Source: Ureibacillus sp. | GTDB lineage: Bacteria > Bacillota > Bacilli > Bacillales_A > Planococcaceae | NCBI GenBank assembly: GCA_031178355.1 | Contig: JAPSJC010000002.1 | Location: forward strand, 56,014-120,013 | Direction: 5' to 3' | Length of the DNA: 64,000 bases | Part shown: one piece after another, positions 1 to 64,000 of the stretch | Position numbering within the stretch: the first letter of the stretch is position 1 | Layout of the letters: each line of letters opens with the position of its first letter | Notes under the pieces: model-generated | What the model was told of the DNA's origin: nothing | What the model saw: only the letters and a program-made list of their open reading frames with translations | The model's database searches: none | Program-made: the position numbers and the translations under genes

Positions 1-302
1 GACAATTAAATTCACCTGCACTAAGTATCATGACACAGCACGGCTTAATTCGTGAACGCTTTGCATCACTAGCAACAGATTCCATCCGTGCCGAACTTTT
101 AACTTTAGTAGGGTATGAAACTCAAGTATTAGAATTTATTGATATAGAACACACACCAAAGAATATTTTATTGCGGGCATACTACACAGGAAAAAAACCT
201 TCATTAGAACAAGTAAAACGTTATGATGAGTTTGTTCAATTCTTATCTGCCAAACCGTTTCTACAAAATGAATTACAAGATTACTTAAATAGTTTGAGCT
301 AA
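1..302 (+). CDS. C-terminal part of an unrecognised protein (5' end outside window)
   Basis: The reading frame is open from base 3 of the window (QLNSPALSI...) through the ORF-track Met at base 30, so that Met is internal and the gene starts upstream of the window. About 100 residues are visible. The tail is charged and helical with the segment EHTPKNILLRAY. The general look recalls the C-terminal half of class I SAM-dependent methyltransferases of Bacillales, but no SAM-binding glycine motif lies in the visible part, so the family is not established. A strong terminator follows 18 bases after the TAA, making this the last gene of its transcript. Confidence 0.6.
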   Translation, partial: QLNSPALSIMTQHGLIRERFASLATDSIRAELLTLVGYETQVLEFIDIEHTPKNILLRAYYTGKKPSLEQVKRYDEFVQFLSAKPFLQNELQDYLNSLS

Positions 303-320
303 AGCAACATATCATTTAGA

Positions 321-363
321 GACAAGTATATTTTGATGAACATCAAAGTATACTTGTCTTTTA
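321..363 (+). terminator. Intrinsic terminator after the first gene
   Basis: An 18-bp stem beginning GACAAGTATA with one wobble pair and a 2-base loop is followed by TTTTATT. It separates the partial first gene from the phosphate genes. Confidence 0.85.
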
Positions 364-494
364 TTACTTTAAAATATAGACATTACTACATTGTAAATCT
401 TGTATATTTCATAATTTTTGTATTGATTTTGTATTTCTTGTTACTTTAGATAAAGTTTTTGAAAATAATTCTCACATAAATCAGGAGGCATTCC

Positions 495-1115
495 ATGTTT
501 AGCCCTAAAAAACAAGACCCTTTCTTTGTGTCACTACATAAAATTGCAGAAAATATGAGGGAAGCAATTCATTATGCTAATAACGCAAAATATGAAACCA
601 TTGCTGACTTAAAAGATGTATCTATTAAGCTAAAAAAATATGAAACATATGGTGATCATTTAATTCATGAACTCATTGTAATGTTAAATAAATCATTCAT
701 GACACCCATTGAGAGAGAAGATATATTAGCTTTAGCTAATCGCTTGGATGATGTTTTAGATGGAATGGAGCATTGCATAGCCCATTTTGAAATGTTTTCA
801 TTTACAGAAATGGATAGTTCCATAAAAACATTTTTAGAACTAATCACGAAAAGTTCCAATGAAATAGTAGCAGCGATTGAATTATTGAATAGAAAAAATT
901 TATTAGAGATGCGTAAGCATATAATTCTTATTAAGGATTATGAACGTGAATGTGATGAAGTATCTCGTTCTTCTATTAAACAACTATTTTTAAACGAAAA
1001 AGATCCTATACGCTTAATAAAGTTCAAAGACATTTACAATCAACTAGAAGATATCGCAGATTATTGCCAAGATGTGGCGAATACTCTCGAAACGATTATT
1101 ATGCGTAATGCTTAG
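495..1115 (+). CDS. PhoU-like DUF47 family protein, partner of Pit
   Basis: A 206-residue, mostly alpha-helical protein of the TIGR00153/DUF47 family (B. subtilis YkaA type), distantly related to PhoU. These cytoplasmic proteins are encoded next to Pit phosphate permeases and are thought to modulate them. The start is well supported by AGGAGG upstream of ATG at 495. Conserved-looking segments include the N-terminal 'SLHKIAENM' and the C-terminal 'IYNQLEDIADYCQDVANTLE'. Length is normal for the family. The pit gene starts 15 bases downstream, so the two are co-transcribed. The regulatory role is inferred from family context. Confidence 0.88.
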   Translation: MFSPKKQDPFFVSLHKIAENMREAIHYANNAKYETIADLKDVSIKLKKYETYGDHLIHELIVMLNKSFMTPIEREDILALANRLDDVLDGMEHCIAHFEMFSFTEMDSSIKTFLELITKSSNEIVAAIELLNRKNLLEMRKHIILIKDYERECDEVSRSSIKQLFLNEKDPIRLIKFKDIYNQLEDIADYCQDVANTLETIIMRNA

Positions 1116-1130
1116 GAGCTGTAATAAAAT

Positions 1131-2147
1131 ATGGATACAATATTAATTATTACGATATTAGTTGTCATTTTTGCACTTGCATTCGATTTTATTAATGGTT
1201 TTCACGATACTGCAAATGCAATTGCAACTTCTGTATCAACGCGTGCACTACCACCACGAGTTGCCGTTTTATTAGCGGCTGTTATGAACTTTTTAGGGGC
1301 AATCACCTTTGTTGGGGTGGCAAAAGCAATAGCAAAGGACATTGTGGATCCACTTGCTTTAAATATTAGTCCCGACGATACTACAGGGACAATTGTTATA
1401 TTAGCAGCACTTTTATCAGCGATCACTTGGAACCTTTTAACTTGGTATTTTGGAATACCTTCAAGTTCATCCCATACTTTGATTGGATCAATTGCTGGGG
1501 CAGCAATTGCCGCAGCTGGATTTAAAATATTAAATTATGGTGGCTTTTCAAGTATTCTTATTGGATTAGTACTATCGCCATTTCTTGCACTTGCAGTTGG
1601 TTTTATCTTCATGAGTCTTTTTAAACTACTATTTAAAAATTGGAACTTATATCGGACAAATAGAGGGTTTCGCACTTTACAGATCTTCACAGCTGCCTTA
1701 CAAGCATTTACTCATGGTACAAATGATGCTCAAAAAGCAATGGGGATTATTACAATGGCGCTAATTGCAGCTGGGTTACAAACAGACGATAGTGTACATG
1801 ATTGGGTTCGTATTTCATGTGCTATTGCGATGGGGTTAGGAACATCGATTGGTGGATATAAAATTATTAAAACTGTAGGCGGGAAAATAATGAAAATCCG
1901 TCCAGTTAATGGCGCAGCAGCGGACTTAGCATCTGCTTCAATAATCTTTGGTGCAACATTGATACATTTACCTGTTTCCACTACACACGTTATCTCCTCT
2001 GCTATTATGGGGGTAGGGTCTGCGCAACGAGTAAAGGGTGTAAAATGGGGGGTTGCCCGCAAAATTGTTCTAACTTGGTTAATTACTATGCCGATATCCG
2101 CGCTTATGGCAGCAATTACTTATTATATTTTAAATATATTCTTTTAA
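1131..2147 (+). CDS. pit: Low-affinity inorganic phosphate transporter, PiT family
   Basis: A 338-residue integral membrane protein with about ten predicted transmembrane segments. The two inverted PiT signatures are both visible: 'GFHDTANAIATSVSTR' near residue 24 and 'THGTNDAQKAMGI' near residue 195. The family imports phosphate (or metal-phosphate) with protons or sodium. It follows the DUF47 gene by 15 bases with a GGAG site before ATG, and ends in a strong terminator. Length matches Bacillus PiT proteins (about 330-340 residues). Substrate specificity beyond phosphate cannot be read from the sequence. Confidence 0.93.
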   Translation: MDTILIITILVVIFALAFDFINGFHDTANAIATSVSTRALPPRVAVLLAAVMNFLGAITFVGVAKAIAKDIVDPLALNISPDDTTGTIVILAALLSAITWNLLTWYFGIPSSSSHTLIGSIAGAAIAAAGFKILNYGGFSSILIGLVLSPFLALAVGFIFMSLFKLLFKNWNLYRTNRGFRTLQIFTAALQAFTHGTNDAQKAMGIITMALIAAGLQTDDSVHDWVRISCAIAMGLGTSIGGYKIIKTVGGKIMKIRPVNGAAADLASASIIFGATLIHLPVSTTHVISSAIMGVGSAQRVKGVKWGVARKIVLTWLITMPISALMAAITYYILNIFF

Positions 2148-2150
2148 TAT

Positions 2151-2188
2151 AAAAAAAGTTGAATGGCAAATGCGATTCAACTTTTTTT
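2151..2188. terminator. Bidirectional terminator after pit
   Basis: AGTTGAAT pairs with ATTCAACT and is flanked by an A-run upstream and a T-run downstream, so it can stop both pit and the minus-strand unit that ends at 2211. Confidence 0.9.
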
Positions 2189-2210
2189 GGCCATATAAAA
2201 CGACCGCCGC

Positions 2211-2378
2211 CTATGAAAGGTCAGTCTTATTTACTTCCTCAGTCAACCTAAATGATAATTCGTCTACAGAATTCTTCGGTTCGTATGTTGCAAAGAATGT
2301 TTTAAAAGCAATGAAAATTAATATTACCACTACTATAACTATGCTAACTACAATAATTGCTGCCTTTTTCCCGTTCAT
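2211..2378 (-). CDS. Small single-span membrane protein (55 aa), not in the ORF track
   Basis: Reading the minus strand from 2378 gives a 55-residue ORF starting MNGKKAAIIV with a run of hydrophobic residues (about 8-24) forming one membrane anchor, then a charged tail ending VNKTDLS. AGGGTAAGGG lies just before the ATG. It starts 12 bases after the stop of the 152-residue gene and shares the bidirectional terminator, so the two form a small operon. The plus-strand 78-residue ORF over the same bases is its shadow. The N-in/C-out topology is inferred. Function unknown. Confidence 0.6.
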   Translation of the reverse strand: MNGKKAAIIVVSIVIVVVILIFIAFKTFFATYEPKNSVDELSFRLTEEVNKTDLS

Positions 2379-2389
2379 CCTATTTTCCC

Positions 2390-2848
2390 TTACCCTTTCT
2401 TTTTAAAACCGTCTTCTTTCAAATACTCAACCGCTGCTTCTCTTGTTCCAAAGCTTTCTTCTAAATTACTTTGAAAGTACACATTCCAACTTCGTTTTTC
2501 ATAGACTAATTCAATTTCGGAACCATGGTTTGAATACCAATATTCAATTATTGGTTGATCTGGATCCTCAGAAAGAAAAGCAATTGCATCACTAATTATT
2601 TCTCTTAGTTTTGACTCATCATAATCTCGAATATTAACTAACCCTCTGTCATTTGCCTCATTTTCGTATTTTAATAAATCTCCAACAAACACAAAGCCAT
2701 TGCCATTCGGGTGTAGTTTCTCAACAACAATTGTCTTCTCATATAAACTTTCATTGAAGTGATAATTTACTCGATTTAACGATATCTCCTTTTTTGTTAG
2801 TTCGGAAAACGATTCAATAATATTTTGTTTTTGCTCAAATGATAACAT
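2390..2848 (-). CDS. Uncharacterised cytoplasmic protein (152 aa)
   Basis: A 152-residue acidic soluble protein with no signal peptide or membrane segment. It has a central 'GNGFVFVGDLLKYENEA' segment and an aromatic C-terminal half (EYWYSNHGSEIELVYEKRSW, split by hydrophobic strands), suggesting a small alpha/beta fold. The start is supported by AAGGAG upstream of ATG at 2848. It is followed 12 bases later by the small membrane protein at 2211-2378, probably in the same transcript. I do not recognise the family. Confidence 0.7.
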   Translation of the reverse strand: MLSFEQKQNIIESFSELTKKEISLNRVNYHFNESLYEKTIVVEKLHPNGNGFVFVGDLLKYENEANDRGLVNIRDYDESKLREIISDAIAFLSEDPDQPIIEYWYSNHGSEIELVYEKRSWNVYFQSNLEESFGTREAAVEYLKEDGFKKKG

Positions 2849-2951
2849 GTACGAGCTCCTTTTATTCCTTTTTTATTTATTCAGCAAACAGTATAACAAT
2901 ATATATAAAAACAGTATACCTTAGGCATACTGTTTCCTACTCTTTTATCTG

Positions 2952-4031
2952 TTAAACTGACTTTGTTGCAGCTTCTTTAATCTTCCTACGTTCTTCATAA
3001 ATGTTAATTAAAATTGCTTTTATAACTGCATAAGTAGGAATTGCAATAATAATAGCTATAAAACCAGCAATATTACCAGCAGCGAGAACAACTGAAATAA
3101 CAGTTAATGGATGGATATTTAACTTTTCACCCATTATATTTGGTGTAATAAGATTACTTTCAACTTGCTGAGCAACTAGGGTAATTACACATACCCAAAT
3201 AACTAAAATTGGATCCTGTGTAAGAGCGACCACAATCGCCGGTGCCAAAGATATCCACGGACCTATAAAAGGAATCATATTCATAAAGAAAGCAAAGATT
3301 GCTAATAGTAATGAATACTCTAGCCCTATCAAATGATATCCCACATAAATTGAAATGGCGAGTATTGCACTGATCATTACTTGACCTTGTACATAATTAC
3401 GTAATACATTGTCAATATCTGCAAGCGTTTCTTTAACCCATCTACGGCGATCACCTGTAAATATATTGTAAATTTGAGGCGCAAATTTTTCGTGATCTTT
3501 TAACATGAATATAAAAAAGAATGGAATTAGGATTATTGTAAAGGTAGCTGAAACTGCTCCGCTTATAAAAGATACAATCATCTGGCTACCTGCAACAGCA
3601 ATTCCTTGAATTGAATCAACAATAGAATCAATCATTTGCTCTGCCTGTGGTGGTAAGTTGTCCTTATTTGCCATGACAAAATCTGTTGCTTCCATAATTT
3701 TGTCTCCAATATAAGGAGAGCTTTTTACTAGATTACTTATTTGATTTGATATTGGGTTCGCTATTAGTAGTGCTAACCCTGTAAATAAACCCGCCAATAT
3801 TAATACAATTGTAACGATACTTCCCCATCTAGGCATTCCGCGCTTTTCTAATAGCCTTTGAATAGGTTCAGTTACATAATAAAGTACCCCACCAATTAAT
3901 AATGGAATAAATATAGTTTGTATAATAATAAATATCGGATTAAAAATCCAATGAATCTCAAGTGTGTACTTCGTAATTAATAATAATATTAATATTCCGA
4001 CCCCTACTTGAAACCACACTTTTTTTGTCAC
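2952..4031 (-). CDS. AI-2E family (UPF0118) membrane transporter, YueF-like
   Basis: A 359-residue polytopic protein with the AI-2E transporter layout: two N-terminal helices, a paired helix after 'RLLEKRGMPRWG', a soluble 'SPYIGDKIMEATDF' insert, then helices around 'FIFMLKDHEKFAP' and 'PFIGPWISLAPAIVVAL', and a final pair ending in a basic tail (YEERRKIKEAAT). Family members were named for autoinducer-2 export but many move ions or other solutes, so the substrate is open. N-terminal similarity suggests B. subtilis YueF as the closest relative. It stands alone on the minus strand. Confidence 0.85.
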   Translation of the reverse strand: MTKKVWFQVGVGILILLLITKYTLEIHWIFNPIFIIIQTIFIPLLIGGVLYYVTEPIQRLLEKRGMPRWGSIVTIVLILAGLFTGLALLIANPISNQISNLVKSSPYIGDKIMEATDFVMANKDNLPPQAEQMIDSIVDSIQGIAVAGSQMIVSFISGAVSATFTIILIPFFFIFMLKDHEKFAPQIYNIFTGDRRRWVKETLADIDNVLRNYVQGQVMISAILAISIYVGYHLIGLEYSLLLAIFAFFMNMIPFIGPWISLAPAIVVALTQDPILVIWVCVITLVAQQVESNLITPNIMGEKLNIHPLTVISVVLAAGNIAGFIAIIIAIPTYAVIKAILINIYEERRKIKEAATKSV

Positions 4032-4272
4032 CTATACGCTCACTCCCTTCAATCTCCGTATTAGTATTCTTTACCAAAAATAATAGAGTTAAAACTATAT
4101 ACAACTATATATTAACAAAAGTACCAAAAATATATTAGTAAAAAATATCTCGAACTGACTTAATGATAATATCTAGATAGGCCATTTCCTATGCAACAGA
4201 TTTGCGAACAACATGGTATTGACCTGAATCTTGTGCGGATTTTCAAAAAATTTTAAACTTATTACCGCAAAT

Positions 4273-4302
4273 AAAAACCTCCCGAAATATCGAGAGGTTT
4301 TT
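4273..4302 (-). terminator. Terminator of the M3 peptidase gene
   Basis: AAAACCTC pairs with GAGGTTTT around a short AT loop. On the minus strand a T-run follows. It lies 4 bases past the stop codon at 4306. Confidence 0.88.
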
Positions 4303-4305
4303 ATT

Positions 4306-6003
4306 TTATAGTTTCTCGTCATCTACTGAGTTAATATACTCTTCTATAGATTCAATAATAGACTCTATACAACCGTCTTCAAAAGGAGAGATTAGTCCTG
4401 CTGCTTCTACTAGTTTTGTAAATGATTTCGAACCACCTAGTCCACATAGGTGAAGATAATCCTTCCAAGCATCCTCGAAGTTTTCTCTTGAACGTTTCCA
4501 GAATTGGAATGCACATACTTGCGCAAGAGTATAATCGATATAATAGAAAGGACTATTATAGATATGACCTTGTCGTTGCCAGAATCCACCTTGTTCTAAA
4601 TAATCATAGCCATCATAATCACGATGAGGTAAATATTTCTCCTCAATAGCTTTCCATGCCGCTTTTCTTTCTGCTGGTGTCATATTAGGATTTTCATAAA
4701 CTACATGTTGGAATTCATCAACAGAAACACCATAAGGTAGGAATAATAAACCACTTGTTAAATGAGTAAACTTATACTTTTCAGTTTCTTCCTTAAAGAA
4801 TAAGTCCATCCATCGCCATGTAAAGAATTCCATACTCATTGAATGAATCTCAGCAGATTCATATGTTGGCCAGAGGTATTCAGGTATACCAATGTTACGA
4901 CTAGAATACACTTGGAAAGCATGTCCTGCTTCATGAGTTAGGACATCGATGTCACCAGAAGTTCCATTAAAGTTAGAGAAAATAAATGGCGCATTATAGC
5001 TATCTATAAAAGTACAATAACCTCCACTCTCTTTTCCTTTTTTCGCTTCAAGATCCATTAAATCATTATCAATCATGAAGTTGATAAATTCACCTGTTTC
5101 TGGAGATAGATCCTCATACATCTTCTTCCCATTTTCAATAATCCACTCGGCATCCCCTTTAGGATTCGCATTTCCTGTTAAGAAGTTTAACCCCTCATCG
5201 TAATATTTAAAGTTATCTACACCAATACGCTTTGCTTGTCTTTCGTAAAGTTTAGTTGCAACCGGAACGATATACTCTTTTACTTGATTACGGAAGTTTT
5301 TAACCATTTCCGCATTATAATCAACGCGGTTCATATTAACATATCCAAGCTCAACATAATTGTTATAGCCTAAAGTCGTTGCAATTTGATGACGAAGCTT
5401 TACAAGAGAATCATAGATTTCGTCGAATTTCTCACCATTCTCTTTAAAGAAATCAAATCTAGCAATCATTGCCTTCTTACGTACTTCTCGGTCTGTTGAC
5501 TCACCATAAGGAGCTAATTGAGCTAATGTTAATGTTTTACCATCGAATTCAATTTGCGCTGAAGCAACAAGCTTACTATACTCTGATACAAGCTTATTTT
5601 CTTTTTGTAATAACTCAATTATTTCTGGTGAGAAGGATTTAATTTGGTTTTCAGCAAGCGCAAAAAGTTGAGACCCCCACTTCTCCTCTAGCTCATTTCG
5701 AAACGGAGATTTCACTAACTCTTGATAATACTCAAATATTACTTCTTCAAATTGTGGTGCAATTTCATCAAAATAATCTCGTTCCATTTGATAGAACTCG
5801 TCATTAGTATTAATAGATGCACGAATGTAAACTAGCGTTGAATGTGTTCCATATTCCTTACGAACATTATTAATTTCCTCAATAGCACTAATCTGTTTTT
5901 CAACAGTTTCGGCATTTTTAAATTGTTCAATTAATAAGCGAATTTCTTTCGTTAAAGCATCTAATTCCGGTCTTTTATATTCATAGTCCTTAAAAGTAAC
6001 CAT
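4306..6003 (-). CDS. M3 family oligoendopeptidase (PepF-like zinc peptidase)
   Basis: A cytoplasmic zinc metallopeptidase that cuts short peptides. The zinc-binding HExxH motif is seen as 'THEAGHAFQ' near residue 360, with the downstream glutamate region 'YESAEIHSMSMEFF' supplying the third ligand. The ORF track begins upstream, but GAGGGG lies 7 bases before ATG at 6003 (MVTFKDYEY), giving 565 residues, the usual size for the Bacillales M3 oligoendopeptidase. The 24 extra residues are AT-rich and unlike the family. A terminator follows directly, so it is monocistronic. Confidence 0.92.
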   Translation of the reverse strand: MVTFKDYEYKRPELDALTKEIRLLIEQFKNAETVEKQISAIEEINNVRKEYGTHSTLVYIRASINTNDEFYQMERDYFDEIAPQFEEVIFEYYQELVKSPFRNELEEKWGSQLFALAENQIKSFSPEIIELLQKENKLVSEYSKLVASAQIEFDGKTLTLAQLAPYGESTDREVRKKAMIARFDFFKENGEKFDEIYDSLVKLRHQIATTLGYNNYVELGYVNMNRVDYNAEMVKNFRNQVKEYIVPVATKLYERQAKRIGVDNFKYYDEGLNFLTGNANPKGDAEWIIENGKKMYEDLSPETGEFINFMIDNDLMDLEAKKGKESGGYCTFIDSYNAPFIFSNFNGTSGDIDVLTHEAGHAFQVYSSRNIGIPEYLWPTYESAEIHSMSMEFFTWRWMDLFFKEETEKYKFTHLTSGLLFLPYGVSVDEFQHVVYENPNMTPAERKAAWKAIEEKYLPHRDYDGYDYLEQGGFWQRQGHIYNSPFYYIDYTLAQVCAFQFWKRSRENFEDAWKDYLHLCGLGGSKSFTKLVEAAGLISPFEDGCIESIIESIEEYINSVDDEKL

Positions 6004-6154
6004 AATTATACCCCTCTTCCCCATTTTTGGAATAGTTTGAATATTAATTATATATGCAAATATGTATCCTCGCAATCTTCCAATCTAGAGTCCACTTATT
6101 AACAAATAATACTATTCGCAAAACCTTTTTACAAATTTAACTATTATAGAGAAT

Positions 6155-6187
6155 AAAAAAAATCCAACAGCTTTCACTGTCGGATTT
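6155..6187 (-). terminator. Terminator of the YebC-type regulator gene
   Basis: AATCCAACAG pairs with CTGTCGGATT (one mismatch), followed on the minus strand by a run of eight T, 10 bases after the stop. Confidence 0.85.
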
Positions 6188-6197
6188 AATCTTATAT

Positions 6198-6917
6198 TTA
6201 GTCTTCTAGATCTGCATTATGATATACACGCTGTACATCGTCTAAATCTTCAAGAGCATCTAACATTTTTTCAAATTTCGCCTTATCTTCTCCTGTTAAC
6301 TTTACTTCTGTTTGGGGAAGCATAGTCAATTCTGCTACAGAAAATTCTGTAATCCCCGCTGCTTTAAATGCTTCTTGCGCAGCATGGAACTGATCTGGTT
6401 CAGCATATACAATCGTTACATCTTCCTCTTCAAATACATCTCGCGCATCAACATCTGCTTCTAATAGTATTTCTAATACATCATCTAAAGATTTATCTTC
6501 TATACCAAATACAGCTGTTGCGTCAAACATATAAGTAACGGAACCACTAACACCCATGTTTCCACCATTTTTACCAAAAGCAGCACGTACGTCTGAAGCT
6601 GTTCTATTTACGTTATTTGTTAATGCATCAACAATGACCATTGTTCCACCAACACCAAAGCCTTCATAACGTAATTCATTATAATCTTCACCGCCAGCAC
6701 CTTTAGCTTTATCGATTGCTTTATCAATGATGTGTTTTGGCACATTGTATGTTTTAGCACGTTCTAATACAAATTTTAATGCAGCATTTGATTCTGGATC
6801 TGGTTCACCTTTTTTAGCAGCTACATAGATTTCAACACCAAACTTCGCATAAATACGACTAGTATTTTTATCCTTTTCTGCTTTTTTATCTTTAATATTA
6901 TTCCATTTTCGACCCAT
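6198..6917 (-). CDS. yeeI: YebC/PmpR family regulator (YeeI-like)
   Basis: A 239-residue member of the YebC/PmpR family, beginning [18 protein letters not shown], the standard N-terminus of the three-domain fold. '[19 protein letters not shown]' and '[20 protein letters not shown]'-type segments (here '[14 protein letters not shown]') are family hallmarks. Family members were described as DNA-binding regulators; some are now linked to relief of ribosome stalling, so both roles should be kept open. The track start at 6926 is a GTG three codons upstream; ATG at 6917 has AAAGAGAG at good spacing and fits the family. Single gene with its own terminator. Confidence 0.9.
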
Positions 6918-7075
6918 TGGGATCACTCTCTTTCATTGATTCTGGATATACATCAAGGCATGTTCACCTATATTAAGTAAATGAGACTGTAATATTATAC
7001 ACCAACTGATTATAAAAGAAAAAGGGGGGTGATTGACCTATACTACAGAATCAACACCAAGCTATTTCATGATCC

Positions 7076-7546
7076 TTATACACCCTTATTATCTTCCTCT
7101 AGTATTAGGGCTAGAACTGCTTCACATCCTTCGAAGACTAGGTCATATGTTTCTTGAAAATCTCCAGTATAATAAGGATCTGGTACGTCCTTTTTATGAT
7201 CAGTTAAATCTAAAAAACGAAAGACTTTTGGCTGCTCTGGTTGTTCTAACATTTTAAGGATATTTTGAACATTACTCGTATCCATTCCAATTATGTAATC
7301 AAAATTCTCATAATCTTCTTTTTCTAGTTGTCGAGCTTTCATTCCTTTAGTAGTTATATTAAATTCCTGAAGCTTTGCTACAGTCCCCTTATGAGGTGGT
7401 TTTCCAATATGCCAAGAACTAGTAGCTGCAGAATCTACTTTAATGGTTTCGCTTAGACCTCTTTTCTCAATTAAGTCTCTCATAATAGCTTCCGCCATTG
7501 GAGAACGACAGATGTTTCCTAAGCAAACAAACAACACTCGAATCAT
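7076..7546 (-). CDS. yfkJ: Low-molecular-weight protein tyrosine phosphatase (YfkJ-like)
   Basis: A 156-residue cysteine phosphatase. The P-loop CX5R is 'CLGNICRS' at residues 8-15 and the general acid Asp lies in 'VPDPYYTGDF' near residue 121, the full catalytic set. Length is typical. GGAGGG sits before ATG 7546. In B. subtilis YfkJ dephosphorylates tyrosine and arginine-type phosphoproteins in stress contexts; the specific target here is unknown. It is an isolated minus-strand gene preceded by a 430-base gap. Confidence 0.92.
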   Translation of the reverse strand: MIRVLFVCLGNICRSPMAEAIMRDLIEKRGLSETIKVDSAATSSWHIGKPPHKGTVAKLQEFNITTKGMKARQLEKEDYENFDYIIGMDTSNVQNILKMLEQPEQPKVFRFLDLTDHKKDVPDPYYTGDFQETYDLVFEGCEAVLALILEEDNKGV

Positions 7547-7977
7547 TCAAAACCCTCCTATCGATATGTATATAAAAAAACTCTCCTATTAGGAGTTGAG
7601 GCGATTCCTCTTTCTCTTTTTCTACGAATAATATTTACAATTTTCAGATTTTTACGTATATTAAATAAGACCATTTAGAGCAATTAATGTTGTAAAATTA
7701 CTTAATTCCTAGACTTGTTAAATGGTCAATAGTTTATAACAAAGTTCTATGGAAGATTACCTAAGGTTACATGTAATTCCTTTGGTGTTGTCTTGAAAAG
7801 AGATTAATACATAACGGAAGATAAAGTGAGAAGTTTGTTGTTGGAATTAGTTTATAACAATATTACTAGATTAAGATATAATCATTATTTTCCATAACAA
7901 TATGCCAAACACTTTTTTATTGACTGTCGACTGTATACACTTTTTTCGATCGAACTATTCCAAATATTACAAAAGGA
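7547..7977. other. 430-base intergenic region between yfkJ and the AbgT gene
   Basis: AT-rich, no convincing ORF. Near its right end lie two adjacent perfect palindromes, GTCGAC (7926-7931) and TGTATACA (7932-7939), directly downstream of a TTGACT hexamer at 7920. They may be an operator for the AbgT-peptidase operon, but no matching -10 box is clear. A short hairpin (CTCCTATTAGGAG, about 7580-7592) lies close to the yfkJ start and may be in its leader. Confidence 0.35.
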
Positions 7978-7986
7978 GTGATTGAC

Positions 7987-9528
7987 TTGCAAGAACAATC
8001 GGAAAAAATTCAATTAGAAAAACCAAAAGGGTTTATACGATTTCTCAATGGAGTTGAGCGTTTAGGGAATCGACTTCCAAATCCATTTGTTTTGTTTTTA
8101 TGTTTAGCCCTATTGTGTATTTTTATTTCTTGGCTGGTACATGCCTTCGGAGTTTCTGTTATACACCCAGGAACCGGTGAGGAAATATTTGTAAAAAGTT
8201 TAGTTTCTAATGAAGGTTTAACATTCATATTGGGATCCGCGATAGATAATTTTGTTAACTTTAACCCGTTGGGAGTGGTCCTTGCATTAATGTTAGGGAT
8301 TGGCCTATGTCAAAAAACTGGTTTATTTGAAGCTGCCATAAAGAAAACCATCTTAGGTGCTCCAAAATCGATTATTACTTATGCGGTGTTATTTATTGGA
8401 ATCCTGGGGAATATTGCATCAAATGGGGCGTATGTTGTAGTTCCTCCTTTAGCAGCAATGGTTTTCCTTGCTGTTGGAAGACATCCTTTGGCAGGAATGG
8501 CAGCTGGAATTGCGGGTGTCGGTGCTGGTTTTACTGCGAATATTTTAATTACTGATTTTGACGCGCTTATTTCAGGAATCTCAACAAGTGCAGCAAAAAC
8601 CATTAATGGGGACATTGTGGTAACCGCTATTGATAACTGGTTTTTTATGAGTATATCTGTTTTTGTACTTACTATTACGGGTGCATTCGTTACTGAACGA
8701 ATCATTGAGCCAAAGTTAGGAGCTTATAAAGGGAACGGGCAAGAAGATGCAATAACAGCAGTTGGGCCGTTAGAAACAAAAGCATTAAGAAATACAGTGA
8801 TTTCAGCGGTATTATATATTGGTTTTGTTGCTACATGTTTATTTATCCCAAATAGTCCTTTAAGAAATGAATCTGGTGGATTCATTCCCTCACCATTTAT
8901 GGGTGGAATCACGATGTTTCTTCTATTATTCTTCTTAACGATAGGGATTACATACGGTGTATCGATCAAGAAAATTAAAAATTCAAGTGATGTAACGAAT
9001 TTTATGGTTGAAGGAATGAAGGATATGAGCACATTCATTGTATTGGCATTCGCCATTGCACAGTTTATTGCTTATATCCAGTGGAGTAATTTGGCAATAT
9101 GGATTTCCGTAGACGGAGCAGAACTGCTTAAATCCATTAATTTAACTGGTTTCCCAGTCATTATTCTATTTGTATTATTAACTGCTCTATTAAGTCTCTT
9201 TATTACAAGCGGCAGTGCATTATGGTCAGTCCTGGCACCAGTCTTTGTACCTATGCTGATGTTGCTCGATTTCCATCCAGCATTTATACAGGTGGCTTAC
9301 AGGGTTGCAGATTCGGCAACAAATATGATTACGCCGCTTAATCCGTTTGTGGCAATCATGCTAGTATTCATTACTAAATATGATAAAAAGGCCGGCTTAG
9401 GGACGCATATTTCCTTAATATTCCCTTATACCATCGCATTCTTATTAGTTTGGATCATTATGATATGCATCTTTGGTCTATTTGGAATTCCAGTCGGACC
9501 AGGGGTAGATATGTATTTAAATAATTGA
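7987..9528 (+). CDS. AbgT family transporter
   Basis: A 513-residue polytopic membrane protein of the AbgT family (p-aminobenzoyl-glutamate permease; some members export sulfonamides). Typical segments include 'NRLPNPFVLFLCLALLCIFISW' at the N-terminus (quoted in part), 'GNIASNGAYVVVPPLAAMVF' and 'YRVADSATNMITPLNPF' near the end. The track start at 7978 is a GTG that overlaps the Shine-Dalgarno GGAG; TTG at 7987 is 8 bases after it and is chosen. An M20 peptidase follows within 15 bases, so the pair probably imports and cleaves an aryl- or acyl-peptide. Substrate is inferred from family only. Confidence 0.9.
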   Translation: MQEQSEKIQLEKPKGFIRFLNGVERLGNRLPNPFVLFLCLALLCIFISWLVHAFGVSVIHPGTGEEIFVKSLVSNEGLTFILGSAIDNFVNFNPLGVVLALMLGIGLCQKTGLFEAAIKKTILGAPKSIITYAVLFIGILGNIASNGAYVVVPPLAAMVFLAVGRHPLAGMAAGIAGVGAGFTANILITDFDALISGISTSAAKTINGDIVVTAIDNWFFMSISVFVLTITGAFVTERIIEPKLGAYKGNGQEDAITAVGPLETKALRNTVISAVLYIGFVATCLFIPNSPLRNESGGFIPSPFMGGITMFLLLFFLTIGITYGVSIKKIKNSSDVTNFMVEGMKDMSTFIVLAFAIAQFIAYIQWSNLAIWISVDGAELLKSINLTGFPVIILFVLLTALLSLFITSGSALWSVLAPVFVPMLMLLDFHPAFIQVAYRVADSATNMITPLNPFVAIMLVFITKYDKKAGLGTHISLIFPYTIAFLLVWIIMICIFGLFGIPVGPGVDMYLNN

Positions 9529-9542
9529 AAGTGGGGGTTATG

Positions 9543-10913
9543 ATGGATAGTTCAAAATTGAATCGTATCTTGGCAGACAGAAGAGATGAGTACTTGGAGC
9601 AATTATTTACCTTGCTTAGGCAGAAGAGTATAAGTGCTGAAAATACAGGGATGGATGAATGTGCCCATTTAGTAAAAGGGATGCTGGATGAAGCAGGGTT
9701 AAACACAAGATTAATTGACACAGGTGGCCATCCCGTTGTTTACGGAGAAATTATTAAAGATCCTGACACTTTTACATTATTAATATACGGGCATTATGAT
9801 GTTCAGCCCGCAGATCCACTAGATGAGTGGAATTCACCTCCGTTTGAACCAACGATCAAGGATAATAAAATATTTTGTCGAGGCGCAGGAGATAATAAAG
9901 GTCAATTTATGGCACAAGTTTTAGCTATTAAAACATATCTGGATACCATTGGTGAACTTCCGATTAATATAAAGATGGTTATTGAAGGAGAAGAAGAAGT
10001 TGGCAGCAGAAATCTAGCTTCTTTCGTTGAAACCAATAGGGATTTATTAAAAGCTGACCTTGTCTATACATCGGATGGACCTATGCACTCTTCCGGAGCA
10101 CCGTTTGTTTTACTTGGCGTGAGAGGAATGCTCTATTTGGAATTTACAGCTAAAGGAGCAGATTGGGATAACCATTCGGGAAACAAAGGAAACATTGTGC
10201 CTAACCCCGCTTGGGAACTAATTGACTTATTACACACGATGCGCGATAAAGATGGAAAAGTTTTAATAGAAGGTTTCTATGATAATATCCGAAAACCATC
10301 GGAAAAAGAAAAAGAATTGATTCGAAACCTCCCTTTTGACCGTGAACAAGTTGCGGAACAAATCGGATATAAAGATTTGAATATGGATGGGGAAACCTAT
10401 TATCATAAATTAACAATGGAACCTACGTTTAATATAGCTGGATTTTCTAGCGGATACGGTGGTGAAGGGGCAAAGACGATCATTCCTGCAAAGGCAACGC
10501 TTAAAATGGATATACGCCTCGTAGTAGATCAGGACCCTGATGATATTTATGAAAAGGTTTGTAGCCATGTTAATAAATTTTCACCCGGTGTGAAAGTGCG
10601 CCGTATAGGTGATATGCAACCATCCAGGACGCCCGCTGAGCTAGATGTAGTCAAAGTCGTAACAGATGCGGTAAGAACAAGTTATGGAATGGAACCGGTA
10701 TTACAACCAAGTTTGGGAGGAAGCTTGCCTGATTATGTATGGACCAAAATTCTAAACTTGCCATCCATCGTTGTTCCCTATGCAAACTTTGACCAAGGAA
10801 ACCATTCACCAAACGAGAATCTTGGTATAGACAACTATTTCAATGGGATCAGATGTACTTATCAAGTCATTCATGAACTTGGGGAATATGCATCAAAACA
10901 CAACAGACTATAA
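9543..10913 (+). CDS. M20 family dipeptidase / metallo-hydrolase
   Basis: A 456-residue M20/M25/M40 peptidase. Metal ligands and catalytic residues are all visible: 'YGHYDVQPADP' (His/Asp), 'GAGDNKGQ' (bridging Asp), 'EGEEEVGS' (catalytic Glu pair), 'TSDGP' (Asp) and the C-terminal 'NHSPNENLG' (His). The dimerisation lid lies between. Two ATGs follow GTGGGGG; the second (9543) has the better spacing of 6 bases. The gene lies 14 bases past the AbgT stop, so the likely job is to hydrolyse the imported amide or dipeptide. Length fits Bacillales M20 dipeptidases (450-470). Confidence 0.9.
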   Translation: MDSSKLNRILADRRDEYLEQLFTLLRQKSISAENTGMDECAHLVKGMLDEAGLNTRLIDTGGHPVVYGEIIKDPDTFTLLIYGHYDVQPADPLDEWNSPPFEPTIKDNKIFCRGAGDNKGQFMAQVLAIKTYLDTIGELPINIKMVIEGEEEVGSRNLASFVETNRDLLKADLVYTSDGPMHSSGAPFVLLGVRGMLYLEFTAKGADWDNHSGNKGNIVPNPAWELIDLLHTMRDKDGKVLIEGFYDNIRKPSEKEKELIRNLPFDREQVAEQIGYKDLNMDGETYYHKLTMEPTFNIAGFSSGYGGEGAKTIIPAKATLKMDIRLVVDQDPDDIYEKVCSHVNKFSPGVKVRRIGDMQPSRTPAELDVVKVVTDAVRTSYGMEPVLQPSLGGSLPDYVWTKILNLPSIVVPYANFDQGNHSPNENLGIDNYFNGIRCTYQVIHELGEYASKHNRL

Positions 10914-11035
10914 GAAACACGTAAAAATAACAATGTCTCCTAAAAGAAGAACGGAGAGTTCGAGGAAAAGGATTCTGAACTTCCCTGCCAACAACAACTA
11001 AGCTAATAATGTAGATTACACGCAAAATTAAAAAA

Positions 11036-11100
11036 GGTGAATTTGAGTTTACTCAAATTCACCGCAGACTGTAGGCAAACTCGAAATTTCGAGTTTGCCT
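11036..11100. repeat. Two adjacent perfect hairpins between convergent genes
   Basis: GGTGAATTTGAG/CTCAAATTCACC (12-bp stem, 4-base loop, 11036-11063) is followed 9 bases later by a perfect 28-base palindrome, AGGCAAACTCGAAA and its complement (11073-11100). Neither has a T-run. They sit between the M20 gene and plsC, which converge. They may act as a double transcription block or be a mobile repeat unit. Confidence 0.75.
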
Positions 11101-11135
11101 TCAAATTGAATCCTCCTATAGGAGAGTATTTAAGT

Positions 11136-11738
11136 TTACTTTTTCACTTGCATATCTAGTAAGACTTGTGTAAGTCGATTTAACTCATCTTCTAGGAATT
11201 GGATAGCAGTTTCTCTGCCCTCTTTTCCACTTTCTACCGTAAATGGTTCTCCGTAAATTAAATACCCTTTTTGTCGTTTAAATACTTCTTTAAGGTTACG
11301 CGGTCCTACATAGGCAGCGGGAACAATTTTTGCTTTTGCTAGTTGTGCAATGGTAATGGCTCCCTGCTTTAACTCTGTATTCTCAGAAGATCTTGTCCCA
11401 CTAGGAAAGATACCGACAATTTTCCCTTCTTTTATTAACTGACGAGGAATTTTAATTACACTCGGTCCAGGGTTGTCACGGTCAACAGGAAATGCATTCA
11501 ATTTTGGAAACAATGACCCTAATACCTTTACATCAAATAGTTGTTTTTTCGCCATAAAGTGGATATGTCGTGGGAAAATGGAAATTCCTAAATTGAGAAT
11601 ATCAACATATCCATTGTGAGTACAAGCAACAACATATCCTCCCTCTTTAGGTAAATGCTCTTTTCCATATACTTTTGCCTTAGAACCATTAATGGTTAAA
11701 AATGCTCTAACTAATCTTGCACTGAAATCATATAACAC
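11136..11738 (-). CDS. plsC: 1-acyl-sn-glycerol-3-phosphate acyltransferase
   Basis: A 200-residue membrane-associated acyltransferase making phosphatidic acid from lysophosphatidic acid. The HX4D catalytic motif is 'HNGYVD' near residue 41. The glycerol-phosphate-binding motif reads 'FPSGTRS', with Ser instead of the common Glu; B. subtilis PlsC has the same FPSGTR form, so this is normal here. The start is GTG at 11738, 6 bases after AGGAG. Length agrees with B. subtilis PlsC. It is monocistronic and faces the dipeptidase gene. Confidence 0.92.
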   Translation of the reverse strand: MLYDFSARLVRAFLTINGSKAKVYGKEHLPKEGGYVVACTHNGYVDILNLGISIFPRHIHFMAKKQLFDVKVLGSLFPKLNAFPVDRDNPGPSVIKIPRQLIKEGKIVGIFPSGTRSSENTELKQGAITIAQLAKAKIVPAAYVGPRNLKEVFKRQKGYLIYGEPFTVESGKEGRETAIQFLEDELNRLTQVLLDMQVKK

Positions 11739-11812
11739 GAATGTCTCCTACCTTATACTTTTGTCTTATTATTATTTTAATCTATATGTCATTGTCGATT
11801 CAATCGCTGTTT

Positions 11813-12649
11813 TTATTGTCCAACTAAAATATCTAAGTCTATTGTTATTTCTCTTATTTGTATCTCATCCGTATTTTTAACATGCCAACCTAAAGGTGTC
11901 ATTCCAAGTAAGTTTGGCAAAAATTTTGGGTCAATAGGCAGTGTATAATTGATTCGATGTACGTCCACTTTTGTATATTGCTCTTTAAACCGATTGACAG
12001 TTTGTTCGTTTGTATAATGTTCTTTTTCTGACTGAGCGTATGCTTGTTTTCTTAACTGTTGTAAGTAACCTTCTTGTGGGACTACTTTTATAACCTTCCC
12101 TTGTGGTGTTAATAATCTTTGAAACTCAAGATAGTTAGCAGGTGATAAGAAGTTTAAAATACAGTCAAAGGTTTGTTTCTTAAATGGACTATTTGCCAAA
12201 TCACCTACACACCATAATTTTTGTTCTGTATGTTTGGCAGCTGTTGCTATTCCTTCTTTTGCTATATCGATTCCAACAGGTATAACTCGATGATTCATTC
12301 GATCTGTAATCTTCATTAGATGCGAACCCTCGCCACACCCTGCGTCTAGTATTGTTTCCGTTTCGGCACCAATAAGTTTTGCTATTTTCTCATGGACTTT
12401 ATCGTATAAACCACTTTGTATTACCTCATATCGTGATTCAAACAATTCTTTGCTATACATAGAATGAACTGGTTTTGTCATGAAATTAATATAACCTTGC
12501 TTTGCAATATCAAATGAATGATTTTCAGGACAACGGATTGCACCTTTATCTTCAATAACCATTTCACTTTCACAAATAGGACATTGAAAAAGTTTCTGGT
12601 GTGCATTTATATTACGTATACTTGCTTCTCTTTTAGATAGTTTGCCCAT
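11813..12649 (-). CDS. rlmA: RlmA-family 23S rRNA guanine-N1 methyltransferase (YxjB-like)
   Basis: A 278-residue RNA methyltransferase. An N-terminal zinc finger is seen as 'CPICESEM' and 'CPENHSFD', followed by 'AKQGYINFM', typical of RlmA proteins. The Rossmann domain carries the SAM motif 'ILDAGCGEGSHL' near residue 103 and 'LNFLSPANYLEF' (motif IV region). The family methylates G745 or G748 in helix 35 of 23S rRNA; position cannot be decided from sequence. AGGAG precedes ATG 12649. In relatives G748 methylation lowers binding of some macrolides, but no resistance claim is made here. Confidence 0.85.
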   Translation of the reverse strand: MGKLSKREASIRNINAHQKLFQCPICESEMVIEDKGAIRCPENHSFDIAKQGYINFMTKPVHSMYSKELFESRYEVIQSGLYDKVHEKIAKLIGAETETILDAGCGEGSHLMKITDRMNHRVIPVGIDIAKEGIATAAKHTEQKLWCVGDLANSPFKKQTFDCILNFLSPANYLEFQRLLTPQGKVIKVVPQEGYLQQLRKQAYAQSEKEHYTNEQTVNRFKEQYTKVDVHRINYTLPIDPKFLPNLLGMTPLGWHVKNTDEIQIREITIDLDILVGQ

Positions 12650-12855
12650 ACTTTACTCCTTACTAATTGTTATTAGTATCATAACATTACTAAGTATGAA
12701 TTTAATTATTTAAGATGATTACATTTATTAATTAGAGGTTTAGAAACCTTTTTTAGTTAAAAAATAAATAAAATGTTAATTATACTGTATGATGATAGCA
12801 TTTATTAACAGGATTATCATATCAATAACTGTTGTGTATAAGTATAAACGTTAAT

Positions 12856-12884
12856 AAACCGTGAAGAGTAATTCTTCACGGTTT
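12856..12884 (-). terminator. Terminator of the manganese catalase gene
   Basis: AAACCGTGAAGA pairs with TCTTCACGGTTT around a short loop, 5 bases beyond the stop at 12890. Confidence 0.85.
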
Positions 12885-12889
12885 ATGTT

Positions 12890-13714
12890 TTAACAATCTT
12901 CAGGTGGAGTATTATAAACATTTGGTGGAGCTGGTTTTAACTCTGGTTTTGGTGCGAATGGTACTGGTTTTTCAACATATTTGAAAACACCTTCTCCATC
13001 TAAACTTGGACCATGAGCCCATCTTCCATATGCACTTTGATTTCCTGCTGAATTATTAAATAGTACATGAGAAACTTCACGATGTTCTAACTGTCTAGGG
13101 AATGTACTAGGAACAACAATGTTTTCTTTCTCTTCAAGCTCTTTTATTGCTGCATACCATTGATTTTGATGCATCGTATCACGAGCTAGTAGCCATGCAA
13201 GCATATCCTTAACACCACGGTCGTCAGTCATTTCATATAACCTTGCAACTTGTAGTCGACCTTGAGATTCTGCTGTTAAGTTCATGCGGAAGTCTGCTAA
13301 TAAATTGCCACTAGCAATAATGTAATCAGCTGTCCAACGGTTTCCATTACTATCTGCTGGCATTGCACCCAGACCTGAAACGATAATATGTTGCGGATTC
13401 ATACCACCTAGAATTGCATTGATTACTGGATCTTTTGCAGCCTCTTCTAATGTTGGTAACGGAGCACCTTCTAATAGACGTGCTATCATCGTTGCGAGCA
13501 TTTCAATATGTGCAAGCTCTTCAGTTCCTGTGTCTAGTAGTAAATCTCTATATCTTTCGTTACCTCTTACATTCCATCCTTGGAATAGATATTGCATAGC
13601 AACCGATATTTCTCCCCACTGACCTCCTAATACTTCTTGAAGCATTCTTGCAAAAACCGGGTCTGGCCTTTCAGGTTTTGCATGATATTGTAATTCTTTT
13701 ACATGATAAAACAT
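12890..13714 (-). CDS. Manganese catalase family protein
   Basis: A 274-residue di-manganese catalase, disproportionating hydrogen peroxide. The ferritin-like four-helix core carries the Glu/His metal ligands in 'LGGQWGEISVAMQYL', 'TGTEELAHIEMLATMI' and 'AESQGRLQVARLYE'/'RDTMHQNQW'. The C-terminus is a proline-rich tail (PELKPAPPNVYNTPPEDC). Closest in style to B. subtilis YdbD. Spore-coat CotJC belongs to the same family but is shorter (about 190 residues), so this is the full-length stress-type enzyme. AGGAGAGG precedes the ATG. Confidence 0.92.
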   Translation of the reverse strand: MFYHVKELQYHAKPERPDPVFARMLQEVLGGQWGEISVAMQYLFQGWNVRGNERYRDLLLDTGTEELAHIEMLATMIARLLEGAPLPTLEEAAKDPVINAILGGMNPQHIIVSGLGAMPADSNGNRWTADYIIASGNLLADFRMNLTAESQGRLQVARLYEMTDDRGVKDMLAWLLARDTMHQNQWYAAIKELEEKENIVVPSTFPRQLEHREVSHVLFNNSAGNQSAYGRWAHGPSLDGEGVFKYVEKPVPFAPKPELKPAPPNVYNTPPEDC

Positions 13715-14040
13715 GTTCTTATTACCTCTCCTTTAAAATTACTAATTGTAACTTATGCAAGAGTGATACTATTTGACACTATATTTTAATTTACAAGGCC
13801 TATTATAAATAAGTTTATAATTTATTAATTTTTGTAAATAATAACGGTAATGTCAGTAAAAAAGATTTGTTTTCTTTCACCTATGTAATCAAAGTAATTG
13901 CTCGATAGTCTACATTTTTAATATTACCTGAAACATATTTATATTTTCTTTTACTATTGTCATTTAATTACCATTCATTTGATTGAAAGATATATATAAA
14001 TTAAAGCTAATACACCTTAGAAATATACGGAGGCTTCGTA
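13715..14040. other. 325-base divergent promoter region
   Basis: AT-rich region between divergent genes (manganese catalase and a 148-residue protein). No ORF, RNA motif or clear operator is visible; promoters for both genes must lie here. Confidence 0.4.
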
Positions 14041-14487
14041 ATGGACATTATCAATGAATACCATATTCCTGCTTACCTAGAAACAAATGAATTAACATTT
14101 GAACTAGAGACGGTTGTTGGTTTTGACCATATTATCTTTCCAGTTCAAGCTCGTGAATATGAACTAAAACCTCAAATAGAAGTCAAGATCAATTTGGAAG
14201 TGGAAAAAAATAGTCAAAAAAGTGTAGATGAAGGTCATTCTCCATGGAAACTAGATCCAATCCATACAGCGCAAGTATTTAGTAGTTTGCACCTATTTCC
14301 GGAAGGTATTATCGGTGACTACCCCATTGAATATGAAAATTTGAAGCTAATTTATAGCAATAGTGAATTCTCTGTTGTTCAAGTTGATGACCCAGACACG
14401 AATATTCATATGGTCTATTTAAAACGTTTAATTCGTCAAGATGAAACTGGAATTTGGACAGTAGTTGGATATGATCTATCTAAATAA
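14041..14487 (+). CDS. Uncharacterised protein (148 aa)
   Basis: A 148-residue acidic soluble protein, rich in beta-strand-like alternation (LETNELTFELETVVGFDHI), without cysteines, signal peptide or membrane segment. GGAGG precedes the ATG by 8 bases, so expression is well supported. It stands alone between a divergent promoter region and a shared terminator. I do not recognise the family. Confidence 0.7.
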   Translation: MDIINEYHIPAYLETNELTFELETVVGFDHIIFPVQAREYELKPQIEVKINLEVEKNSQKSVDEGHSPWKLDPIHTAQVFSSLHLFPEGIIGDYPIEYENLKLIYSNSEFSVVQVDDPDTNIHMVYLKRLIRQDETGIWTVVGYDLSK

Positions 14488-14540
14488 AATATCATTGGTT
14501 AATCGAAGTGGTGTGGGCTCGTTAATAATTTAAAATAAAA

Positions 14541-14579
14541 AAGCTGATTTGTATCACATTATATGTGACAAATCAGCTT
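14541..14579. terminator. Bidirectional terminator between the 148-aa gene and opuAC
   Basis: AAGCTGATTTGT pairs exactly with ACAAATCAGCTT, with an inner TCACAT/ATGTGA helix. An A-run on the left allows termination on the minus strand for the opuA operon as well. Confidence 0.88.
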
Positions 14580-14640
14580 CTTCGTTATCCATTCAATGAA
14601 GCATCTTACTTCAAAGGAATCGTATTTATTTTCAATTAAT

Positions 14641-15522
14641 CTACTCTTTCGTCCATTCAGCTACTTTTTCAGGGTTTGCTTCTACCCATTTAGCAGCAGC
14701 TTCTTTTGGATCTGTACCTGAATTAATATCTAACATGACTTCTTCAATATCAGCACTAGTCCAATTAAATGCATCAATAACTTTAAATGCTTCTGGCATA
14801 TCTTCTTCTAATCCTTGGCGGGCAAATGTGTTTATTGTTTCAGCATCACCAAATACGCCTTTAGGATCTTCTAAATATTTTAAATCATAAGATGCAAATT
14901 TCCAATGTGGCGACCAACCAGTTACGATAATTTCTTCTTCTTTTTCAATTGCTTGAGCTAATGCTACAGTCATCGCACCTGATGATGATGGTACTAATTC
15001 CCAATCAGCCAAGTTTTCGTATTCTTCAATAGCTTTGTTAGCTGCTGCTACTACACCTGCACCTGATTCAATACCTGTAATTTTCATATCTGCTTCATCA
15101 GTTAAATCTTCAATTGAATTGGCTTCCATGTACGCTGGAACTACTAATCCGATTTTTGCACCTTCTAGGTTAGGGCCAAGTTCCACTAAACTATCTTTAT
15201 ATTTCGCATATTGTGAAGCATGTGTACCTGGTAGCCATCCAGCCACCATCGCATCTGCATCCCCAGTAGATACGGCCTCCCACATGATCGCATTATCTAA
15301 AGGCGTTACAGTTACATCATAGCCTAAGTCTTCAAGCACTTTCCCAACAACATGTGTTGAAGCGACTTCTGTATCCCATTCAACGTAGGCTAAGTTAATA
15401 TCCTTATTGACATCTGTAGACGTTCCTCCACCATTTGTTGTTGCACTTTCACTACCACAAGCAGCTAGTAATGCACCTACTCCTAGAGTTAAAGTTAACA
15501 TTTTTAAATATTTAAACTTCAA
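14641..15522 (-). CDS. opuAC: Glycine betaine ABC transporter substrate-binding lipoprotein
   Basis: A 293-residue extracellular lipoprotein that captures glycine betaine (or proline betaine) for the OpuA importer. The signal peptide ends in the lipobox 'LLAAC' (Cys about residue 21). Tryptophans that can build the cation-pi cage are present in 'YVEWDTEVAS', 'AGWLPGTHA' and 'TGWSPHWKF'. It is the last gene of the opuAA-AB-AC operon, but 290 bases separate it from opuAB, and that gap holds a decayed second opuAC copy. Length matches B. subtilis OpuAC. Confidence 0.93.
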   Translation of the reverse strand: MKFKYLKMLTLTLGVGALLAACGSESATTNGGGTSTDVNKDINLAYVEWDTEVASTHVVGKVLEDLGYDVTVTPLDNAIMWEAVSTGDADAMVAGWLPGTHASQYAKYKDSLVELGPNLEGAKIGLVVPAYMEANSIEDLTDEADMKITGIESGAGVVAAANKAIEEYENLADWELVPSSSGAMTVALAQAIEKEEEIIVTGWSPHWKFASYDLKYLEDPKGVFGDAETINTFARQGLEEDMPEAFKVIDAFNWTSADIEEVMLDINSGTDPKEAAAKWVEANPEKVAEWTKE

Positions 15523-15564
15523 TTGTATCTTCCTCCCTTTTGGAATAATTTATATCCATTTTTG

Positions 15565-15725
15565 TTATTCCTTAGCTGGTAAATCTTCAATTGAGTCAAA
15601 ATCCATATATACCGGAACAGTGAAACCATTTTGTGTACCAGTTAAATTCGGACCTAAGTCAACAATATCTTTTTATATTCCTCATAGAATGCACCATGTG
15701 TACTAGGCAACCATGGGGCTAGTTA
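15565..15725 (-). pseudogene. Decayed fragment of a second opuAC gene
   Basis: Read on the minus strand, these bases encode PWLPSTHGAFYEEYKK, then after a one-base frame change DIVDLGPNLTGTQNGF and VPVYMDFDSIEDL, ending in TAA. This aligns with the middle of the intact opuAC product (GWLPGTHASQYAKYKD, LVELGPNLEGAKIGL, VPAYMEANSIEDL) in the same orientation. Both ends and the reading frame are lost. It lies between opuAB and opuAC, so the operon once held two binding-protein genes. Confidence 0.85.
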
Positions 15726-15811
15726 CAGAATGAGTTAATAACAACCTCGGTTAAGAATACTCATTTGAATGGATTTTTCTTACATCCATACTTTTATAAA
15801 GATTCATATTA

Positions 15812-16663
15812 TTAATCATGCTTTTTATTAAAGCTTTGTGTTAATCGGTCAAAGATAATTGCTAAGATTACTAAACTTAAACCTGCTACAAAACCATTAC
15901 CTACATTTGCTTGTTGTAATGCAGATAAGACATTTCGTCCTATACCAGGTGCCCCAATCATCGATGCAATAACAACCATCGAAAGGGATAGCAAGACAGT
16001 TTGGTTTACCCCTGCCATAATCGTTGACCTTGCAATAGGCAATTCCACTTTGTATAGTTTTTGCCAACCCGTACTACCGTAAGAATCTGCTGCTTCCACT
16101 AACTCTTTTGGTACTTGACGAATTCCCAGGTTTGTAAATCTAACTACTGGTGGTAAAGCAAAGATTATGGATGCGAATACACCCGGAACCACTCCAATAC
16201 CAAAGAATGCAACAGATGGAATCAAGTAGACAAATCCTGGCATTGTTTGCATAAAGTCAAGAATTGGTTGAATAGTTGCCTCAGCCATTTTACTTTTCGA
16301 CATTAAAATCCCTAAAGGAATTCCGATGATTACTGCTAAGATACTTGCAAATAACACAAGGGTTATTGTATTCATTAACTCTTCCCAAAGACCCTGGTTA
16401 TATATGAATAAGAGCCCTACAATTGAAAATATAGCTAAACCAAATTTTCTCTTTGTGGCAAAGAACGCAAGAACTCCGATGATTAAAATAAATAGGAACG
16501 GTGGAATCGAAACTAAGAAATCTGTTACGAACTCCATAGAGAATTTTCCACTTTCTTTAATAACACCAAAGAGGCCAGCAAATGTATCTGTTAACCAGTC
16601 CATAACAATTTCAGCGCCTTCTGCTACCGGAATTGTTGGTATTAAATCAAGTAGCTGGGACAT
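15812..16663 (-). CDS. opuAB: Glycine betaine ABC transporter permease
   Basis: A 283-residue membrane protein, the translocation subunit of OpuA. A long hydrophilic N-terminal part precedes about seven membrane helices. The EAA loop that contacts the ATPase is seen as '[20 protein letters not shown]' near residue 190. The ORF track starts six codons upstream; ATG at 16663 ([15 protein letters not shown]) has GAGGGGG upstream and fits the family. It overlaps the end of opuAA by 17 bases, implying translational coupling. Confidence 0.92.
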
Positions 16664-17861
16664 AATCCGACACCCCCTCATTTTCTACACTTGCAGAGAG
16701 TGTTTCGATGACAACGCCTCTGATTAAAACTCCAACTAATTTTCTCTCTTGAACAACCGCAACAGGTGTTTTTGAGTCAGAAATGATACTTAAAACATCT
16801 TGTATATACATTTCTTTTGCAACAGTTGGCATATCTGTTCTTAAATAATTTACTAGATTAATTTCTCCTGTTTTTGAAGCTTGTAGTGCATCTTCAGCAG
16901 TTATATAACCTTTGAACTCTCTCGTTTTATTCACAGCTAAAACTACACTTACTTCTTCTTCACGCATTCTTTGTAATGCCACTTTTGGACCGTCAATATC
17001 AATATTGATTGAAATTGGACGAATCATTGCATTTTCAACAGTTAAAACCTTAGATCGATCGACGTCCTCTAAGAATGTTTTAACATAATCATTTGCAGGG
17101 TTCGTCAAAATCTCTTCCCCTGTTCCAATTTGAATGATTTCTCCATCTTTCATTAACGCGATACGATCACCTATACGTAACGCTTCGTTTAAATCATGTG
17201 TGATAAAAATAATTGTCTTTTGCATCTTTTGTTGTAAATCTAATAATTCATCTTGCATATCTTTACGGATTAATGGATCGAGAGCAGAAAAAGCTTCATC
17301 CATTAGCAAAATATCAGGGTCATTTGCCAATGCTCTAGCTAAGCCTACACGTTGCTGCATACCCCCTGACAACTGGCTAGGATATTGATCCTTATAAGGT
17401 AATAATCCTGCATTATCTAAAGCCTTTTCTGCTTTCAATCTTCTTTCCTCTTTTGGAATACCTCGAATTTCTAAACCATATTCTGTATTCGCTAAAACTG
17501 TTCTTTGAGGGAATAATCCGAAGTTCTGAAACACCATGCTCATCTTCTCACGACGAACTTTGATGAGCTGTTGTTTGTTCATTTTGGAGATATTGTCACC
17601 GTCTATGTAGATATTTCCACTAGTAGGTTCTATGAGGCGGTTTAACAAACGAACTAATGTAGACTTACCACTACCAGAAAGTCCCATAATAACAAAAATC
17701 TCACCATCATTAACGGTAAAGTTGGCATTATTAACACCTATTGTTGCACCCGACTGCTTTAATATTTCTGTTTTATTTTTATTCTGTTCAACGAGCTTAA
17801 GGGCACTATTTACATGTTTCCCAAAGATTTTGGTTACATTTTCAATTTTAATCTTCTCCAT
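16647..17861 (-). CDS. opuAA: Glycine betaine ABC transporter ATP-binding protein with CBS domains
   Basis: A 404-residue ATPase. Walker A is 'GLSGSGKST', the signature 'LSGGMQQR', Walker B '[12 protein letters not shown]' and the switch His lies in '[12 protein letters not shown]'. A C-terminal CBS pair covers about residues 280-395; in homologous importers this module senses ionic strength or binds c-di-AMP. The start is ATG 17861 (MEKIKIENV), preceded by GGAAAGGAG; the track start 22 codons upstream lies in the leader. First gene of the operon, with its own promoter and a BusR-like gene upstream. Confidence 0.94.
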
Positions 17862-17907
17862 ATCATTCTCCTTTCCTACTATTCTAATTTTTGGTTCACA
17901 ACAAAAG

Positions 17908-17947
17908 TGACAACCTAATCGTAACAAAAGGTTGTTACTTGTGTCAA
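17908..17947 (-). promoter_or_regulatory. opuA promoter with an internal dyad, candidate BusR operator
   Basis: On the minus strand, -35 TTGACA (17942-17947) and -10 TACGAT (17918-17923) are 18 bases apart. Between and over them lies the inverted repeat GTAACAA-N4-TTGTTAC (17921-17938). The whole is bracketed by TGACA (17908) and TGTCA (17942). BusR-type repressors bind paired short palindromic half-sites over the promoters of betaine importers, so this is a good candidate site. Exact BusR spacing rules were not checked. Confidence 0.6.
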
Positions 17948-17982
17948 ACTTCCAATCTTGTAAACTATTATTATTAATTCAC

Positions 17983-18024
17983 AAAAAAAGTCCGCAAATA
18001 CCATAAAAATGGTATCTGCGGACT
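17983..18024 (-). terminator. Terminator between busR-like gene and opuA operon
   Basis: AGTCCGCA(A)ATACCAT pairs with ATGGTAT(C)TGCGGACT with one mismatch, followed by a T-run on the minus strand. It makes opuA dependent on its own promoter. Confidence 0.9.
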
Positions 18025-18026
18025 CT

Positions 18027-18659
18027 TCAAATGGAGTATAAAAATTTTTCTACCCTTTCTAAACTTTCATCATTTCCAATGAAGTAAATGATGTCAAATG
18101 GCTCTATTGTTATATATGGACCTGGGGATATAAATAAATCCTGCCCTCTTTTAACCCCAACAATCGTTGCTGATGTATTTTGCCAAAAATTAATTTCACC
18201 AATTGAGCGCGAAATATATGGTGAATGCCCCAGTATTTCCATCTGAAAAGGAACAAATGGATTTACAGATCTAAACCTTTCAGTTCGACTAACAAGTCGT
18301 TCTGCAACTTCCTGTAGATAATTTAGTTCTTCCTTTTGACGTTTTATACTATCTAACATTTCAATATGAATTTGTTGAATGGATTGTACTTCTAAGAACT
18401 GTTGAACAAATTGCGCCGCTTTTTCGTAAGACTTAATCATTACACCGCTACCCTTAGTTGCTTCAACTATTTCTAAATCTTGTAGAACAGCGATTGCTCT
18501 TCTAGCAGTTTCTGATGACACAGCGTACTGGCTTGCCAACAAAGATCTAGCATAGATTTTTTCACCCACTAAATATTTCTTCTCTACAATTTTCGATGCA
18601 ATGTCTGCTGCAATTTTTGCATATTTAGGTTGTTTTACTTGTACCTTTTTATTTTCCAT
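18027..18659 (-). CDS. busR: BusR-like GntR regulator with RCK_C (TrkA_C) domain
   Basis: A 210-residue transcription factor: winged helix of the GntR type at residues 8-78 (IASKIVEKKYLVGEKIYARS, then SSETARRAIAVLQ recognition helix), a coiled-coil linker (about 85-125) and a C-terminal RCK_C domain (about 130-210, 'TIVGVKRGQDLFISPGP', 'DIIYFIGNDESLERVEKFL'). This architecture is that of BusR of lactic streptococci, a c-di-AMP-activated repressor of a betaine importer. It lies just upstream of opuA in the same direction. Family assignment is strong; c-di-AMP binding is inferred. Confidence 0.85.
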   Translation of the reverse strand: MENKKVQVKQPKYAKIAADIASKIVEKKYLVGEKIYARSLLASQYAVSSETARRAIAVLQDLEIVEATKGSGVMIKSYEKAAQFVQQFLEVQSIQQIHIEMLDSIKRQKEELNYLQEVAERLVSRTERFRSVNPFVPFQMEILGHSPYISRSIGEINFWQNTSATIVGVKRGQDLFISPGPYITIEPFDIIYFIGNDESLERVEKFLYSI

Positions 18660-18806
18660 TTCAATAACCTCTCACGGGCTTACTATAAAATATACTAATT
18701 TTCAATAAGTACTATATTAGATTAATTTAAGTTACTAGTAAAATTTAAGCTTAGTATTTCATCTCGGTCTATCGTTTATCCGAATTTTTATAAAAATAAA
18801 AATGTG

Positions 18807-18837
18807 TTGACCTTAACGCAACGTTAACCTCTATGAT
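18807..18837 (+). promoter_or_regulatory. MerR-type promoter with 19-base spacer and dyad
   Basis: -35 TTGACC (18807-18812) and -10 TATGAT (18832-18837) are separated by 19 bases, too long for normal sigma-A contact. The spacer holds the inverted repeat TTAACG-CAA-CGTTAA. This is the standard arrangement of MerR-activated promoters and suggests autoregulation of the adjacent MerR gene. Confidence 0.82.
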
Positions 18838-18860
18838 TAAATTATCAGGAGGGATCAATG

Positions 18861-19619
18861 ATGGAATATACAATTAGCAAGCTCGCAAAATTAGCTAATG
18901 TTAGCGCGAGAACATTACGCTATTATGATGAGATTAACTTACTAAAACCAACGCGAATTAATTGTTCTGGATACAGAATATACGGGCAAAAGGAAGTTGA
19001 TCGACTACAACAAATTTTGTTCCTTAGAGAATTGGATGTTGATTTAGATACCATTATTTCTATTTTGAACAATCCACAATTCGATAAAACGCAAGCTTTG
19101 CTATCACATTTAAATCAATTACAGCAGAGAAGGTCTCGACTGGAAAAAATAATTGAAACGGTTGAAAATACACTCGCTCATGAGAAAGGGGAAATATTTA
19201 TGTCAAATGAACAAAAGTTTAATGCATTCAAAGATAAATTATTGCAAGAAAATGAAGAAAAATACGGTGGAGAAATTCGCGAAAAGTATGGAGATAAAGC
19301 AGTTGAAGATTCTAATAATAAATTTAAAAACCTCTCGCAAGACCAATACGAGACAATGGTTAAATTAGGGGAAGAAATTTTATCACTATTACCAAAGGCT
19401 GTAAAGACAGGTAATCCAGCATCTCCATTAGCACAAGAATTAGCCTCAAAACATAAACAATGGCTTTCTTTCACTTGGCCAACATATTCTAAAGAAGCTC
19501 ATATTGGTTTAGCTGAAATATACGTTGCTGATGAACGCTTTAAAGCTTACTATGATAAACCCACATCAGGTGGTGCGGAATTTTTAAGGGCTGCAATTGT
19601 TGAGTTTATTAAAAAGTAG
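18861..19619 (+). CDS. MerR family regulator with TipAS drug-binding domain (Mta/TipA-like)
   Basis: A 252-residue regulator. The N-terminal MerR helix-turn-helix is 'YTISKLAKLANVSARTLRYY' and 'DEINLLKP', followed by a dimerisation coiled coil (to about residue 110) and a TipAS-type helical antibiotic-binding domain, with 'QWLSFTWPTYSKEAHIGLAE' as its hallmark. Such proteins activate their own gene and drug-response genes on binding hydrophobic compounds. ATG 18861 has better spacing to AGGAGGG than ATG 18858. The promoter shows the long-spacer MerR architecture. No efflux gene is adjacent. Confidence 0.9.
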   Translation: MEYTISKLAKLANVSARTLRYYDEINLLKPTRINCSGYRIYGQKEVDRLQQILFLRELDVDLDTIISILNNPQFDKTQALLSHLNQLQQRRSRLEKIIETVENTLAHEKGEIFMSNEQKFNAFKDKLLQENEEKYGGEIREKYGDKAVEDSNNKFKNLSQDQYETMVKLGEEILSLLPKAVKTGNPASPLAQELASKHKQWLSFTWPTYSKEAHIGLAEIYVADERFKAYYDKPTSGGAEFLRAAIVEFIKK

Positions 19620-19628
19620 ATAGTTCGT

Positions 19629-19672
19629 AAGCATGGTCATTACATTCATTATTATGTGTAATTGCCATGCTT
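19629..19672 (+). terminator. Terminator after the MerR gene
   Basis: AAGCATGG/CCATGCTT outer stem with an inner ATTACA/TGTAAT helix, followed by TTTAATTATTTT. Confidence 0.75.
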
Positions 19673-19808
19673 TAATTATTTTCCCTTTGTGTCTCGAATG
19701 ATTTTTAGCTATTTGGAAAGTATAAAAAGAAACTTAGTTTAATGGGAGTAAAATTATATTGGGCTAAATTGAACTGTCAAACTGATCGTCAAAAGGAGAT
19801 CTTCAACA

Positions 19809-20486
19809 ATGCAAAATCATGAAAAAAAATTGATGAAAACCCAATTTGAATATGACAATCAGGATTACGAAATCCTAAACAGATGTCCTCATTGTAACTT
19901 AGATATACACCCAACAGTTCAAAATACGTATTTGTTTGAAAACAATACTTACAAAGTTATTGTACTTTCGTTAGCATGCCCTTCTTGCAAAAGAGATTTC
20001 TTTATTTTGAATGACTTTCGTGACATGCAAATTATTAATGAAAAATTCATTATGTCCATCCCTAAATATGGATTCGCAGAAAATACTCTTGTGAAAAATA
20101 CTTCTCAAAAGTTCCAAGATTTATATATGCAATCCATAAATTCCGAATTACTTGGACATTATGATATTTCCTTTTTCGGCTATATTAAATCACTTGAAAT
20201 ATTAATTAAAGAAATTGCCATATTAGAACATCCAGAATCGGAAGATGTCATTCTTTTTTCTAATCTAATATCTTGTTTAGAACAATTTCATGCTACAAAC
20301 ATGCACCTGTTTTCAAAAAAACTTTTAGAAGTCTTAAAAAATGATTACTTGTACTATTATAAAACGGAGCAATTCTATAAATCCTCTGACTTAGTTAAGG
20401 ATTGTATAGACTATTTTTTACTATATCTTGAGATGCTATTGAAAACATTAAAATTAGATGATCATAGTAGTACAGACTTTAATTAA
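19809..20486 (+). CDS. Uncharacterised zinc-ribbon protein (225 aa)
   Basis: A 225-residue soluble protein. Two CPxC pairs, 'CPHCNLD' near residue 27 and 'CPSCKRDFF' near residue 59, form a likely zinc ribbon. The C-terminal two thirds is helical with 'FFGYIKSLEILIKEIAILEH', resembling DUF4145-like or HEPN-type helical bundles found in phage-defence and RNase proteins, though I cannot confirm that. AAAGGAG lies 11 bases before the ATG. It is a single gene with its own terminator. Confidence 0.65.
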   Translation: MQNHEKKLMKTQFEYDNQDYEILNRCPHCNLDIHPTVQNTYLFENNTYKVIVLSLACPSCKRDFFILNDFRDMQIINEKFIMSIPKYGFAENTLVKNTSQKFQDLYMQSINSELLGHYDISFFGYIKSLEILIKEIAILEHPESEDVILFSNLISCLEQFHATNMHLFSKKLLEVLKNDYLYYYKTEQFYKSSDLVKDCIDYFLLYLEMLLKTLKLDDHSSTDFN

Positions 20487-20487
20487 T

Positions 20488-20518
20488 AAGGGGTCTAAAC
20501 ATAACCCCTTAATTTTTT
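20488..20518 (+). terminator. Terminator after the zinc-ribbon gene
   Basis: AAGGGGT pairs with ACCCCTT, followed by AATTTTTT. Confidence 0.85.
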
Positions 20519-20577
20519 ATCGGCCTTCAAACTATATTAATATAATAATTTGTTGTAGGGAAATGAAATGTAACTCT

Positions 20578-20691
20578 TCATTCTTCCCAAATTATATCCG
20601 CTACTTGAAGCACATCATATAAGTACCCTCTCATAGACTGTACGATCACATCACTGTATGTTTTCGAATATAAAAAGCTCTTTTTGCGCAT
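20578..20691 (-). CDS. Possible small protein (37 aa), too short for the track
   Basis: On the minus strand an ORF MRKKSFLYSKTYSDV... ends VADIIWEE; GAAGGGA lies 9 bases before ATG 20691. An in-frame ATG at 20718 would give 46 residues but has no ribosome site. It fills most of the 313-base gap before bpsA. The composition (basic start, amphipathic helix, acidic end) looks protein-like, but there is no homology I recognise. Confidence 0.3.
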   Translation of the reverse strand: MRKKSFLYSKTYSDVIVQSMRGYLYDVLQVADIIWEE

Positions 20692-20799
20692 ATGATCATT
20701 TCCCTTCAGTCTACTCATGTTGTTAGTTTAGTAGGCTCAATCTCTGCATATTTGAATCATTGATGGAGAAACTACAAAAATGAAAGGAGATATCATTTC

Positions 20800-21882
20800 A
20801 TGCCTAAAATAGCTTCTGTGAGTGTATATGAACCACCGTATTCAATTAAACAATCTAATTTAGAACTTTTAACAAGAGAGCTATTTCGTGATAAATTTCA
20901 ACAATTTGACAGATTATTACGTGTATTTGAAAACGGAGAAATTGAATCACGACAATTTTGTGTTCCCATTGACTGGTATAAAGAAGACCATACATTTGAA
21001 GAACGGAATAACCTTTACATTGAATTAGCAACAAAATATGCAGTAAATGTCATTCATAAATGTCTTCAAAACTTATACTTCCTTGAACAACCCATTTTAC
21101 CTGAAGAAATTGATGCAATTATTTTTGTAAGCAGTTCTGGTTTCTCTACGCCAAGTATTGATGCACGAGTTATGAATCATATTCAATTTTCCGACCGACT
21201 AAAAAGAATACCTATTTGGGGACTCGGTTGTGCAGGAGGTGCATCTGGCATAAGTAGAGCATTCGACTACTGTTCTGCGCATCCTAACGATAAAGTACTT
21301 GTAGTTTGTGTTGAACTGTGTAGTTTATCTTTCCAAAAAAATGACTACTCGAAAAGTAACCTTGTAGGTGCCTCTCTATTTGCAGATGGAGTAGCTTGCG
21401 CACTAATATGTGGAGATGAAGTCAAAATTAATAACAAAAAAACTGTTCCCTACATATTAAATAGCGCTTCTAAATGGATGCCAAACTCTGAAAATGTGAT
21501 GGGTTGGGATATTAAAAACGACGGTTTGCATGTTATTTTTTCTAAAGACATTCCTTCCATCATATCTAGTTGGTTAGGTCCATTTATTCATCAATTTTTA
21601 GAAGAGAATGAGTTAGTACAAAATCACATTGCTCATTTTGTGGCACATCCTGGGGGCAAGAAAGTACTTAACGCATATAAAGAAGCTCTTAATTTAAAGG
21701 AGCAGCATACAGAGTTTTCTCGCGAAATATTAAGAAAGCATGGTAATATGTCTTCTCCAACCGTACTTTATGTACTCGAAAAGTATATGTTAAATGAATG
21801 TAATGCAGGAGATTACGGATTAATGGTTGCTTTAGGGCCAGGTTTTAGTGGAGAAGCAGTTTTACTTCAATGGAGGGATTAA
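20800..21882 (+). CDS. bpsA: Type III polyketide synthase (alkylpyrone synthase)
   Basis: A 360-residue chalcone-synthase-fold enzyme. The catalytic triad is visible: Cys in 'GLGCAGGASG' near residue 148, His in 'FVAHPGGKK' near residue 286 and Asn in 'HGNMSSPT' near residue 316. B. subtilis BpsA (BcsA) condenses long-chain acyl-CoA with malonyl-CoA to triketide pyrones. AAAGGAG precedes ATG. The BpsB-type methyltransferase follows after one base, so the operon should make methylated alkylpyrones. Length (about 365 in B. subtilis) fits. Confidence 0.93.
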   Translation: MPKIASVSVYEPPYSIKQSNLELLTRELFRDKFQQFDRLLRVFENGEIESRQFCVPIDWYKEDHTFEERNNLYIELATKYAVNVIHKCLQNLYFLEQPILPEEIDAIIFVSSSGFSTPSIDARVMNHIQFSDRLKRIPIWGLGCAGGASGISRAFDYCSAHPNDKVLVVCVELCSLSFQKNDYSKSNLVGASLFADGVACALICGDEVKINNKKTVPYILNSASKWMPNSENVMGWDIKNDGLHVIFSKDIPSIISSWLGPFIHQFLEENELVQNHIAHFVAHPGGKKVLNAYKEALNLKEQHTEFSREILRKHGNMSSPTVLYVLEKYMLNECNAGDYGLMVALGPGFSGEAVLLQWRD

Positions 21883-21883
21883 G

Positions 21884-22429
21884 TTGAGTATCTTCATGTT
21901 CGTCGTGTCATTCGTTATTTTACAAAGACTTATTGAACTAGTTATAGCGAAAAGAAATGAAACGATGATGTTAGCCAAAGGGGCTTTCGAGGTTGGAGCA
22001 GAACACTATCCTTATATGATTGCACTCCATGTGTCATTTTTCGTTAGTTTAATCTTTGAAGTGCTGTTCTTTCAAACTACCTTATCAGCCCTGTTTCCTT
22101 TCTTATTTATATTATTTATGATAGTTCAATGTATCCGCGTATGGTCCCTTATGTCGTTAGGCCAATTTTGGAATACTAAAATAATTATACTACCAGGTGC
22201 AAATGTTGTTAAAAGAGGACCATATAAACTATTTCGACATCCAAATTATTTCGTTGTTTGTTCAGAAATATTAATATTGCCTCTGATGTTTAATGCATAT
22301 TTTACTGCCTTAACATTTACTATATTAAATATAGCCATGCTCTCTATTAGAATTCCAATCGAAGAGAAAGCTTTAATGAATTCAACAAATTATAATCAAC
22401 AATTTAAGAAGAAGGTTTCAGCATCATGA
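21884..22429 (+). CDS. bpsB: BpsB-like isoprenylcysteine carboxyl methyltransferase family protein
   Basis: A 181-residue integral membrane methyltransferase (ICMT/PEMT fold) with about five membrane helices and the SAM-binding 'RHPNYFVV' motif near residue 123. B. subtilis BpsB (YpbQ) methylates the alkylpyrones made by BpsA. The track start (GTG 21848) lies inside bpsA; TTG at 21884 comes right after the bpsA stop with GGAGGG at good spacing and is chosen. A 12-bp hairpin overlaps the stop codon. Confidence 0.88.
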   Translation: MSIFMFVVSFVILQRLIELVIAKRNETMMLAKGAFEVGAEHYPYMIALHVSFFVSLIFEVLFFQTTLSALFPFLFILFMIVQCIRVWSLMSLGQFWNTKIIILPGANVVKRGPYKLFRHPNYFVVCSEILILPLMFNAYFTALTFTILNIAMLSIRIPIEEKALMNSTNYNQQFKKKVSAS

Positions 22430-22444
22430 TTTTGATGCTGAAAC
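22415..22444 (+). terminator. Hairpin overlapping the bpsB stop codon
   Basis: GTTTCAGCATCA pairs exactly with TGATGCTGAAAC around TGATTT; the bpsB TGA lies in the loop. No T-run follows, so termination may be weak or factor-assisted. Confidence 0.6.
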
Positions 22445-22808
22445 ATAAAATACTATAGAATACCACTCCATATCCCCTAATTTAGCCTCTATAAAAATTA
22501 TTTATAATTATTAGAAATTATAGTTTTTAAAGCGTATAATTAAAATAATACATCACACTATTTCCATGAATTTTTAGCCCGTACTTACCTTATTTGTTTG
22601 GTAAAGAACTATTAAATTTCTTTAATACACTATTTAAGGCAAAATATATTCTTACATACATTTTGTTGCTCAAAATTTTAAAAAGAGCTGTTGATAATTA
22701 TGTCATTTATATTATGATAAGATTGATAAGCAACTTTAGATATGATAAACAACTTTGAAAATACATCATGTTACGAATTATATTTTGTTTGTGTGTTTGT
22801 ATTTTGTG
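22445..22808. other. AT-rich gap before yjlC
   Basis: About 360 bases, very AT-rich, without an ORF of note. Its right end holds the yjlC-ndh promoter and Rex-like palindrome (listed separately). Confidence 0.5.
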
Positions 22809-22852
22809 TGAAAATAATTTTCAAACTCTAAAGATTTTTAGTCTGTTATAGA
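22809..22852 (+). promoter_or_regulatory. yjlC-ndh promoter with Rex-like palindrome
   Basis: TGAAAATAATTTTCA (22809-22823) is a perfect 15-base palindrome within TTTTGTGTGAAAA..., close to the Rex consensus TTGTGAA-N-TTCACAA. An extended -10, TGTTATAGA, lies at 22844-22852. The palindrome covers or abuts the -35 position, suiting a repressor. In B. subtilis yjlC-ndh is repressed by Rex when NADH is low. Confidence 0.55.
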
Positions 22853-22866
22853 AAAGGAGAATAGAA

Positions 22867-23286
22867 ATGTCAGAAGAATTGATTAGCCAAACTCAGTCTA
22901 CAGCTACAAGCACGAAGGATCTACTAGATCAATTATTAAAGCCTGAAGTTCAGGAATCACTTACAACTTTAGTTGAACAATTACCTAAATTAGCAGAGGT
23001 AGTAACTTTATTAACAAAAGCATATGACTTTGCTCAATTGGTTGCAACAGATGATGTACTGAAAAACGACACAGTTAGTGCGGTTAAAGAAATGGCTGAA
23101 CCTGTTATTGGAACAGTTAAAAATGTAGCTGCAAACGCTATAGAAGCAAAAGAGCGTGCTGAATCTTCTAACGAATCTGTTGGTATTTTCGGTGTATTAA
23201 AACTATTAAAAGATCCAGAAGTTCAAAATTTATTGCGTTTTGTTAATGCATTTCTTCAAGTATCTGCTGAGCGTAAAAATCAATAA
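22867..23286 (+). CDS. yjlC: DUF1641 protein, YjlC-like, partner of NADH dehydrogenase
   Basis: A 139-residue helical protein ending with the DUF1641 motif 'GVLKLLKDPEVQNLLRFVNAFLQ'. In B. subtilis YjlC is encoded with the type II NADH dehydrogenase Ndh, as here (46-base gap). Its biochemical role is not settled; a partner or membrane-recruiting function is inferred from the constant pairing. AAGGAG precedes ATG. The N-terminal third is Thr/Ser/Gln-rich and probably flexible. Confidence 0.9.
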   Translation: MSEELISQTQSTATSTKDLLDQLLKPEVQESLTTLVEQLPKLAEVVTLLTKAYDFAQLVATDDVLKNDTVSAVKEMAEPVIGTVKNVAANAIEAKERAESSNESVGIFGVLKLLKDPEVQNLLRFVNAFLQVSAERKNQ

Positions 23287-23332
23287 TTATTCGTTTATAT
23301 AAATATTTAAAGTCAAGGACGGAGGATAAATC

Positions 23333-24517
23333 ATGTCAAAAGAAATCGTCATCTTAGGTGCAGGTTACGGCGGTTTACTAACTGCTCAAACATTACGTAA
23401 ACACCTGAGTAAAGATGAAGCGAAAATTACTGTGGTGAATAAATATCCAACCCACCAATTAATTACTGAATTACACCGTTTAGCTGGTGGAACAATTGCT
23501 GAAAAGGCAATCTCTTTCCCACTAGAAACGCTATTTAAAGGAAAAGACGTTAACCTTGTTATCCAAGAAGTAAAATCTTTCTCAGTAGCTAATAAAGAAG
23601 TTTATCTAAATAATGGCTCTGTCATTTCTTACGACATGCTAGTTGTCGCTCTAGGAAGCCAAACAGGATTCTTTGGTATTCCTGGATTAGAAGAAAACAG
23701 TATGGTATTAAAATCAGTTGAAGATGCTATTAAAATTAATAACCATATAGAAAGTAAAATTGCTGCCTTTGCAAAATCTAATGATCCTGCAGATGGAACA
23801 ATCGTAATTGGTGGTGGCGGTTTAACAGGGGTTGAACTTGTAGGTGAAATCGTAGACAAACTACCAAAAACAGCAGAAAAATATGGAGTTGACTTCAAGG
23901 ATATCACTATTAAACTAGTTGAAGCTGGTCCGAAAATTCTACCTGTTTTACCAGACGATTTGATTCAACGTGCTACTGAATCTCTTTCAAAACGTGGGGT
24001 TGAATTCTTAACTGGACTTCCTGTAACTGGGGTTGAAGGCAACGTTATCTCGTTGAAAGATGGTTCAACAATTACATCAAACACATTTGTATGGACTGGT
24101 GGAGTAGCTGCCCTTCCTCTAGTACAAGAGTCAGGTCTTGAATGTGACCGTGGTAAAGCAACAATCGACGAATATTTACGCTCTAAATCTCATCAAGATG
24201 TATTTGTTGTTGGCGACGCTTCTGTTTCACTTCCTGCAGATGGTGGCCGTCCATTATATGCACCAACTGCGCAAAACGCTTGGCAAATGGGAGAATTCTG
24301 TGGCTACAATATTTTCGCTACAATCAGAGGTCAAAAATTACGAGAATTTTCTCCAATTGATTCTGGTACTCTAGCAAGTTTAGGACGTAAAGATGGAGTA
24401 GCAACTGTAGGCGCAAACAAAATCCCACTTAAAGGTCTACCTGCTTCATTAATGAAAGAAGCAAGCCATGTACGTTATTTAGCACATATTAAAGCATTAT
24501 TTGGCTTAGCTTATTAA
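23333..24517 (+). CDS. ndh: Type II NADH dehydrogenase
   Basis: A 394-residue peripheral membrane flavoprotein passing electrons from NADH to menaquinone without pumping protons. The FAD-binding dinucleotide motif is 'GAGYGGLLTA' at residues 8-17, the NADH motif 'IGGGGLTGVELVGE' near residue 162, and the second FAD contact 'VFVVGDASVSLPA' near residue 292. Near-identical blocks to B. subtilis Ndh (LASLGRKD, PLKGLPASLMKEAS) and the same length make the call secure. GGAGG precedes ATG. A terminator closes the yjlC-ndh operon. Confidence 0.96.
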   Translation: MSKEIVILGAGYGGLLTAQTLRKHLSKDEAKITVVNKYPTHQLITELHRLAGGTIAEKAISFPLETLFKGKDVNLVIQEVKSFSVANKEVYLNNGSVISYDMLVVALGSQTGFFGIPGLEENSMVLKSVEDAIKINNHIESKIAAFAKSNDPADGTIVIGGGGLTGVELVGEIVDKLPKTAEKYGVDFKDITIKLVEAGPKILPVLPDDLIQRATESLSKRGVEFLTGLPVTGVEGNVISLKDGSTITSNTFVWTGGVAALPLVQESGLECDRGKATIDEYLRSKSHQDVFVVGDASVSLPADGGRPLYAPTAQNAWQMGEFCGYNIFATIRGQKLREFSPIDSGTLASLGRKDGVATVGANKIPLKGLPASLMKEASHVRYLAHIKALFGLAY

Positions 24518-24539
24518 TTTACTATAACAACAATTCTAA

Positions 24540-24569
24540 AATGTCGATTCCCGAGAATCGGCATTTTTT
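24540..24569 (+). terminator. Terminator of yjlC-ndh
   Basis: ATGTCGATTC pairs with GAATCGGCAT (one wobble), followed by a T-run. Confidence 0.85.
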
Positions 24570-24667
24570 ATACTTACTTATGTTCTTAAATTCTTAATAT
24601 TAGGGTAAAAATTATAATAGTACATACATACGAAGAGTACCTACGAAAGAAAAAGGTGTGAAGCACA

Positions 24668-25876
24668 ATGAGTAGCCTAAATGACCGCCACAATATTCCA
24701 ATTTATCCGATTATGATTGCTATAGGAATAGGTCATCTAATCAATGATACGATGCAGTCCGTCGTTCCTGCTATGTTCCCAATTTTCTCAAGAGATTTAG
24801 GATTAACTTTTACCCAACTTGGGGTAATTACATTTGTGTTAAATATGGTAGCATCCTCCTTACAACCTGTAGTTGGATTTTTAAGTGATAAAAAACCAAT
24901 GCCCTATGCTTTGCCTATTGGAATGATTAGCTCTTTTATCGGCATATTAATCCTTATATTTGTAAAGCAATATTGGATAATTATTATTGCGGTTATCTTT
25001 TTAGGTTTTGGCTCTGCAATCTTCCATCCAGAAGGGTCAAAGGTGTCATTTATGTCCGCCGGAAATAAGAGGGGGCTTTCACAATCAATATACCAAGTAG
25101 GAGGAAATTCTGGACAAGCACTTGCCCCACTTATTAGTGCATTTATTTTAGGTGTTCTGGGACAACGTGGTGCTGCAATTGTATTACTATTTACGGCAGT
25201 TGGCATTGCCTTACTTTTTAAAATTTCAAGGTGGTATGTTCGTCAATTAGAAGCTGAGAAGACTTCTAAGAAAAATAAAAAACTGCTAGTTTCTTCACTA
25301 CCAGCCCTTACAAAAAAACAAGTTGTTATTGCCATTGCTTTGTTATTCATCGTTATTTTTGCTCGTTCATTTTACACAACGAATATTACAAACTTTTACG
25401 TTTTTTACTTAATGGATCATTATGATTTAACGATTCAGTCTGGACAAATATTAATCTTTATCTTTTTGGCTGTTGGAGTGGTAGGTACATTCTTTGGTGG
25501 GTCACTTTCAGATCGAATTGGACGAAAAAATGTAATATTACTTTCTGTAGTTGTTCCAATGCCATTTTGTTTAGTATTACCCTATGTACCACTTTGGCTT
25601 GTTCCGGTATTTTTAATTATCATAGGAACATTGATAATGATTAGTTTCTCCGTAACAGTCATTTACGCACAAGAACTAGTACCGACAAAGATAGGAACTA
25701 TGGCTGGTTTAACAACTGGTTTTGCATTCGGCATGGGAGCGGTTGGAGGAGTAGTCATCGGAGTGCTAATTGATATTATTGGTATTGCTTTTACAATGCA
25801 AATTGTATCTATTATCCCTCTACTATTAACCGTCTCCTTCTTCCTGCCAAAAGACAAGGTTGAAAAACTCGCTTAA
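24668..25876 (+). CDS. MFS transporter of the fosmidomycin-resistance (Fsr) type, YfnC-like
   Basis: A 402-residue 12-helix major facilitator. 'GHLINDTMQSVVPAMFPIF' near residue 22 and the 'GGSLSDRIGRKN' loop between helices 8 and 9 are family features. E. coli Fsr exports fosmidomycin; B. subtilis YfnC is the nearest relative by style. The true substrate is unknown. AAAGGTGTGAAGC precedes ATG. Monocistronic, ending in a bidirectional terminator shared with the convergent DedA gene. Confidence 0.88.
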   Translation: MSSLNDRHNIPIYPIMIAIGIGHLINDTMQSVVPAMFPIFSRDLGLTFTQLGVITFVLNMVASSLQPVVGFLSDKKPMPYALPIGMISSFIGILILIFVKQYWIIIIAVIFLGFGSAIFHPEGSKVSFMSAGNKRGLSQSIYQVGGNSGQALAPLISAFILGVLGQRGAAIVLLFTAVGIALLFKISRWYVRQLEAEKTSKKNKKLLVSSLPALTKKQVVIAIALLFIVIFARSFYTTNITNFYVFYLMDHYDLTIQSGQILIFIFLAVGVVGTFFGGSLSDRIGRKNVILLSVVVPMPFCLVLPYVPLWLVPVFLIIIGTLIMISFSVTVIYAQELVPTKIGTMAGLTTGFAFGMGAVGGVVIGVLIDIIGIAFTMQIVSIIPLLLTVSFFLPKDKVEKLA

Positions 25877-25884
25877 ATCATAAA

Positions 25885-25916
25885 AGGAGCTGAAATGATA
25901 TTTTCAGCTCCTAATC
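25885..25916. terminator. Bidirectional terminator between the MFS and DedA genes
   Basis: AGGAGCTGAAA pairs with TTTCAGCTCCT around a short loop, with A-run left and T-rich right side. Confidence 0.85.
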
Positions 25917-25918
25917 TT

Positions 25919-26530
25919 TTATTTTCTTTTTGATTTTCTTCTAAATAACCAAAATACAAATAAAACAAACAAAATGATGATTATAGCGTACGCAATATTA
26001 GAGTAAGTATCCATATACGCAACAATTGAGTCCCAATTCTCTCCTACCTGAGAACCTAGATAAATAAGTACAATATTCCATATTAGAGTGCCTATTGTCG
26101 TTAATATCAGAAATAACCCAAAATTCATATGCGACATCCCAGCAGGCAATGAAATGAGACTTCGAATTAATGGCACAAAACGGCAAAAGAACACTGTCCA
26201 TACACCGTATTTTTTAAACCAGTCATTCGCTTTATAAATATCCTCATTAGTAAGCCTTAATATACGTCCCCACTTATCTACAAATCTACCAATACGTCTA
26301 ATTCCAACAATTGCTCCTACTCCATATAATGCAATTGCTCCAGCAACTGACCCCAGTGTAGATGCAATAACAACCCCAATAAATGTAAGATTAGACTGGG
26401 TTGTCATATATCCTCCAAAAGTTAATATAACCTCAGATGGAATTGGTGGAAATATATTCTCTAACATAATTAAGAGAAAGACCCCTATATAACCGAAATC
26501 TTCCATTATACTTGTAATCCAACTCTCCAT
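25919..26530 (-). CDS. yngC: DedA family membrane protein (YngC-like)
   Basis: A 203-residue membrane protein with the DedA signatures 'ENIFPPIPSEVILTFGGY' and 'FFCRFVPLIRSLISLPAG', the latter the conserved F-x-R-x-x-P-x-x-R segment. DedA proteins act in lipid carrier handling (undecaprenyl phosphate or phosphatidylethanolamine flipping) and membrane potential. The C-terminus is a last helix plus a basic tail (RRKSKRK). AAGGAGTAGGAT precedes ATG. Lipid specificity cannot be read. Confidence 0.9.
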   Translation of the reverse strand: MESWITSIMEDFGYIGVFLLIMLENIFPPIPSEVILTFGGYMTTQSNLTFIGVVIASTLGSVAGAIALYGVGAIVGIRRIGRFVDKWGRILRLTNEDIYKANDWFKKYGVWTVFFCRFVPLIRSLISLPAGMSHMNFGLFLILTTIGTLIWNIVLIYLGSQVGENWDSIVAYMDTYSNIAYAIIIILFVLFVFWLFRRKSKRK

Positions 26531-26751
26531 CTATCCTACTCCTTAAAATGAATTCATTTGGTATTTTTTATATACACTGTGACTTTGCCATAAAACAGTA
26601 TTAAAAATCAACTATATCTACAATTCATTTTACTTCAAGATTATGTAAAATGAATACATTATTTTTCTAAAATTGTATTTACCCCATTTACTTAGTCATA
26701 TGTTTTCGATACTATTTGTTTTGTCGCTAGATTAAGAAAAGAGGTCTACAT

Positions 26752-27519
26752 ATGCTGTTTGAAATTGATTTATCCATTATTATGTTATTATTTTTATTTG
26801 GCTTTTTAGCTGCATTCATTGATTCAGTTGTAGGAGGTGGTGGCCTTATTTCACTACCTGCCTTATTATTTACCGGGCTAAGCCCTTCTGCAGCTGTTGC
26901 AACAAATAAACTTGCAGGAACAATGGGTTCATTAACGAGTACAATCACATTCTATCGTTCTGGAAAGCTAGAACTTAAATCCATTCTAAATTTATTCCCA
27001 ATCGTATTTATAGCAGCTGCAATAGGGGCATGGATTGTTCATTTAATGGATCCTACTCTATTAAAGCCATTAATGTTAGTAATGCTGACAAGCGTACTAG
27101 TTTACACTTTATTTAAGAAAGATTGGGGAAGCATTTCAACATATAAAAAGTTATCTCCATTAAAATATTTTTGTTTCTTCCTATTAATTTTCGCTATTGG
27201 GTTTTATGATGGCTTTCTAGGTCCAGGTACTGGCTCGTTTTTAATCTTTGCATTTCTTATGATTGGTTTTGACTTTTTAAAAGCTGCTGGTAATGCAAAG
27301 TTTTTGAATTTTGGTAGTAACATTGGAGCACTAATCATGTTCATGTTCCTAGGACAGATTAATTATACATATGGCTTGATCATGGGTGTAGCACAAATAC
27401 TAGGCGCTATATGTGGTTCAAAATATGCCATCAAACGAGGTAGTGGTTATGTTAGAGGTTTATTCATTGTGGTAACTTTACTTCTGCTTGCTAAAAATAC
27501 TTACGATTATTTCTTTTAA
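26752..27519 (+). CDS. TSUP (TauE/SafE, DUF81) family transporter
   Basis: A 255-residue protein with about eight membrane helices. The repeated family motif appears as 'IDSVVGGGGLISLPALL' near residue 24 and 'YDGFLGPGTGSFLIFAF' near residue 152, plus 'ATNKLAGTMGS' and 'GNAKFLNFGSN'. TSUP members move sulfite, sulfoacetate, taurine or similar anions; it most resembles the YfcA branch whose substrate is unknown. AAAGAGG precedes ATG. An imperfect hairpin follows the stop. Confidence 0.88.
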   Translation: MLFEIDLSIIMLLFLFGFLAAFIDSVVGGGGLISLPALLFTGLSPSAAVATNKLAGTMGSLTSTITFYRSGKLELKSILNLFPIVFIAAAIGAWIVHLMDPTLLKPLMLVMLTSVLVYTLFKKDWGSISTYKKLSPLKYFCFFLLIFAIGFYDGFLGPGTGSFLIFAFLMIGFDFLKAAGNAKFLNFGSNIGALIMFMFLGQINYTYGLIMGVAQILGAICGSKYAIKRGSGYVRGLFIVVTLLLLAKNTYDYFF

Positions 27520-27523
27520 ACAA

Positions 27524-27568
27524 ATAGGACAGACGTCTAGAGGGGATTTCCACTCCAAACGCCTGTCT
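27524..27568 (+). terminator. Imperfect hairpin after the TSUP gene
   Basis: GGACAGACGTCTAGAGGGG can pair imperfectly with CCACTCCAAACGCCTGTC. There is no clear T-run, so termination is probable but not certain. Confidence 0.5.
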
Positions 27569-27622
27569 TAATAGTCGTTAAACGCTCCTTTGGCTTTCCA
27601 ATTCTAATAACGATTTAACTAG

Positions 27623-28255
27623 TTAGCGTAAGTTGGTTACAAAATTTTGAAGGCGGCTAAATTCTGACAATGCTTTATTACAAGTATCACTATTTTCGCA
27701 TATATAGTTTCCCTTTTTTGTATAATTCCCAAGCTGAGTTCCGTTTTTAGAGACTAATAATAGCCCTACTTTTGCATGTTGGTTGCACACCGTACATATA
27801 CCCTGCTTTTCAGAATGTCTATATTCCCCGCGCACGCCTCTAAGTATACCTTCTTCATAATAGACAATATATTTTCGATTTGTACCATAATCAAGCCAAC
27901 TCAAATACGAAATTTCTTTTAGATCGAAGTTCTCCATATTCGGCAGTTTCACTTTTTTATCTTTGGGAAATAACTTTTTAATCTGATTATCTGTTGGGGA
28001 TTTAAAAGGTTCGACAAATTCTTTAATTTTTTCTAAAAACAACTCCAATTGTTCTTTCGTTTTTAAATCAAAAATAGGTTGTAGTACTAGTTGCTCTTCT
28101 ATATCACGAAACGTTAACTTTTCATTTATTTCCTCTTGAACCAACACTTGAACTGCTTGAATTATATTTTGGTCTTTAGAGCTTGTATAGGTATTCAAAA
28201 CTTTTTTTGCTTGCTTTTTAACGAATTGGTATTGTTCAACATTCAGAAATATCAC
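27623..28255 (-). CDS. FusB/FusC family EF-G-binding protein
   Basis: A 210-residue protein of the FusB family: N-terminal helical bundle (residues 1-80) and a C-terminal zinc-binding domain with cysteines in 'GICTVCNQHAKVGLLLVS' and 'YICENSDTCNKALSEFSR'. FusB-type proteins bind EF-G and release it from the ribosome; plasmid copies give fusidic acid resistance, while chromosomal Bacillales homologues are common and of unclear phenotype. The start is GTG 28255 (MIFLNVEQYQF), 8 bases after GGGAGGAG; the track start lies before that site. Confidence 0.88.
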   Translation of the reverse strand: MIFLNVEQYQFVKKQAKKVLNTYTSSKDQNIIQAVQVLVQEEINEKLTFRDIEEQLVLQPIFDLKTKEQLELFLEKIKEFVEPFKSPTDNQIKKLFPKDKKVKLPNMENFDLKEISYLSWLDYGTNRKYIVYYEEGILRGVRGEYRHSEKQGICTVCNQHAKVGLLLVSKNGTQLGNYTKKGNYICENSDTCNKALSEFSRLQNFVTNLR

Positions 28256-28370
28256 AATAAACACTCCTCCCACATTAGATTACAGAAAAAGCCATTAGAG
28301 TTCAATTGTCTGATAACTATATTTTACAGTTCTAATAAGAAGACTTGGGAATGTCTTAAACCGTATCAAA

Positions 28371-28401
28371 GGCGTTAATCTCTTCTTCACGGATTAACGC
28401 C
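28371..28401 (-). terminator. Hairpin after the GGDEF gene
   Basis: GGCGTTAATC pairs exactly with GATTAACGCC over an 11-base loop. The minus-strand T-run is short (TTTGAT), so it may be a weak terminator. Confidence 0.6.
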
Positions 28402-28453
28402 TGCTAAATGATATTTTATATGGTAGCACATGTTTAAAAGCACATTTTAACTA

Positions 28454-29431
28454 CTAAAGGTTAACATTGTAATGATCAATTATGTAACAGCTGCCTTTTA
28501 TCTTCTTACAGAATCGCTTTATAGCAGCTACTTCGTTTGATAGATCTTCTAATTTTTCGAAATGATGTTGTTTATTTGTCAGTACTGCAATTGACAAAGA
28601 CATTAACGTAAGTTTCTCCATTTGACCTGACCTACCTTTTACTTGGAAATTGGGGTCAGAGAGATGTACGGGGTCATAAAATTTTGAAATTGTTTCATCA
28701 AATTCTTCAATAATTTTTTCGCAAATAGACTCAATATCATAGTGTGGGAAAAGGGCCATGAAATCATCCCCGCCGATATGCCCTAAGAAATATCCTAAGT
28801 GTAAAACATTTCTCTTTAATATGTCAGTTAGATGTAAAAGGACCTTATCCCCGTTATTGAACCCATAAAGATCATTATAAGTTTTAAAATAATCTAGATC
28901 GAAATACAGTAAACTAAATTGTTCTAATGAGATTAAATCCATTAATTGTTGATTAATTAAATGGTTACCTGGTAAATTGCTTAAGGGATTAAGAAAACTA
29001 GCAAATTCAACTTGAATTTCTACAAACTTCATCAAAAGTGCACGAATACTAACGACACCCACAAATTGGTTATCCTTTGTTACGATGACATCATCATACA
29101 AGTCTTCTTCTTCACGTTCCATCGCTAAGCGACTCACTTCCGTGATCGATTGATAGTAATCGACAATTAGTGGATTCGTCTTAGCAAGTAACTTACTTTC
29201 TCTACCCATATACAGGTTATATCCATAAAGAGTACCAATCTTTTGATAAAAATGTGTTCTAGTAATATTCGCGACCGGTTTTTCATGATGTACGACAACA
29301 ATTCCCCTAATATCAGGATTATCTGTAAATAGTTTGTCAACTTCTTTGTTTTTCACAGAAGGACTAATATACGGAACCTTCTTAACTATTCCTCCAATAT
29401 TAGTTGCCACTTCTCCTATTTTCGTCACCAT
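28454..29431 (-). CDS. GGDEF domain protein with N-terminal CBS-like region
   Basis: A 325-residue protein. Residues about 20-150 look like a CBS-type sensory pair ('PDIRGIVVVHHEKPVANITR', 'DDVIVTKDNQFVGVVSIRALL'). Residues about 160-325 are a GGDEF domain with the active-site loop 'GHIGGDDFMALFP', i.e. GGDDF in place of GGDEF, a conservative change that should still permit diguanylate cyclase activity. The I-site RxxD before it is not evident. It follows the EAL gene by 132 bases on the same strand, giving a split c-di-GMP make/break pair. Confidence 0.88.
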   Translation of the reverse strand: MVTKIGEVATNIGGIVKKVPYISPSVKNKEVDKLFTDNPDIRGIVVVHHEKPVANITRTHFYQKIGTLYGYNLYMGRESKLLAKTNPLIVDYYQSITEVSRLAMEREEEDLYDDVIVTKDNQFVGVVSIRALLMKFVEIQVEFASFLNPLSNLPGNHLINQQLMDLISLEQFSLLYFDLDYFKTYNDLYGFNNGDKVLLHLTDILKRNVLHLGYFLGHIGGDDFMALFPHYDIESICEKIIEEFDETISKFYDPVHLSDPNFQVKGRSGQMEKLTLMSLSIAVLTNKQHHFEKLEDLSNEVAAIKRFCKKIKGSCYIIDHYNVNL

Positions 29432-29467
29432 TTTCTCACCTAATCTTATATGGTATTTTTATCAAAT

Positions 29468-29560
29468 ACGACTGGGCGTATTTGCTTCCAGATTTTAACG
29501 AGACTTGCTCGATAAATCCTTTAAAAATCTGTGACATCTGCCGGAGGCCTCGACTGAATG
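29468..29560. repeat. Structured intergenic element between the EAL and GGDEF genes
   Basis: AAATACG/CGTATTT hairpin (about 29465-29485), then AGATTTT...AAAATCT enclosing CGAG/CTCG, then GTGACATCTGCCGGAGGC. The stacked palindromes and GC-rich end differ from the surrounding AT-rich DNA. The composition recalls dispersed repeats seen in Lysinibacillus-type genomes, from memory and unverified. No second copy is present in this window. Confidence 0.5.
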
Positions 29561-29563
29561 AAA

Positions 29564-30421
29564 TTAGCCATTTGGAATGCTACCAAGTTGAATCTCTTGA
29601 CTCGGTTTTCCTAACGCATACCCTTGAGCAAACTGGATTCCAACAGATTGAAGATAGTTTAACTCTTCGTATCGTTCAATCCCTTCCGCAATTATTTTTG
29701 TTTCAGATTGTTCAGCATAATTATGTATCAATGAAACTAACTTTTGACTAGATTCGTTTTGATCAATATTTTGGATAAGCGAACGGTCTAATTTTATAAA
29801 CTCTGGTTTTAAGTAAATTAATGTCTTCAAACTGTTATAGCCAGATCCGACATCGTCTATTGCAATTCGATAACCTTGCTTACGATAATGCGATAGTACT
29901 CTTTCAAATTCGTTAAAATCTGTAACTGCACTTCGTTCAGTTAATTCAAAGACCACTTGTTCAGGTTGAATACCAAGCTCTTTAATGAATTTAAACGTCT
30001 CACCACTATGGTAATTATTATCAAGCAAAACATGGGGATGAATATTGATAAATAAAATAAAATTCTGATGTAATTTACACTTACGTACCCGTTCGGTAAA
30101 TCTCTTTAGCGAGAGGTTTCTGCAAAACTGTTCAAATTGAAATACAATATTTGTTTGTCCAACAAACTCATAGAAATGATCGGTATTTTGAAAATGCTCT
30201 GATTCAATTGGACGATTCAATGCTTCAAAAGCGTATGTGTTACCATTTTGTATATCTACGATTGGCTGAAAGAAGGTATTTAAAGATTCTTGCTTAATAA
30301 TTTTAATTAATTCCTTATATCTTCTAAAGTACAACGATTCTTGATATCTACGTTGAAACTTATGTTTATAATAGGACCATAGATTAATAGATTTTTCGCT
30401 CGGAAATAGGACTGACTTCAT
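29564..30421 (-). CDS. EAL domain c-di-GMP phosphodiesterase
   Basis: A 285-residue cytoplasmic protein with an EAL domain over residues 45-280 and a short basic N-terminal helix. The catalytic set is present: 'EALNRP' (EAL), 'INIHP' (Asn), 'FELTERSA' (Glu), 'IDDVGSGYNSL' (paired Asp), 'IKLDRSLI' (Lys), 'IIAEGIE' (Glu) and 'QGYALGKP' (Gln). It should therefore hydrolyse c-di-GMP. It precedes the GGDEF gene in the same orientation. Confidence 0.9.
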   Translation of the reverse strand: MKSVLFPSEKSINLWSYYKHKFQRRYQESLYFRRYKELIKIIKQESLNTFFQPIVDIQNGNTYAFEALNRPIESEHFQNTDHFYEFVGQTNIVFQFEQFCRNLSLKRFTERVRKCKLHQNFILFINIHPHVLLDNNYHSGETFKFIKELGIQPEQVVFELTERSAVTDFNEFERVLSHYRKQGYRIAIDDVGSGYNSLKTLIYLKPEFIKLDRSLIQNIDQNESSQKLVSLIHNYAEQSETKIIAEGIERYEELNYLQSVGIQFAQGYALGKPSQEIQLGSIPNG

Positions 30422-30507
30422 AATTTCTCCTTAATATAAAGGGATTATTACCTATATTAAGGTTCAATTATTAACTTGATATTAATTTTACATTAACGTT
30501 TGTAAAT

Positions 30508-30540
30508 AAAAACAACTTCTATTTTTGAGAAGTTGTTTTT
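30508..30540 (-). terminator. Terminator of the YfiT-like gene
   Basis: AACAACTTCT pairs with AGAAGTTGTT, with T-runs on both strands. It sits between the EAL start and the stop at 30578. Confidence 0.85.
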
Positions 30541-30577
30541 ATTTCAATGTTATTGTTATCTACTGAATATTGTTGGC

Positions 30578-31087
30578 TTATTTTGATAATGCGATCTTAA
30601 TTTGAGCTAAATGATGCTCTTCATGCCATGCTAATTTGGCTACCTTTTTCGCAACTGTTATTTCACCGTTTATTTGATGAATAAACGCTCGATCTAACTG
30701 TTCTTCAGTTAAACTTTGACCTAAAAAAACAATGCGTTCATTGATTCCTTCTAACATTTTAATAGAACTTTCAACTGGGAGATTTGTATCCGGTTGAACA
30801 GCCCACTTTTCTTCATTAAAAGGTGTTACAGTAGGATTATCATCAGTTAATGCTAGTTTTAAGCGCTGATACATATTTAATTGTGAATCCGCAACGTGAT
30901 GGACAAGTTGACGAACAGTCCAAGCTCCTTGCCGATAAGTTTTATTTAAATCATTTTCATTCAATGACCCTACTGTTTCCCTTAATCGCGAGGCATATGT
31001 TTCAATTTTCGTTAACCATTCTTGAATATGCTCTAATGTAACCTTCACAGGTACTTCTAAAGTTCCAATTGGGTATTTAACATCCAT
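30578..31087 (-). CDS. yfiT: DinB-fold protein, YfiT/BstA-like (bacillithiol transferase family)
   Basis: A 169-residue four-helix DinB/YfiT protein. Metal-binding histidines are seen in 'LVHHVADSQLN' near residue 66 and 'AWHEEHHLAQI' near residue 157. The N-terminus 'YPIGTLEVPVKVTLEHIQEW' is nearly diagnostic for YfiT. Family members transfer bacillithiol to electrophiles (BstA). AAGAGG precedes ATG. A second DinB-fold gene lies 47 bases upstream on the same strand, so the two may form an operon. Confidence 0.87.
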   Translation of the reverse strand: MDVKYPIGTLEVPVKVTLEHIQEWLTKIETYASRLRETVGSLNENDLNKTYRQGAWTVRQLVHHVADSQLNMYQRLKLALTDDNPTVTPFNEEKWAVQPDTNLPVESSIKMLEGINERIVFLGQSLTEEQLDRAFIHQINGEITVAKKVAKLAWHEEHHLAQIKIALSK

Positions 31088-31134
31088 CTTTATTCCTCTT
31101 TTCTGCTTTATCTCTAAATGTATTACTTAGGAGT

Positions 31135-31602
31135 TTAGGTACCGATCAATTTATTGATTTGTTCAAAATGATGTAAATCATGTTCTATGAAAGCTTTAAG
31201 ATAATCATAGAGGGTTAAGGCTCTTTCTTCAATATTTAGCTCTTTTTTCCACATCTCGTCATCAATGTTGTTAAGAGTAATAATTAGATTTCTTCTTATA
31301 TTTATAAATATTGAGATGGTTTCCTCTTTACTTCTCTCTCTACTAACCTCTGCAGATTCATGATTTAGCTCTTCTACGTTTGGCCCTTTTGGCATTGGAG
31401 TATTATTGAATAAATAAGGAATACGTTCATTTAAAAGGAATTCATCCCAAGGGGTCAAGTGGCCAATTATTTCTGCAATAGACCATTTATTTATTGCAAT
31501 TGGTGTTCTCCAATTTTCTTCAGGTATCTCTTCTAATTTTCGCACAAAATCAATGGAGTTCTCAAAATGAAATAATATTTCTTCTTTGTTTTTATCCAAC
31601 AT
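31135..31602 (-). CDS. DinB superfamily protein (155 aa)
   Basis: A 155-residue four-helix bundle protein. 'SIAEIIGHLTPWDEFLL' near residue 42 and 'AFIEHDLHHFEQINKL' at the C-terminus supply the metal-binding His residues of the DinB fold. It is more divergent than its neighbour, with an inserted 'NTPMPKGPNVEELNHESAE' loop. Probable thiol-dependent transferase or hydrolase; substrate unknown. GGAG lies before ATG 31602 and the YfiT-like gene follows. Confidence 0.82.
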   Translation of the reverse strand: MLDKNKEEILFHFENSIDFVRKLEEIPEENWRTPIAINKWSIAEIIGHLTPWDEFLLNERIPYLFNNTPMPKGPNVEELNHESAEVSRERSKEETISIFINIRRNLIITLNNIDDEMWKKELNIEERALTLYDYLKAFIEHDLHHFEQINKLIGT

Positions 31603-31687
31603 TTTCAGCTCCTATAGAATTCTCTTACTATATCTATTTCGTTATATTAGATTAAATACCTCTTTTTAATTCTTTTCTATGAAAATG

Positions 31688-31721
31688 AAAAAATCCTAAG
31701 AAAATTAAAATTTCCTTAGGA
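31688..31721 (-). terminator. Minus-strand terminator upstream of the DinB genes
   Basis: TCCTAAG pairs with CTTAGGA around an AT loop, with six T on the minus strand. It is the second of two tandem terminators. Confidence 0.75.
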
Positions 31722-31763
31722 GATCTTTTTATTTATATTTACTGGTGAACTATAATTTAAAAG

Positions 31764-31791
31764 AAACCCGGAATAAAAATATTCCGGGTTA
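31764..31791 (-). terminator. Terminator after the small-ORF unit
   Basis: AACCCGGAATA pairs exactly with TATTCCGGGTT over a 4-base loop; T-rich sequence follows on the minus strand. It closes whatever is transcribed leftward from about 32.15 kb. Confidence 0.85.
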
Positions 31792-31855
31792 TTTTCACTC
31801 ATCCTCCATGATACACTCACCCTCATTTTTGCATTTATTATTGATATATATGCTT

Positions 31856-31885
31856 TTATTGAGAGTGCTTCGGTGGTTTGCTCAT
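31856..31885 (-). CDS. Possible 9-residue peptide ORF with strong ribosome site
   Basis: Minus strand ATG 31885 begins MSKPPKHSQ and stops at 31856. AGGAGGG lies 7-8 bases upstream, one of the best Shine-Dalgarno sites in the window, which argues that ribosomes load here. It could be a true micro-peptide or a leader ORF. It lies downstream of the 50-residue gene in the same transcript. Confidence 0.3.
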   Translation of the reverse strand: MSKPPKHSQ

Positions 31886-31951
31886 AGCAAATCCCTCCTG
31901 ATTTACATCTCGGATACAGTGAATGTGTGATTCACAAAATCCCAAATGATA

Positions 31952-32104
31952 TTACCAATGATGTGCTTTCGCATTACTTCTCAAAATTTGGGTTGACAGA
32001 GGAACCTCCGTACGACCATTTATTAGAGATTTTTGCATCTTTGGCTTTGAATAATTTCGGCTAAGCTTATGAGCTCTAGGATTAAAATGCCCTGGACCAC
32101 TCAA
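31952..32104 (-). CDS. Basic 50-residue protein, possible forespore small protein
   Basis: Minus strand TTG 32104 opens a 50-residue ORF (MSGPGHFNPRAHKLSRNYSK..., ending NAKAHHW). GAGGTGA lies 6 bases before the TTG. It is rich in Lys, Arg, His, Ser and Asn, with no membrane segment. A sigma-G-like promoter lies upstream (listed). Small basic hydrophilic products of sigma-G promoters are typically minor acid-soluble spore proteins; this one does not match the minor SASP families I remember, so the spore role is inference. Confidence 0.5.
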   Translation of the reverse strand: MSGPGHFNPRAHKLSRNYSKPKMQKSLINGRTEVPLSTQILRSNAKAHHW

Positions 32105-32148
32105 CGGTGCTCACCTCTCATCATCATTTTGGATTTCTAATGTGAAAC

Positions 32149-32179
32149 CATAATTAGTATGAGAAGTTGCGGTTCAATT
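32149..32179 (-). promoter_or_regulatory. Sigma-G/F-like promoter for the 50-residue gene
   Basis: On the minus strand GTATA is followed 17 bases later by CATACTA. The sigma-G consensus is gnATR, about 18 bases, then cAtnnTA, so both boxes fit with the spacer one short. The 50-residue ORF starts about 50 bases downstream with a good ribosome site. Confidence 0.45.
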
Positions 32180-32223
32180 ATACTCAAAAAAAATTAAAGG
32201 ACAATTACATTAAAAAGAGTTCA

Positions 32224-34140
32224 TCAGTAGAAATTAAAGTAGTTCCAATTATATAACACTGCAATAAATAGGATAATTAGAGCGTACGTTGCAATTCTTA
32301 TAATTTTTTTTAATTTCTTTAATTTAACATACTTCCAATTATATAAATTAATTACTATGATGACCATTACTCCAACGAGAAGTATCCAATTTATAATTAA
32401 ATGGATTTTTAGTCCATCGTAAGAAAGCATTGATTGACTCATCATAGATCTTATAATTAATAATATATTATTGAAAAGGATTATTGACCCTAAAAAAATG
32501 CTACCTCTATATAACCTTTTCTCAAGTTTCTCTTCTGTACTTTCACTTTTAGATTTATTGCGTTTAATAATCCTTTTTAAGAATAAAACGATCGGGGCAA
32601 TAGCAAAGAAAACGATTGAAACCCCTGCAATCACGAGGCTAGAAATTAACCACGGTAATTGTCTATCCCCATCTAACGGTAAATAATCAGCAATTTTTCC
32701 AGTTGTTACTCTTCTAACACCAGTTTCATCCATTTCAAAATAAATCTTATTAAACTCGCTATATAAGATTGGATTCCCATTTGAAGATAATTGATATAAA
32801 TAGGGTTGTATTTGTGTATATCTACCCTCGAGTCCATATACATTGATTAATATTTCATTTTCTCCTATTGCCGTAACATTTATTGGCATTGTATATCCAA
32901 GCAATTCAGTATATGTAGTTATAGATTGTCTTGCGGAAATATACATACCTTCAATTTCTCTTGAGCTTGGTAAATCTGCTTTGGAAACTTCATTTTGAGT
33001 CTCCGATGTACCTAAAAGCAATTTCATTAGCCCGTACGTTATGGCCATCTCCCCTGAAGCATTTGTAAGAACAATGACTCCAAATCTTTCTTCAGGTACT
33101 ATGATCAGGTTAGCACTCATTGTTGCAGTATTTCCTCCATGCCCTAATCCTCTAACACTCCCAGCATACTCCCAAAAACCATGAGCATTTGAAAGCATGT
33201 ATTCATTAGGTGAATAGCTTTGCGTTAACATATCATCGAGTGTATTCCGATCTTTGAAAATCAAGCTTTGTGAACCTATTGGCATAAGAGCAATGGCGTA
33301 CTTTGCTAAATCTTTTGCTGTTCCATTTACTGACCCTGCAGGATACAATGGAATGTATGACCAAGGTCCTTCTTTAAAGTCTCCCTCTTGATTCGGAAAA
33401 TACCCTTTTGCTTTCTTCTTTATTAATGATGGGTAATCTGCTAAGGTAGGATGTCCAGAAGTTTGACTCATAGAGAGTGGTGAGAAAATATGTTCCATTT
33501 CGTAATTCGAGAATGGTTGCCCTGTAATTTGTTCAATTATATAGGCAGCTAGTGCAGTTGAATAGTTTGAATAGGCTATAATTGTTCCAGGTTCATAAAC
33601 TTGGTGTGGTTGATACCTAACAACCGCATCCTCTAATGTTCCGATTTGATTTGGCGTAGGCATAAGTAAATCAAAATAGTAGTCTTCAAAACCTGCTGTA
33701 TGACTCATTAAATTATTCATAGTTATAGAATTTTTGAATAGTAGTTTTTCATTTATTTCATCAGGTAAATAAGTTCGAATATCAGTATTTAAATCCAGTT
33801 TGCCTTGTTCAACTAATTGCATGGCAGCAGTCCAAACAAATAGTTTACTAATCGACCCATATTCAAAAATTGTTTCCTCGGGGTCAACCGGTATTTTATT
33901 CTCTATATCTGAATAACCATAGCCTTTTGAAAATATTACTTCTCCTTCGTTTACTACTGTAATTGCTGCACCGGGAGTAGTAATACCAATGAATTGTTCA
34001 ACAAATGAATCAATCCTTTCTTCCAATTGACTCAATTCAATTCCCGAGGGTGTTTTTTGGGAAGTTGCATAACTTGCCGGTAAATAAAAAATGGTGGTCC
34101 CCAATAAAAAGATACTTAAAACAAAAGCAATTCGTTTCAA
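32224..34140 (-). CDS. Membrane-anchored serine hydrolase of the beta-lactamase/PBP4* family
   Basis: A 638-residue protein: signal peptide (residues 1-26, ending 'LPASYATS'), a class C beta-lactamase-like domain (about 35-400), a linker and four C-terminal membrane helices (about 500-638). The SxxK nucleophile motif is 'GSISKLF', the second motif 'YSNYS' and the third 'GLGHGGNT'. Such proteins act on D-Ala peptides or are regulators or esterases rather than true beta-lactamases. It is about 150 residues longer than PbpE because of the membrane tail. Monocistronic. Confidence 0.85.
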   Translation of the reverse strand: MKRIAFVLSIFLLGTTIFYLPASYATSQKTPSGIELSQLEERIDSFVEQFIGITTPGAAITVVNEGEVIFSKGYGYSDIENKIPVDPEETIFEYGSISKLFVWTAAMQLVEQGKLDLNTDIRTYLPDEINEKLLFKNSITMNNLMSHTAGFEDYYFDLLMPTPNQIGTLEDAVVRYQPHQVYEPGTIIAYSNYSTALAAYIIEQITGQPFSNYEMEHIFSPLSMSQTSGHPTLADYPSLIKKKAKGYFPNQEGDFKEGPWSYIPLYPAGSVNGTAKDLAKYAIALMPIGSQSLIFKDRNTLDDMLTQSYSPNEYMLSNAHGFWEYAGSVRGLGHGGNTATMSANLIIVPEERFGVIVLTNASGEMAITYGLMKLLLGTSETQNEVSKADLPSSREIEGMYISARQSITTYTELLGYTMPINVTAIGENEILINVYGLEGRYTQIQPYLYQLSSNGNPILYSEFNKIYFEMDETGVRRVTTGKIADYLPLDGDRQLPWLISSLVIAGVSIVFFAIAPIVLFLKRIIKRNKSKSESTEEKLEKRLYRGSIFLGSIILFNNILLIIRSMMSQSMLSYDGLKIHLIINWILLVGVMVIIVINLYNWKYVKLKKLKKIIRIATYALIILFIAVLYNWNYFNFY

Positions 34141-34280
34141 TTTTAATCTCCCTACTTTCGCGTTATTCCATTTCTTGTAACTTACCTTATCAATATAACA
34201 CCTAATAATTACTTTTTTAATGCTGAAATTGTAAAAAATAACAAAGATTCTTAATCTATCAGAATCTAATATATAAATTA

Positions 34281-34306
34281 AAAAAACCCGGAAATTTCCG
34301 GGTTAA
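34281..34306 (-). terminator. Terminator of ugtP-ltaA
   Basis: AACCCGGAAATTTCCGGGTT is a perfect 20-base palindrome followed by a T-run on the minus strand. Confidence 0.85.
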
Positions 34307-34344
34307 TGTTTGTTCCATTTTATTTATATGTTCGTAAAAATCAT

Positions 34345-35517
34345 TTATGCATTTGTCTTTAAATCTTTCCTCTGTTTACTAATAGCATAGAAGAAATAGA
34401 AGACCGCCGTAATTCCAAAGATGACTGCACTACCTTGAATTGTTGCCAATGTTTGATAGGAATCTGCTATAACACTTCCAATTGCAGGACCAATCATTAC
34501 TCCTAGACCTTGCAAACTAGAAAATATTCCCCATCCAACCGCTTTTAAAGATTCAGGTATATAGCCTGCTATAAAAGAATTCCATGCTGGTAGGAATAGA
34601 GCATAAAACACGCCTAAAACTATAACAACTGTTATAATAATTGCAAGACTTGGCTTTGTACCAAGTGCAAATAATGCAGTTGCAAATATTAAAAAACCAA
34701 TAATACATAAGATGATTTTATTATTTACATTATCTACTAACTTGCCTAGAGGTATAAGCGCTACAACAAGACTTACACCACCAATGAGTATTAATAATGT
34801 ATACTGATTTGTTGATAAGTGCAGATCTTTCATTGCAAATACAGGAAGAATAGGTATTAACATACCCATTCCGATACCTTGAAAAAGAATTCCTGGGACA
34901 ACAACTTTACTATTCTTTACTAATTCTTTTGTAATATCCCATTGTTTTCTAATATCAACTTTTTCCACACAGATATTCCCCGTGTTCACAAGCGCGTATA
35001 GAACCCATGCTAACAAAGTTAAACTTGGAAGTAGCCATAAGATCCCTTTTATATCAAATTGAATTAAATAGTTCATCACAACATAGCCTGAGCCTAATCC
35101 CAATAGCCATCCAAGATAAACAAGACTAATCCTTTGCCCTCGTTTATGTCCAGCTGCTTTTGTTAGTAAATAAATCCATATTGGACATACCGCAACTCCA
35201 GAAAAAAGGGTACTAACGATTAAGGTAAAACTATTTGGCCATAAAGTAAACATGATTAAGCTCGTTGTTAAAATGAAGAAGCTTAGATGTAAAACCTTAT
35301 TGCTTCCCATGTTTTCAATCACATAACCCATAACGAAATTTGCAAATGTATCACCAATAAAGTGTATTGAAATCGCTAAGCCAACAATTGCTAAGGAAAT
35401 TCCTATTGGATTAATAGAAAGACTCGGTAGATAGCTTATAATATAAGCACCTCTAACAAATTCCACTAAAATTAAAGGGATAATTAGTAAATAAAATTCG
35501 TATTTTATAGATTTCAT
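34345..35517 (-). CDS. ltaA: MFS transporter, probable glycolipid flippase LtaA
   Basis: A 390-residue protein with 12 predicted helices. It begins 3 bases after the UgtP-type glucosyltransferase gene, the same order as ypfP-ltaA of staphylococci, where LtaA flips diglucosyl-diacylglycerol to serve as the lipoteichoic acid anchor. Position in the operon is the main evidence; sequence alone says only MFS ('GDTFANFVMGYVIENMGSNK', 'GPAIGSVIADSYQ'). Length agrees with LtaA (about 396). A drug pump is the alternative. Confidence 0.75.
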   Translation of the reverse strand: MKSIKYEFYLLIIPLILVEFVRGAYIISYLPSLSINPIGISLAIVGLAISIHFIGDTFANFVMGYVIENMGSNKVLHLSFFILTTSLIMFTLWPNSFTLIVSTLFSGVAVCPIWIYLLTKAAGHKRGQRISLVYLGWLLGLGSGYVVMNYLIQFDIKGILWLLPSLTLLAWVLYALVNTGNICVEKVDIRKQWDITKELVKNSKVVVPGILFQGIGMGMLIPILPVFAMKDLHLSTNQYTLLILIGGVSLVVALIPLGKLVDNVNNKIILCIIGFLIFATALFALGTKPSLAIIITVVIVLGVFYALFLPAWNSFIAGYIPESLKAVGWGIFSSLQGLGVMIGPAIGSVIADSYQTLATIQGSAVIFGITAVFYFFYAISKQRKDLKTNA

Positions 35518-35520
35518 AAA

Positions 35521-36666
35521 TTATACTATTATCCTATTCATATTTTCTTTACCAGCATGTAAGTACATGATATCTTCACAAATTACTTGCGCTGCGTGTT
35601 CGTTATATAATTCCTTCATATTTTTCTTCATGTTAATACGAAGTTTTTCATCCTGCACTAAATTCAAGATACTTCCAACTAATTTGTTGGGACGAGTTAC
35701 TTGAACAGCCGCCCCTTTACTCTCAAAGAAAATTGCATTTTCTTTTTCTTGACCAGGAACGGGACGATATAAGATTAATGGTACTTGAACTGCTAATGCC
35801 TCACTTAATGTAATCCCACCAGGTTTAGTAACCATTACTGTAGCAATTTTCATTAATTCGTCCATTTTATTTGTATAGCCAAATATGACTACATTTTTAT
35901 TACCCTCAAATTCTGAAGATAGAGTTTCTTTTAGTTCTTCGTTTTTACCACAAACAACTACAACTTGATTGTTGTTTACTTCTAAAAGCTTATTCATTGT
36001 TTCATCAATATCTTTTAAAACACCAAAAGCACCCGCAGCAATTAATATTATAGGACGATTGATATCTAGTCGGTAAGCTTCGCATAAAGCTTTTTTATCG
36101 TATTCTGCCTCAAATACAGGATCAATAGGAATTCCAGATACTTTTATACGGTCACTAGAGAAACCCAATCTCATAAGATCACTTTTTAATGTATTAGAAG
36201 CAACGTAGTATCTGTCTACCTCTTCGTGTATCCAGTTTTTATGTGCATAATAATCTGTTACTACATGAACTATTGGAATTTGGGCACCAGTTTCTTTCCT
36301 GAATTCTGGAACAACCAACATTGGAAATGTATTCACAATGATATCTGGTTTCACTTCCTCAATCAAATTCTTCAAGGTAGTCATTCCATACTTGTTTAAA
36401 AAATCGTATGATACAATTCTTTTATTCTTACTTCCCCCATAATAGAGAAATCCGTAGATTTTTTGTCCATAAGTAAAACTTTTAATGTATAGATATTTAG
36501 AAGCCTTTGTTAAAATTGGGTGTGAATCGAGATATAAATCCGATTCTACGATATTTTCTTGTGTTACCCCTTGTTTCAAGAACATATCTTTTAAAGTTTT
36601 TGTAACCTTTAAATGACCATTGCCATAGCTACCTGTTAATATTAAAATTTTCGGGTTCCATGTCAT
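35521..36666 (-). CDS. ugtP: Processive diacylglycerol beta-glucosyltransferase
   Basis: A 381-residue GT28-like enzyme making mono- and diglucosyl-diacylglycerol, the glycolipid anchor of lipoteichoic acid. The N-terminal MGDG-synthase motif is 'TGSYGNGHLKVTKTL', the cleft has 'VVTDYYAHKNWIHEEVDRYY', and the UDP-sugar site is 'TKPGGITLSEALA' near residue 285. The track start is a GTG; ATG 36666 (MTWNPKIL) has AAAGGTGA at proper spacing. B. subtilis UgtP has 382 residues. In B. subtilis UgtP also links UDP-glucose level to cell size. Confidence 0.92.
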   Translation of the reverse strand: MTWNPKILILTGSYGNGHLKVTKTLKDMFLKQGVTQENIVESDLYLDSHPILTKASKYLYIKSFTYGQKIYGFLYYGGSKNKRIVSYDFLNKYGMTTLKNLIEEVKPDIIVNTFPMLVVPEFRKETGAQIPIVHVVTDYYAHKNWIHEEVDRYYVASNTLKSDLMRLGFSSDRIKVSGIPIDPVFEAEYDKKALCEAYRLDINRPIILIAAGAFGVLKDIDETMNKLLEVNNNQVVVVCGKNEELKETLSSEFEGNKNVVIFGYTNKMDELMKIATVMVTKPGGITLSEALAVQVPLILYRPVPGQEKENAIFFESKGAAVQVTRPNKLVGSILNLVQDEKLRINMKKNMKELYNEHAAQVICEDIMYLHAGKENMNRIIV

Positions 36667-37043
36667 TTTTGTCACCTTTTATCACCTTCGTTAAAATATA
36701 TATCTATAAAAGAATACATTGCAATTATTAACTCATTATGAACTAACTATTAAGTTTAATAATATATGCAAAAACTACCCCCTAAATTTCGCAATTATGG
36801 AAATTAGAGTTTATTTTATCATTATATGTTAATTGTTTACTTCCCGTATAGTACTTATTTTAAGTGTAGCACTGAATTGTACGGATTTCATTCTTAAAAT
36901 TTTTCTAGATTTATGATATTATACTATATTAGACAAGAAATAAAAATGTGATTTTTTCCCATTTGATATTTGAATATATATAAAAAGAGTGCAAAATCAT
37001 ATTTTTCAACGACTCTGCACGCAATTGTTAATGACTTAATGCT

Positions 37044-37160
37044 TCAACATATTTTCCCAGTGAATTTTTCAATTTTTACTTCAAAAGGTATAGAATAACT
37101 GCCTTTTTTTGAATTGTAATCTGGGTTGCCGTATTTTTTCCACAGCAATCGTAAAACCAT
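37044..37160 (-). pseudogene. Possible C-terminal gene remnant (38 codons)
   Basis: Minus strand ATG 37160, with AAAAGGA directly upstream, reads MVLRLLWKKYGNPDYNSKKG and on to KFTGKIC, then stops. The composition is protein-like, but upstream bases continue coding-like sequence in other frames (KKEWFYDCCGKN), suggesting a frameshifted remnant of a larger gene. No family recognised. Confidence 0.3.
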
Positions 37161-37378
37161 TCCTTTTTCATATCATCTATTGTATGTTTTATCTCCCCAA
37201 AAATGACAACGCTAATGTAAACTAATGCAGATTGACAAGCTATTTCTCTTGCTATAGATAATTTCTATACTTCTATAGATACCGGTGAAGATCCCGTCTT
37301 TATTCGCTAAAATTCTAATTACAATTGTTGGTTAATGCAGTTCCTTAAATTTTTGAAATATGTTAATATAATTGTGGA

Positions 37379-37500
37379 TTTAACTTTATTAGAAGTTAAA
37401 GGCATCCGGTGAAAGCCAAAGTTTATTTTTAAAATTTATCATCAAAAACTTGGGCGTTATTACGCAAGGTCCATATGATTTGTATTGTAGGGGGTAAGGT
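37379..37500 (+). ncRNA. Structured leader of unknown class before the 75-aa gene
   Basis: About 120 bases after a TATAAT box can fold into successive helices: TTTAACTT/AAGTTAAA, GGC..GCC around ATCCGGTGAAA, AAGTTT/AAACTT-type long-range pairing, and CTTG(GG)CGT/ACGCAAG. It ends in a GGGGTAAGG ribosome site. I compared it from memory with TPP, FMN, SAM, lysine, purine, glycine, c-di-GMP-I, c-di-AMP, preQ1, fluoride, THF and T-box motifs and found no match. Confidence 0.35.
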
Positions 37501-37502
37501 TA

Positions 37503-37730
37503 ATGGGTAGTAAAGTACAAAAATTAGATGCAAAAGTCGTACCAGAACGTCTTGAACAAGGTTTATTAGAACGTGATCGCCTAATTCTTCAAATTATCAT
37601 AAGTGTTTTAGACGAAAAACAAATTTTAGAACGACACATTTTAAAAGAACGTGTAGCGAACTTAATTGAGCTTTCTGAACACGATGAAGACTTAAAAGAA
37701 ACAATCCATGCATTACTAAACAGAATTTAA
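37503..37730 (+). CDS. Uncharacterised 75-residue helical protein
   Basis: A 75-residue protein, strongly helical and charged (PERLEQGLLERDRLILQIIIS..., ending HALLNRI), without cysteines or a membrane anchor. The hydrophobic core 'LILQIIISVLDEKQILERHIL' suggests a helical hairpin dimer. GGGGGTAAGG precedes ATG. A long structured leader lies upstream. Its family is unknown to me; small Bacillales regulators or adaptor proteins look like this. Confidence 0.65.
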   Translation: MGSKVQKLDAKVVPERLEQGLLERDRLILQIIISVLDEKQILERHILKERVANLIELSEHDEDLKETIHALLNRI

Positions 37731-37810
37731 TATTACTTTTTTTGATAAGACATACATAGATATTTATATGTATGTCTTTTTATTTTTAACAACTATTAAG
37801 GGAGGGTACT

Positions 37811-38386
37811 ATGAAAGTTGTAGCATTGATTGGGAGTTCTAGAACCAATGGAAACACCGAGTATTTAACCGATGTTTTTTTAAATGGGATTGAGTATAAA
37901 AAAATCTATTTAAAAGATTTAATAATTAACCCTATCGAAGATAAGCGTCATACTGAAGATGGTTTCTCTATTGTAAATGATGATTATGATGAAATCATAG
38001 AAGCAATGTTAGAAAGCGATATCCTCGTTTTTTCCACACCAATCTATTGGTATAGTGCTTCTGGCTTGATGAAGAATTTAATCGACCGATTTAGTCAGGC
38101 AATTCGAGATCAAAGGTACCCTACTCTAAAAGAACATTTAAAGACTGTTGAAACATATGTTGTAGCGGTAGGAGGAGACAACCCAAGAATTAAAGGTTTA
38201 CCACTTATTCAGCAGTTAAAATATACGTTTGATTTTTTAAAAATGCCTTTTACCGGTTATATAATCGGTAAAGCCAGTAAACCAGGTGAAATTGTTCAAG
38301 ATAAGGTAGCTTTGTCACAAGCTCGTTTAATGAATGAGCAAATCAAGAAACTTATACAAGTGAGAGAAGAAAGTCAAAGTAAATAA
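37811..38386 (+). CDS. NAD(P)H-dependent FMN reductase / flavodoxin-like oxidoreductase
   Basis: A 191-residue flavodoxin-fold protein (YwqN-like). The FMN phosphate loop is 'GSSRTNGNTEYL' at residues 8-19, and 'STPIYWYSASGLMKNLIDR' near residue 77 is the second FMN contact typical of the NADPH-dependent FMN reductase family. Likely reduces quinones, azo compounds or metal ions with NAD(P)H; substrate unknown. GGGAGGG precedes ATG. It converges with a small minus-strand gene at a shared hairpin. Confidence 0.87.
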   Translation: MKVVALIGSSRTNGNTEYLTDVFLNGIEYKKIYLKDLIINPIEDKRHTEDGFSIVNDDYDEIIEAMLESDILVFSTPIYWYSASGLMKNLIDRFSQAIRDQRYPTLKEHLKTVETYVVAVGGDNPRIKGLPLIQQLKYTFDFLKMPFTGYIIGKASKPGEIVQDKVALSQARLMNEQIKKLIQVREESQSK

Positions 38387-38420
38387 AAAAACTGGAGGTG
38401 CTTAGTTTGGCACCTCCATG
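38385..38420. terminator. Terminator between convergent genes
   Basis: GGAGGTGC pairs exactly with GCACCTCC; the long A-run on its left makes it strong for the minus-strand gene. Confidence 0.85.
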
Positions 38421-38422
38421 TT

Positions 38423-38653
38423 CTAATCTTCCCCTGTAATTTTTATAGCGGGGGTATTATTATAAAGATACGTTGGAACAATATCAGTTTGATCGTGATC
38501 TCCATAAAACTCTTCTTCCAATTTTATATTTGCTTCTGTAGTTGAATTTATTTTCTCTGTATGCAAGTGATAATCACTATTCATCTCTTTATTTAGTTCA
38601 ATATTAGCCTCCGCTGCACTTTCTATTTTTTGATTTGGATCTTTATCATACAT
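38423..38653 (-). CDS. Small acidic protein with an internal duplication (76 aa)
   Basis: A 76-residue hydrophilic acidic protein. Two copies of a unit are seen: KIESAAEANIELNKE (residues about 9-23) and KINSTTEANIKLEEE (about 34-48), 25 residues apart. No cysteine, signal or membrane segment. AGGAGG lies before ATG 38653. The duplicated EANI-L motif suggests a binding or structural repeat. Function unknown; a spore or stress protein is possible but unsupported. Confidence 0.65.
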   Translation of the reverse strand: MYDKDPNQKIESAAEANIELNKEMNSDYHLHTEKINSTTEANIKLEEEFYGDHDQTDIVPTYLYNNTPAIKITGED

Positions 38654-38786
38654 GTTTTTAGTCCTCCTTTTCTCTTAATATGGGTAAAGATTTGAGAATA
38701 ATCCCCTGTAGATTAGACTAATATTTCCCCATGGACAAACATACATTTTCATAGGATGTACCAATTTATAATCAGGAGATGACATT

Positions 38787-39050
38787 TTGGAAAGTGCTCT
38801 ACTTTACATGGTTTTGTTACGTATTTTTTCAGGTAGTGTCGATATTGCGGCAGCCGGATTGATGTTTAAATTTAACGATATTGAAAAAGCCTTAGTTATT
38901 AATACCATGCTAGCTCTTGTTGGACCGACAGTAATGATTATAACTACAGGCATTGGCATTTCTGGTTTAGGCGACCGATTCTCTTTAGGGAAGATTATTT
39001 GTTTACTAAGTGGTGTAGCATTAATATTAATCAGTATGCGAATAAAATAA
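38787..39050 (+). CDS. YqhV-like DUF2619 membrane protein
   Basis: An 87-residue protein with three hydrophobic helices. 'RIFSGSVDIAAAGLMFKFND', 'EKALVINTMLALVGPTVMI' and 'GIGISGLGDRFSLGKI' follow the pattern of B. subtilis YqhV, a small membrane protein encoded beside the spoIIIA operon. Here it stands alone. The start is TTG 38787, 7 bases after AGGAGA. Role unknown; sporulation link comes only from the B. subtilis location. Confidence 0.7.
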   Translation: MESALLYMVLLRIFSGSVDIAAAGLMFKFNDIEKALVINTMLALVGPTVMIITTGIGISGLGDRFSLGKIICLLSGVALILISMRIK

Positions 39051-39080
39051 GAACTTTTAAAAAATATTCCATTAAAGATA

Positions 39081-40043
39081 TTATTTAAACCAGCCTCTCC
39101 ACCAAAACCAAAGAAGCATTAAACCTCCTATGATTACCATCATCCCTAAAGAAATAAAATACCCATAATCCCAAGTTAGTTCCGGAATATATTCAAAGTT
39201 CATTCCATAGATTCCAGCAATAAATGTTAGTGGTGCAAAAATGGAGGTAATAATCGTCAAGGTTTTCATTACTTTATTCGTTTGATGGGAATTCAGCGAT
39301 AAATAGCTATCTCGTATATCTGCTGTTACTTCTCTATTTGTCATCACCATTTCCGAAAGCTTCAGCAGATGGTCATATATATCACTAAAGTATACCTTTC
39401 GCTCTTCAACTCGATTTAAATTTAAATGGTGTGAATTTAACATCCGATAAAGTAGGTCACGCATTGGATTAACTATGTGTAGAAGAGTTAGTAACATATT
39501 TCTCGTCTCGAAAAGTTCATCCATTAATTTGCTCATAGATTTACTTTCATTATTCTTAATCATCGACTCAAGTTCATCTTCAATCTTATATACAATTGGG
39601 AAATAATTATCCACGATTTTATCTAAAATTTCATAGAAAACATAATACGGATCCCATTTTTCAAGTGTTTCTTGAGCTAACAGTAAATTCCAAACCTTCG
39701 TAATTTCAATTGATGGATTTTGGTGAAACGTTACAATATAGTTTTCACTAATAAAAAAATCCACTTCATCTTTTTTTATTTCATTCTCATCTTCACGAAC
39801 AGCATGAGTTATATAAAATGTGTATTCCCTATAATAATCTAGTTTGGATCTTTGGAACTCTGAAACGCAGTCTTCAATTGCTAAAGGATGAAAGTGAAAA
39901 GTCGTAGATAAATGTTTTATTTCCTCTTCTGTAGCTTCACTAAAATCAACCCAGTACCATTTAAAAGACAATATATCTACGTTTTCGATTGTATTATTTT
40001 TTTCTAGATGGTGGTCATGTGTAATACCAATGATTTGAATCAT
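39081..40043 (-). CDS. corA: CorA family magnesium/divalent cation transporter
   Basis: A 320-residue protein: large cytoplasmic N-terminal domain, long helix 'EDELESMIKNNESKSMSKL', and two C-terminal membrane helices. The signature 'YGMNFEYIPEL' closes helix 1 and 'WWRGWF' ends the chain. CorA forms pentamers moving Mg2+ (or Co2+/Ni2+); some relatives export Zn2+. No M-box-like leader is apparent upstream. Length agrees with Bacillus CorA (about 317). Confidence 0.92.
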   Translation of the reverse strand: MIQIIGITHDHHLEKNNTIENVDILSFKWYWVDFSEATEEEIKHLSTTFHFHPLAIEDCVSEFQRSKLDYYREYTFYITHAVREDENEIKKDEVDFFISENYIVTFHQNPSIEITKVWNLLLAQETLEKWDPYYVFYEILDKIVDNYFPIVYKIEDELESMIKNNESKSMSKLMDELFETRNMLLTLLHIVNPMRDLLYRMLNSHHLNLNRVEERKVYFSDIYDHLLKLSEMVMTNREVTADIRDSYLSLNSHQTNKVMKTLTIITSIFAPLTFIAGIYGMNFEYIPELTWDYGYFISLGMMVIIGGLMLLWFWWRGWFK

Positions 40044-40226
40044 TGTTGCAAAACCTTCTTTTTATCAATATTCAAATAAAAGTGTACCTTTAATTTAAAT
40101 GTAGTTTTAACAAGTATTTCCCCTTTTAAGCGAGTATTCATTATGGCTTTCGTATTATTTTGTAATGATTAAAAAGTATGATTTCAGGTTAATACACATA
40201 TAAATTAAAATTGTTTATACATAAAT

Positions 40227-40273
40227 AAAGAGCCATCTCACTCGCGTAACTGCTTGTGAAATGACTCTTTTTA
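40227..40273. terminator. Hairpin in the corA-lytTR gap
   Basis: AAAGAG/CTCTTT with CAT/ATG and TCAC/GTGA paired through two mismatches, followed by TTTTTATTT. Which transcript it ends is unclear, as it lies upstream of both flanking genes. Confidence 0.55.
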
Positions 40274-40465
40274 TTTCTTTATTTAAGGCATCGTTCTCAG
40301 GCAATATACATTAGTTCCGTTAACTTAATATGCCTGAATTGCTCATAGTACTTTAACCAGGTTTATTTCTCTTAATGGTTCTGGTTGTAACGTGTGTGGT
40401 AAATTTTTCCTCACACTTTTCTCCACAGTCAAGTCCTGCTTCGGTTATGTCAAAAAGCTATTTTC

Positions 40466-40537
40466 CAACCACTTATCCTTTATTTTGAACCACTTATCTA
40501 GATTTCATTTACTTTCATTCGTTTAATCTTTTATATT
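40466..40537 (+). promoter_or_regulatory. Direct repeats upstream of the LytTR operon promoter
   Basis: AACCACTTATC occurs at 40466-40476 and again at 40487-40497, 21 bases (two helical turns) apart. A weak -35 (TTACTT, 40509) and -10 (TATATT, 40532-40537) follow. LytTR proteins bind direct repeats of about 9 bases on one DNA face, so this is a probable autoregulatory site. Confidence 0.6.
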
Positions 40538-40559
40538 TAACCCATAGGAGGTCATCACA

Positions 40560-41000
40560 ATGAAAATTGAACTGTCTATTGATCCAACCTGTGAGGAACC
40601 AAAGTTAATCATTATTACAAATGAAGTGACAGATGAAATAACCAAAATAATGAAACTACTATCCTCCGATTCTTTTGAACGAGTTTCAGCACACACCCAC
40701 CGCGGAGTCAAAATTATTGATATTCGAAACATTTTACGGATTTATACAGAACAGAAGAAAGTATACATACAAACCTCTAATGAAATTGCTGAAGTAAAAC
40801 TTCGTCTTTATGAATTAGAAGAGAAGTTAAATCCAAATCAATTTGTACGTATTTCAAACTCTGAAATCGTGAATATCAAAGAAATTTCCAATATGAATAT
40901 TAGTAAAACTGGAACAATTGAAGTTACATTCGAAGGTAATATAAAAACGTTTGCTTCAAGGCGATATGTTCCAAAAATTAAAAAACAATTGGGATTGTGA
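40560..41000 (+). CDS. LytTR-type DNA-binding regulator without receiver domain
   Basis: A 146-residue protein: a short N-terminal segment (about 40 residues) followed by a LytTR domain (residues about 45-146) with 'IIDIRNILRIYTEQKKVYIQ' (quoted whole), 'LNPNQFVRISNSEIVNI' and 'FASRRYVPKIKKQLGL', the diagnostic LytTR strand-helix pattern. AGGAGG precedes ATG. It heads a four-gene operon with DUF3021 and a two-subunit ABC exporter. In this family the membrane partner DUF3021 probably inhibits or gates the regulator. Confidence 0.9.
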   Translation: MKIELSIDPTCEEPKLIIITNEVTDEITKIMKLLSSDSFERVSAHTHRGVKIIDIRNILRIYTEQKKVYIQTSNEIAEVKLRLYELEEKLNPNQFVRISNSEIVNIKEISNMNISKTGTIEVTFEGNIKTFASRRYVPKIKKQLGL

Positions 41001-41009
41001 GGTGTTGAA

Positions 41010-41471
41010 ATGAAAAAGGATATTCTGCAACGGATTGTCATTGGAGGCATAAGTGGACTTGTTATTTGTCAAATCGTAATGATAATTATTTCATTAGGTA
41101 TTGGTGGAGGAAAGTTTATAGCTGTGTCACCTAATTTTGAAAAGTTAATTAATCATGAGGTTTTAGCCTTTATTTTACAAAACCTTGGATTTGCATTGAT
41201 TGGAATTACCTTTGCACTTTGTGGACTCTTATTTGAAATTGCTAAATGGAGTATGTTGAGACAGTACCTTACTCATTTTTGTATTACAAGTTTTATATGG
41301 ATACCCATTGTCTTTACGATTTGGACGCCCGAAACGTTCTGGAATGTATTGATCTTACTTTTCAATTTCACTTTACCGTATTTCATTACCTGGTCAGTTC
41401 AATACAAAGTTTCTAAACGTGATATTGAACAAATAAATGCATTGATAAAAATTAATAAAAGGACTGATTAG
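41010..41471 (+). CDS. DUF3021 membrane protein, partner of the LytTR regulator
   Basis: A 153-residue protein with four transmembrane helices and short loops; 'ISGLVICQIVMIIISLGIGG' is the first and 'FIWIPIVFTIWTPETFWNVL' spans the third. It follows the LytTR stop by 9 bases. DUF3021 proteins are almost always next to LytTR genes and are regarded as membrane regulators of them; that role is inferred from context. Confidence 0.88.
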   Translation: MKKDILQRIVIGGISGLVICQIVMIIISLGIGGGKFIAVSPNFEKLINHEVLAFILQNLGFALIGITFALCGLLFEIAKWSMLRQYLTHFCITSFIWIPIVFTIWTPETFWNVLILLFNFTLPYFITWSVQYKVSKRDIEQINALIKINKRTD

Positions 41472-41473
41472 AA

Positions 41474-42202
41474 ATGATTGAACTAAATGGTATAACGAAA
41501 GCATTTGGAGAACGTGTAGTTGTTAATCATCTATCCTTAAAAATTAATAAAGGGGAATTCTTTGCACTTCTTGGAGCTAATGGAGCAGGTAAAACAACGA
41601 CAATAAAGATGATGAATGGACTTCAATTACCTACTAGCGGGGACATCAAAATTGATGGCAAATCGATTTATTCAAATTTACAAGATGCAAAACAACTGAT
41701 GAATATATCTCCACAAGAAACTGCTATCGCGCCAAATTTGTCTGTGAAAGAAAATCTTGAATTTATAGCTAAGATTTATGGCTGTGATAAAAAAGAAGCA
41801 GCTACTAGAGCTTGTGAAATGATGAAGCAATTTAGTTTAACGGATCGTTCAAAGTCAAAAGCGAAGACATTATCAGGCGGACTTCAACGGAGATTAAGTA
41901 TAGCCATGGCGATGATTTCAAAACCGCAAATTGCTTTTTTAGACGAACCAACATTGGGTCTCGATGTTCGTGCCAGAAGAGACTTATGGAACATTTTACT
42001 TGGGCTAAAAGGTCAAATGACGATTATTTTAACTACTCATTATTTAGATGAAGTAGAGGAATTAGCAGATCGGGTCGGAATTATGAATCATGGTAAATTA
42101 TGTGCGCTTGGGAATACCATCGAATTAAAGGAAAAATATAATAAACGGTCCTTAGAAGAAGTCTTTCTCTTTGTTACAGAAGAAATGGAGGTATTTGTAT
42201 GA
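41474..42202 (+). CDS. ABC transporter ATP-binding protein of the LytTR operon
   Basis: A 242-residue drug-exporter-type ATPase. Walker A 'GANGAGKTT', signature 'LSGGLQRR', Walker B 'IAFLDEPTLGLD' and switch 'LTTHYLDEVEEL' are intact. It starts 3 bases after the DUF3021 gene and overlaps the permease by 4 bases (ATGA). Typical partners export drugs, peptides or lipids; the LytTR control suggests a stress- or antibiotic-inducible exporter. Confidence 0.92.
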   Translation: MIELNGITKAFGERVVVNHLSLKINKGEFFALLGANGAGKTTTIKMMNGLQLPTSGDIKIDGKSIYSNLQDAKQLMNISPQETAIAPNLSVKENLEFIAKIYGCDKKEAATRACEMMKQFSLTDRSKSKAKTLSGGLQRRLSIAMAMISKPQIAFLDEPTLGLDVRARRDLWNILLGLKGQMTIILTTHYLDEVEELADRVGIMNHGKLCALGNTIELKEKYNKRSLEEVFLFVTEEMEVFV

Positions 42203-42924
42203 GCTCATTGAATTTTGCTTCGAGAAATCAAAAAGAGATTCTCCGTGATCCACTTTCATTGGTATTCGGATTCGGATTACCTCTTGTCCTATTATTTTTA
42301 TTTTCAATTATGCAACAAAACATGCCTTATGAATTATTTCAAATTAAACAACTAGCTCCTGGCATAATTGTATTTGGATTTTCATTTTTAACTTTGTTTT
42401 CTGGGATGCTGTTAGGGAAGGATCGTGGAAGTTCATTATTAATGCGTTTGTTTGCTTCTCCACTCGGTGCGAGAGATTATCTTATCGGTTACCTACTTCC
42501 AATGCTACCTATTGCTTTATTACAAATAGTTGTTTGTTTCATAGCATCTAGTTTTTTAGGGCTCACCTTAGATGCGAATAGTATAGTGGCTCTTATAGTA
42601 CTTTTACTTATTTCCGTTCTTTTTATTAGTTTTGGCCTTTTGTTTGGAACCCTTTTTACAGATAAGCAGGTTGGGGGGATTTTCGCATTATTCGTGAATA
42701 TAACTGCCTTTCTAAGTGGCATTTGGTTCAGTCTAGATTTAATCGGCGGAACTTTCAAAACCATCTGCTACCTATTACCATTTGTTCATGCAGTTGATGC
42801 AGCACAGTCTGCCTTTTCAGGAAATCATCAGGACATATGGGCATCTTTACTAGTTGTCATTGGCTATACGGTTGTTATTATGGGGATTGCGATTATGATA
42901 TTCCGAAAAAGGATACATTCGTAA
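42199..42924 (+). CDS. ABC-2 type permease of the LytTR operon
   Basis: A 241-residue protein with six membrane helices of the ABC-2 fold. 'RDPLSLVFGFGLPLVLLFLF' starts the first helix, 'LLGKDRGSSLLMRLFASPLG' is the coupling segment and 'LSGIWFSLDLIGG' precedes the periplasmic loop. It overlaps the ATPase gene by ATGA and ends the operon. No clear terminator follows. Confidence 0.9.
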   Translation: MSSLNFASRNQKEILRDPLSLVFGFGLPLVLLFLFSIMQQNMPYELFQIKQLAPGIIVFGFSFLTLFSGMLLGKDRGSSLLMRLFASPLGARDYLIGYLLPMLPIALLQIVVCFIASSFLGLTLDANSIVALIVLLLISVLFISFGLLFGTLFTDKQVGGIFALFVNITAFLSGIWFSLDLIGGTFKTICYLLPFVHAVDAAQSAFSGNHQDIWASLLVVIGYTVVIMGIAIMIFRKRIHS

Positions 42925-43016
42925 AGTATTCGATTTAGGTACTGAGCTCAAGGATTATGTTTTAAATTTTTAAAAAAAGGTTTTTTGAGGTTGCTTCAAT
43001 GGACAGTACAGCGATT

Positions 43017-43062
43017 TTCGGGCAAATTGTCCGTGAGACCACTCTCATGGACAGTTCATACC
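43017..43062. repeat. Long imperfect inverted repeat after the ABC operon
   Basis: CGGGCAAATTGTCCGTGAGA and the complement of its downstream partner (TCTCATGGACAGTT...ACCCG) pair over about 20 bases with a 2-base bulge and two mismatches. ATGGACAGT is also repeated directly at about 43000 and 43049. Its GC content exceeds that of its surroundings. It may be a terminator-like or mobile repeat element. Confidence 0.55.
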
Positions 43063-43198
43063 CGCCCCCTATTGCCAAACGTCTTCATTACCGTAAAATA
43101 GTCGTTCCCCTCTTAATCTGTACTAAGGTCACAATAAGCAACCAGGCAACACACCCAAAAATCGCTTATCTAGAACCCAATCACAACTAACTCGTTTT

Positions 43199-44164
43199 TT
43201 AATTAGGTTCTTCAATCAAGTCAGGTAATAATTTCTCTTTATATTTCTCTAGTACTTTACTAAATTGTGCTGCTAATACTTGTTGGAATAACATACCGAA
43301 TACAACGGGCATTACAACTTTCGGTGGAAAATACGTACTAGCAATAACAACACCTACAGCAATATTTCTCATACCACCTGTAAATAAGGACGCAGTAATG
43401 ATACTAACATCCTTCCAAATAAAGTGCCCTAAAATCAAACAGAACACATAACCGGTTACCGCTAATATGAATACAACCACGATGATCCAAATTATTTCCC
43501 AAGTAATATTTTCAAAGAATGGAGCAATGGCACTGCTGTTAATCATAATAATAAGAAATAAACTTAACTTTTGAAAAGGTGCAAGTGTTTTTCCAATCGT
43601 GTCCTCTATTTTTCCTTTTGTCAGTTCATTTAAAACAATCCCAGCAATAGATGGTAACACAATCATCCACAGTAAATCTAACATGATAGCAGCTGTGTTA
43701 ATAGCAACTGTTTCACCAATAACCAAGTGTAATAATGCCGGCATAACAATTGGTGCCAACAACGTATCGATTAAAATAATTGATAGACCGAGTGCAAGGT
43801 GACCTTTACTAAAACTAATCCATATGAAGCTAGTTACCCCGGTAGGCACTGCTACAGATAAGATAAACCCAATCGTTAACATGTGATCATTAAATAATAC
43901 TGTCGAAACGAAGTAAGCCCAGATAGGCATTATTATATGTAAGAATGCAATTGTAAATAAAATTACCCCTGGATATTTTGAGAAACTAGTTAGACCTTTA
44001 AAATTTAAGCTTAAGCTCCCTAAGAATGTCATAATTGCAAATATAAATGGAACAAGGAAGAGCACTTGATGACCAATATCAGCAAATAGTACTCCAATAA
44101 TAAGTGAAACGGGTGTTAATATAGGCATATATTTTTGTAGCCATATATTTAAACCATTTAACAT
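43199..44164 (-). CDS. Bile acid:sodium symporter family (BASS) permease
   Basis: A 321-residue membrane protein with about ten helices. 'AVPTGVTSFIWISFSKG' near residue 105 and 'LFTGGMRNIAVGVVIASTYF' near residue 258 are the two crossing-helix motifs of the BASS fold, where sodium binds. Bacterial members take up organic anions such as pantoate or keto acids; the substrate here is unknown. AAGAAGG precedes ATG. Monocistronic. Confidence 0.85.
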   Translation of the reverse strand: MLNGLNIWLQKYMPILTPVSLIIGVLFADIGHQVLFLVPFIFAIMTFLGSLSLNFKGLTSFSKYPGVILFTIAFLHIIMPIWAYFVSTVLFNDHMLTIGFILSVAVPTGVTSFIWISFSKGHLALGLSIILIDTLLAPIVMPALLHLVIGETVAINTAAIMLDLLWMIVLPSIAGIVLNELTKGKIEDTIGKTLAPFQKLSLFLIIMINSSAIAPFFENITWEIIWIIVVVFILAVTGYVFCLILGHFIWKDVSIITASLFTGGMRNIAVGVVIASTYFPPKVVMPVVFGMLFQQVLAAQFSKVLEKYKEKLLPDLIEEPN

Positions 44165-44470
44165 AGTGTACCTTCTTTCAGATTAGCACGATTTTCTGTG
44201 TTTTATTTTCTCAATTTCAAGCTTTATAATAAAGCTATTGTACTCCTATTCTATTAAATTTCAACTAGCTAATTACCATCATTGGGGCGAATAAAGAATA
44301 TGATTAAATAGAGAGTGAATTACAAGTTCCCCTTCCACCCCTCATTTTTCATAATATTTGAACTAAATACATTGATAGTTTAGAATATGAATCAATTGAG
44401 TAGATGTTGTATCAGTAGATTACATACTTGTTTTTTACCAACTAAATTTGAAAGATTTCGAGGTTTTTGT

Positions 44471-46186
44471 ATGATATTACGCTTTTTTACTTATTACAAA
44501 CCACATAAACGGTTATTTATTATTGATTTTAGTAGTGCGATCATTGTTGCTTTATTAGAACTAGCTTTTCCATTAGCTGTTCAGTGGTTTATTGATCACC
44601 TTCTTCCCACAAGAGAGTGGGATACTATCGTCACAGTAAGTCTATTACTTTTACTTACCTATATTCTTAGTACGGTATTAAACTTCATCGTTAACTATTT
44701 GGGCCATAAACTTGGTATCAATATTGAAACAGATATGCGTCAGCAGCTGTTTAACCATTTCCAAAAGCAATCCTTTTCCTTTTTCGATAATATAAAAACC
44801 GGTCATGTCATGAGTCGAATTACCAATGATTTATTTGATATTGGCGAATTTGCTCACCATGGTCCAGAGGATTTCTTTATTGCCATCATGACTTTCATTG
44901 GTGCATTTTCCATCATGTTTACGATTAATCCAACTCTAGCCTTAATTGTTCTTATTATGGTACCATTCCTAATTTGGCTTATCGCTTATTGTAATAAGAA
45001 GATGAACCATGCTTGGAAAGAAATGTACGGTAAAATTGCCGATGTTAATGGGCGTGTAGAAGACAGTATTTCAGGTATTCGTGTCGTAAAATCTTTTACA
45101 AATGAAGATTTTGAAACAGAGCGCTTCCAAAAACAAAATGGCTTTTTCCGAAATGCAAAGCTATATGCCTATAAAATAATGGCAGGAACTCATTCTAGTA
45201 TTTATATGATGACTCGACTATTAACACTTGTTGTATTAGTTGTAGGAGCATGGCTAAGTTTCAATGGACAACTTTCCAATGGTGAATTTGTTAGCTTTGT
45301 TTTATTTACAAATGTTTTGATTAAACCAATTGATAAAATCAGTGCATTGTTAGAGTTATATCCTAAAGGTATGGCTGGATTTAAACGATTTACAGAAATG
45401 ATTGATACATTACCCGAAGTGGCAGATCTACCTAATGCTATCGCCGTATCAAAATTAAATGGAGATATTTCTTTTGAACATGTTTCCTTTAGTTACGAAG
45501 GTAATAAGATGGTACTAGATAATATCTCATTTGAAGTGAAGGCTGGAGAAACAATAGCACTTGTTGGACCATCAGGTGCTGGAAAAACAACAATTTGCTC
45601 CCTTATTCCACGTTTTTATGATGTTGAAAATGGGGCTATCTTAATCGATGGAATCGATGTTCGCGAAATGACTCAACAATCGTTGCGTAAACAAATAGGC
45701 GTTGTACAGCAAGATGTCTTCTTATTCACCGGAACTATTCGCGAAAACATTGCTTATGGACAACTAGATGCTACCTTTGAGGATATTCAACATGCCGCTG
45801 AAAAAGCTCATTTAAAAGAGTTTATCGAAGCACTACCAGATGGGTATGAAACTGAGATTGGTGAACGAGGATTAAAATTATCAGGTGGTCAAAAGCAACG
45901 GTTAGCAATTGCTCGGATGTTCTTAAAAAATCCACCTATTTTGATTCTTGATGAGGCAACATCCGCTTTAGACACTGAAACAGAAAAAATTATTCAAACT
46001 TCCTTGAGTGAGTTAGCACAAAATCGAACGACACTGATTATTGCTCACCGATTGTCTACGATTCGAGATGCTGACCAAGTGCTTGTTATCACACCAAATG
46101 GCATTGAAGAAAGTGGCACATATAATGAATTGGTTGCTGCTGAAGGTATTTTTGCAAAGCTACATCATATACAATTCAATAAATAA
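44471..46186 (+). CDS. ABC exporter, fused permease and ATPase (half-transporter)
   Basis: A 571-residue homodimer-type exporter: six membrane helices (residues 15-290) followed by an ATPase domain (335-571) with Walker A 'GPSGAGKTT', Q-loop 'QQDVFLF', signature 'LSGGQKQR', Walker B 'ILILDEATSALD' and switch 'IIAHRLST'. Looks like B. subtilis YgaD or BmrA-type exporters for lipophilic drugs or lipids. The track start lies 28 codons upstream; ATG 44471 (MILRFFTYYKPHKR) follows GAGG at 7 bases and fits family starts. Confidence 0.9.
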   Translation: MILRFFTYYKPHKRLFIIDFSSAIIVALLELAFPLAVQWFIDHLLPTREWDTIVTVSLLLLLTYILSTVLNFIVNYLGHKLGINIETDMRQQLFNHFQKQSFSFFDNIKTGHVMSRITNDLFDIGEFAHHGPEDFFIAIMTFIGAFSIMFTINPTLALIVLIMVPFLIWLIAYCNKKMNHAWKEMYGKIADVNGRVEDSISGIRVVKSFTNEDFETERFQKQNGFFRNAKLYAYKIMAGTHSSIYMMTRLLTLVVLVVGAWLSFNGQLSNGEFVSFVLFTNVLIKPIDKISALLELYPKGMAGFKRFTEMIDTLPEVADLPNAIAVSKLNGDISFEHVSFSYEGNKMVLDNISFEVKAGETIALVGPSGAGKTTICSLIPRFYDVENGAILIDGIDVREMTQQSLRKQIGVVQQDVFLFTGTIRENIAYGQLDATFEDIQHAAEKAHLKEFIEALPDGYETEIGERGLKLSGGQKQRLAIARMFLKNPPILILDEATSALDTETEKIIQTSLSELAQNRTTLIIAHRLSTIRDADQVLVITPNGIEESGTYNELVAAEGIFAKLHHIQFNK

Positions 46187-46191
46187 ATACT

Positions 46192-46233
46192 AAAAAACAC
46201 TGCGGCTCGTCTCTTAAGTAGCAGTGTTTTTTT
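46192..46233 (+). terminator. Terminator of the ABC exporter gene
   Basis: AAAACACTGC pairs exactly with GCAGTGTTTT, followed by TTTTTC. Confidence 0.88.
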
Positions 46234-46314
46234 CAATCAGAATAGCTGAGTATTTTAAGTTTCAAATCTTTTATCAATGATTTGAAATCTGCTTCTTATG
46301 CTATAGTAACTGAT

Positions 46315-47268
46315 TTATTGCTGTAACATGACTCTTTTAAATTCTTCTAAAAATTTGTCGTAATGAAGATTCACAGCAATTTTTGTTTTCCCCTTTTTAC
46401 TTGTTGGCCGATAATCAATAAAAGACATCCCTTTTGCTTCTGAACTTTCAATTACAGTTGCATCATAATGTATATAGTCAACGATGGTAGGTTTATTAAC
46501 AACCATGACTGTAAGAAGATCATGTATTGGAGCACCAGGAATACCTGGCACACTCTTCTTATAAAATTCGTAGTAATATTTAAAGATTGGTTCCATTAGT
46601 GAAGCATAGATATTTTTCATATTATTTGATATAGAATTCACCAATTCCTCAGTAAGAACTGCATGTTGCGTAACATTTAGAGGAGTTATCGTCAGATTAT
46701 GTGCATTCTTTACAACTACATTAGATGAAGTCGGGTCACCATAGAAATTCGCTTCGGCGAGTGCAGATGCATTGCCAGGAACAAAGAATGCACCACCCAT
46801 CACACAAAAAGAATGTACCATCTTTATGTGCTCTGGAAATAGGTTAAATACAGTGGCTAAGGTAGTGGAACGTCCAGTGTCTACAATCACGAGTTCATTT
46901 TTATACTTTTCAATAATAACTCGTATTGTATCAAATGGGTAAATTTGATATTGGAAATTTTCGGGAGGTTGAATTGGGCCCAGACCTTCCTTACCATGAA
47001 TCTCCGGATAAATTCTCATATCCCCCTCTTCAACAGGCATAGAAGCCCCAGGAATAATAGGAATGTCATTTCTACCCGCTAAATTCAACAAGTAAGCAGC
47101 ATTTGCTGTAGCCTGTTCTTTTGTTATATTCCCATAACTCGTTACTATACCAACCAATTCAATACTAGGGTCGAGTATCGTATACATAATGGCTAAAGAG
47201 TCATCAATTCCAGGATCACAGAATAATAGAATTTTTTTCGTGAAAGTTGCTCCTCCTTCCCTTTCCAT
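46315..47268 (-). CDS. Inosine/uridine-preferring nucleoside hydrolase family protein
   Basis: A 317-residue hydrolase cleaving N-glycosidic bonds of nucleosides. The calcium site is 'CDPGIDDSLAI' near residue 18, with 'YGNITKEQATANAAYLL' and 'AEANFYGDPTSSNVV' carrying further family residues, and the catalytic Asp in 'GIPGAPIHDLLTV' near residue 253. AAGGA precedes ATG 47268 by 6 bases. Oddly, a stronger site GGAAGGAGGA lies inside codons 3-6 with no standard start after it. Confidence 0.88.
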   Translation of the reverse strand: MEREGGATFTKKILLFCDPGIDDSLAIMYTILDPSIELVGIVTSYGNITKEQATANAAYLLNLAGRNDIPIIPGASMPVEEGDMRIYPEIHGKEGLGPIQPPENFQYQIYPFDTIRVIIEKYKNELVIVDTGRSTTLATVFNLFPEHIKMVHSFCVMGGAFFVPGNASALAEANFYGDPTSSNVVVKNAHNLTITPLNVTQHAVLTEELVNSISNNMKNIYASLMEPIFKYYYEFYKKSVPGIPGAPIHDLLTVMVVNKPTIVDYIHYDATVIESSEAKGMSFIDYRPTSKKGKTKIAVNLHYDKFLEEFKRVMLQQ

Positions 47269-47321
47269 ATATATTCCTTATTTTTTAAAACATGTCAAAA
47301 ATTTAATGGTTTATACTGAAC

Positions 47322-47879
47322 TTAAACTCTTAACATGCCACGGAACCCTCTTGCAGCATAGTATGAGTCTGCACCGTTGTGATACACAAAGACATGTCCG
47401 TAGCGGTAATCACAAAATAGTGCACCGCCAAGTTTTCTAATATCAGCTGGTGTTTTCACCCAACTTGACGTTTTCTGATCGAAGGTTTCAAGCTCCTGTA
47501 AAACTCGGTATTGTGTTTCTGTTAATAGTTCAATACCCATTTCATTTGCCAAATCCATTGCGCTATTTTCAGGCTTATGTTTTTTTCTAGAATCCAACGC
47601 TTCACGATCATAGCAAATACTTCTTCTACCTTTAGGAGTCTCCTTTGAACAATCACAAAAGATATACTCGTCATTTTCCTGATCATAACCGGTAATATCC
47701 GGTTCACCTTCTGTTTTATCCATTTCATTAAGGGACCACATTTTTTCAGGATTTACTTCCAACTTTACTTGGACTTTGGCCCACTCAATATTTTCATGAC
47801 GGTGCATGTTTTTTTCAAAGCGAGTTTTTAATGTACCTAATAATTCTTCATGTTCTTCTTGTGTTAATAACTTAATCAT
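47322..47879 (-). CDS. DUF4256 domain protein
   Basis: A 185-residue soluble protein with the DUF4256 pattern: 'WSLNEMDKTEGEPDITGYD' near residue 48, 'FCDCSKETPKGRRSICYDRE' near 74 and the C-terminal 'FVYHNGADSYYAARGFRG'. GGAGG lies before ATG 47879. It is a common Bacillales and Bacteroidetes family of unknown function. The nucleoside hydrolase gene follows on the same strand. Confidence 0.85.
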   Translation of the reverse strand: MIKLLTQEEHEELLGTLKTRFEKNMHRHENIEWAKVQVKLEVNPEKMWSLNEMDKTEGEPDITGYDQENDEYIFCDCSKETPKGRRSICYDREALDSRKKHKPENSAMDLANEMGIELLTETQYRVLQELETFDQKTSSWVKTPADIRKLGGALFCDYRYGHVFVYHNGADSYYAARGFRGMLRV

Positions 47880-47987
47880 TGTTTGTAACCTCCATACTTA
47901 TAAATTTTAACATTTAAATATAATCGATTATATAAACCTTCTGTATAGCAAATAAGTAATATCAGTAGAGACAGTGTGTCCTTTTTC

Positions 47988-48027
47988 AAATAAAAAGAAC
48001 CCTTTAGACAATCATATCTAAAGGGGT
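47988..48027 (-). terminator. Terminator of the siderophore importer operon
   Basis: CCCTTTAGA pairs exactly with TCTAAAGGG, followed on the minus strand by TTCTTTTTATTT, about 65 bases past the last stop. Confidence 0.82.
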
Positions 48028-48091
48028 GAAAAGGATGCAACTTTATATATAGCATTTACCAACTACCATAGACTTTAAATACAAATACGCT

Positions 48092-49093
48092 TTAGGCTGC
48101 TTTTCGTAGTAAAAATAAAAAGTACGGAGCGCCGAGTACGGCAACGATAATACCTGCCGGAATTGTTTGTTCACTATACATAACACGACCAATAGTATCC
48201 GAGAAAACTAGTACCGTACCGCCTATAAGTGGCGATAAAAATAGGAAACTCTGATGTTTTACTCCAACTAGTTGCTTTGCAATATGAGGTGCTAACAAAC
48301 CAATAAAGGTGATACTACCAACAACAGATACGGATACTGCTGCAAGCGCAACAGCAATGATTAGTAATTGGACACGTTCTCTTTGTATAGTTACACCGAG
48401 ACCCTTTACAACTGTTTCATTTAATGTTAGTAAATTCATTGTACGTGTTTTGAAGAACAAAATAGGTATAAATAAGATCAACCAAGGAAGTATCGCTAAT
48501 ATAAATGGCCAATCAGCTCCCCATATGTTTCCAGAAAGCCACTTTGAAACAAACAGTACGTCAGCCTGATCGGCACCGGACATAATTATTACCATCAATC
48601 CAGATAGTGCAAAAGCAAAGCCGACACCCATTAAGACTAATTTAATTGGCTCAACACCATTTGTTCGACTATATGAAAATACATATAGTAGTACCGCTGT
48701 CAGCATTGCCCCAACAAATCCTACAAAAGGAAGTTGGAAAGCATAATTTTCCATTTGCGCATCTACATAAATATAAAAAATGGTAATAGCAAGTCCTGCA
48801 CCTGCGTTTATCCCGATAATTCCCGGATCAGCAAGAGGGTTGCGTGTTAAAGTCTGCAGAATAGCTCCAGATAACGCTAATGCCATGCCTGCTAGCATTA
48901 AAACTAGAACTCTAGGAAGACGAACTGAAAATAATATAAATTCTTCTTTGAAAGTACCATTTCCCAATAATGTTGGAATAATTTTATTTATGCCTACAGA
49001 TGAAGCTCCTAAGCTTATTCCAGCTAATAAACTTAATAATAGGAGAACTACTGCAGTCACATATATCTGTTTAACATTTCTTTTTTTACGCAA
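48092..49093 (-). CDS. Iron-siderophore ABC permease (FecCD family), second subunit
   Basis: A 333-residue permease with about nine to ten helices. Family motifs 'RNPLADPGIIGINAGAGLAI' and 'TFIGLLAPHIAKQLVGVKHQ' are clear. The track start (ATG 49117) includes the ribosome site as codons; TTG 49093 follows AAAGGAGG at 7 bases and overlaps the upstream permease stop by 8 bases, so it is chosen. Last gene of a four-gene iron uptake operon. Confidence 0.9.
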   Translation of the reverse strand: MRKKRNVKQIYVTAVVLLLLSLLAGISLGASSVGINKIIPTLLGNGTFKEEFILFSVRLPRVLVLMLAGMALALSGAILQTLTRNPLADPGIIGINAGAGLAITIFYIYVDAQMENYAFQLPFVGFVGAMLTAVLLYVFSYSRTNGVEPIKLVLMGVGFAFALSGLMVIIMSGADQADVLFVSKWLSGNIWGADWPFILAILPWLILFIPILFFKTRTMNLLTLNETVVKGLGVTIQRERVQLLIIAVALAAVSVSVVGSITFIGLLAPHIAKQLVGVKHQSFLFLSPLIGGTVLVFSDTIGRVMYSEQTIPAGIIVAVLGAPYFLFLLRKAA

Positions 49094-50081
49094 AGGTTCT
49101 TCCTCCTTTACGCACAAGAATTAAGAAGAATGGTAAGCCAATGATTGCAACTAGAGATACGACCGGTATTTCAAGTGGAGCAAAAATTATGCGACTTATA
49201 AAATCTGTACCTATCATAAATGCACCACCAATTATAATCGAAAGAGGTATGATCGTTCTGTAGTCAGCTCCTGATATTCGACGAACCATATGGGGGATAA
49301 ATAAACCAATAAACGCTAAGTTGCCAATTATTGCAACAGCACACCCTGCTAATATGATGACAATTAGAATAAAAATTACTTTAACTGTTTTAATCTTTTG
49401 ACCAAGACCTATCGCTAAATCTTCATTTAAACTAATAATCGTTAATTGTTTACTATAAATAATAGCAATAAATAGACCTAGTAATATGAATGGCACAATA
49501 ATAAGAGACTGCCAACTTACCCCAATGAGTCCACCTGCTGTCCACATTGTTAAATCCTTTGAAACATTAAAAAGAATTCCTATTCCATTAGCAATTGCCT
49601 GAAGAAATAGAGATACAGCAGAACCCGCCAATACTAGTTTAAGTGGGGATAGACCCTTTTTAGAAGTCATACCTATTCCGAAGACAAGCAACATCCCAAT
49701 GGCAGCACCAATCAAGGAGCTTAACATAAGACCAAGCATAGATAACCCTGGGAGCATGACAAATGTTAGAACCAGTGAAAGATTTGAACCAGAAGTTAGC
49801 CCTAATAAACCTGGATCAGCAAGAGGATTACGTGTTAGCCCTTGCATAATTGCTCCTGCAACTGCTAATGCAGCACCTACAAAAAAGGCTGCAATAACAC
49901 GAGGAATTCGGATTTCTCTTAAAATATCATAATAATTACCGCCAGGTTCCCCTATTAGTGCTTCTATTAAATCAGATAATGTTGTATTAGCAGCACCAAA
50001 ACCAAGTGCAACAGCTGTTATAACAATTAAGATGACCATTGACAGAGTTAGCTTTAGTATAAAGGAATAGGTTGATTTCAT
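49086..50081 (-). CDS. Iron-siderophore ABC permease (FecCD family), first subunit
   Basis: A 331-residue permease with 'RNPLADPGLLGLTSGSNLSL' near residue 86 and 'AFIGLFIPHMVRRISGADYR' near 260, the counterparts of the motifs in its partner. The two form the heterodimeric channel. It follows the binding-protein gene by about 50 bases and overlaps the next permease by 8 bases. Confidence 0.92.
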   Translation of the reverse strand: MKSTYSFILKLTLSMVILIVITAVALGFGAANTTLSDLIEALIGEPGGNYYDILREIRIPRVIAAFFVGAALAVAGAIMQGLTRNPLADPGLLGLTSGSNLSLVLTFVMLPGLSMLGLMLSSLIGAAIGMLLVFGIGMTSKKGLSPLKLVLAGSAVSLFLQAIANGIGILFNVSKDLTMWTAGGLIGVSWQSLIIVPFILLGLFIAIIYSKQLTIISLNEDLAIGLGQKIKTVKVIFILIVIILAGCAVAIIGNLAFIGLFIPHMVRRISGADYRTIIPLSIIIGGAFMIGTDFISRIIFAPLEIPVVSLVAIIGLPFFLILVRKGGRTFA

Positions 50082-50131
50082 TTTGTAAGATACGCTCCAA
50101 TCCTTTTGCTCAAAACATTGAGTATGAAATG

Positions 50132-51061
50132 TTATTTTAAAAACGATTCTTCAAAGAAAGATAATTGGTACTCTAGAGATGAAGCATCATTAAAATAGAA
50201 AGCTTCTCCATTTGCAGTAAAAACATTACCATTTTTCACCGCTGGTATATTGTTATACCAATCAGATGTAGTGAAAGAAATATCCTGACCTTTAGAAACG
50301 AGATTCAAGATTAAATAATCCCCTACATAATCACCTAATACTTCTTGTGAGATAGCGAAGTAACCAGGTTCAAGTGCTACATCTTTTACTGATTGTGGCA
50401 TATTTAGACCCATAGCTTGATATAAAATTTCTGTACCGCGACCCCATGCATCTCCGAAAAGATAAAGTTGTTTATCATAATTTTCAGCAACTGTAATCGT
50501 TGCATCCTCACCTATTTTCGCTTTAACTTTTTCACCAATTTCTGCTGCACGTTGTTTGAAATCTTCTACCCATGCTGTCGCTTCTTTTTCTTTATTCACA
50601 ACTTTTCCTACTTCAATATGTTGTTGTAAGTAATCATACTCACCATAAGTAAACAGTACTGTCGGTGCAATTTCGTTCAATTTATCCGCATTGTCAATGT
50701 TATCTAAACCAATGATCAGATCAGGGTTTAATTCGATTATTTTTTCTAAATCTTCATTTGTAACTGCTTCTACTTCCTTTAATTCTGATTCAAAATTTGG
50801 ATTTGATTTTGACCAAGAATCTACGCCTACAATATTTACACCTAGTTTAATTAAATCTCCCGCATAGGAAGATAAAACAACAACTCTTTGCGGGTCTGCA
50901 GGTACTTCAATGTCCCCTTTAGAAGATTGATAAATAATTGTATCCGTAAGCGTTGTTTCACTATCACTAGAAGTTGTATTTTCGTCTTCTTTATTTCCAC
51001 ATGCAGCAAGAGCAAAAGCAACTACTGCTACAATAAGTAATAACCATTTTTTCATTTTCAT
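50132..51061 (-). CDS. Iron-hydroxamate-type siderophore-binding lipoprotein
   Basis: A 309-residue lipoprotein with lipobox 'ALAAC' (Cys about residue 21), then two Peripla_BP_2 lobes joined by a long helix. 'VVVLSSYAGDLIKLGVNIVG' and 'LNPDLIIGLDNID' are lobe-1 features; 'LYLFGDAWGRGTEILYQAMG' is lobe 2. It most resembles the FhuD/YxeB/YfiY group for hydroxamate siderophores; ligand is inferred. Its ATG overlaps the ATPase stop (ATGA), and GGAG precedes it. Confidence 0.88.
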   Translation of the reverse strand: MKMKKWLLLIVAVVAFALAACGNKEDENTTSSDSETTLTDTIIYQSSKGDIEVPADPQRVVVLSSYAGDLIKLGVNIVGVDSWSKSNPNFESELKEVEAVTNEDLEKIIELNPDLIIGLDNIDNADKLNEIAPTVLFTYGEYDYLQQHIEVGKVVNKEKEATAWVEDFKQRAAEIGEKVKAKIGEDATITVAENYDKQLYLFGDAWGRGTEILYQAMGLNMPQSVKDVALEPGYFAISQEVLGDYVGDYLILNLVSKGQDISFTTSDWYNNIPAVKNGNVFTANGEAFYFNDASSLEYQLSFFEESFLK

Positions 51062-51858
51062 AATTCTCCTTTTATTAAATCATAGGTAATACAAATAGGT
51101 TTTTCTGTACGTGGATCCTTTGCAATAACTGCATCAATTTGAAATACAGCTTTCAAAGTTTCCTTGGTCATGACTTCCTCCGGTGTTCCTGCACTAACAA
51201 GTTCCCCTCTTTGTAATGCAATCATATAGTGAGAAAATCTTGCAGCCTGATTTAGATCGTGTAATACCATCACAATCGTTCTATTTTCTTCTGCATTCAG
51301 TTTTTGTAGTAGTTCTAAAACCTCTAGTTGATGTGCTAAATCTAAATAAGTCGTTGGCTCATCCAAAAAGATCATCCCTGTATTTTGAGCAAGGGCCATG
51401 GCAATCCAAACCCGTTGCCGCTGCCCTCCAGACAATTCATCAACAAATAAATGACGGTAATCTGCTGTGTTCGTCGCTTTCAACGCCCATTCAATTATTC
51501 TCTTATCTTCTTTTGAAATACCTCGCAAACCAGACTGGTGAGGATATCTTCCATACGAAACTAGTTCCTCAACTGTTAAACCAACCGCGCTATCTTGAGT
51601 TTGGGGAAGTATAGCCAACTCTTTTGCTAATTCCTTTGTTAGCTTCTTGTGGATACTCTCACCATCAAGTAAAACTTGCCCACCTTGATAAGGGATAACA
51701 CGCGTCATAGATTTTAACAGTGTTGATTTGCCACAACCGTTTGAACCGATAATCGTAGTGATTTGTCCATCCGGAATGTGAATTGATAATCCATCTATGA
51801 TTATTTTTTTCTCGTAAGCTACTTTGATATTTTGCGCTTGAAGTCTTATTGCTATCAT
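51058..51858 (-). CDS. Siderophore ABC transporter ATP-binding protein
   Basis: A 266-residue FhuC/YusV-type ATPase: Walker A 'GSNGCGKST', signature 'LSGGQRQR', Walker B 'MIFLDEPTTYLD' and switch 'MVLHDLNQAARF'. The track start (51882) lies inside the Fur box, so it cannot be right; ATG 51858 is the first in-frame ATG below it, but a GGGAG directly abuts it, so the exact start is uncertain by a few codons. First gene of the operon (ATPase, binding protein, two permeases). Confidence 0.88.
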   Translation of the reverse strand: MIAIRLQAQNIKVAYEKKIIIDGLSIHIPDGQITTIIGSNGCGKSTLLKSMTRVIPYQGGQVLLDGESIHKKLTKELAKELAILPQTQDSAVGLTVEELVSYGRYPHQSGLRGISKEDKRIIEWALKATNTADYRHLFVDELSGGQRQRVWIAMALAQNTGMIFLDEPTTYLDLAHQLEVLELLQKLNAEENRTIVMVLHDLNQAARFSHYMIALQRGELVSAGTPEEVMTKETLKAVFQIDAVIAKDPRTEKPICITYDLIKGEL

Positions 51859-51872
51859 CTCCCAGTTGCAAT

Positions 51873-51912
51873 TGATAATCATTATCGATATACTTAACGA
51901 GAATGATTATCA
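51873..51912. promoter_or_regulatory. Two Fur boxes between divergent iron genes
   Basis: TGATAATCATTATCG (51873-51887) matches the 15-base Fur consensus TGATAATnATTATCA at 14 positions. CGAGAATGATTATCA (51898-51912) matches at 12 of 14 fixed positions. They lie between the siderophore operon (left) and the reductase gene (right), so iron-loaded Fur should repress both. Confidence 0.88.
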
Positions 51913-51954
51913 ATTATAAACGAACGAAAGTCAAGTTTTTTTTGGAGGATAAAG

Positions 51955-52989
51955 ATGGAGCTTTATGATGTTACAATTATTGGTGGGGGACCAGCTGGAT
52001 TATACAGTGCATTCTACAGTGGTCTCCGTAATATGAAGACCAAAATTATAGAAGTGCAATCAATTTTAGGGGGTAAGGTAAATATATACCCCGAAAAAAT
52101 GCTTTGGGATGTTGGTGGACAACCACCGATACAAGCACAGCATTTTATTCACAATTTAATTCAGCAAGCAATGACTTTTGAACCAACTGTTTGTCTCAAT
52201 ACGAAGGTGGACAACATAACAAAAGTTGAAAATTATTTTGTCATTGCAACAAATGATGGAAAATTGCATTATTCAAAAACAATTCTAGTTGCAGTTGGCG
52301 GCGGCATTTTAAATCCTATTAAATTAGATTTAGAAGGTGCAAAAAAGTACGAAATGACAAACTTACACTATACAATCTTAGGACTAGAACGCTTTAAGAA
52401 TAAAACTGTACTCGTTTCTGGTGGTGGAAATGGAGCAATCGATTGGGCTGTTGAATTACTGTATGTTGCAGAAGAAGTAATTGTTGTTTACAGGAAAGAT
52501 CAACTAACTGCTCATGAAGCGCAAATTGAGAAGTTAAAAGCACATGGTGTAAAGATTTTATTAAACGCAAAGATTAAAAAGCTTGTTTCTAATGAAGAAA
52601 AAACTATAATTAACGAGGTTGTCATCGACAATGCTGGGGATGAACAAATTTTGATTGTGGATGATATTTTAATTTGCCATGGATACAATCGTGAGATTTC
52701 ATTAACATACAGTAAAGAAATCCAACCGGAACTCCATGAAGAATATTATTTAGTGAGCAAAGGAAAATGTATGACGAATATTCCTGGAATTTTTGGTGCT
52801 GGGGATATTATGAGCTATGAAGATAAAGTAAATCTATTAATAGGTACATTTCAGGATGCGGTATTAGCTGTGAACAGTGCGAAATTATTTATTCAACCCG
52901 ATGCATCTAAAATTGGCATGGTATCCTCCCATAATGATATGTTCGAACAGAAAAATAGAGAGCTATTAGAAAAAATCTACCTATCGTAA
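51955..52989 (+). CDS. ycgT: Ferredoxin/flavodoxin-NADP reductase, YcgT-like
   Basis: A 344-residue thioredoxin-reductase-like flavoprotein lacking the redox CxxC. FAD motif 'IGGGPAGLYSAFY' at residues 9-21, NADPH motif 'SGGGNGAIDWAVEL' near residue 160, and 'FGAGDIMSYEDKVNLL' for FAD. B. subtilis has two such proteins, YumC and YcgT; the latter is under Fur control, as this gene appears to be. It may supply electrons to release iron from ferri-siderophores or to ferredoxin. GGAGG precedes ATG. Confidence 0.88.
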   Translation: MELYDVTIIGGGPAGLYSAFYSGLRNMKTKIIEVQSILGGKVNIYPEKMLWDVGGQPPIQAQHFIHNLIQQAMTFEPTVCLNTKVDNITKVENYFVIATNDGKLHYSKTILVAVGGGILNPIKLDLEGAKKYEMTNLHYTILGLERFKNKTVLVSGGGNGAIDWAVELLYVAEEVIVVYRKDQLTAHEAQIEKLKAHGVKILLNAKIKKLVSNEEKTIINEVVIDNAGDEQILIVDDILICHGYNREISLTYSKEIQPELHEEYYLVSKGKCMTNIPGIFGAGDIMSYEDKVNLLIGTFQDAVLAVNSAKLFIQPDASKIGMVSSHNDMFEQKNRELLEKIYLS

Positions 52990-53106
52990 AAATAAATTGT
53001 AATTCTCCATCCCTCTAATAAATATCTTCTTACAAACTAAGATAACTCTTTTGTATAACAGAGCAGATATTAGTAAGTAAACATATGCTACAAAGCTTTT
53101 TCGCAC

Positions 53107-53141
53107 AAAAAAACCGAAGTATATTTGAGTATACTTCGGTC
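53107..53141 (-). terminator. Terminator of glmS
   Basis: ACCGAAGTATA pairs exactly with TATACTTCGGT, followed by seven T on the minus strand. Confidence 0.9.
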
Positions 53142-53158
53142 CTTAATTTCATTTTTAT

Positions 53159-54961
53159 TTACTCAACCGTAACAGATTTTGCTAAGTTACGTGGTTTATC
53201 TACGTCCGCACGACGATGTAATGCAGCATAGTAGCTAATTAATTGTAATGGTATTACTGAAACAAGTGGTGTTAAAAGTGTATTTACTTTTGGAATCACA
53301 AGGCGATCTCCCTCTTCTTCCAATCCTTCCATGGCAATAATACATGCATTCGCTCCACGAGCTACCACTTCTTTTACATTACCGCGAATGTTTAGAGCAA
53401 CTTGCTCTTGAGTCGCTAGAGCAAATACTGGAGTACCTTCTTCAATTAATGCAATCGTACCATGTTTAAGTTCCCCACCAGCAAAACCTTCAGCTTGAAT
53501 ATATGAGATTTCTTTTAACTTCAATGCACCTTCAAGACTTACATAGTAGTCTAGATTACGGCCGATAAAGAATGCATTGCGAGCTACTTTTAGGTATTCT
53601 TCCGCGATTTGTTCTAGCTCATCTTTAGAATCTACTAATGTTTGAATACCATTCGCAGCGATTGCAAGCTCTTGTTTTAAATCAAAATCAACATCTTTAC
53701 CAAGGGATTGTGCAGTCACATAAGCCGCTACTGCTAATACTGCTACTTGAGCAACATACGCTTTTGTAGATGCAACAGCAATTTCAGGTCCTGCATGTAA
53801 TAATAACGTATAATCAGCTTCACGAGATAAAGTTGATCCAGGTACGTTTGTAACTGTCAATGCAGGATATCCTTGTTCTTTCATTTTCACAAGCACTTGG
53901 CGGCTATCCGCAGTTTCCCCAGATTGTGTAATATAGATAAATAGCGGTTTTTCTGATAATAATGGAACGTTATAACCAAATTCACTTGAAATGTGAACTT
54001 CAACAGGAATACCCGCTATTTTCTCAAAATATTGTTTCCCGATTAAACCAGCATGGTAACTTGTTCCTGCAGCAATAATATATAAACGGTCTGCTTCTTT
54101 TAATGCCGTCAGAATGTTTTCATCAATTGTGAGTTCGCCATTCGCACCACTATAAGCTTGAATAATTTTACGAACTACACCTGGCTGTTCGTCAATTTCT
54201 TTTAGCATATAATGAGGATATGTTCCTTTTTCGATATCGCTCGCATCTAACTCTGCTTTGAATGGTTTACGGTTAACAAGACGACCATCTAATGTTGTAA
54301 TTTCTACTTTATCTCTATGAACAAGTACGATTTCTTTATCACGTAGCTCAATAAATTGATCTGTTACTTGTAGCATTGCCATAGCATCAGATGCTACAAC
54401 GTTAAATCCGTCACCAACACCTACTAATAACGGAGATTTATTTTTCGCAACGTAAATTGTATCTGAATCCTCTTGGTCAAGAAGTGCAAGAGCATACGAA
54501 CCATGTACTAAAGATAGCGTCTTGCGGAAAGCTTCCTCTGTAGATAATCCTTCTTTAGCAAATAAATCAACTAGTTGCACGATTACTTCAGTATCAGTAT
54601 CTGATTGCATTTGAATGCCTTTTAAATAAGCTTTTTGTAATAAATGATAGTTTTCAATTACACCATTGTGTACAAGTGTATAACGACCAGTAGCACTTTG
54701 GTGAGGGTGAGCATTTAGTTTGTTTGGAACACCATGCGTAGCCCAACGAGTATGGCCAATCCCAATTGTAGAAGCAACATCGTCATTTACTGCTGTACGT
54801 AAATCAGCAATACGACCTTTTTCTTTAAATACAGTTACTCCTTCTTCATTTCGAACAGCTATTCCTGCCGAGTCATAACCTCTATATTCTAACTTTTCTA
54901 ACCCTTTTAATAAAATTTCTTTAGCGTCTAATACGCCATTATATCCAACGATTCCACACAT
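53159..54961 (-). CDS. glmS: Glutamine-fructose-6-phosphate aminotransferase (isomerizing)
   Basis: A 600-residue enzyme making glucosamine-6-phosphate from fructose-6-phosphate and glutamine, the first step to UDP-GlcNAc. Cys2 is the glutaminase nucleophile (MCGIVGY), with 'HTRWATHG' and 'EYRGYDSAG' in the same domain; two SIS domains follow ('[10 protein letters not shown]', '[15 protein letters not shown]'), ending KSVTVE. ATG 54961 follows GAGAGGATT; the 11 upstream track codons are not part of it. A glmS ribozyme lies in its leader. Confidence 0.97.
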
Positions 54962-55156
54962 ATAATTAATCCTCTCATGAATACATGTCAACATACCTTG
55001 TTAACAAAAGACAATGCACAAGGAATCTACAAATCAGCTTTATAAATGGAATTCTGTCTAATTCCTCTAATTGGCTCTGTAGGTTGATCATGCATTTTCC
55101 TATTTATATTTGCCTTTTCATTTCTTTGTCCATAAAATTACTTTTATGTTTTAAAA

Positions 55157-55268
55157 CGAAAATATCGACCGGGCATTCGATCGGGAGGCATCCGCCGAAA
55201 AATCGATAACCTCCACCTCGTCAACTAAGGATTAAAGTCCGTCCGATTTCCTTAGCTCAGGCGCTGTA
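55157..55268 (-). ncRNA. glmS ribozyme (GlcN6P-activated self-cleaving leader)
   Basis: The minus strand reads AGCGCC at the cleavage site (between 55265 and 55264), then the conserved core GTTGACGAGGTGGAGG, TTATCGATTTTTCGGCGG and ATGCCTCCCG, with the P3, P4 and P4.1 arms complete. It lies about 195 bases ahead of the glmS ATG, as in B. subtilis. Glucosamine-6-phosphate binding cleaves the mRNA and lowers glmS expression. Confidence 0.95.
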
Positions 55269-55433
55269 ATTGTCTTCCCTTAGCTTTTATAGCGCTTTAA
55301 TCTCCTCCTTCTGCGCTTGTTTGAGTATTTTATTATTAATAATACATCAAACACATTCATCATACAGAATATGCAACTTTTCGTCAAATGTTTATGCACT
55401 TAGTCCTACTAACTCAAAATTAAAAAGTTAACA

Positions 55434-55469
55434 AAATTTCCACTAGAATCGGACATCTAGTGGAAATTT
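55434..55469 (-). terminator. Terminator of the PfpI-like gene
   Basis: AAATTTCCACTAGA pairs with TCTAGTGGAAATTT around ATCGGACA, about 80 bases past the stop at 55549. Confidence 0.82.
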
Positions 55470-55548
55470 CATTAGTTAATTTATAATTTTGTAACAGTTT
55501 TTTGCGCTTGGTAAAAAAAGTTAAAATCTATTACACTACTTATTTTGT

Positions 55549-56073
55549 TTACAATCCTTTTTCTTCTAATAAGTTTACAATTTCCCGGTTAAAAGCATGC
55601 AAGTCCTTTGGTGTCCTGCTTGTTATAAGCTGCTTTTGGCATACTACTACTTCTTTATCATGGAATTTAGCACCGGCATTTTCTAAATCCACTTGAATAG
55701 ATTTATATCCAGTAATGTCACGACCTTCAATAGATCTAGCCGTAATTAATAATTGCGGCCCATGGCAAATTGCAAATACTGGTTTCATCTGACTCATAAA
55801 AGATTTCGCAAATGCAACAACACGGTCATCATCTCTCAGTAAATCTGGTGAAAATCCTCCTGGAATAAATAATGCATCAAAATCTTCAGGGTTTACATCA
55901 GATATGCCATATTCAATTTCAACACGTGCCTCACCTTGTTTTCCTCTTACAGCTTTACTTCCCTCTTTGTCAATCGTCACAACTGTATGCCCATGAGTTT
56001 CTAATGCTTCTTTTGGACTTGTGTATTCCATATCTTCAAACATATCTGTTATTAATGTAGCTATTCTCGCCAT
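55549..56073 (-). CDS. yfkM: DJ-1/PfpI family protein (YfkM-like)
   Basis: A 174-residue class I glutamine-amidotransferase-like protein. The nucleophile Cys is in 'VFAICHGPQLLI' near residue 103, with the companion Glu in 'ITDMFEDMEYTSP' near residue 13. B. subtilis YfkM (general stress protein 18) is the nearest relative; the family has protease-like, deglycase or chaperone roles. The start is ATG 56073 (MARIATL) after TAGGAGTGAAGGTA. Inserted between glmM and glmS, with terminators on both sides. Confidence 0.9.
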   Translation of the reverse strand: MARIATLITDMFEDMEYTSPKEALETHGHTVVTIDKEGSKAVRGKQGEARVEIEYGISDVNPEDFDALFIPGGFSPDLLRDDDRVVAFAKSFMSQMKPVFAICHGPQLLITARSIEGRDITGYKSIQVDLENAGAKFHDKEVVVCQKQLITSRTPKDLHAFNREIVNLLEEKGL

Positions 56074-56144
56074 TACCTTCACTCCTAATAGTTGATTCAC
56101 ACCTACTATTGACGAAATATATTTCAAATAAACACGTGCTAAAT

Positions 56145-56178
56145 AAAAAATCCAATAGAATTCAGCCTATTGGATTTT
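56145..56178 (-). terminator. Terminator after glmM
   Basis: TCCAATAG pairs with CTATTGGA, with a T-run on the minus strand, 10 bases past the glmM stop. Confidence 0.88.
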
Positions 56179-56188
56179 GATTCTCATA

Positions 56189-57541
56189 TTATTCATTTAA
56201 TCCCATTTCTTCTTTAACAACAGAAGCAATACGATTTACATAATTTTCGCAATGTTCTTCAGTAGCAGCCTCTACCATCACACGTACCAAAGGTTCTGTT
56301 CCTGAAGGACGAACTAAAACTCGACCGTTACCCGCCATTTCACTTTCAACTTGTGTAATAACTTCAGCAACTTTTGTATTTTGTGTAACTGCGTTTTTAT
56401 CTGTAACTCGAACATTCACTAATTTTTGAGGATATATTGTCATTTCACTAGCAAGTTCAGATAGCCTTTTGTCAGTTTCTTTCATAATATTCACTAACTG
56501 AATCCCTGTTAATAAGCCGTCTCCAGTTGTATTATAATCGAGTAAAACAATATGGCCAGATTGCTCTCCACCTAAATTATAATCGTTTCTTCGCATCTCT
56601 TCTACTACGTAACGATCACCTACAGCTGTCTTTACGCTTGTCATTTCATTTTTTTCAAGTGCTTTATAAAAGCCCATATTACTCATTACTGTTGATACAA
56701 CAGTCTTTTTCTTTAAACGCCCTTTAAGATTCAAGTATTTTCCGATAATGAACATAATTTGATCACCATCTACTATTTTTCCGTTTTCATCAACAGCAAT
56801 AAGTCTATCCCCATCTCCGTCAAAAGCTAATCCAACATGAGCGCCACGTTCAACGACAAAAGAGGCTAGTTTTTCAGGATGTGTTGAACCAACACCATTA
56901 TTAATATTTAAGCCATTTGGAGATGAACCCATAGATGAAATATCAGCTTCTAAGTCGGCAAATAAATGCGTTGCTAAAGAAGAAGTGGCACCATGAGCAC
57001 AGTCAAGGGCAACATGTATACCCATAAAATCTTCGTCAACAGTTTGCTTTAAGTACGAGATGTATTTTTGGCCACCTTCGAAGTAGTCACTAACAGTACC
57101 TAAATCGGCACCTATTGGACGTGGTAGTGTATCTTCTTCTAAATCAAGATAACTTTCGATCTCCGTTTCTTGTGCATCCGTTAATTTAAATCCATCTGGA
57201 CCAAAAAATTTAATACCATTATCAGCAACAGGATTATGAGAGGCTGAAATCATTACACCTGCATCAGCATTCATAACACGAGTTAAATAGGCTACTCCAG
57301 GGGTACTAATAATCCCCAGTCTCATAACTTCTACACCAATAGATAGTAAACCTGCTACTAATGCGCCTTCTAACATATGACCAGAAATTCGTGTATCTCG
57401 ACCTATAATTACTTTTGGACGTCCTGTAGCCTGCTTTGTTAACACATATCCACCAATACGTCCTAATTTATATGCTAATTCTGGTGTTAACTCACTATTT
57501 GCTATACCACGAACGCCATCAGTTCCGAAATATTTTCCCAT
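56189..57541 (-). CDS. glmM: Phosphoglucosamine mutase
   Basis: A 450-residue enzyme interconverting glucosamine-6- and -1-phosphate. The phospho-Ser lies in '[18 protein letters not shown]' near residue 100, Mg2+ is held by 'FDGDGDRLI' near 240, and '[10 protein letters not shown]' near 325 and '[14 protein letters not shown]' near 405 bind sugar and phosphate. ATG 57541 ([12 protein letters not shown]) is the family start; GGAGAG precedes it. It is third in the cdaA-cdaR-glmM operon. In B. subtilis GlmM also restrains CdaA activity. Confidence 0.96.
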
Positions 57542-57657
57542 TAAGTTTTTCTCTCCTTCAATGCTAGACATCCTTTTAAAACTAGACAATCAATGCTTCT
57601 GTAATTAATCTCAAATTTATACAATAATTACATTCTCTTTATAATTTTTTAATATCC

Positions 57658-58683
57658 CTATTCATTTGAATTGTTTTCATCTTCTACTACTTGTTCATCT
57701 TCATTAATTACTTCATCTGTAGGTTCTTCGCCTTGTGGTGCTTCTACTTTAGATACATTAGCTTGTACAATTATGGTTTGAGAGGAAAGCTTGGTTGCTC
57801 CGTTAGGCACAACAAGATTCACTTCATATTGACCTGGCTCCTCGAGTTCTGACACGTCAAATTCTACGACTAATTCAGATAATCCGTCAATAATGGATTT
57901 CGGACCAAAGACTTGAACCAATTGAGTAGTCGTTGATAGACGGTTTATCTTAACCCCTTCTTTTGGTGTACCAACTTGTTGAATACGAATAGGTAAATCG
58001 TGACTATATTCTTCTAATTCAACTTTCACCTTTACTTTTGCCGGTTCAATAACAACATCTAATTTATTTAAGTTACCATCGAGGACTTTTACTTCTGCAT
58101 CTTGTTCAAATGACCGATTAATACCATGACTACTTGTTACAGTTGCTTTCACATAATTTATACTTGCTACCACACTTTTTGCCCCAGTTACAAACACAGT
58201 ACCGGGTTCAGCAACCATACTATTCAAGACAAATGCTTCATTTATAAGGCTACTATTCATCTCAGGTTCAATTGGTAATTCCGCTGTAACCTTTTCTTCA
58301 ATAGATACATTGACGTATTCAGGATTTATTTTTACAGATAACTTATCTGAAAACGCTTCAGATTGTATCTTAACTCTATGTTCACCTATTAAGAATGAAT
58401 CTAAGTCAACAAATAGTTTAAAATCCTTTTTCAGCTTTGTGTTTAATACAATCGGCATCGGACCTTCTATTGTTACATCAACCGTTTCAGGTAGACCTGA
58501 TACAATTAAATTATCAGAATCATAGTACGCTTCAAGTGGAATATCAGTAAGAACATCTACATGATTGTTAGAAGATGATGTTGTTCCATCACTAAGTAAG
58601 GATTTCACATAAAAGAACATTAATATGGCAAGGATTAATGCAGTAATTCTTAAAATCCACGGACTATCAAAAATTTTATCCAT
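57658..58683 (-). CDS. cdaR: CdaR, regulator of the di-adenylate cyclase CdaA
   Basis: A 341-residue membrane-anchored protein. One N-terminal helix (about 12-30, 'ITALILAILMFFYVKSLL') is followed by four YbbR repeats outside the membrane and an acidic tail (EEPTDEVINEDEQVVEDENN). CdaR modulates CdaA. ATG 58683 (MDKIFDSPW) follows GGAGGGGG; the track start is 19 codons upstream inside cdaA. It overlaps cdaA by 8 bases. Confidence 0.93.
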   Translation of the reverse strand: MDKIFDSPWILRITALILAILMFFYVKSLLSDGTTSSSNNHVDVLTDIPLEAYYDSDNLIVSGLPETVDVTIEGPMPIVLNTKLKKDFKLFVDLDSFLIGEHRVKIQSEAFSDKLSVKINPEYVNVSIEEKVTAELPIEPEMNSSLINEAFVLNSMVAEPGTVFVTGAKSVVASINYVKATVTSSHGINRSFEQDAEVKVLDGNLNKLDVVIEPAKVKVKVELEEYSHDLPIRIQQVGTPKEGVKINRLSTTTQLVQVFGPKSIIDGLSELVVEFDVSELEEPGQYEVNLVVPNGATKLSSQTIIVQANVSKVEAPQGEEPTDEVINEDEQVVEDENNSNE

Positions 58684-59512
58684 TCTTTTTCCCCCTCCAA
58701 GTCCACTTAGAGGACAGATCCGAATCTTGCTCTGGACCAAACCACATTTTTCTTAATTGTGTTTCAAATTCATCTATAGTTAGATTGCGATTTAGGTTGC
58801 CATTTTTCGCCAAGCTAATAGCACCTGTTTCCTCCGATACAATTATCGTAATGGCATCCGTTACTTCACTTAAGCCAAGAGCTGCACGATGTCGTGTACC
58901 TAACTCTTTTGATATAAATGTACTTTCAGAAAGTGGTAAATAACATGCTGCTGCTCCTACTTTATTTTTTTGTACTACAACAGCACCATCATGTAATGGG
59001 GTATTTGGTATGAATATATTAATTAACAATTCTGAGCTAATATCTGCATTCATTTTTATACCTGTTTCAATATACTCATTTAAACCCGTTTCATTTTCAA
59101 TTGAAATTAAAGCCCCTATACGCCTTTTAGCCATATAGCTTATTGCTTTTTTCATTGCTTCAATGAGCCTAGTTTGTTCATCACCTACTTGACCCGAAGA
59201 ACGTTGGAATATTTTCCCTCTTCCGAGTTGTTCCAGCGCTCTTCTAATTTCAGGTGTGAAGATAATAATGATTGCTATGAACCCGAAGTCGATCACTTGT
59301 TGTAGCATCCAACCTAATGTATCGAGACCAAATATTTCTGTCGCAATTCTTGAAAATATAATAACAAATAAACCTTTAAGTAATTGAACAGCTTTTGTTC
59401 CTTTAATGAGGGTTAGTAATTTATATACTACGTACCAAACGAGTAGGACGTCTAAAAAGCTTACAATCACATTCACAGGTGTATAATCTGTAAATTGTTG
59501 AATAATCTGCAT
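58676..59512 (-). CDS. cdaA: Di-adenylate cyclase CdaA
   Basis: A 278-residue enzyme making c-di-AMP from two ATP. Three N-terminal membrane helices (about 15-85) precede a DisA_N/DAC domain with the catalytic 'LHDGAVVVQ' near residue 172 and 'GTRHRAALGLSE' near residue 204. Second messenger c-di-AMP controls potassium and osmolyte uptake and is essential in many Firmicutes. It starts the cdaA-cdaR-glmM operon about 415 bases after rsiW. Length agrees with B. subtilis CdaA (273). Confidence 0.96.
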   Translation of the reverse strand: MQIIQQFTDYTPVNVIVSFLDVLLVWYVVYKLLTLIKGTKAVQLLKGLFVIIFSRIATEIFGLDTLGWMLQQVIDFGFIAIIIIFTPEIRRALEQLGRGKIFQRSSGQVGDEQTRLIEAMKKAISYMAKRRIGALISIENETGLNEYIETGIKMNADISSELLINIFIPNTPLHDGAVVVQKNKVGAAACYLPLSESTFISKELGTRHRAALGLSEVTDAITIIVSEETGAISLAKNGNLNRNLTIDEFETQLRKMWFGPEQDSDLSSKWTWRGKKNG

Positions 59513-59854
59513 GTGGCATCCCCCACTTTTTTTCTAGCTAATACCCTATAATCATTATCACGCTACAGAATAGCCGTTTCATAATACATGATGACAGATA
59601 CCGTTAACAGTGGTTCTAGACAATTTGATTAAGGGGATTAATTATGAATAAATGTTAAAAACAGTATATCATAATTAAACAATAGATTTCTCGATTTTAG
59701 TAAGTAACAAATAGGGCTATGGAAAAAGTTAATTGCCTATATTTTGCGAACTAGCCAAAATTGTATACTAACTTTTCTTTCAATATGTATTTAAATAAGG
59801 GTAAACTGATTTTTTTCTAAAAAATCGATTCAGATCAATTTCAAAATCCTCCAA
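59513..59854. other. Intergenic region upstream of cdaA
   Basis: About 340 bases with no ORF. It must hold the cdaA operon promoter; the best match is ATGAAA-N17-GATAAT on the minus strand near 59.55-59.58 kb, which is weak. No riboswitch motif was recognised. Confidence 0.4.
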
Positions 59855-59884
59855 GAAAAAAGTCCACTCTTTCCGAGCAGACTC
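59855..59884 (-). terminator. Terminator of sigW-rsiW
   Basis: On the minus strand AGTCTGCTC pairs with GAGTGGACT (two G-U pairs) followed by TTTTTT. Confidence 0.8.
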
Positions 59885-59927
59885 CATCTTTTATAATATA
59901 TGAATTCGTAGCTGAATATATTATTTG

Positions 59928-60536
59928 TTATTGAAATAGTTCGACAACAGTATTGGCCATTGATTTGATCTCATACCATAGCCATTCAAAAACCTCATCA
60001 ATTTCTTCAATTTCTCCTGTTACAACAGCAGTAGAAGCCATATACTCCCCGTTGATCACAGTAATGTTCCCATCGACTTCACCTTCAACGATGATATCGC
60101 CATTTTTTACAACAATATCACCTTTAACGATTACACCTTCAGGTACGATGACTGTTTGCCCATCTAGAACTAAGTTAGGTTGTTTTGTAACAGAGAACTC
60201 ATTGTTTTGATAACTGCCAATTAATGAAGTACTCATGAATAAAAAGAAAACGGCAACTGCTACTAAGATTGGATGACGTCTAAACCATCTTTGAACACCT
60301 ACACGACTTTTTCCTTTCGGTAAGCGTTTCATTACCTCTGATTCAAAATGAGGAGGCGCTGTGATATGTGCAGCACTTTTTACAAAAGCTACAGTGTCGC
60401 TCAATTCGTGCATATGCTGCCTGCAAGAAGCGCAGTTTTGTAAGTGTTGTTTGAGTTGTTGTTCATTTTCACGGCTGATATCACCATCTAAGTACTCTTG
60501 CATATAGTCAACAATATATTGTGGACACGTACCCAT
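59928..60536 (-). CDS. rsiW: Anti-sigma-W factor RsiW
   Basis: A 202-residue single-span membrane protein. The N-terminal zinc anti-sigma domain carries 'HLQNCASCRQH' near residue 29, one membrane helix lies at about 88-105 ('HPILVAVAVFFLFMST'), and the outer domain has alternating beta repeats (VKGDIVVKNGDIIVEGEVDG). In B. subtilis PrsW and RasP cleave RsiW to free sigma-W. It follows sigW by 12 bases. Length agrees with B. subtilis RsiW (208). Confidence 0.94.
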   Translation of the reverse strand: MGTCPQYIVDYMQEYLDGDISRENEQQLKQHLQNCASCRQHMHELSDTVAFVKSAAHITAPPHFESEVMKRLPKGKSRVGVQRWFRRHPILVAVAVFFLFMSTSLIGSYQNNEFSVTKQPNLVLDGQTVIVPEGVIVKGDIVVKNGDIIVEGEVDGNITVINGEYMASTAVVTGEIEEIDEVFEWLWYEIKSMANTVVELFQ

Positions 60537-60548
60537 GCAAATAACCTC

Positions 60549-61112
60549 CTACAGATTGTTTAATTGCTTCCTAAGAGCTTCACGCCCTCTGTGTATTCTT
60601 GTTTTAACAGTTCCCAAAGGCAAATCTAATATCTCACTAATCTCTTGAAGTGATAATTCTTCCATGTATTTTAAGACAATTACCGATCGATATTTGTCAG
60701 GTAATCTACTTATTTCATATTGAATACGGTCTTGTAATTCCATTTGTTCTACTTGATCGTCAGGCAACTTGTCATTCGATGATAACTGCGAGTACATATC
60801 AAGCCCTTCTGTACCGGCTACTTCCGCATCTAAATAATAATCTGGCTTTTTCTTTCGTATTCTATCAATACAAAGGTTTGTAGCTATCCTATACAGCCAT
60901 GTTGAAAATTTCCTCTTCTGGTCAAAGGTATGAAGATTTATATACGCTCGAACAAAAGCTTCCTGCGCAATATCTTCTGCTTCATGCTTATTGCTAAGCA
61001 TTCGATAACATATTTGATATAACTTATGCTGGTAGAGGTTCACAATATCTGAATATGCGTTTTGATCACCTTTAAGCACTTGCTTTATTCTATTGTTCAC
61101 TAGCGCATCCAT
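60549..61112 (-). CDS. sigW: ECF sigma factor SigW
   Basis: A 187-residue ECF sigma factor controlling the cell-envelope stress regulon. Region 2 is 'IAQEAFVRAYINLHTFDQKR' and 'KFSTWLYRIATNLCIDRIRK'; region 4 is 'LSLQEISEILDLPLGTVKTR'. ATG 61112 (MDALVNNRIKQVL) gives exactly the B. subtilis length; the 21 extra track codons lie over the sigma-W promoter and so are untranslated. Followed by rsiW. Confidence 0.95.
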   Translation of the reverse strand: MDALVNNRIKQVLKGDQNAYSDIVNLYQHKLYQICYRMLSNKHEAEDIAQEAFVRAYINLHTFDQKRKFSTWLYRIATNLCIDRIRKKKPDYYLDAEVAGTEGLDMYSQLSSNDKLPDDQVEQMELQDRIQYEISRLPDKYRSVIVLKYMEELSLQEISEILDLPLGTVKTRIHRGREALRKQLNNL

Positions 61113-61148
61113 CTTGTATCCCACTCCACCCTTTTGGTCACTAATATT

Positions 61149-61174
61149 TACGAAACTAATTTCAAAAAGTTTCA
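61149..61174 (-). promoter_or_regulatory. Autoregulatory sigma-W promoter
   Basis: TGAAAC (61169-61174) and CGTA (61149-61152) are 16 bases apart on the minus strand, an exact match to the sigma-W consensus. It drives sigW-rsiW. Confidence 0.93.
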
Positions 61175-61264
61175 TTTTAAAAAATTATATCAAAATTTAA
61201 TACTACAGAATTAGGTCTATTTTAGTATTTTTTTCCAAAAGATAATCATTTGTATTATCTTGTT

Positions 61265-62170
61265 TTAAATCAGTTTTTCGCCAAATAACGAACCCATTAA
61301 GGCAACTGCAGTATTTGCTGTTTTATTTCTTTCATCTAGAATAGGATTTACTTCGACAAATTCAGCAGACGTAATTATATCAGCTTCTTCGAGCATCTCC
61401 ATAGCTAAATGACTTTCTCTATATGTTATTCCACCTGGAACAGGTGTACCAACACCAGGTGTATATAGTGGGTCTAATGCATCTAAATCTAATGATAAAT
61501 GAACACCATCCACCTGCTTATCTTTCAAATATGCTATCGATTCTTCCATAACTCTTGTCATTCCCAAACGGTCTATTTCATGCATTGAGTAAACTTTAAT
61601 ACCTAGTTGTTTAATTAATTCTTTTTCCCCAGGATCTACTGAACGAGCTCCAATGATAATGATATTTTCAGGTTTTATCTTAGGAGCATAACCTCGAATA
61701 TGAGTTAAACCGTCATCACCTATACCTAAGCTTATAGCTAGTGGCATACCATGGATATTACCAGAAGGTGTTGTATCCGGTGTATTTAAATCAGCATGGG
61801 CATCATACCATATAACTCCTAAATTTTTATATTTATTGGCAAGGCCAGATAAAGTACCAATAGCTATACTATGATCTCCACCTAATACAAGCGGAAATCT
61901 ATCAGAATTAATCACATTTTCTATAATATTCCCGAGCTCTGAGCTAATCTTAATTATATCGTTTAAATTTAACAGTTTATTATTTTGTTCAATTATTAAA
62001 TTATCCCTCTTTACTTGTATATCCCCTTCATCACGTACGTCATAACCTAATACTTCAAGCCGTTCCACTACTCCCGCATATCTCATTGCACTTGGTCCCA
62101 TATCGACCCCACGTCTTCTTTGACCATAATCAGATGGTACTCCAATAATTGATATGTTTTTGTTTTTCAT
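61265..62170 (-). CDS. rocF: Arginase
   Basis: A 301-residue Mn-dependent ureohydrolase converting arginine to ornithine and urea. The metal ligands are in 'GGDHSIAIGT' near residue 98, 'WYDAHADLNTP' near 122 and 'LSLDLDALDP' near 226; 'SGNIHGMPLA' forms the substrate loop. AGGGGGG lies before ATG 62170. Length fits Bacillus RocF (about 296-300). No other roc genes are next to it; sigW follows. Confidence 0.95.
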   Translation of the reverse strand: MKNKNISIIGVPSDYGQRRRGVDMGPSAMRYAGVVERLEVLGYDVRDEGDIQVKRDNLIIEQNNKLLNLNDIIKISSELGNIIENVINSDRFPLVLGGDHSIAIGTLSGLANKYKNLGVIWYDAHADLNTPDTTPSGNIHGMPLAISLGIGDDGLTHIRGYAPKIKPENIIIIGARSVDPGEKELIKQLGIKVYSMHEIDRLGMTRVMEESIAYLKDKQVDGVHLSLDLDALDPLYTPGVGTPVPGGITYRESHLAMEMLEEADIITSAEFVEVNPILDERNKTANTAVALMGSLFGEKLI

Positions 62171-62502
62171 ATATTAACCCCCCTTATTTCTATTTTAGTT
62201 GGTCTTTAGAGGTGGCTCAACTTAACATTTTTATGTATTTTTATACAATAATGGAAAAAGTTAATTGAACAGATATATTAGAGATAGTAATTGAAGAATA
62301 TTAAAACAGGGAGACTAATTACAATAATTTTTCGATTTGTATTTAGAGAGTTAGGAGCCAGGATAGTTATCTGATTTTTGTTCCTAAGAATGGGGTTCAA
62401 GGGCAGTTTATTATTTTCCGGACCATTATGTCCGCGAGAATTCAACTCGATGATGATTTCAACTCGAAGAGAGCTGTCCATTATAGAGACATTTTTAAGA
62501 AT
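62171..62502. other. Gap between the tRNA terminator and rocF
   Basis: About 330 bases with no gene. GGAC-CATTAT-GTCC (62420-62433) is a perfect palindrome, and TTCAACTCGA is repeated directly at 62441-62450 and 62458-62467 (17-base period). These may be a decayed repeat element. The rocF promoter must also lie here. Confidence 0.45.
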
Positions 62503-62537
62503 GAAAAAAAATCCTCTACTCATAGAGTAGAGGATTA
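62503..62537 (-). terminator. Terminator of the tRNA cluster
   Basis: AATCCTCTAC pairs exactly with GTAGAGGATT over a 7-base loop, followed by a run of eight T on the minus strand. Confidence 0.92.
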
Positions 62538-62595
62538 TCATGTGAGATTAATGTAATGTTTGATTAGATAAATTCTAACATTGTACTAATAATAG

Positions 62596-62670
62596 TGGCT
62601 GGGGTACCTGGATTCGAACCAGGGCATGACGGAATCAAAATCCGTTGCCTTACCGCTTGGCTATACCCCA
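62596..62670 (-). tRNA. tRNA-Gln (TTG anticodon)
   Basis: 75 bases including encoded CCA; full cloverleaf with anticodon stem GGATT-TTGAT-type loop reading TTG, and TTCGAATC T-loop. Last tRNA of the cluster. Confidence 0.95.
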
Positions 62671-62674
62671 ATAC

Positions 62675-62758
62675 TGGTGGAGAGGGACGGATTCGAACCG
62701 CCGAACCCGAAGGAGCGGATTTACAGTCCGCCGCGTTTAGCCACTTCGCTACCTCTCC
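62675..62758 (-). tRNA. tRNA-Tyr (GTA anticodon)
   Basis: 84 bases with a long variable arm (CTCCTTCGGGTTCGGC region) as expected for Tyr; anticodon loop ACTGTAAAT reads GTA; CCA encoded. Confidence 0.95.
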
Positions 62759-62769
62759 ATTAACACTTA

Positions 62770-62845
62770 TGGTGGAGGATGACGGGCTCGAACCGCCGAC
62801 CCCCTGCTTGTAAGGCAGGTGCTCTCCCAGCTGAGCTAATCCTCC
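62770..62845 (-). tRNA. tRNA-Val (TAC anticodon)
   Basis: 76 bases; anticodon stem CCTGC/GCAGG with loop CTTACAA gives TAC; T-loop TTCGAGC; CCA encoded. Confidence 0.95.
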
Positions 62846-62876
62846 ATAATGAGAAGTGTTAAATGATTAATTTAAA

Positions 62877-62951
62877 TGGTGACCCGTACGGGATTCGAAC
62901 CCGTGTTACCGCCGTGAAAGGGCGGTGTCTTAACCACTTGACCAACGGGCC
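62877..62951 (-). tRNA. tRNA-Glu (TTC anticodon)
   Basis: 75 bases; anticodon stem CCGCC/GGCGG with loop CTTTCAC gives TTC; T-loop TTCGAAT; CCA encoded. Confidence 0.95.
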
Positions 62952-63066
62952 ATTAAAGCTCGTCTTAAACAAGACAAGAATTATCATATCATTAATTGTT
63001 ATATTATGCAACAATTTTTTATTTTTTTATTTCAAATAAAAACACCTAAAAATTGCAAAAAAAAAA

Positions 63067-63141
63067 TGGCTCCGAAGGTAGGACTCGAACCTACGACCGA
63101 TCGGTTAACAGCCGATTGCTCTACCACTGAGCTACTTCGGA
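63067..63141 (-). tRNA. tRNA-Asn (GTT anticodon)
   Basis: 75 bases; acceptor TCCGAAG/CTTCGGA, anticodon stem ATCGG/CCGAT with loop CTGTTAA gives GTT; CCA encoded. First tRNA of the cluster. Confidence 0.95.
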
Positions 63142-63183
63142 AAGATCCAAATATCTATGATACTAATTTAAAATACATTTATT

Positions 63184-63211
63184 ATTATATCCATAATTGG
63201 AAAATAATCAA
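63184..63211 (-). promoter_or_regulatory. Promoter of the tRNA cluster
   Basis: On the minus strand TTGATT (63206-63211), 16 bases, TATAAT (63184-63189). It lies 43 bases upstream of tRNA-Asn and downstream of the 5S terminator, so the tRNAs can be transcribed apart from the rRNA operon. Confidence 0.7.
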
Positions 63212-63693
63212 GTGGTTTCCATCAAAAATTGAGTTTTTTTAAAACTAAATGAATATGTTTTATATACGTAATTCCATCAATAATTTGATGGTCCACGAAT
63301 ATATTATAAGGATAATTACTTTATTCCGATGTTCAGGTTTTGAGTGATATTATGTTAATTTAGATTGCACAATTTGCGTGATTCTATTCCAGAATTGCTA
63401 TTGGAATGTCATCAACGGAGTGTTTTGAAGTATGATGTGAAAGAAACAAAACTCTATAATAATTCGACAAACCAACTATAAGCCTCGATTAGATACTAGA
63501 ATAATTCATTAAAAAGTTATTCTTGATTTGGATCACCATATGATTCATTGTAAATCTTACTTACAACGTTGCATTAGATATATAACTTAACGGAGATCTT
63601 GAAGCTTTCAGTTACCGTTGTTTTCGTATTGTGAATGAGCTTCTAATAGTTTTCTATATCTAAAACATCGTAAAGTTAAACGCTTCGTCAAAT
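63212..63693. other. Gap between 5S rRNA and the tRNA cluster
   Basis: About 480 bases, no ORF over 60 codons and no RNA gene recognised. Only the tRNA promoter (listed) is clear at its left end. Confidence 0.5.
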
Positions 63694-63726
63694 AAAAAAG
63701 CCACTACTGATTAATCAGTAATGACT
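63694..63726 (-). terminator. Terminator of the rRNA operon
   Basis: CATTACTGAT pairs with ATCAGTAGTG (one wobble) around TA, followed by GCTTTTTT on the minus strand, directly after 5S. Confidence 0.9.
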
Positions 63727-63732
63727 CTTTGA

Positions 63733-63848
63733 GCCTAGCGACGTCCTACTCTCACAGGGGGAAGCCCCCAACTACCATCGGCGCTAAAGAGCTTAACTTC
63801 CGTGTTCGGTATGGGAACGGGTGTGACCTCTTTGCCATCATCACTAGA
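63733..63848 (-). rRNA. rrf: 5S ribosomal RNA
   Basis: 116 bases; contains the conserved CACACCCGTTCCCATACCGA and GGAAGTTAAGC segments and pairs at its ends (GCCTAG/CTAGT region). Confidence 0.96.
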
Positions 63849-63920
63849 CTAATTTATGTATAGAAAGAATTTATTCTCTCAAAACTGGATAAAGACATTG
63901 ATCACGTTCAAGTTTGTTTT

Positions 63921-64000
63921 GGTTAAGTCCTCGATCGATTAGTATTCGTCAGCTCCATGTGTCACCACACTTCCACCTCGAACCTATCTACCTCATCGTC
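63921..64000 (-). rRNA. rrl: 23S ribosomal RNA, 3' end (continues beyond window)
   Basis: The minus strand reads GAAGTGTGGTGACACATGGA and GCTGACGAATACTAATCGAT, then GAGGACTTAACC, the standard 3' end of Bacillus 23S rRNA. The 5' part lies beyond the window. Confidence 0.95.

Follow-up and report, generated by a model that had tools for sequence, protein, structure and literature searches.

In the window, by which we mean the whole stretch of 64,000 nucleotides of Ureibacillus sp. DNA analyzed here, a short minus-strand gene of the YpzG family is predicted to give rise to an mRNA whose two ends are complementary to each other and pair around the open reading frame (ORF) as a panhandle. The new part of this observation is the self-complementarity of the ypzG mRNA ends, since no description of such a feature was found; to our knowledge, mRNA arms form no part of the description of this family. 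Judging from the sequence, gene identity, forespore expression, and the panhandle are, taken jointly, rather likely to hold.

All the elements under study are contained in the gap of 621 bases between the ORFs ending at 31602 and 32224, and are given here in the direction of transcription on the minus strand. The sigma-G-type promoter consists of a -35-like element GTATA (32179–32183) and a -10-like element CATACTA (32155–32161) separated by a spacer of 17 bases, both being kept in relatives, the former as GNATR. Next comes the 5′ arm of the predicted panhandle (32122–32150), which begins approximately at the expected transcription start (32148–32149), immediately followed by the Shine–Dalgarno (SD)-like sequence GAGAGGTGA (32111–32119), with an arm-to-SD gap of 0 in the family, and by the ypzG-like ORF of 50 codons (31952–32104), which starts with TTG at 32104 and ends with a stop codon at 31954–31952 that is included in these coordinates. 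The 3′ arm (31928–31951) lies directly past this stop codon, and its duplex with the 5′ arm, also present in the full mRNA fold, amounts to −19.0 kcal/mol. A second, smaller unit precedes the rho-independent terminator of what thus is a two-unit transcript (31765–31790), whose CCCGGAA..TTCCGGG is kept in relatives. The promoter-like pair, the good ribosome site, the TTG-started ORF of 50 residues, and the strong terminator had been pointed out in the first-pass annotation and are each in place; the protein family match, the complementary arms, and the second tiny ORF (31885–31856) go beyond it. Elsewhere in the window, translations judged by eye point to a likely cyclic-di-GMP pair on the minus strand (28454–30421), made of a GGDEF-type gene (28454–29431) and an EAL-type gene (29564–30421), and, on the plus strand (20800–22429), to a type III polyketide (chalcone-type) synthase-like gene followed by a gene for an isoprenylcysteine-methyltransferase-like membrane protein.

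The product, MSGPGHFNPRAHKLSRNYSKPKMQKSLINGRTEVPLSTQILRSNAKAHHW, matches PF14139 (YpzG-like protein) over residues 1–48 of 50 with 43.2 bits against a cut-off of 27 (E 4.1e-11), and its alignments display the conserved YpzG core KSxxNGxTE...ILR...AKA; the window gene is almost certainly a member of the ypzG family. PF14139 was the sole match in Pfam and NCBIfam searches with E up to 10, where SASP models and NCBIfam yielded none, which rules out both an undescribed protein family and, by sequence, a minor SASP. The first-pass annotation had described a small, basic, and hydrophilic candidate undescribed forespore protein matching no minor SASP family. Its composition is confirmed (pI 11.6 and GRAVY −1.0, with family means of 10.8 and −1.35), as is the absence of SASP matches in Pfam, and its forespore assignment is favored by promoter conservation, co-occurrence with SASPs, and B. 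subtilis spore mRNA; the word “undescribed,” however, no longer applies to a member of PF14139, a family that is already known, though uncharacterized. Accordingly, the window protein resembles the minor SASPs (SspH–SspP, Tlp) in being small, basic, hydrophilic, and preceded by a sigma-G-type promoter, but matches none of their Pfam or NCBIfam models. With the YpzG family, including B. subtilis ypzG, it shares sequence, length, basic composition, and the link to sporulation; it differs in that its gene starts with TTG, is cotranscribed with another, tiny ORF, and has arms that are absent from some family members. YpzG is very basic and probably disordered when alone. AlphaFold models the window protein with low confidence (pLDDT 64), a C-terminal helix being likely at residues 36–49, and a search for solved structures of YpzG relatives returned none. 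From composition, one may guess, with some reserve, that YpzG is a minor spore-core protein binding nucleic acid.

Conservation in related genomes, a check that the first-pass annotation had proposed, is borne out for the ORF and the promoter alike. PF14139 ORFs are found in 43 of 101 related genomes (a second count was similar), and the nearest relatives retain a TTG or GTG start, the promoter, and the terminator. Of 200 genomes drawn from the order to which one relative belongs, 176 carry the family, and among 14 control genomes B. subtilis is its only carrier. A scan of named genomes gave 80 loci, distributed over Lysinibacillus, Solibacillus, Viridibacillus, Rummeliibacillus, Peribacillus, Priestia, Fictibacillus, Metabacillus, and other genera. 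The first four of these genera belong to the family called Planococcaceae here, as does the window. Some loci carry a tandem ypzG pair in which each copy has its own promoter, arms, and terminator (L014, L017, and L037), and at L039 (G016:C3:23280-23366) the ypzG frame is broken, with 26 codons open, while the promoter and arms remain.

The window promoter fits GNATR-N16-18-CATNNTA exactly, and this strict pattern precedes 42 of the 60 ypzG genes from Planococcaceae and 4 of the 55 from other families, versus none of 178 control ORFs. Outside Planococcaceae, an ATACTA-like -10 element occurs at 28 of 55 ypzG loci versus 4 of the 178 control ORFs. SASP gene promoters of the window's genus, read partly by eye, show GTATT or GTATR together with CATTCTA or CAATCTA. 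Moreover, ypzG is present in 43 of the 83 SASP-bearing genomes and in none of the 18 SASP-less ones among the 101 genomes (Fisher p 2e-5), a value to be taken as an indication rather than a test because the genomes are related. Dormant spores of B. subtilis contain ypzG mRNA as one of their very abundant RNAs (PMC5052260, PMC7407066). Forespore expression is thus supported by the conserved promoter, its likeness to SASP promoters, the SASP-only co-occurrence, and the abundance of the B. subtilis spore mRNA, and we regard sigma-G-directed expression of ypzG in the forespore as highly likely, with the proviso that sequence alone cannot tell sigma-G from sigma-F. In this regard, the ypzG mRNA would join forespore sRNAs such as CsfG and Bvs196, likewise sigma-F/sigma-G transcripts, which differ from it in being non-coding and in lying at other loci.

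With regard to the paired ends, an alignment of the six closest relatives shows that the leader and the 3′ UTR are conserved together with the ORF, and reading them side by side reveals that the 3′ UTR is approximately the reverse complement of the leader. Using RNAduplex, the 65 bases before the start codon were paired with the 34 bases from the stop codon, own pairs being compared with swapped ones over 5,000 shuffles. Across 115 distinct loci, own pairs average −17.1 kcal/mol versus −12.2 for swapped pairs (sd 0.28), and 0 of the 5,000 shuffles was as low. The effect is retained when each similarity cluster is represented by a single locus (51 clusters, z −11.3) and within groups (z −10.8 in Planococcaceae and −10.3 in other families). 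By contrast with these values, no pairing excess is seen at 178 control ORFs from the same loci (own −11.7 vs. swapped −11.1 to −11.7) or at 15 SASP genes (own −8.9 vs. swapped −9.3), which rules out pairing as a general trait, be it of sigma-G genes or of genes at large. In whole-mRNA ensembles, 11.4 leader:3′ UTR pairs are expected, versus 2.6 with a shuffled leader. The arm sequences themselves vary by clade, from ATGATG/CATCAT in the window's genus to ACATCAA/TTTGATG in L. odysseyi and its neighbor L043 and GGAATATCC/GGATATTCC in Peribacillus; despite these differences, each arm fits its own partner best, and the own-against-swapped duplex test is in effect a test of co-variation.

It is this test that carries the argument, because column-based covariation on the joined arms failed: RNAalifold on a MAFFT alignment of the joined arms gave no consensus structure, probably because arms with different indels misalign by column. 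A pairwise count of compensatory changes, whose control was not properly matched, was given zero weight. A later and wider sample of 41 loci displayed a weaker effect (−13.9 vs. −12.5, z −3.2, 7 of 5,000 shuffles), with certain clades paired and others unpaired, including group f40/g63 and some Bacillaceae, which rules out universal pairing across Bacillales. Within the window's genus, the 3′ arm is missing in three members (L012, L020, and L030). Within the window's family, then, the panhandle is a strong and widespread feature, whereas it is not shared by all of the YpzG protein family, as the unpaired clades and the three genus members without 3′ arm show. Overall, we consider it very probable that the panhandle is a real, selected RNA structure.

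The geometry of the arms hints at what this structure may do. In Planococcaceae, the 5′ arm spans the interval from about the expected transcription start to the SD, with a median gap of 0, and the 3′ arm starts a median of 1 base past the stop codon; in single-gene relatives, the terminator hairpin lies within a few bases of the end of the 3′ arm. Since the arms abut the ribosome site and the stop codon, the ORF forms the loop. The predicted accessibility of the SD is 0.44 with the 3′ UTR and 0.46 without it. On this basis, a sigma-G-type forespore gene would produce an mRNA for a YpzG-family protein of 50 residues, and this mRNA would fold as a panhandle with the SD and the ORF in its loop. 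Its 5′ end would be held in a helix and its 3′ end in the terminator hairpin, which could protect it from exonucleases while leaving the SD as accessible as before, and thus yield a long-lived forespore mRNA. Stabilization, the likeliest main role of the panhandle, is a tentative proposal, drawn from this geometry and from mRNA abundance, two observations made in different organisms, the spore mRNA abundance being that of B. subtilis and the panhandle that of other loci.

The main rival to stabilization is translation control, as in hok or icaR, whereby a fold-back or a pairing of the UTRs would keep the mRNA silent or slow until processing or germination. In hok-type mRNAs, the 3′ end folds back onto the 5′ end. 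Such mRNAs are built with a short ORF between paired ends, and ypzG shares this architecture; yet the YpzG product is no hydrophobic toxin, and no antisense RNA was identified. In Staphylococcus aureus icaR, a UCCCCUG motif located 260 nt past the stop codon pairs with the SD and favors decay by RNase III, an example from a Firmicute of how translation can be blocked when the 5′ and 3′ UTRs pair (PMC3868564). The ypzG UTRs are likewise complementary, but the ypzG 3′ UTR does not pair with the SD itself: the helix adjoins the SD at one end and lies directly past the stop codon at the other, leaving the SD outside (gap 0 after the arm) with a predicted accessibility that the 3′ UTR does not alter. 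We hold translation control to be rather unlikely.

Two further explanations are clearly less likely. The arms could be DNA elements, either the operator of a forespore regulator or the terminal inverted repeats of a small cassette undergoing duplication, as the position of the 5′ arm at the start site, its semi-palindromic sequence, and the multicopy, tandemly arrayed state of related transcripts might suggest. However, a fixed protein site leaves unexplained why the arms vary by clade and yet remain complementary, and a mobile unit would have its promoter and terminator inside the repeats, whereas the arms abut the SD and the stop codon. Marginally less likely still, this could be an ordinary minor SASP-like gene, in which a basic spore-core protein is what matters and the complementarity of the UTRs is incidental; a small, basic, and hydrophilic product under a sigma-G-like promoter is in keeping with it, but this product belongs to PF14139 and to no SASP family, and the arms exceed all controls.

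Past the ypzG 3′ arm, the transcript of the window continues with a second leader forming a 5′ arm (31924–31906), similar to the leaders that precede tiny PPK ORFs in relatives, then with an SD AGGAGGGA (31892–31899), a putative coding ORF of nine codons, MSKPPKHSQ (31885–31856, stop included), and a second 3′ arm (31812–31795), whose duplex with the 31906–31924 region reaches −16.0 kcal/mol, before the terminator. Most pairing in the predicted ensemble is internal to each unit, with a minority of cross-pairing between the two. The tiny ORFs at the equivalent position in L010, L022, L023, L031, and other loci (MINAEDNSTSNNPPKLIKEKHIFSI, MDKITENFDSDTPPKLKMVK, and others) are each preceded by a -10-like element of their own and a GATTTCAC leader, and the likeliest history is that the window's clade lost the ypzG terminator and the second promoter. 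Tiny ORFs of 20–31 codons with a (D/N)xPPK core were observed 3′ of ypzG at L007, L010, L014, L017, L022, L023, L028, L031, and L039, most of them sharing the leader, and a Pfam search with five tiny PPK ORFs of relatives assigned them to no family.

The string AYACTA-N4-7-GATTTCAC, which joins the -10 element to the arm, reaches as many as 11 copies in one genome within the genus, with almost none for the reversed control, and is also found in other Planococcaceae genera. Most of the extra copies correspond to an RNA of 120–200 nt whose GGAGGGTTAACCCGATGAGTG core is accompanied by a matching 3′ arm, arranged in tandem arrays in some species. This multicopy RNA comprises a sigma-G-type promoter, the GATTTCAC arm, the GGAGGGTTAACCCGATGAGTG core, a GAAGCGAGGCAGTGTGTCATGGAG element, and the CCCGGAA..TTCCGGG terminator, with an array spacing of ~178 bases; its loci include L163 (G005:C1:561303-562637), L154 (G015:C2:163479-164260), L178 (G008:C12:384099-384468), L183, L184, L186, L188, and L190, and the copy in the window's own genome, L165 (G000:C23:62-80), sits at a contig edge. 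In the related RNA of ~190 nt, the arms also pair, own pairs (−15.5) barely beating swapped ones (−14.6) because the arms hardly vary, and RNAalifold shows no double changes. With Rfam 15, the gathering score was never reached by 14 ypzG loci and 6 related-RNA loci, and low-threshold matches in the window and L163 looked like chance.

It is conceivable, if speculative, that ypzG, the tiny PPK peptides, and the multicopy structured RNA form one class of forespore transcripts, built of a sigma-G-type promoter, a 5′ arm at the start site, a variable insert, a complementary 3′ arm, and a terminator, in which the closed loop would be a dedicated device to preserve or program the RNA through sporulation and dormancy. 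It is debated whether the handful of mRNAs that are very abundant in dormant spores serve any use (PMC7649253), and a conserved RNA structure in such a gene would make part of this debate open to mutational experiment. If true, the ypzG mRNA would clearly exemplify pairing of the two ends of a bacterial mRNA around an ORF in which the helix leaves out the ribosome site.
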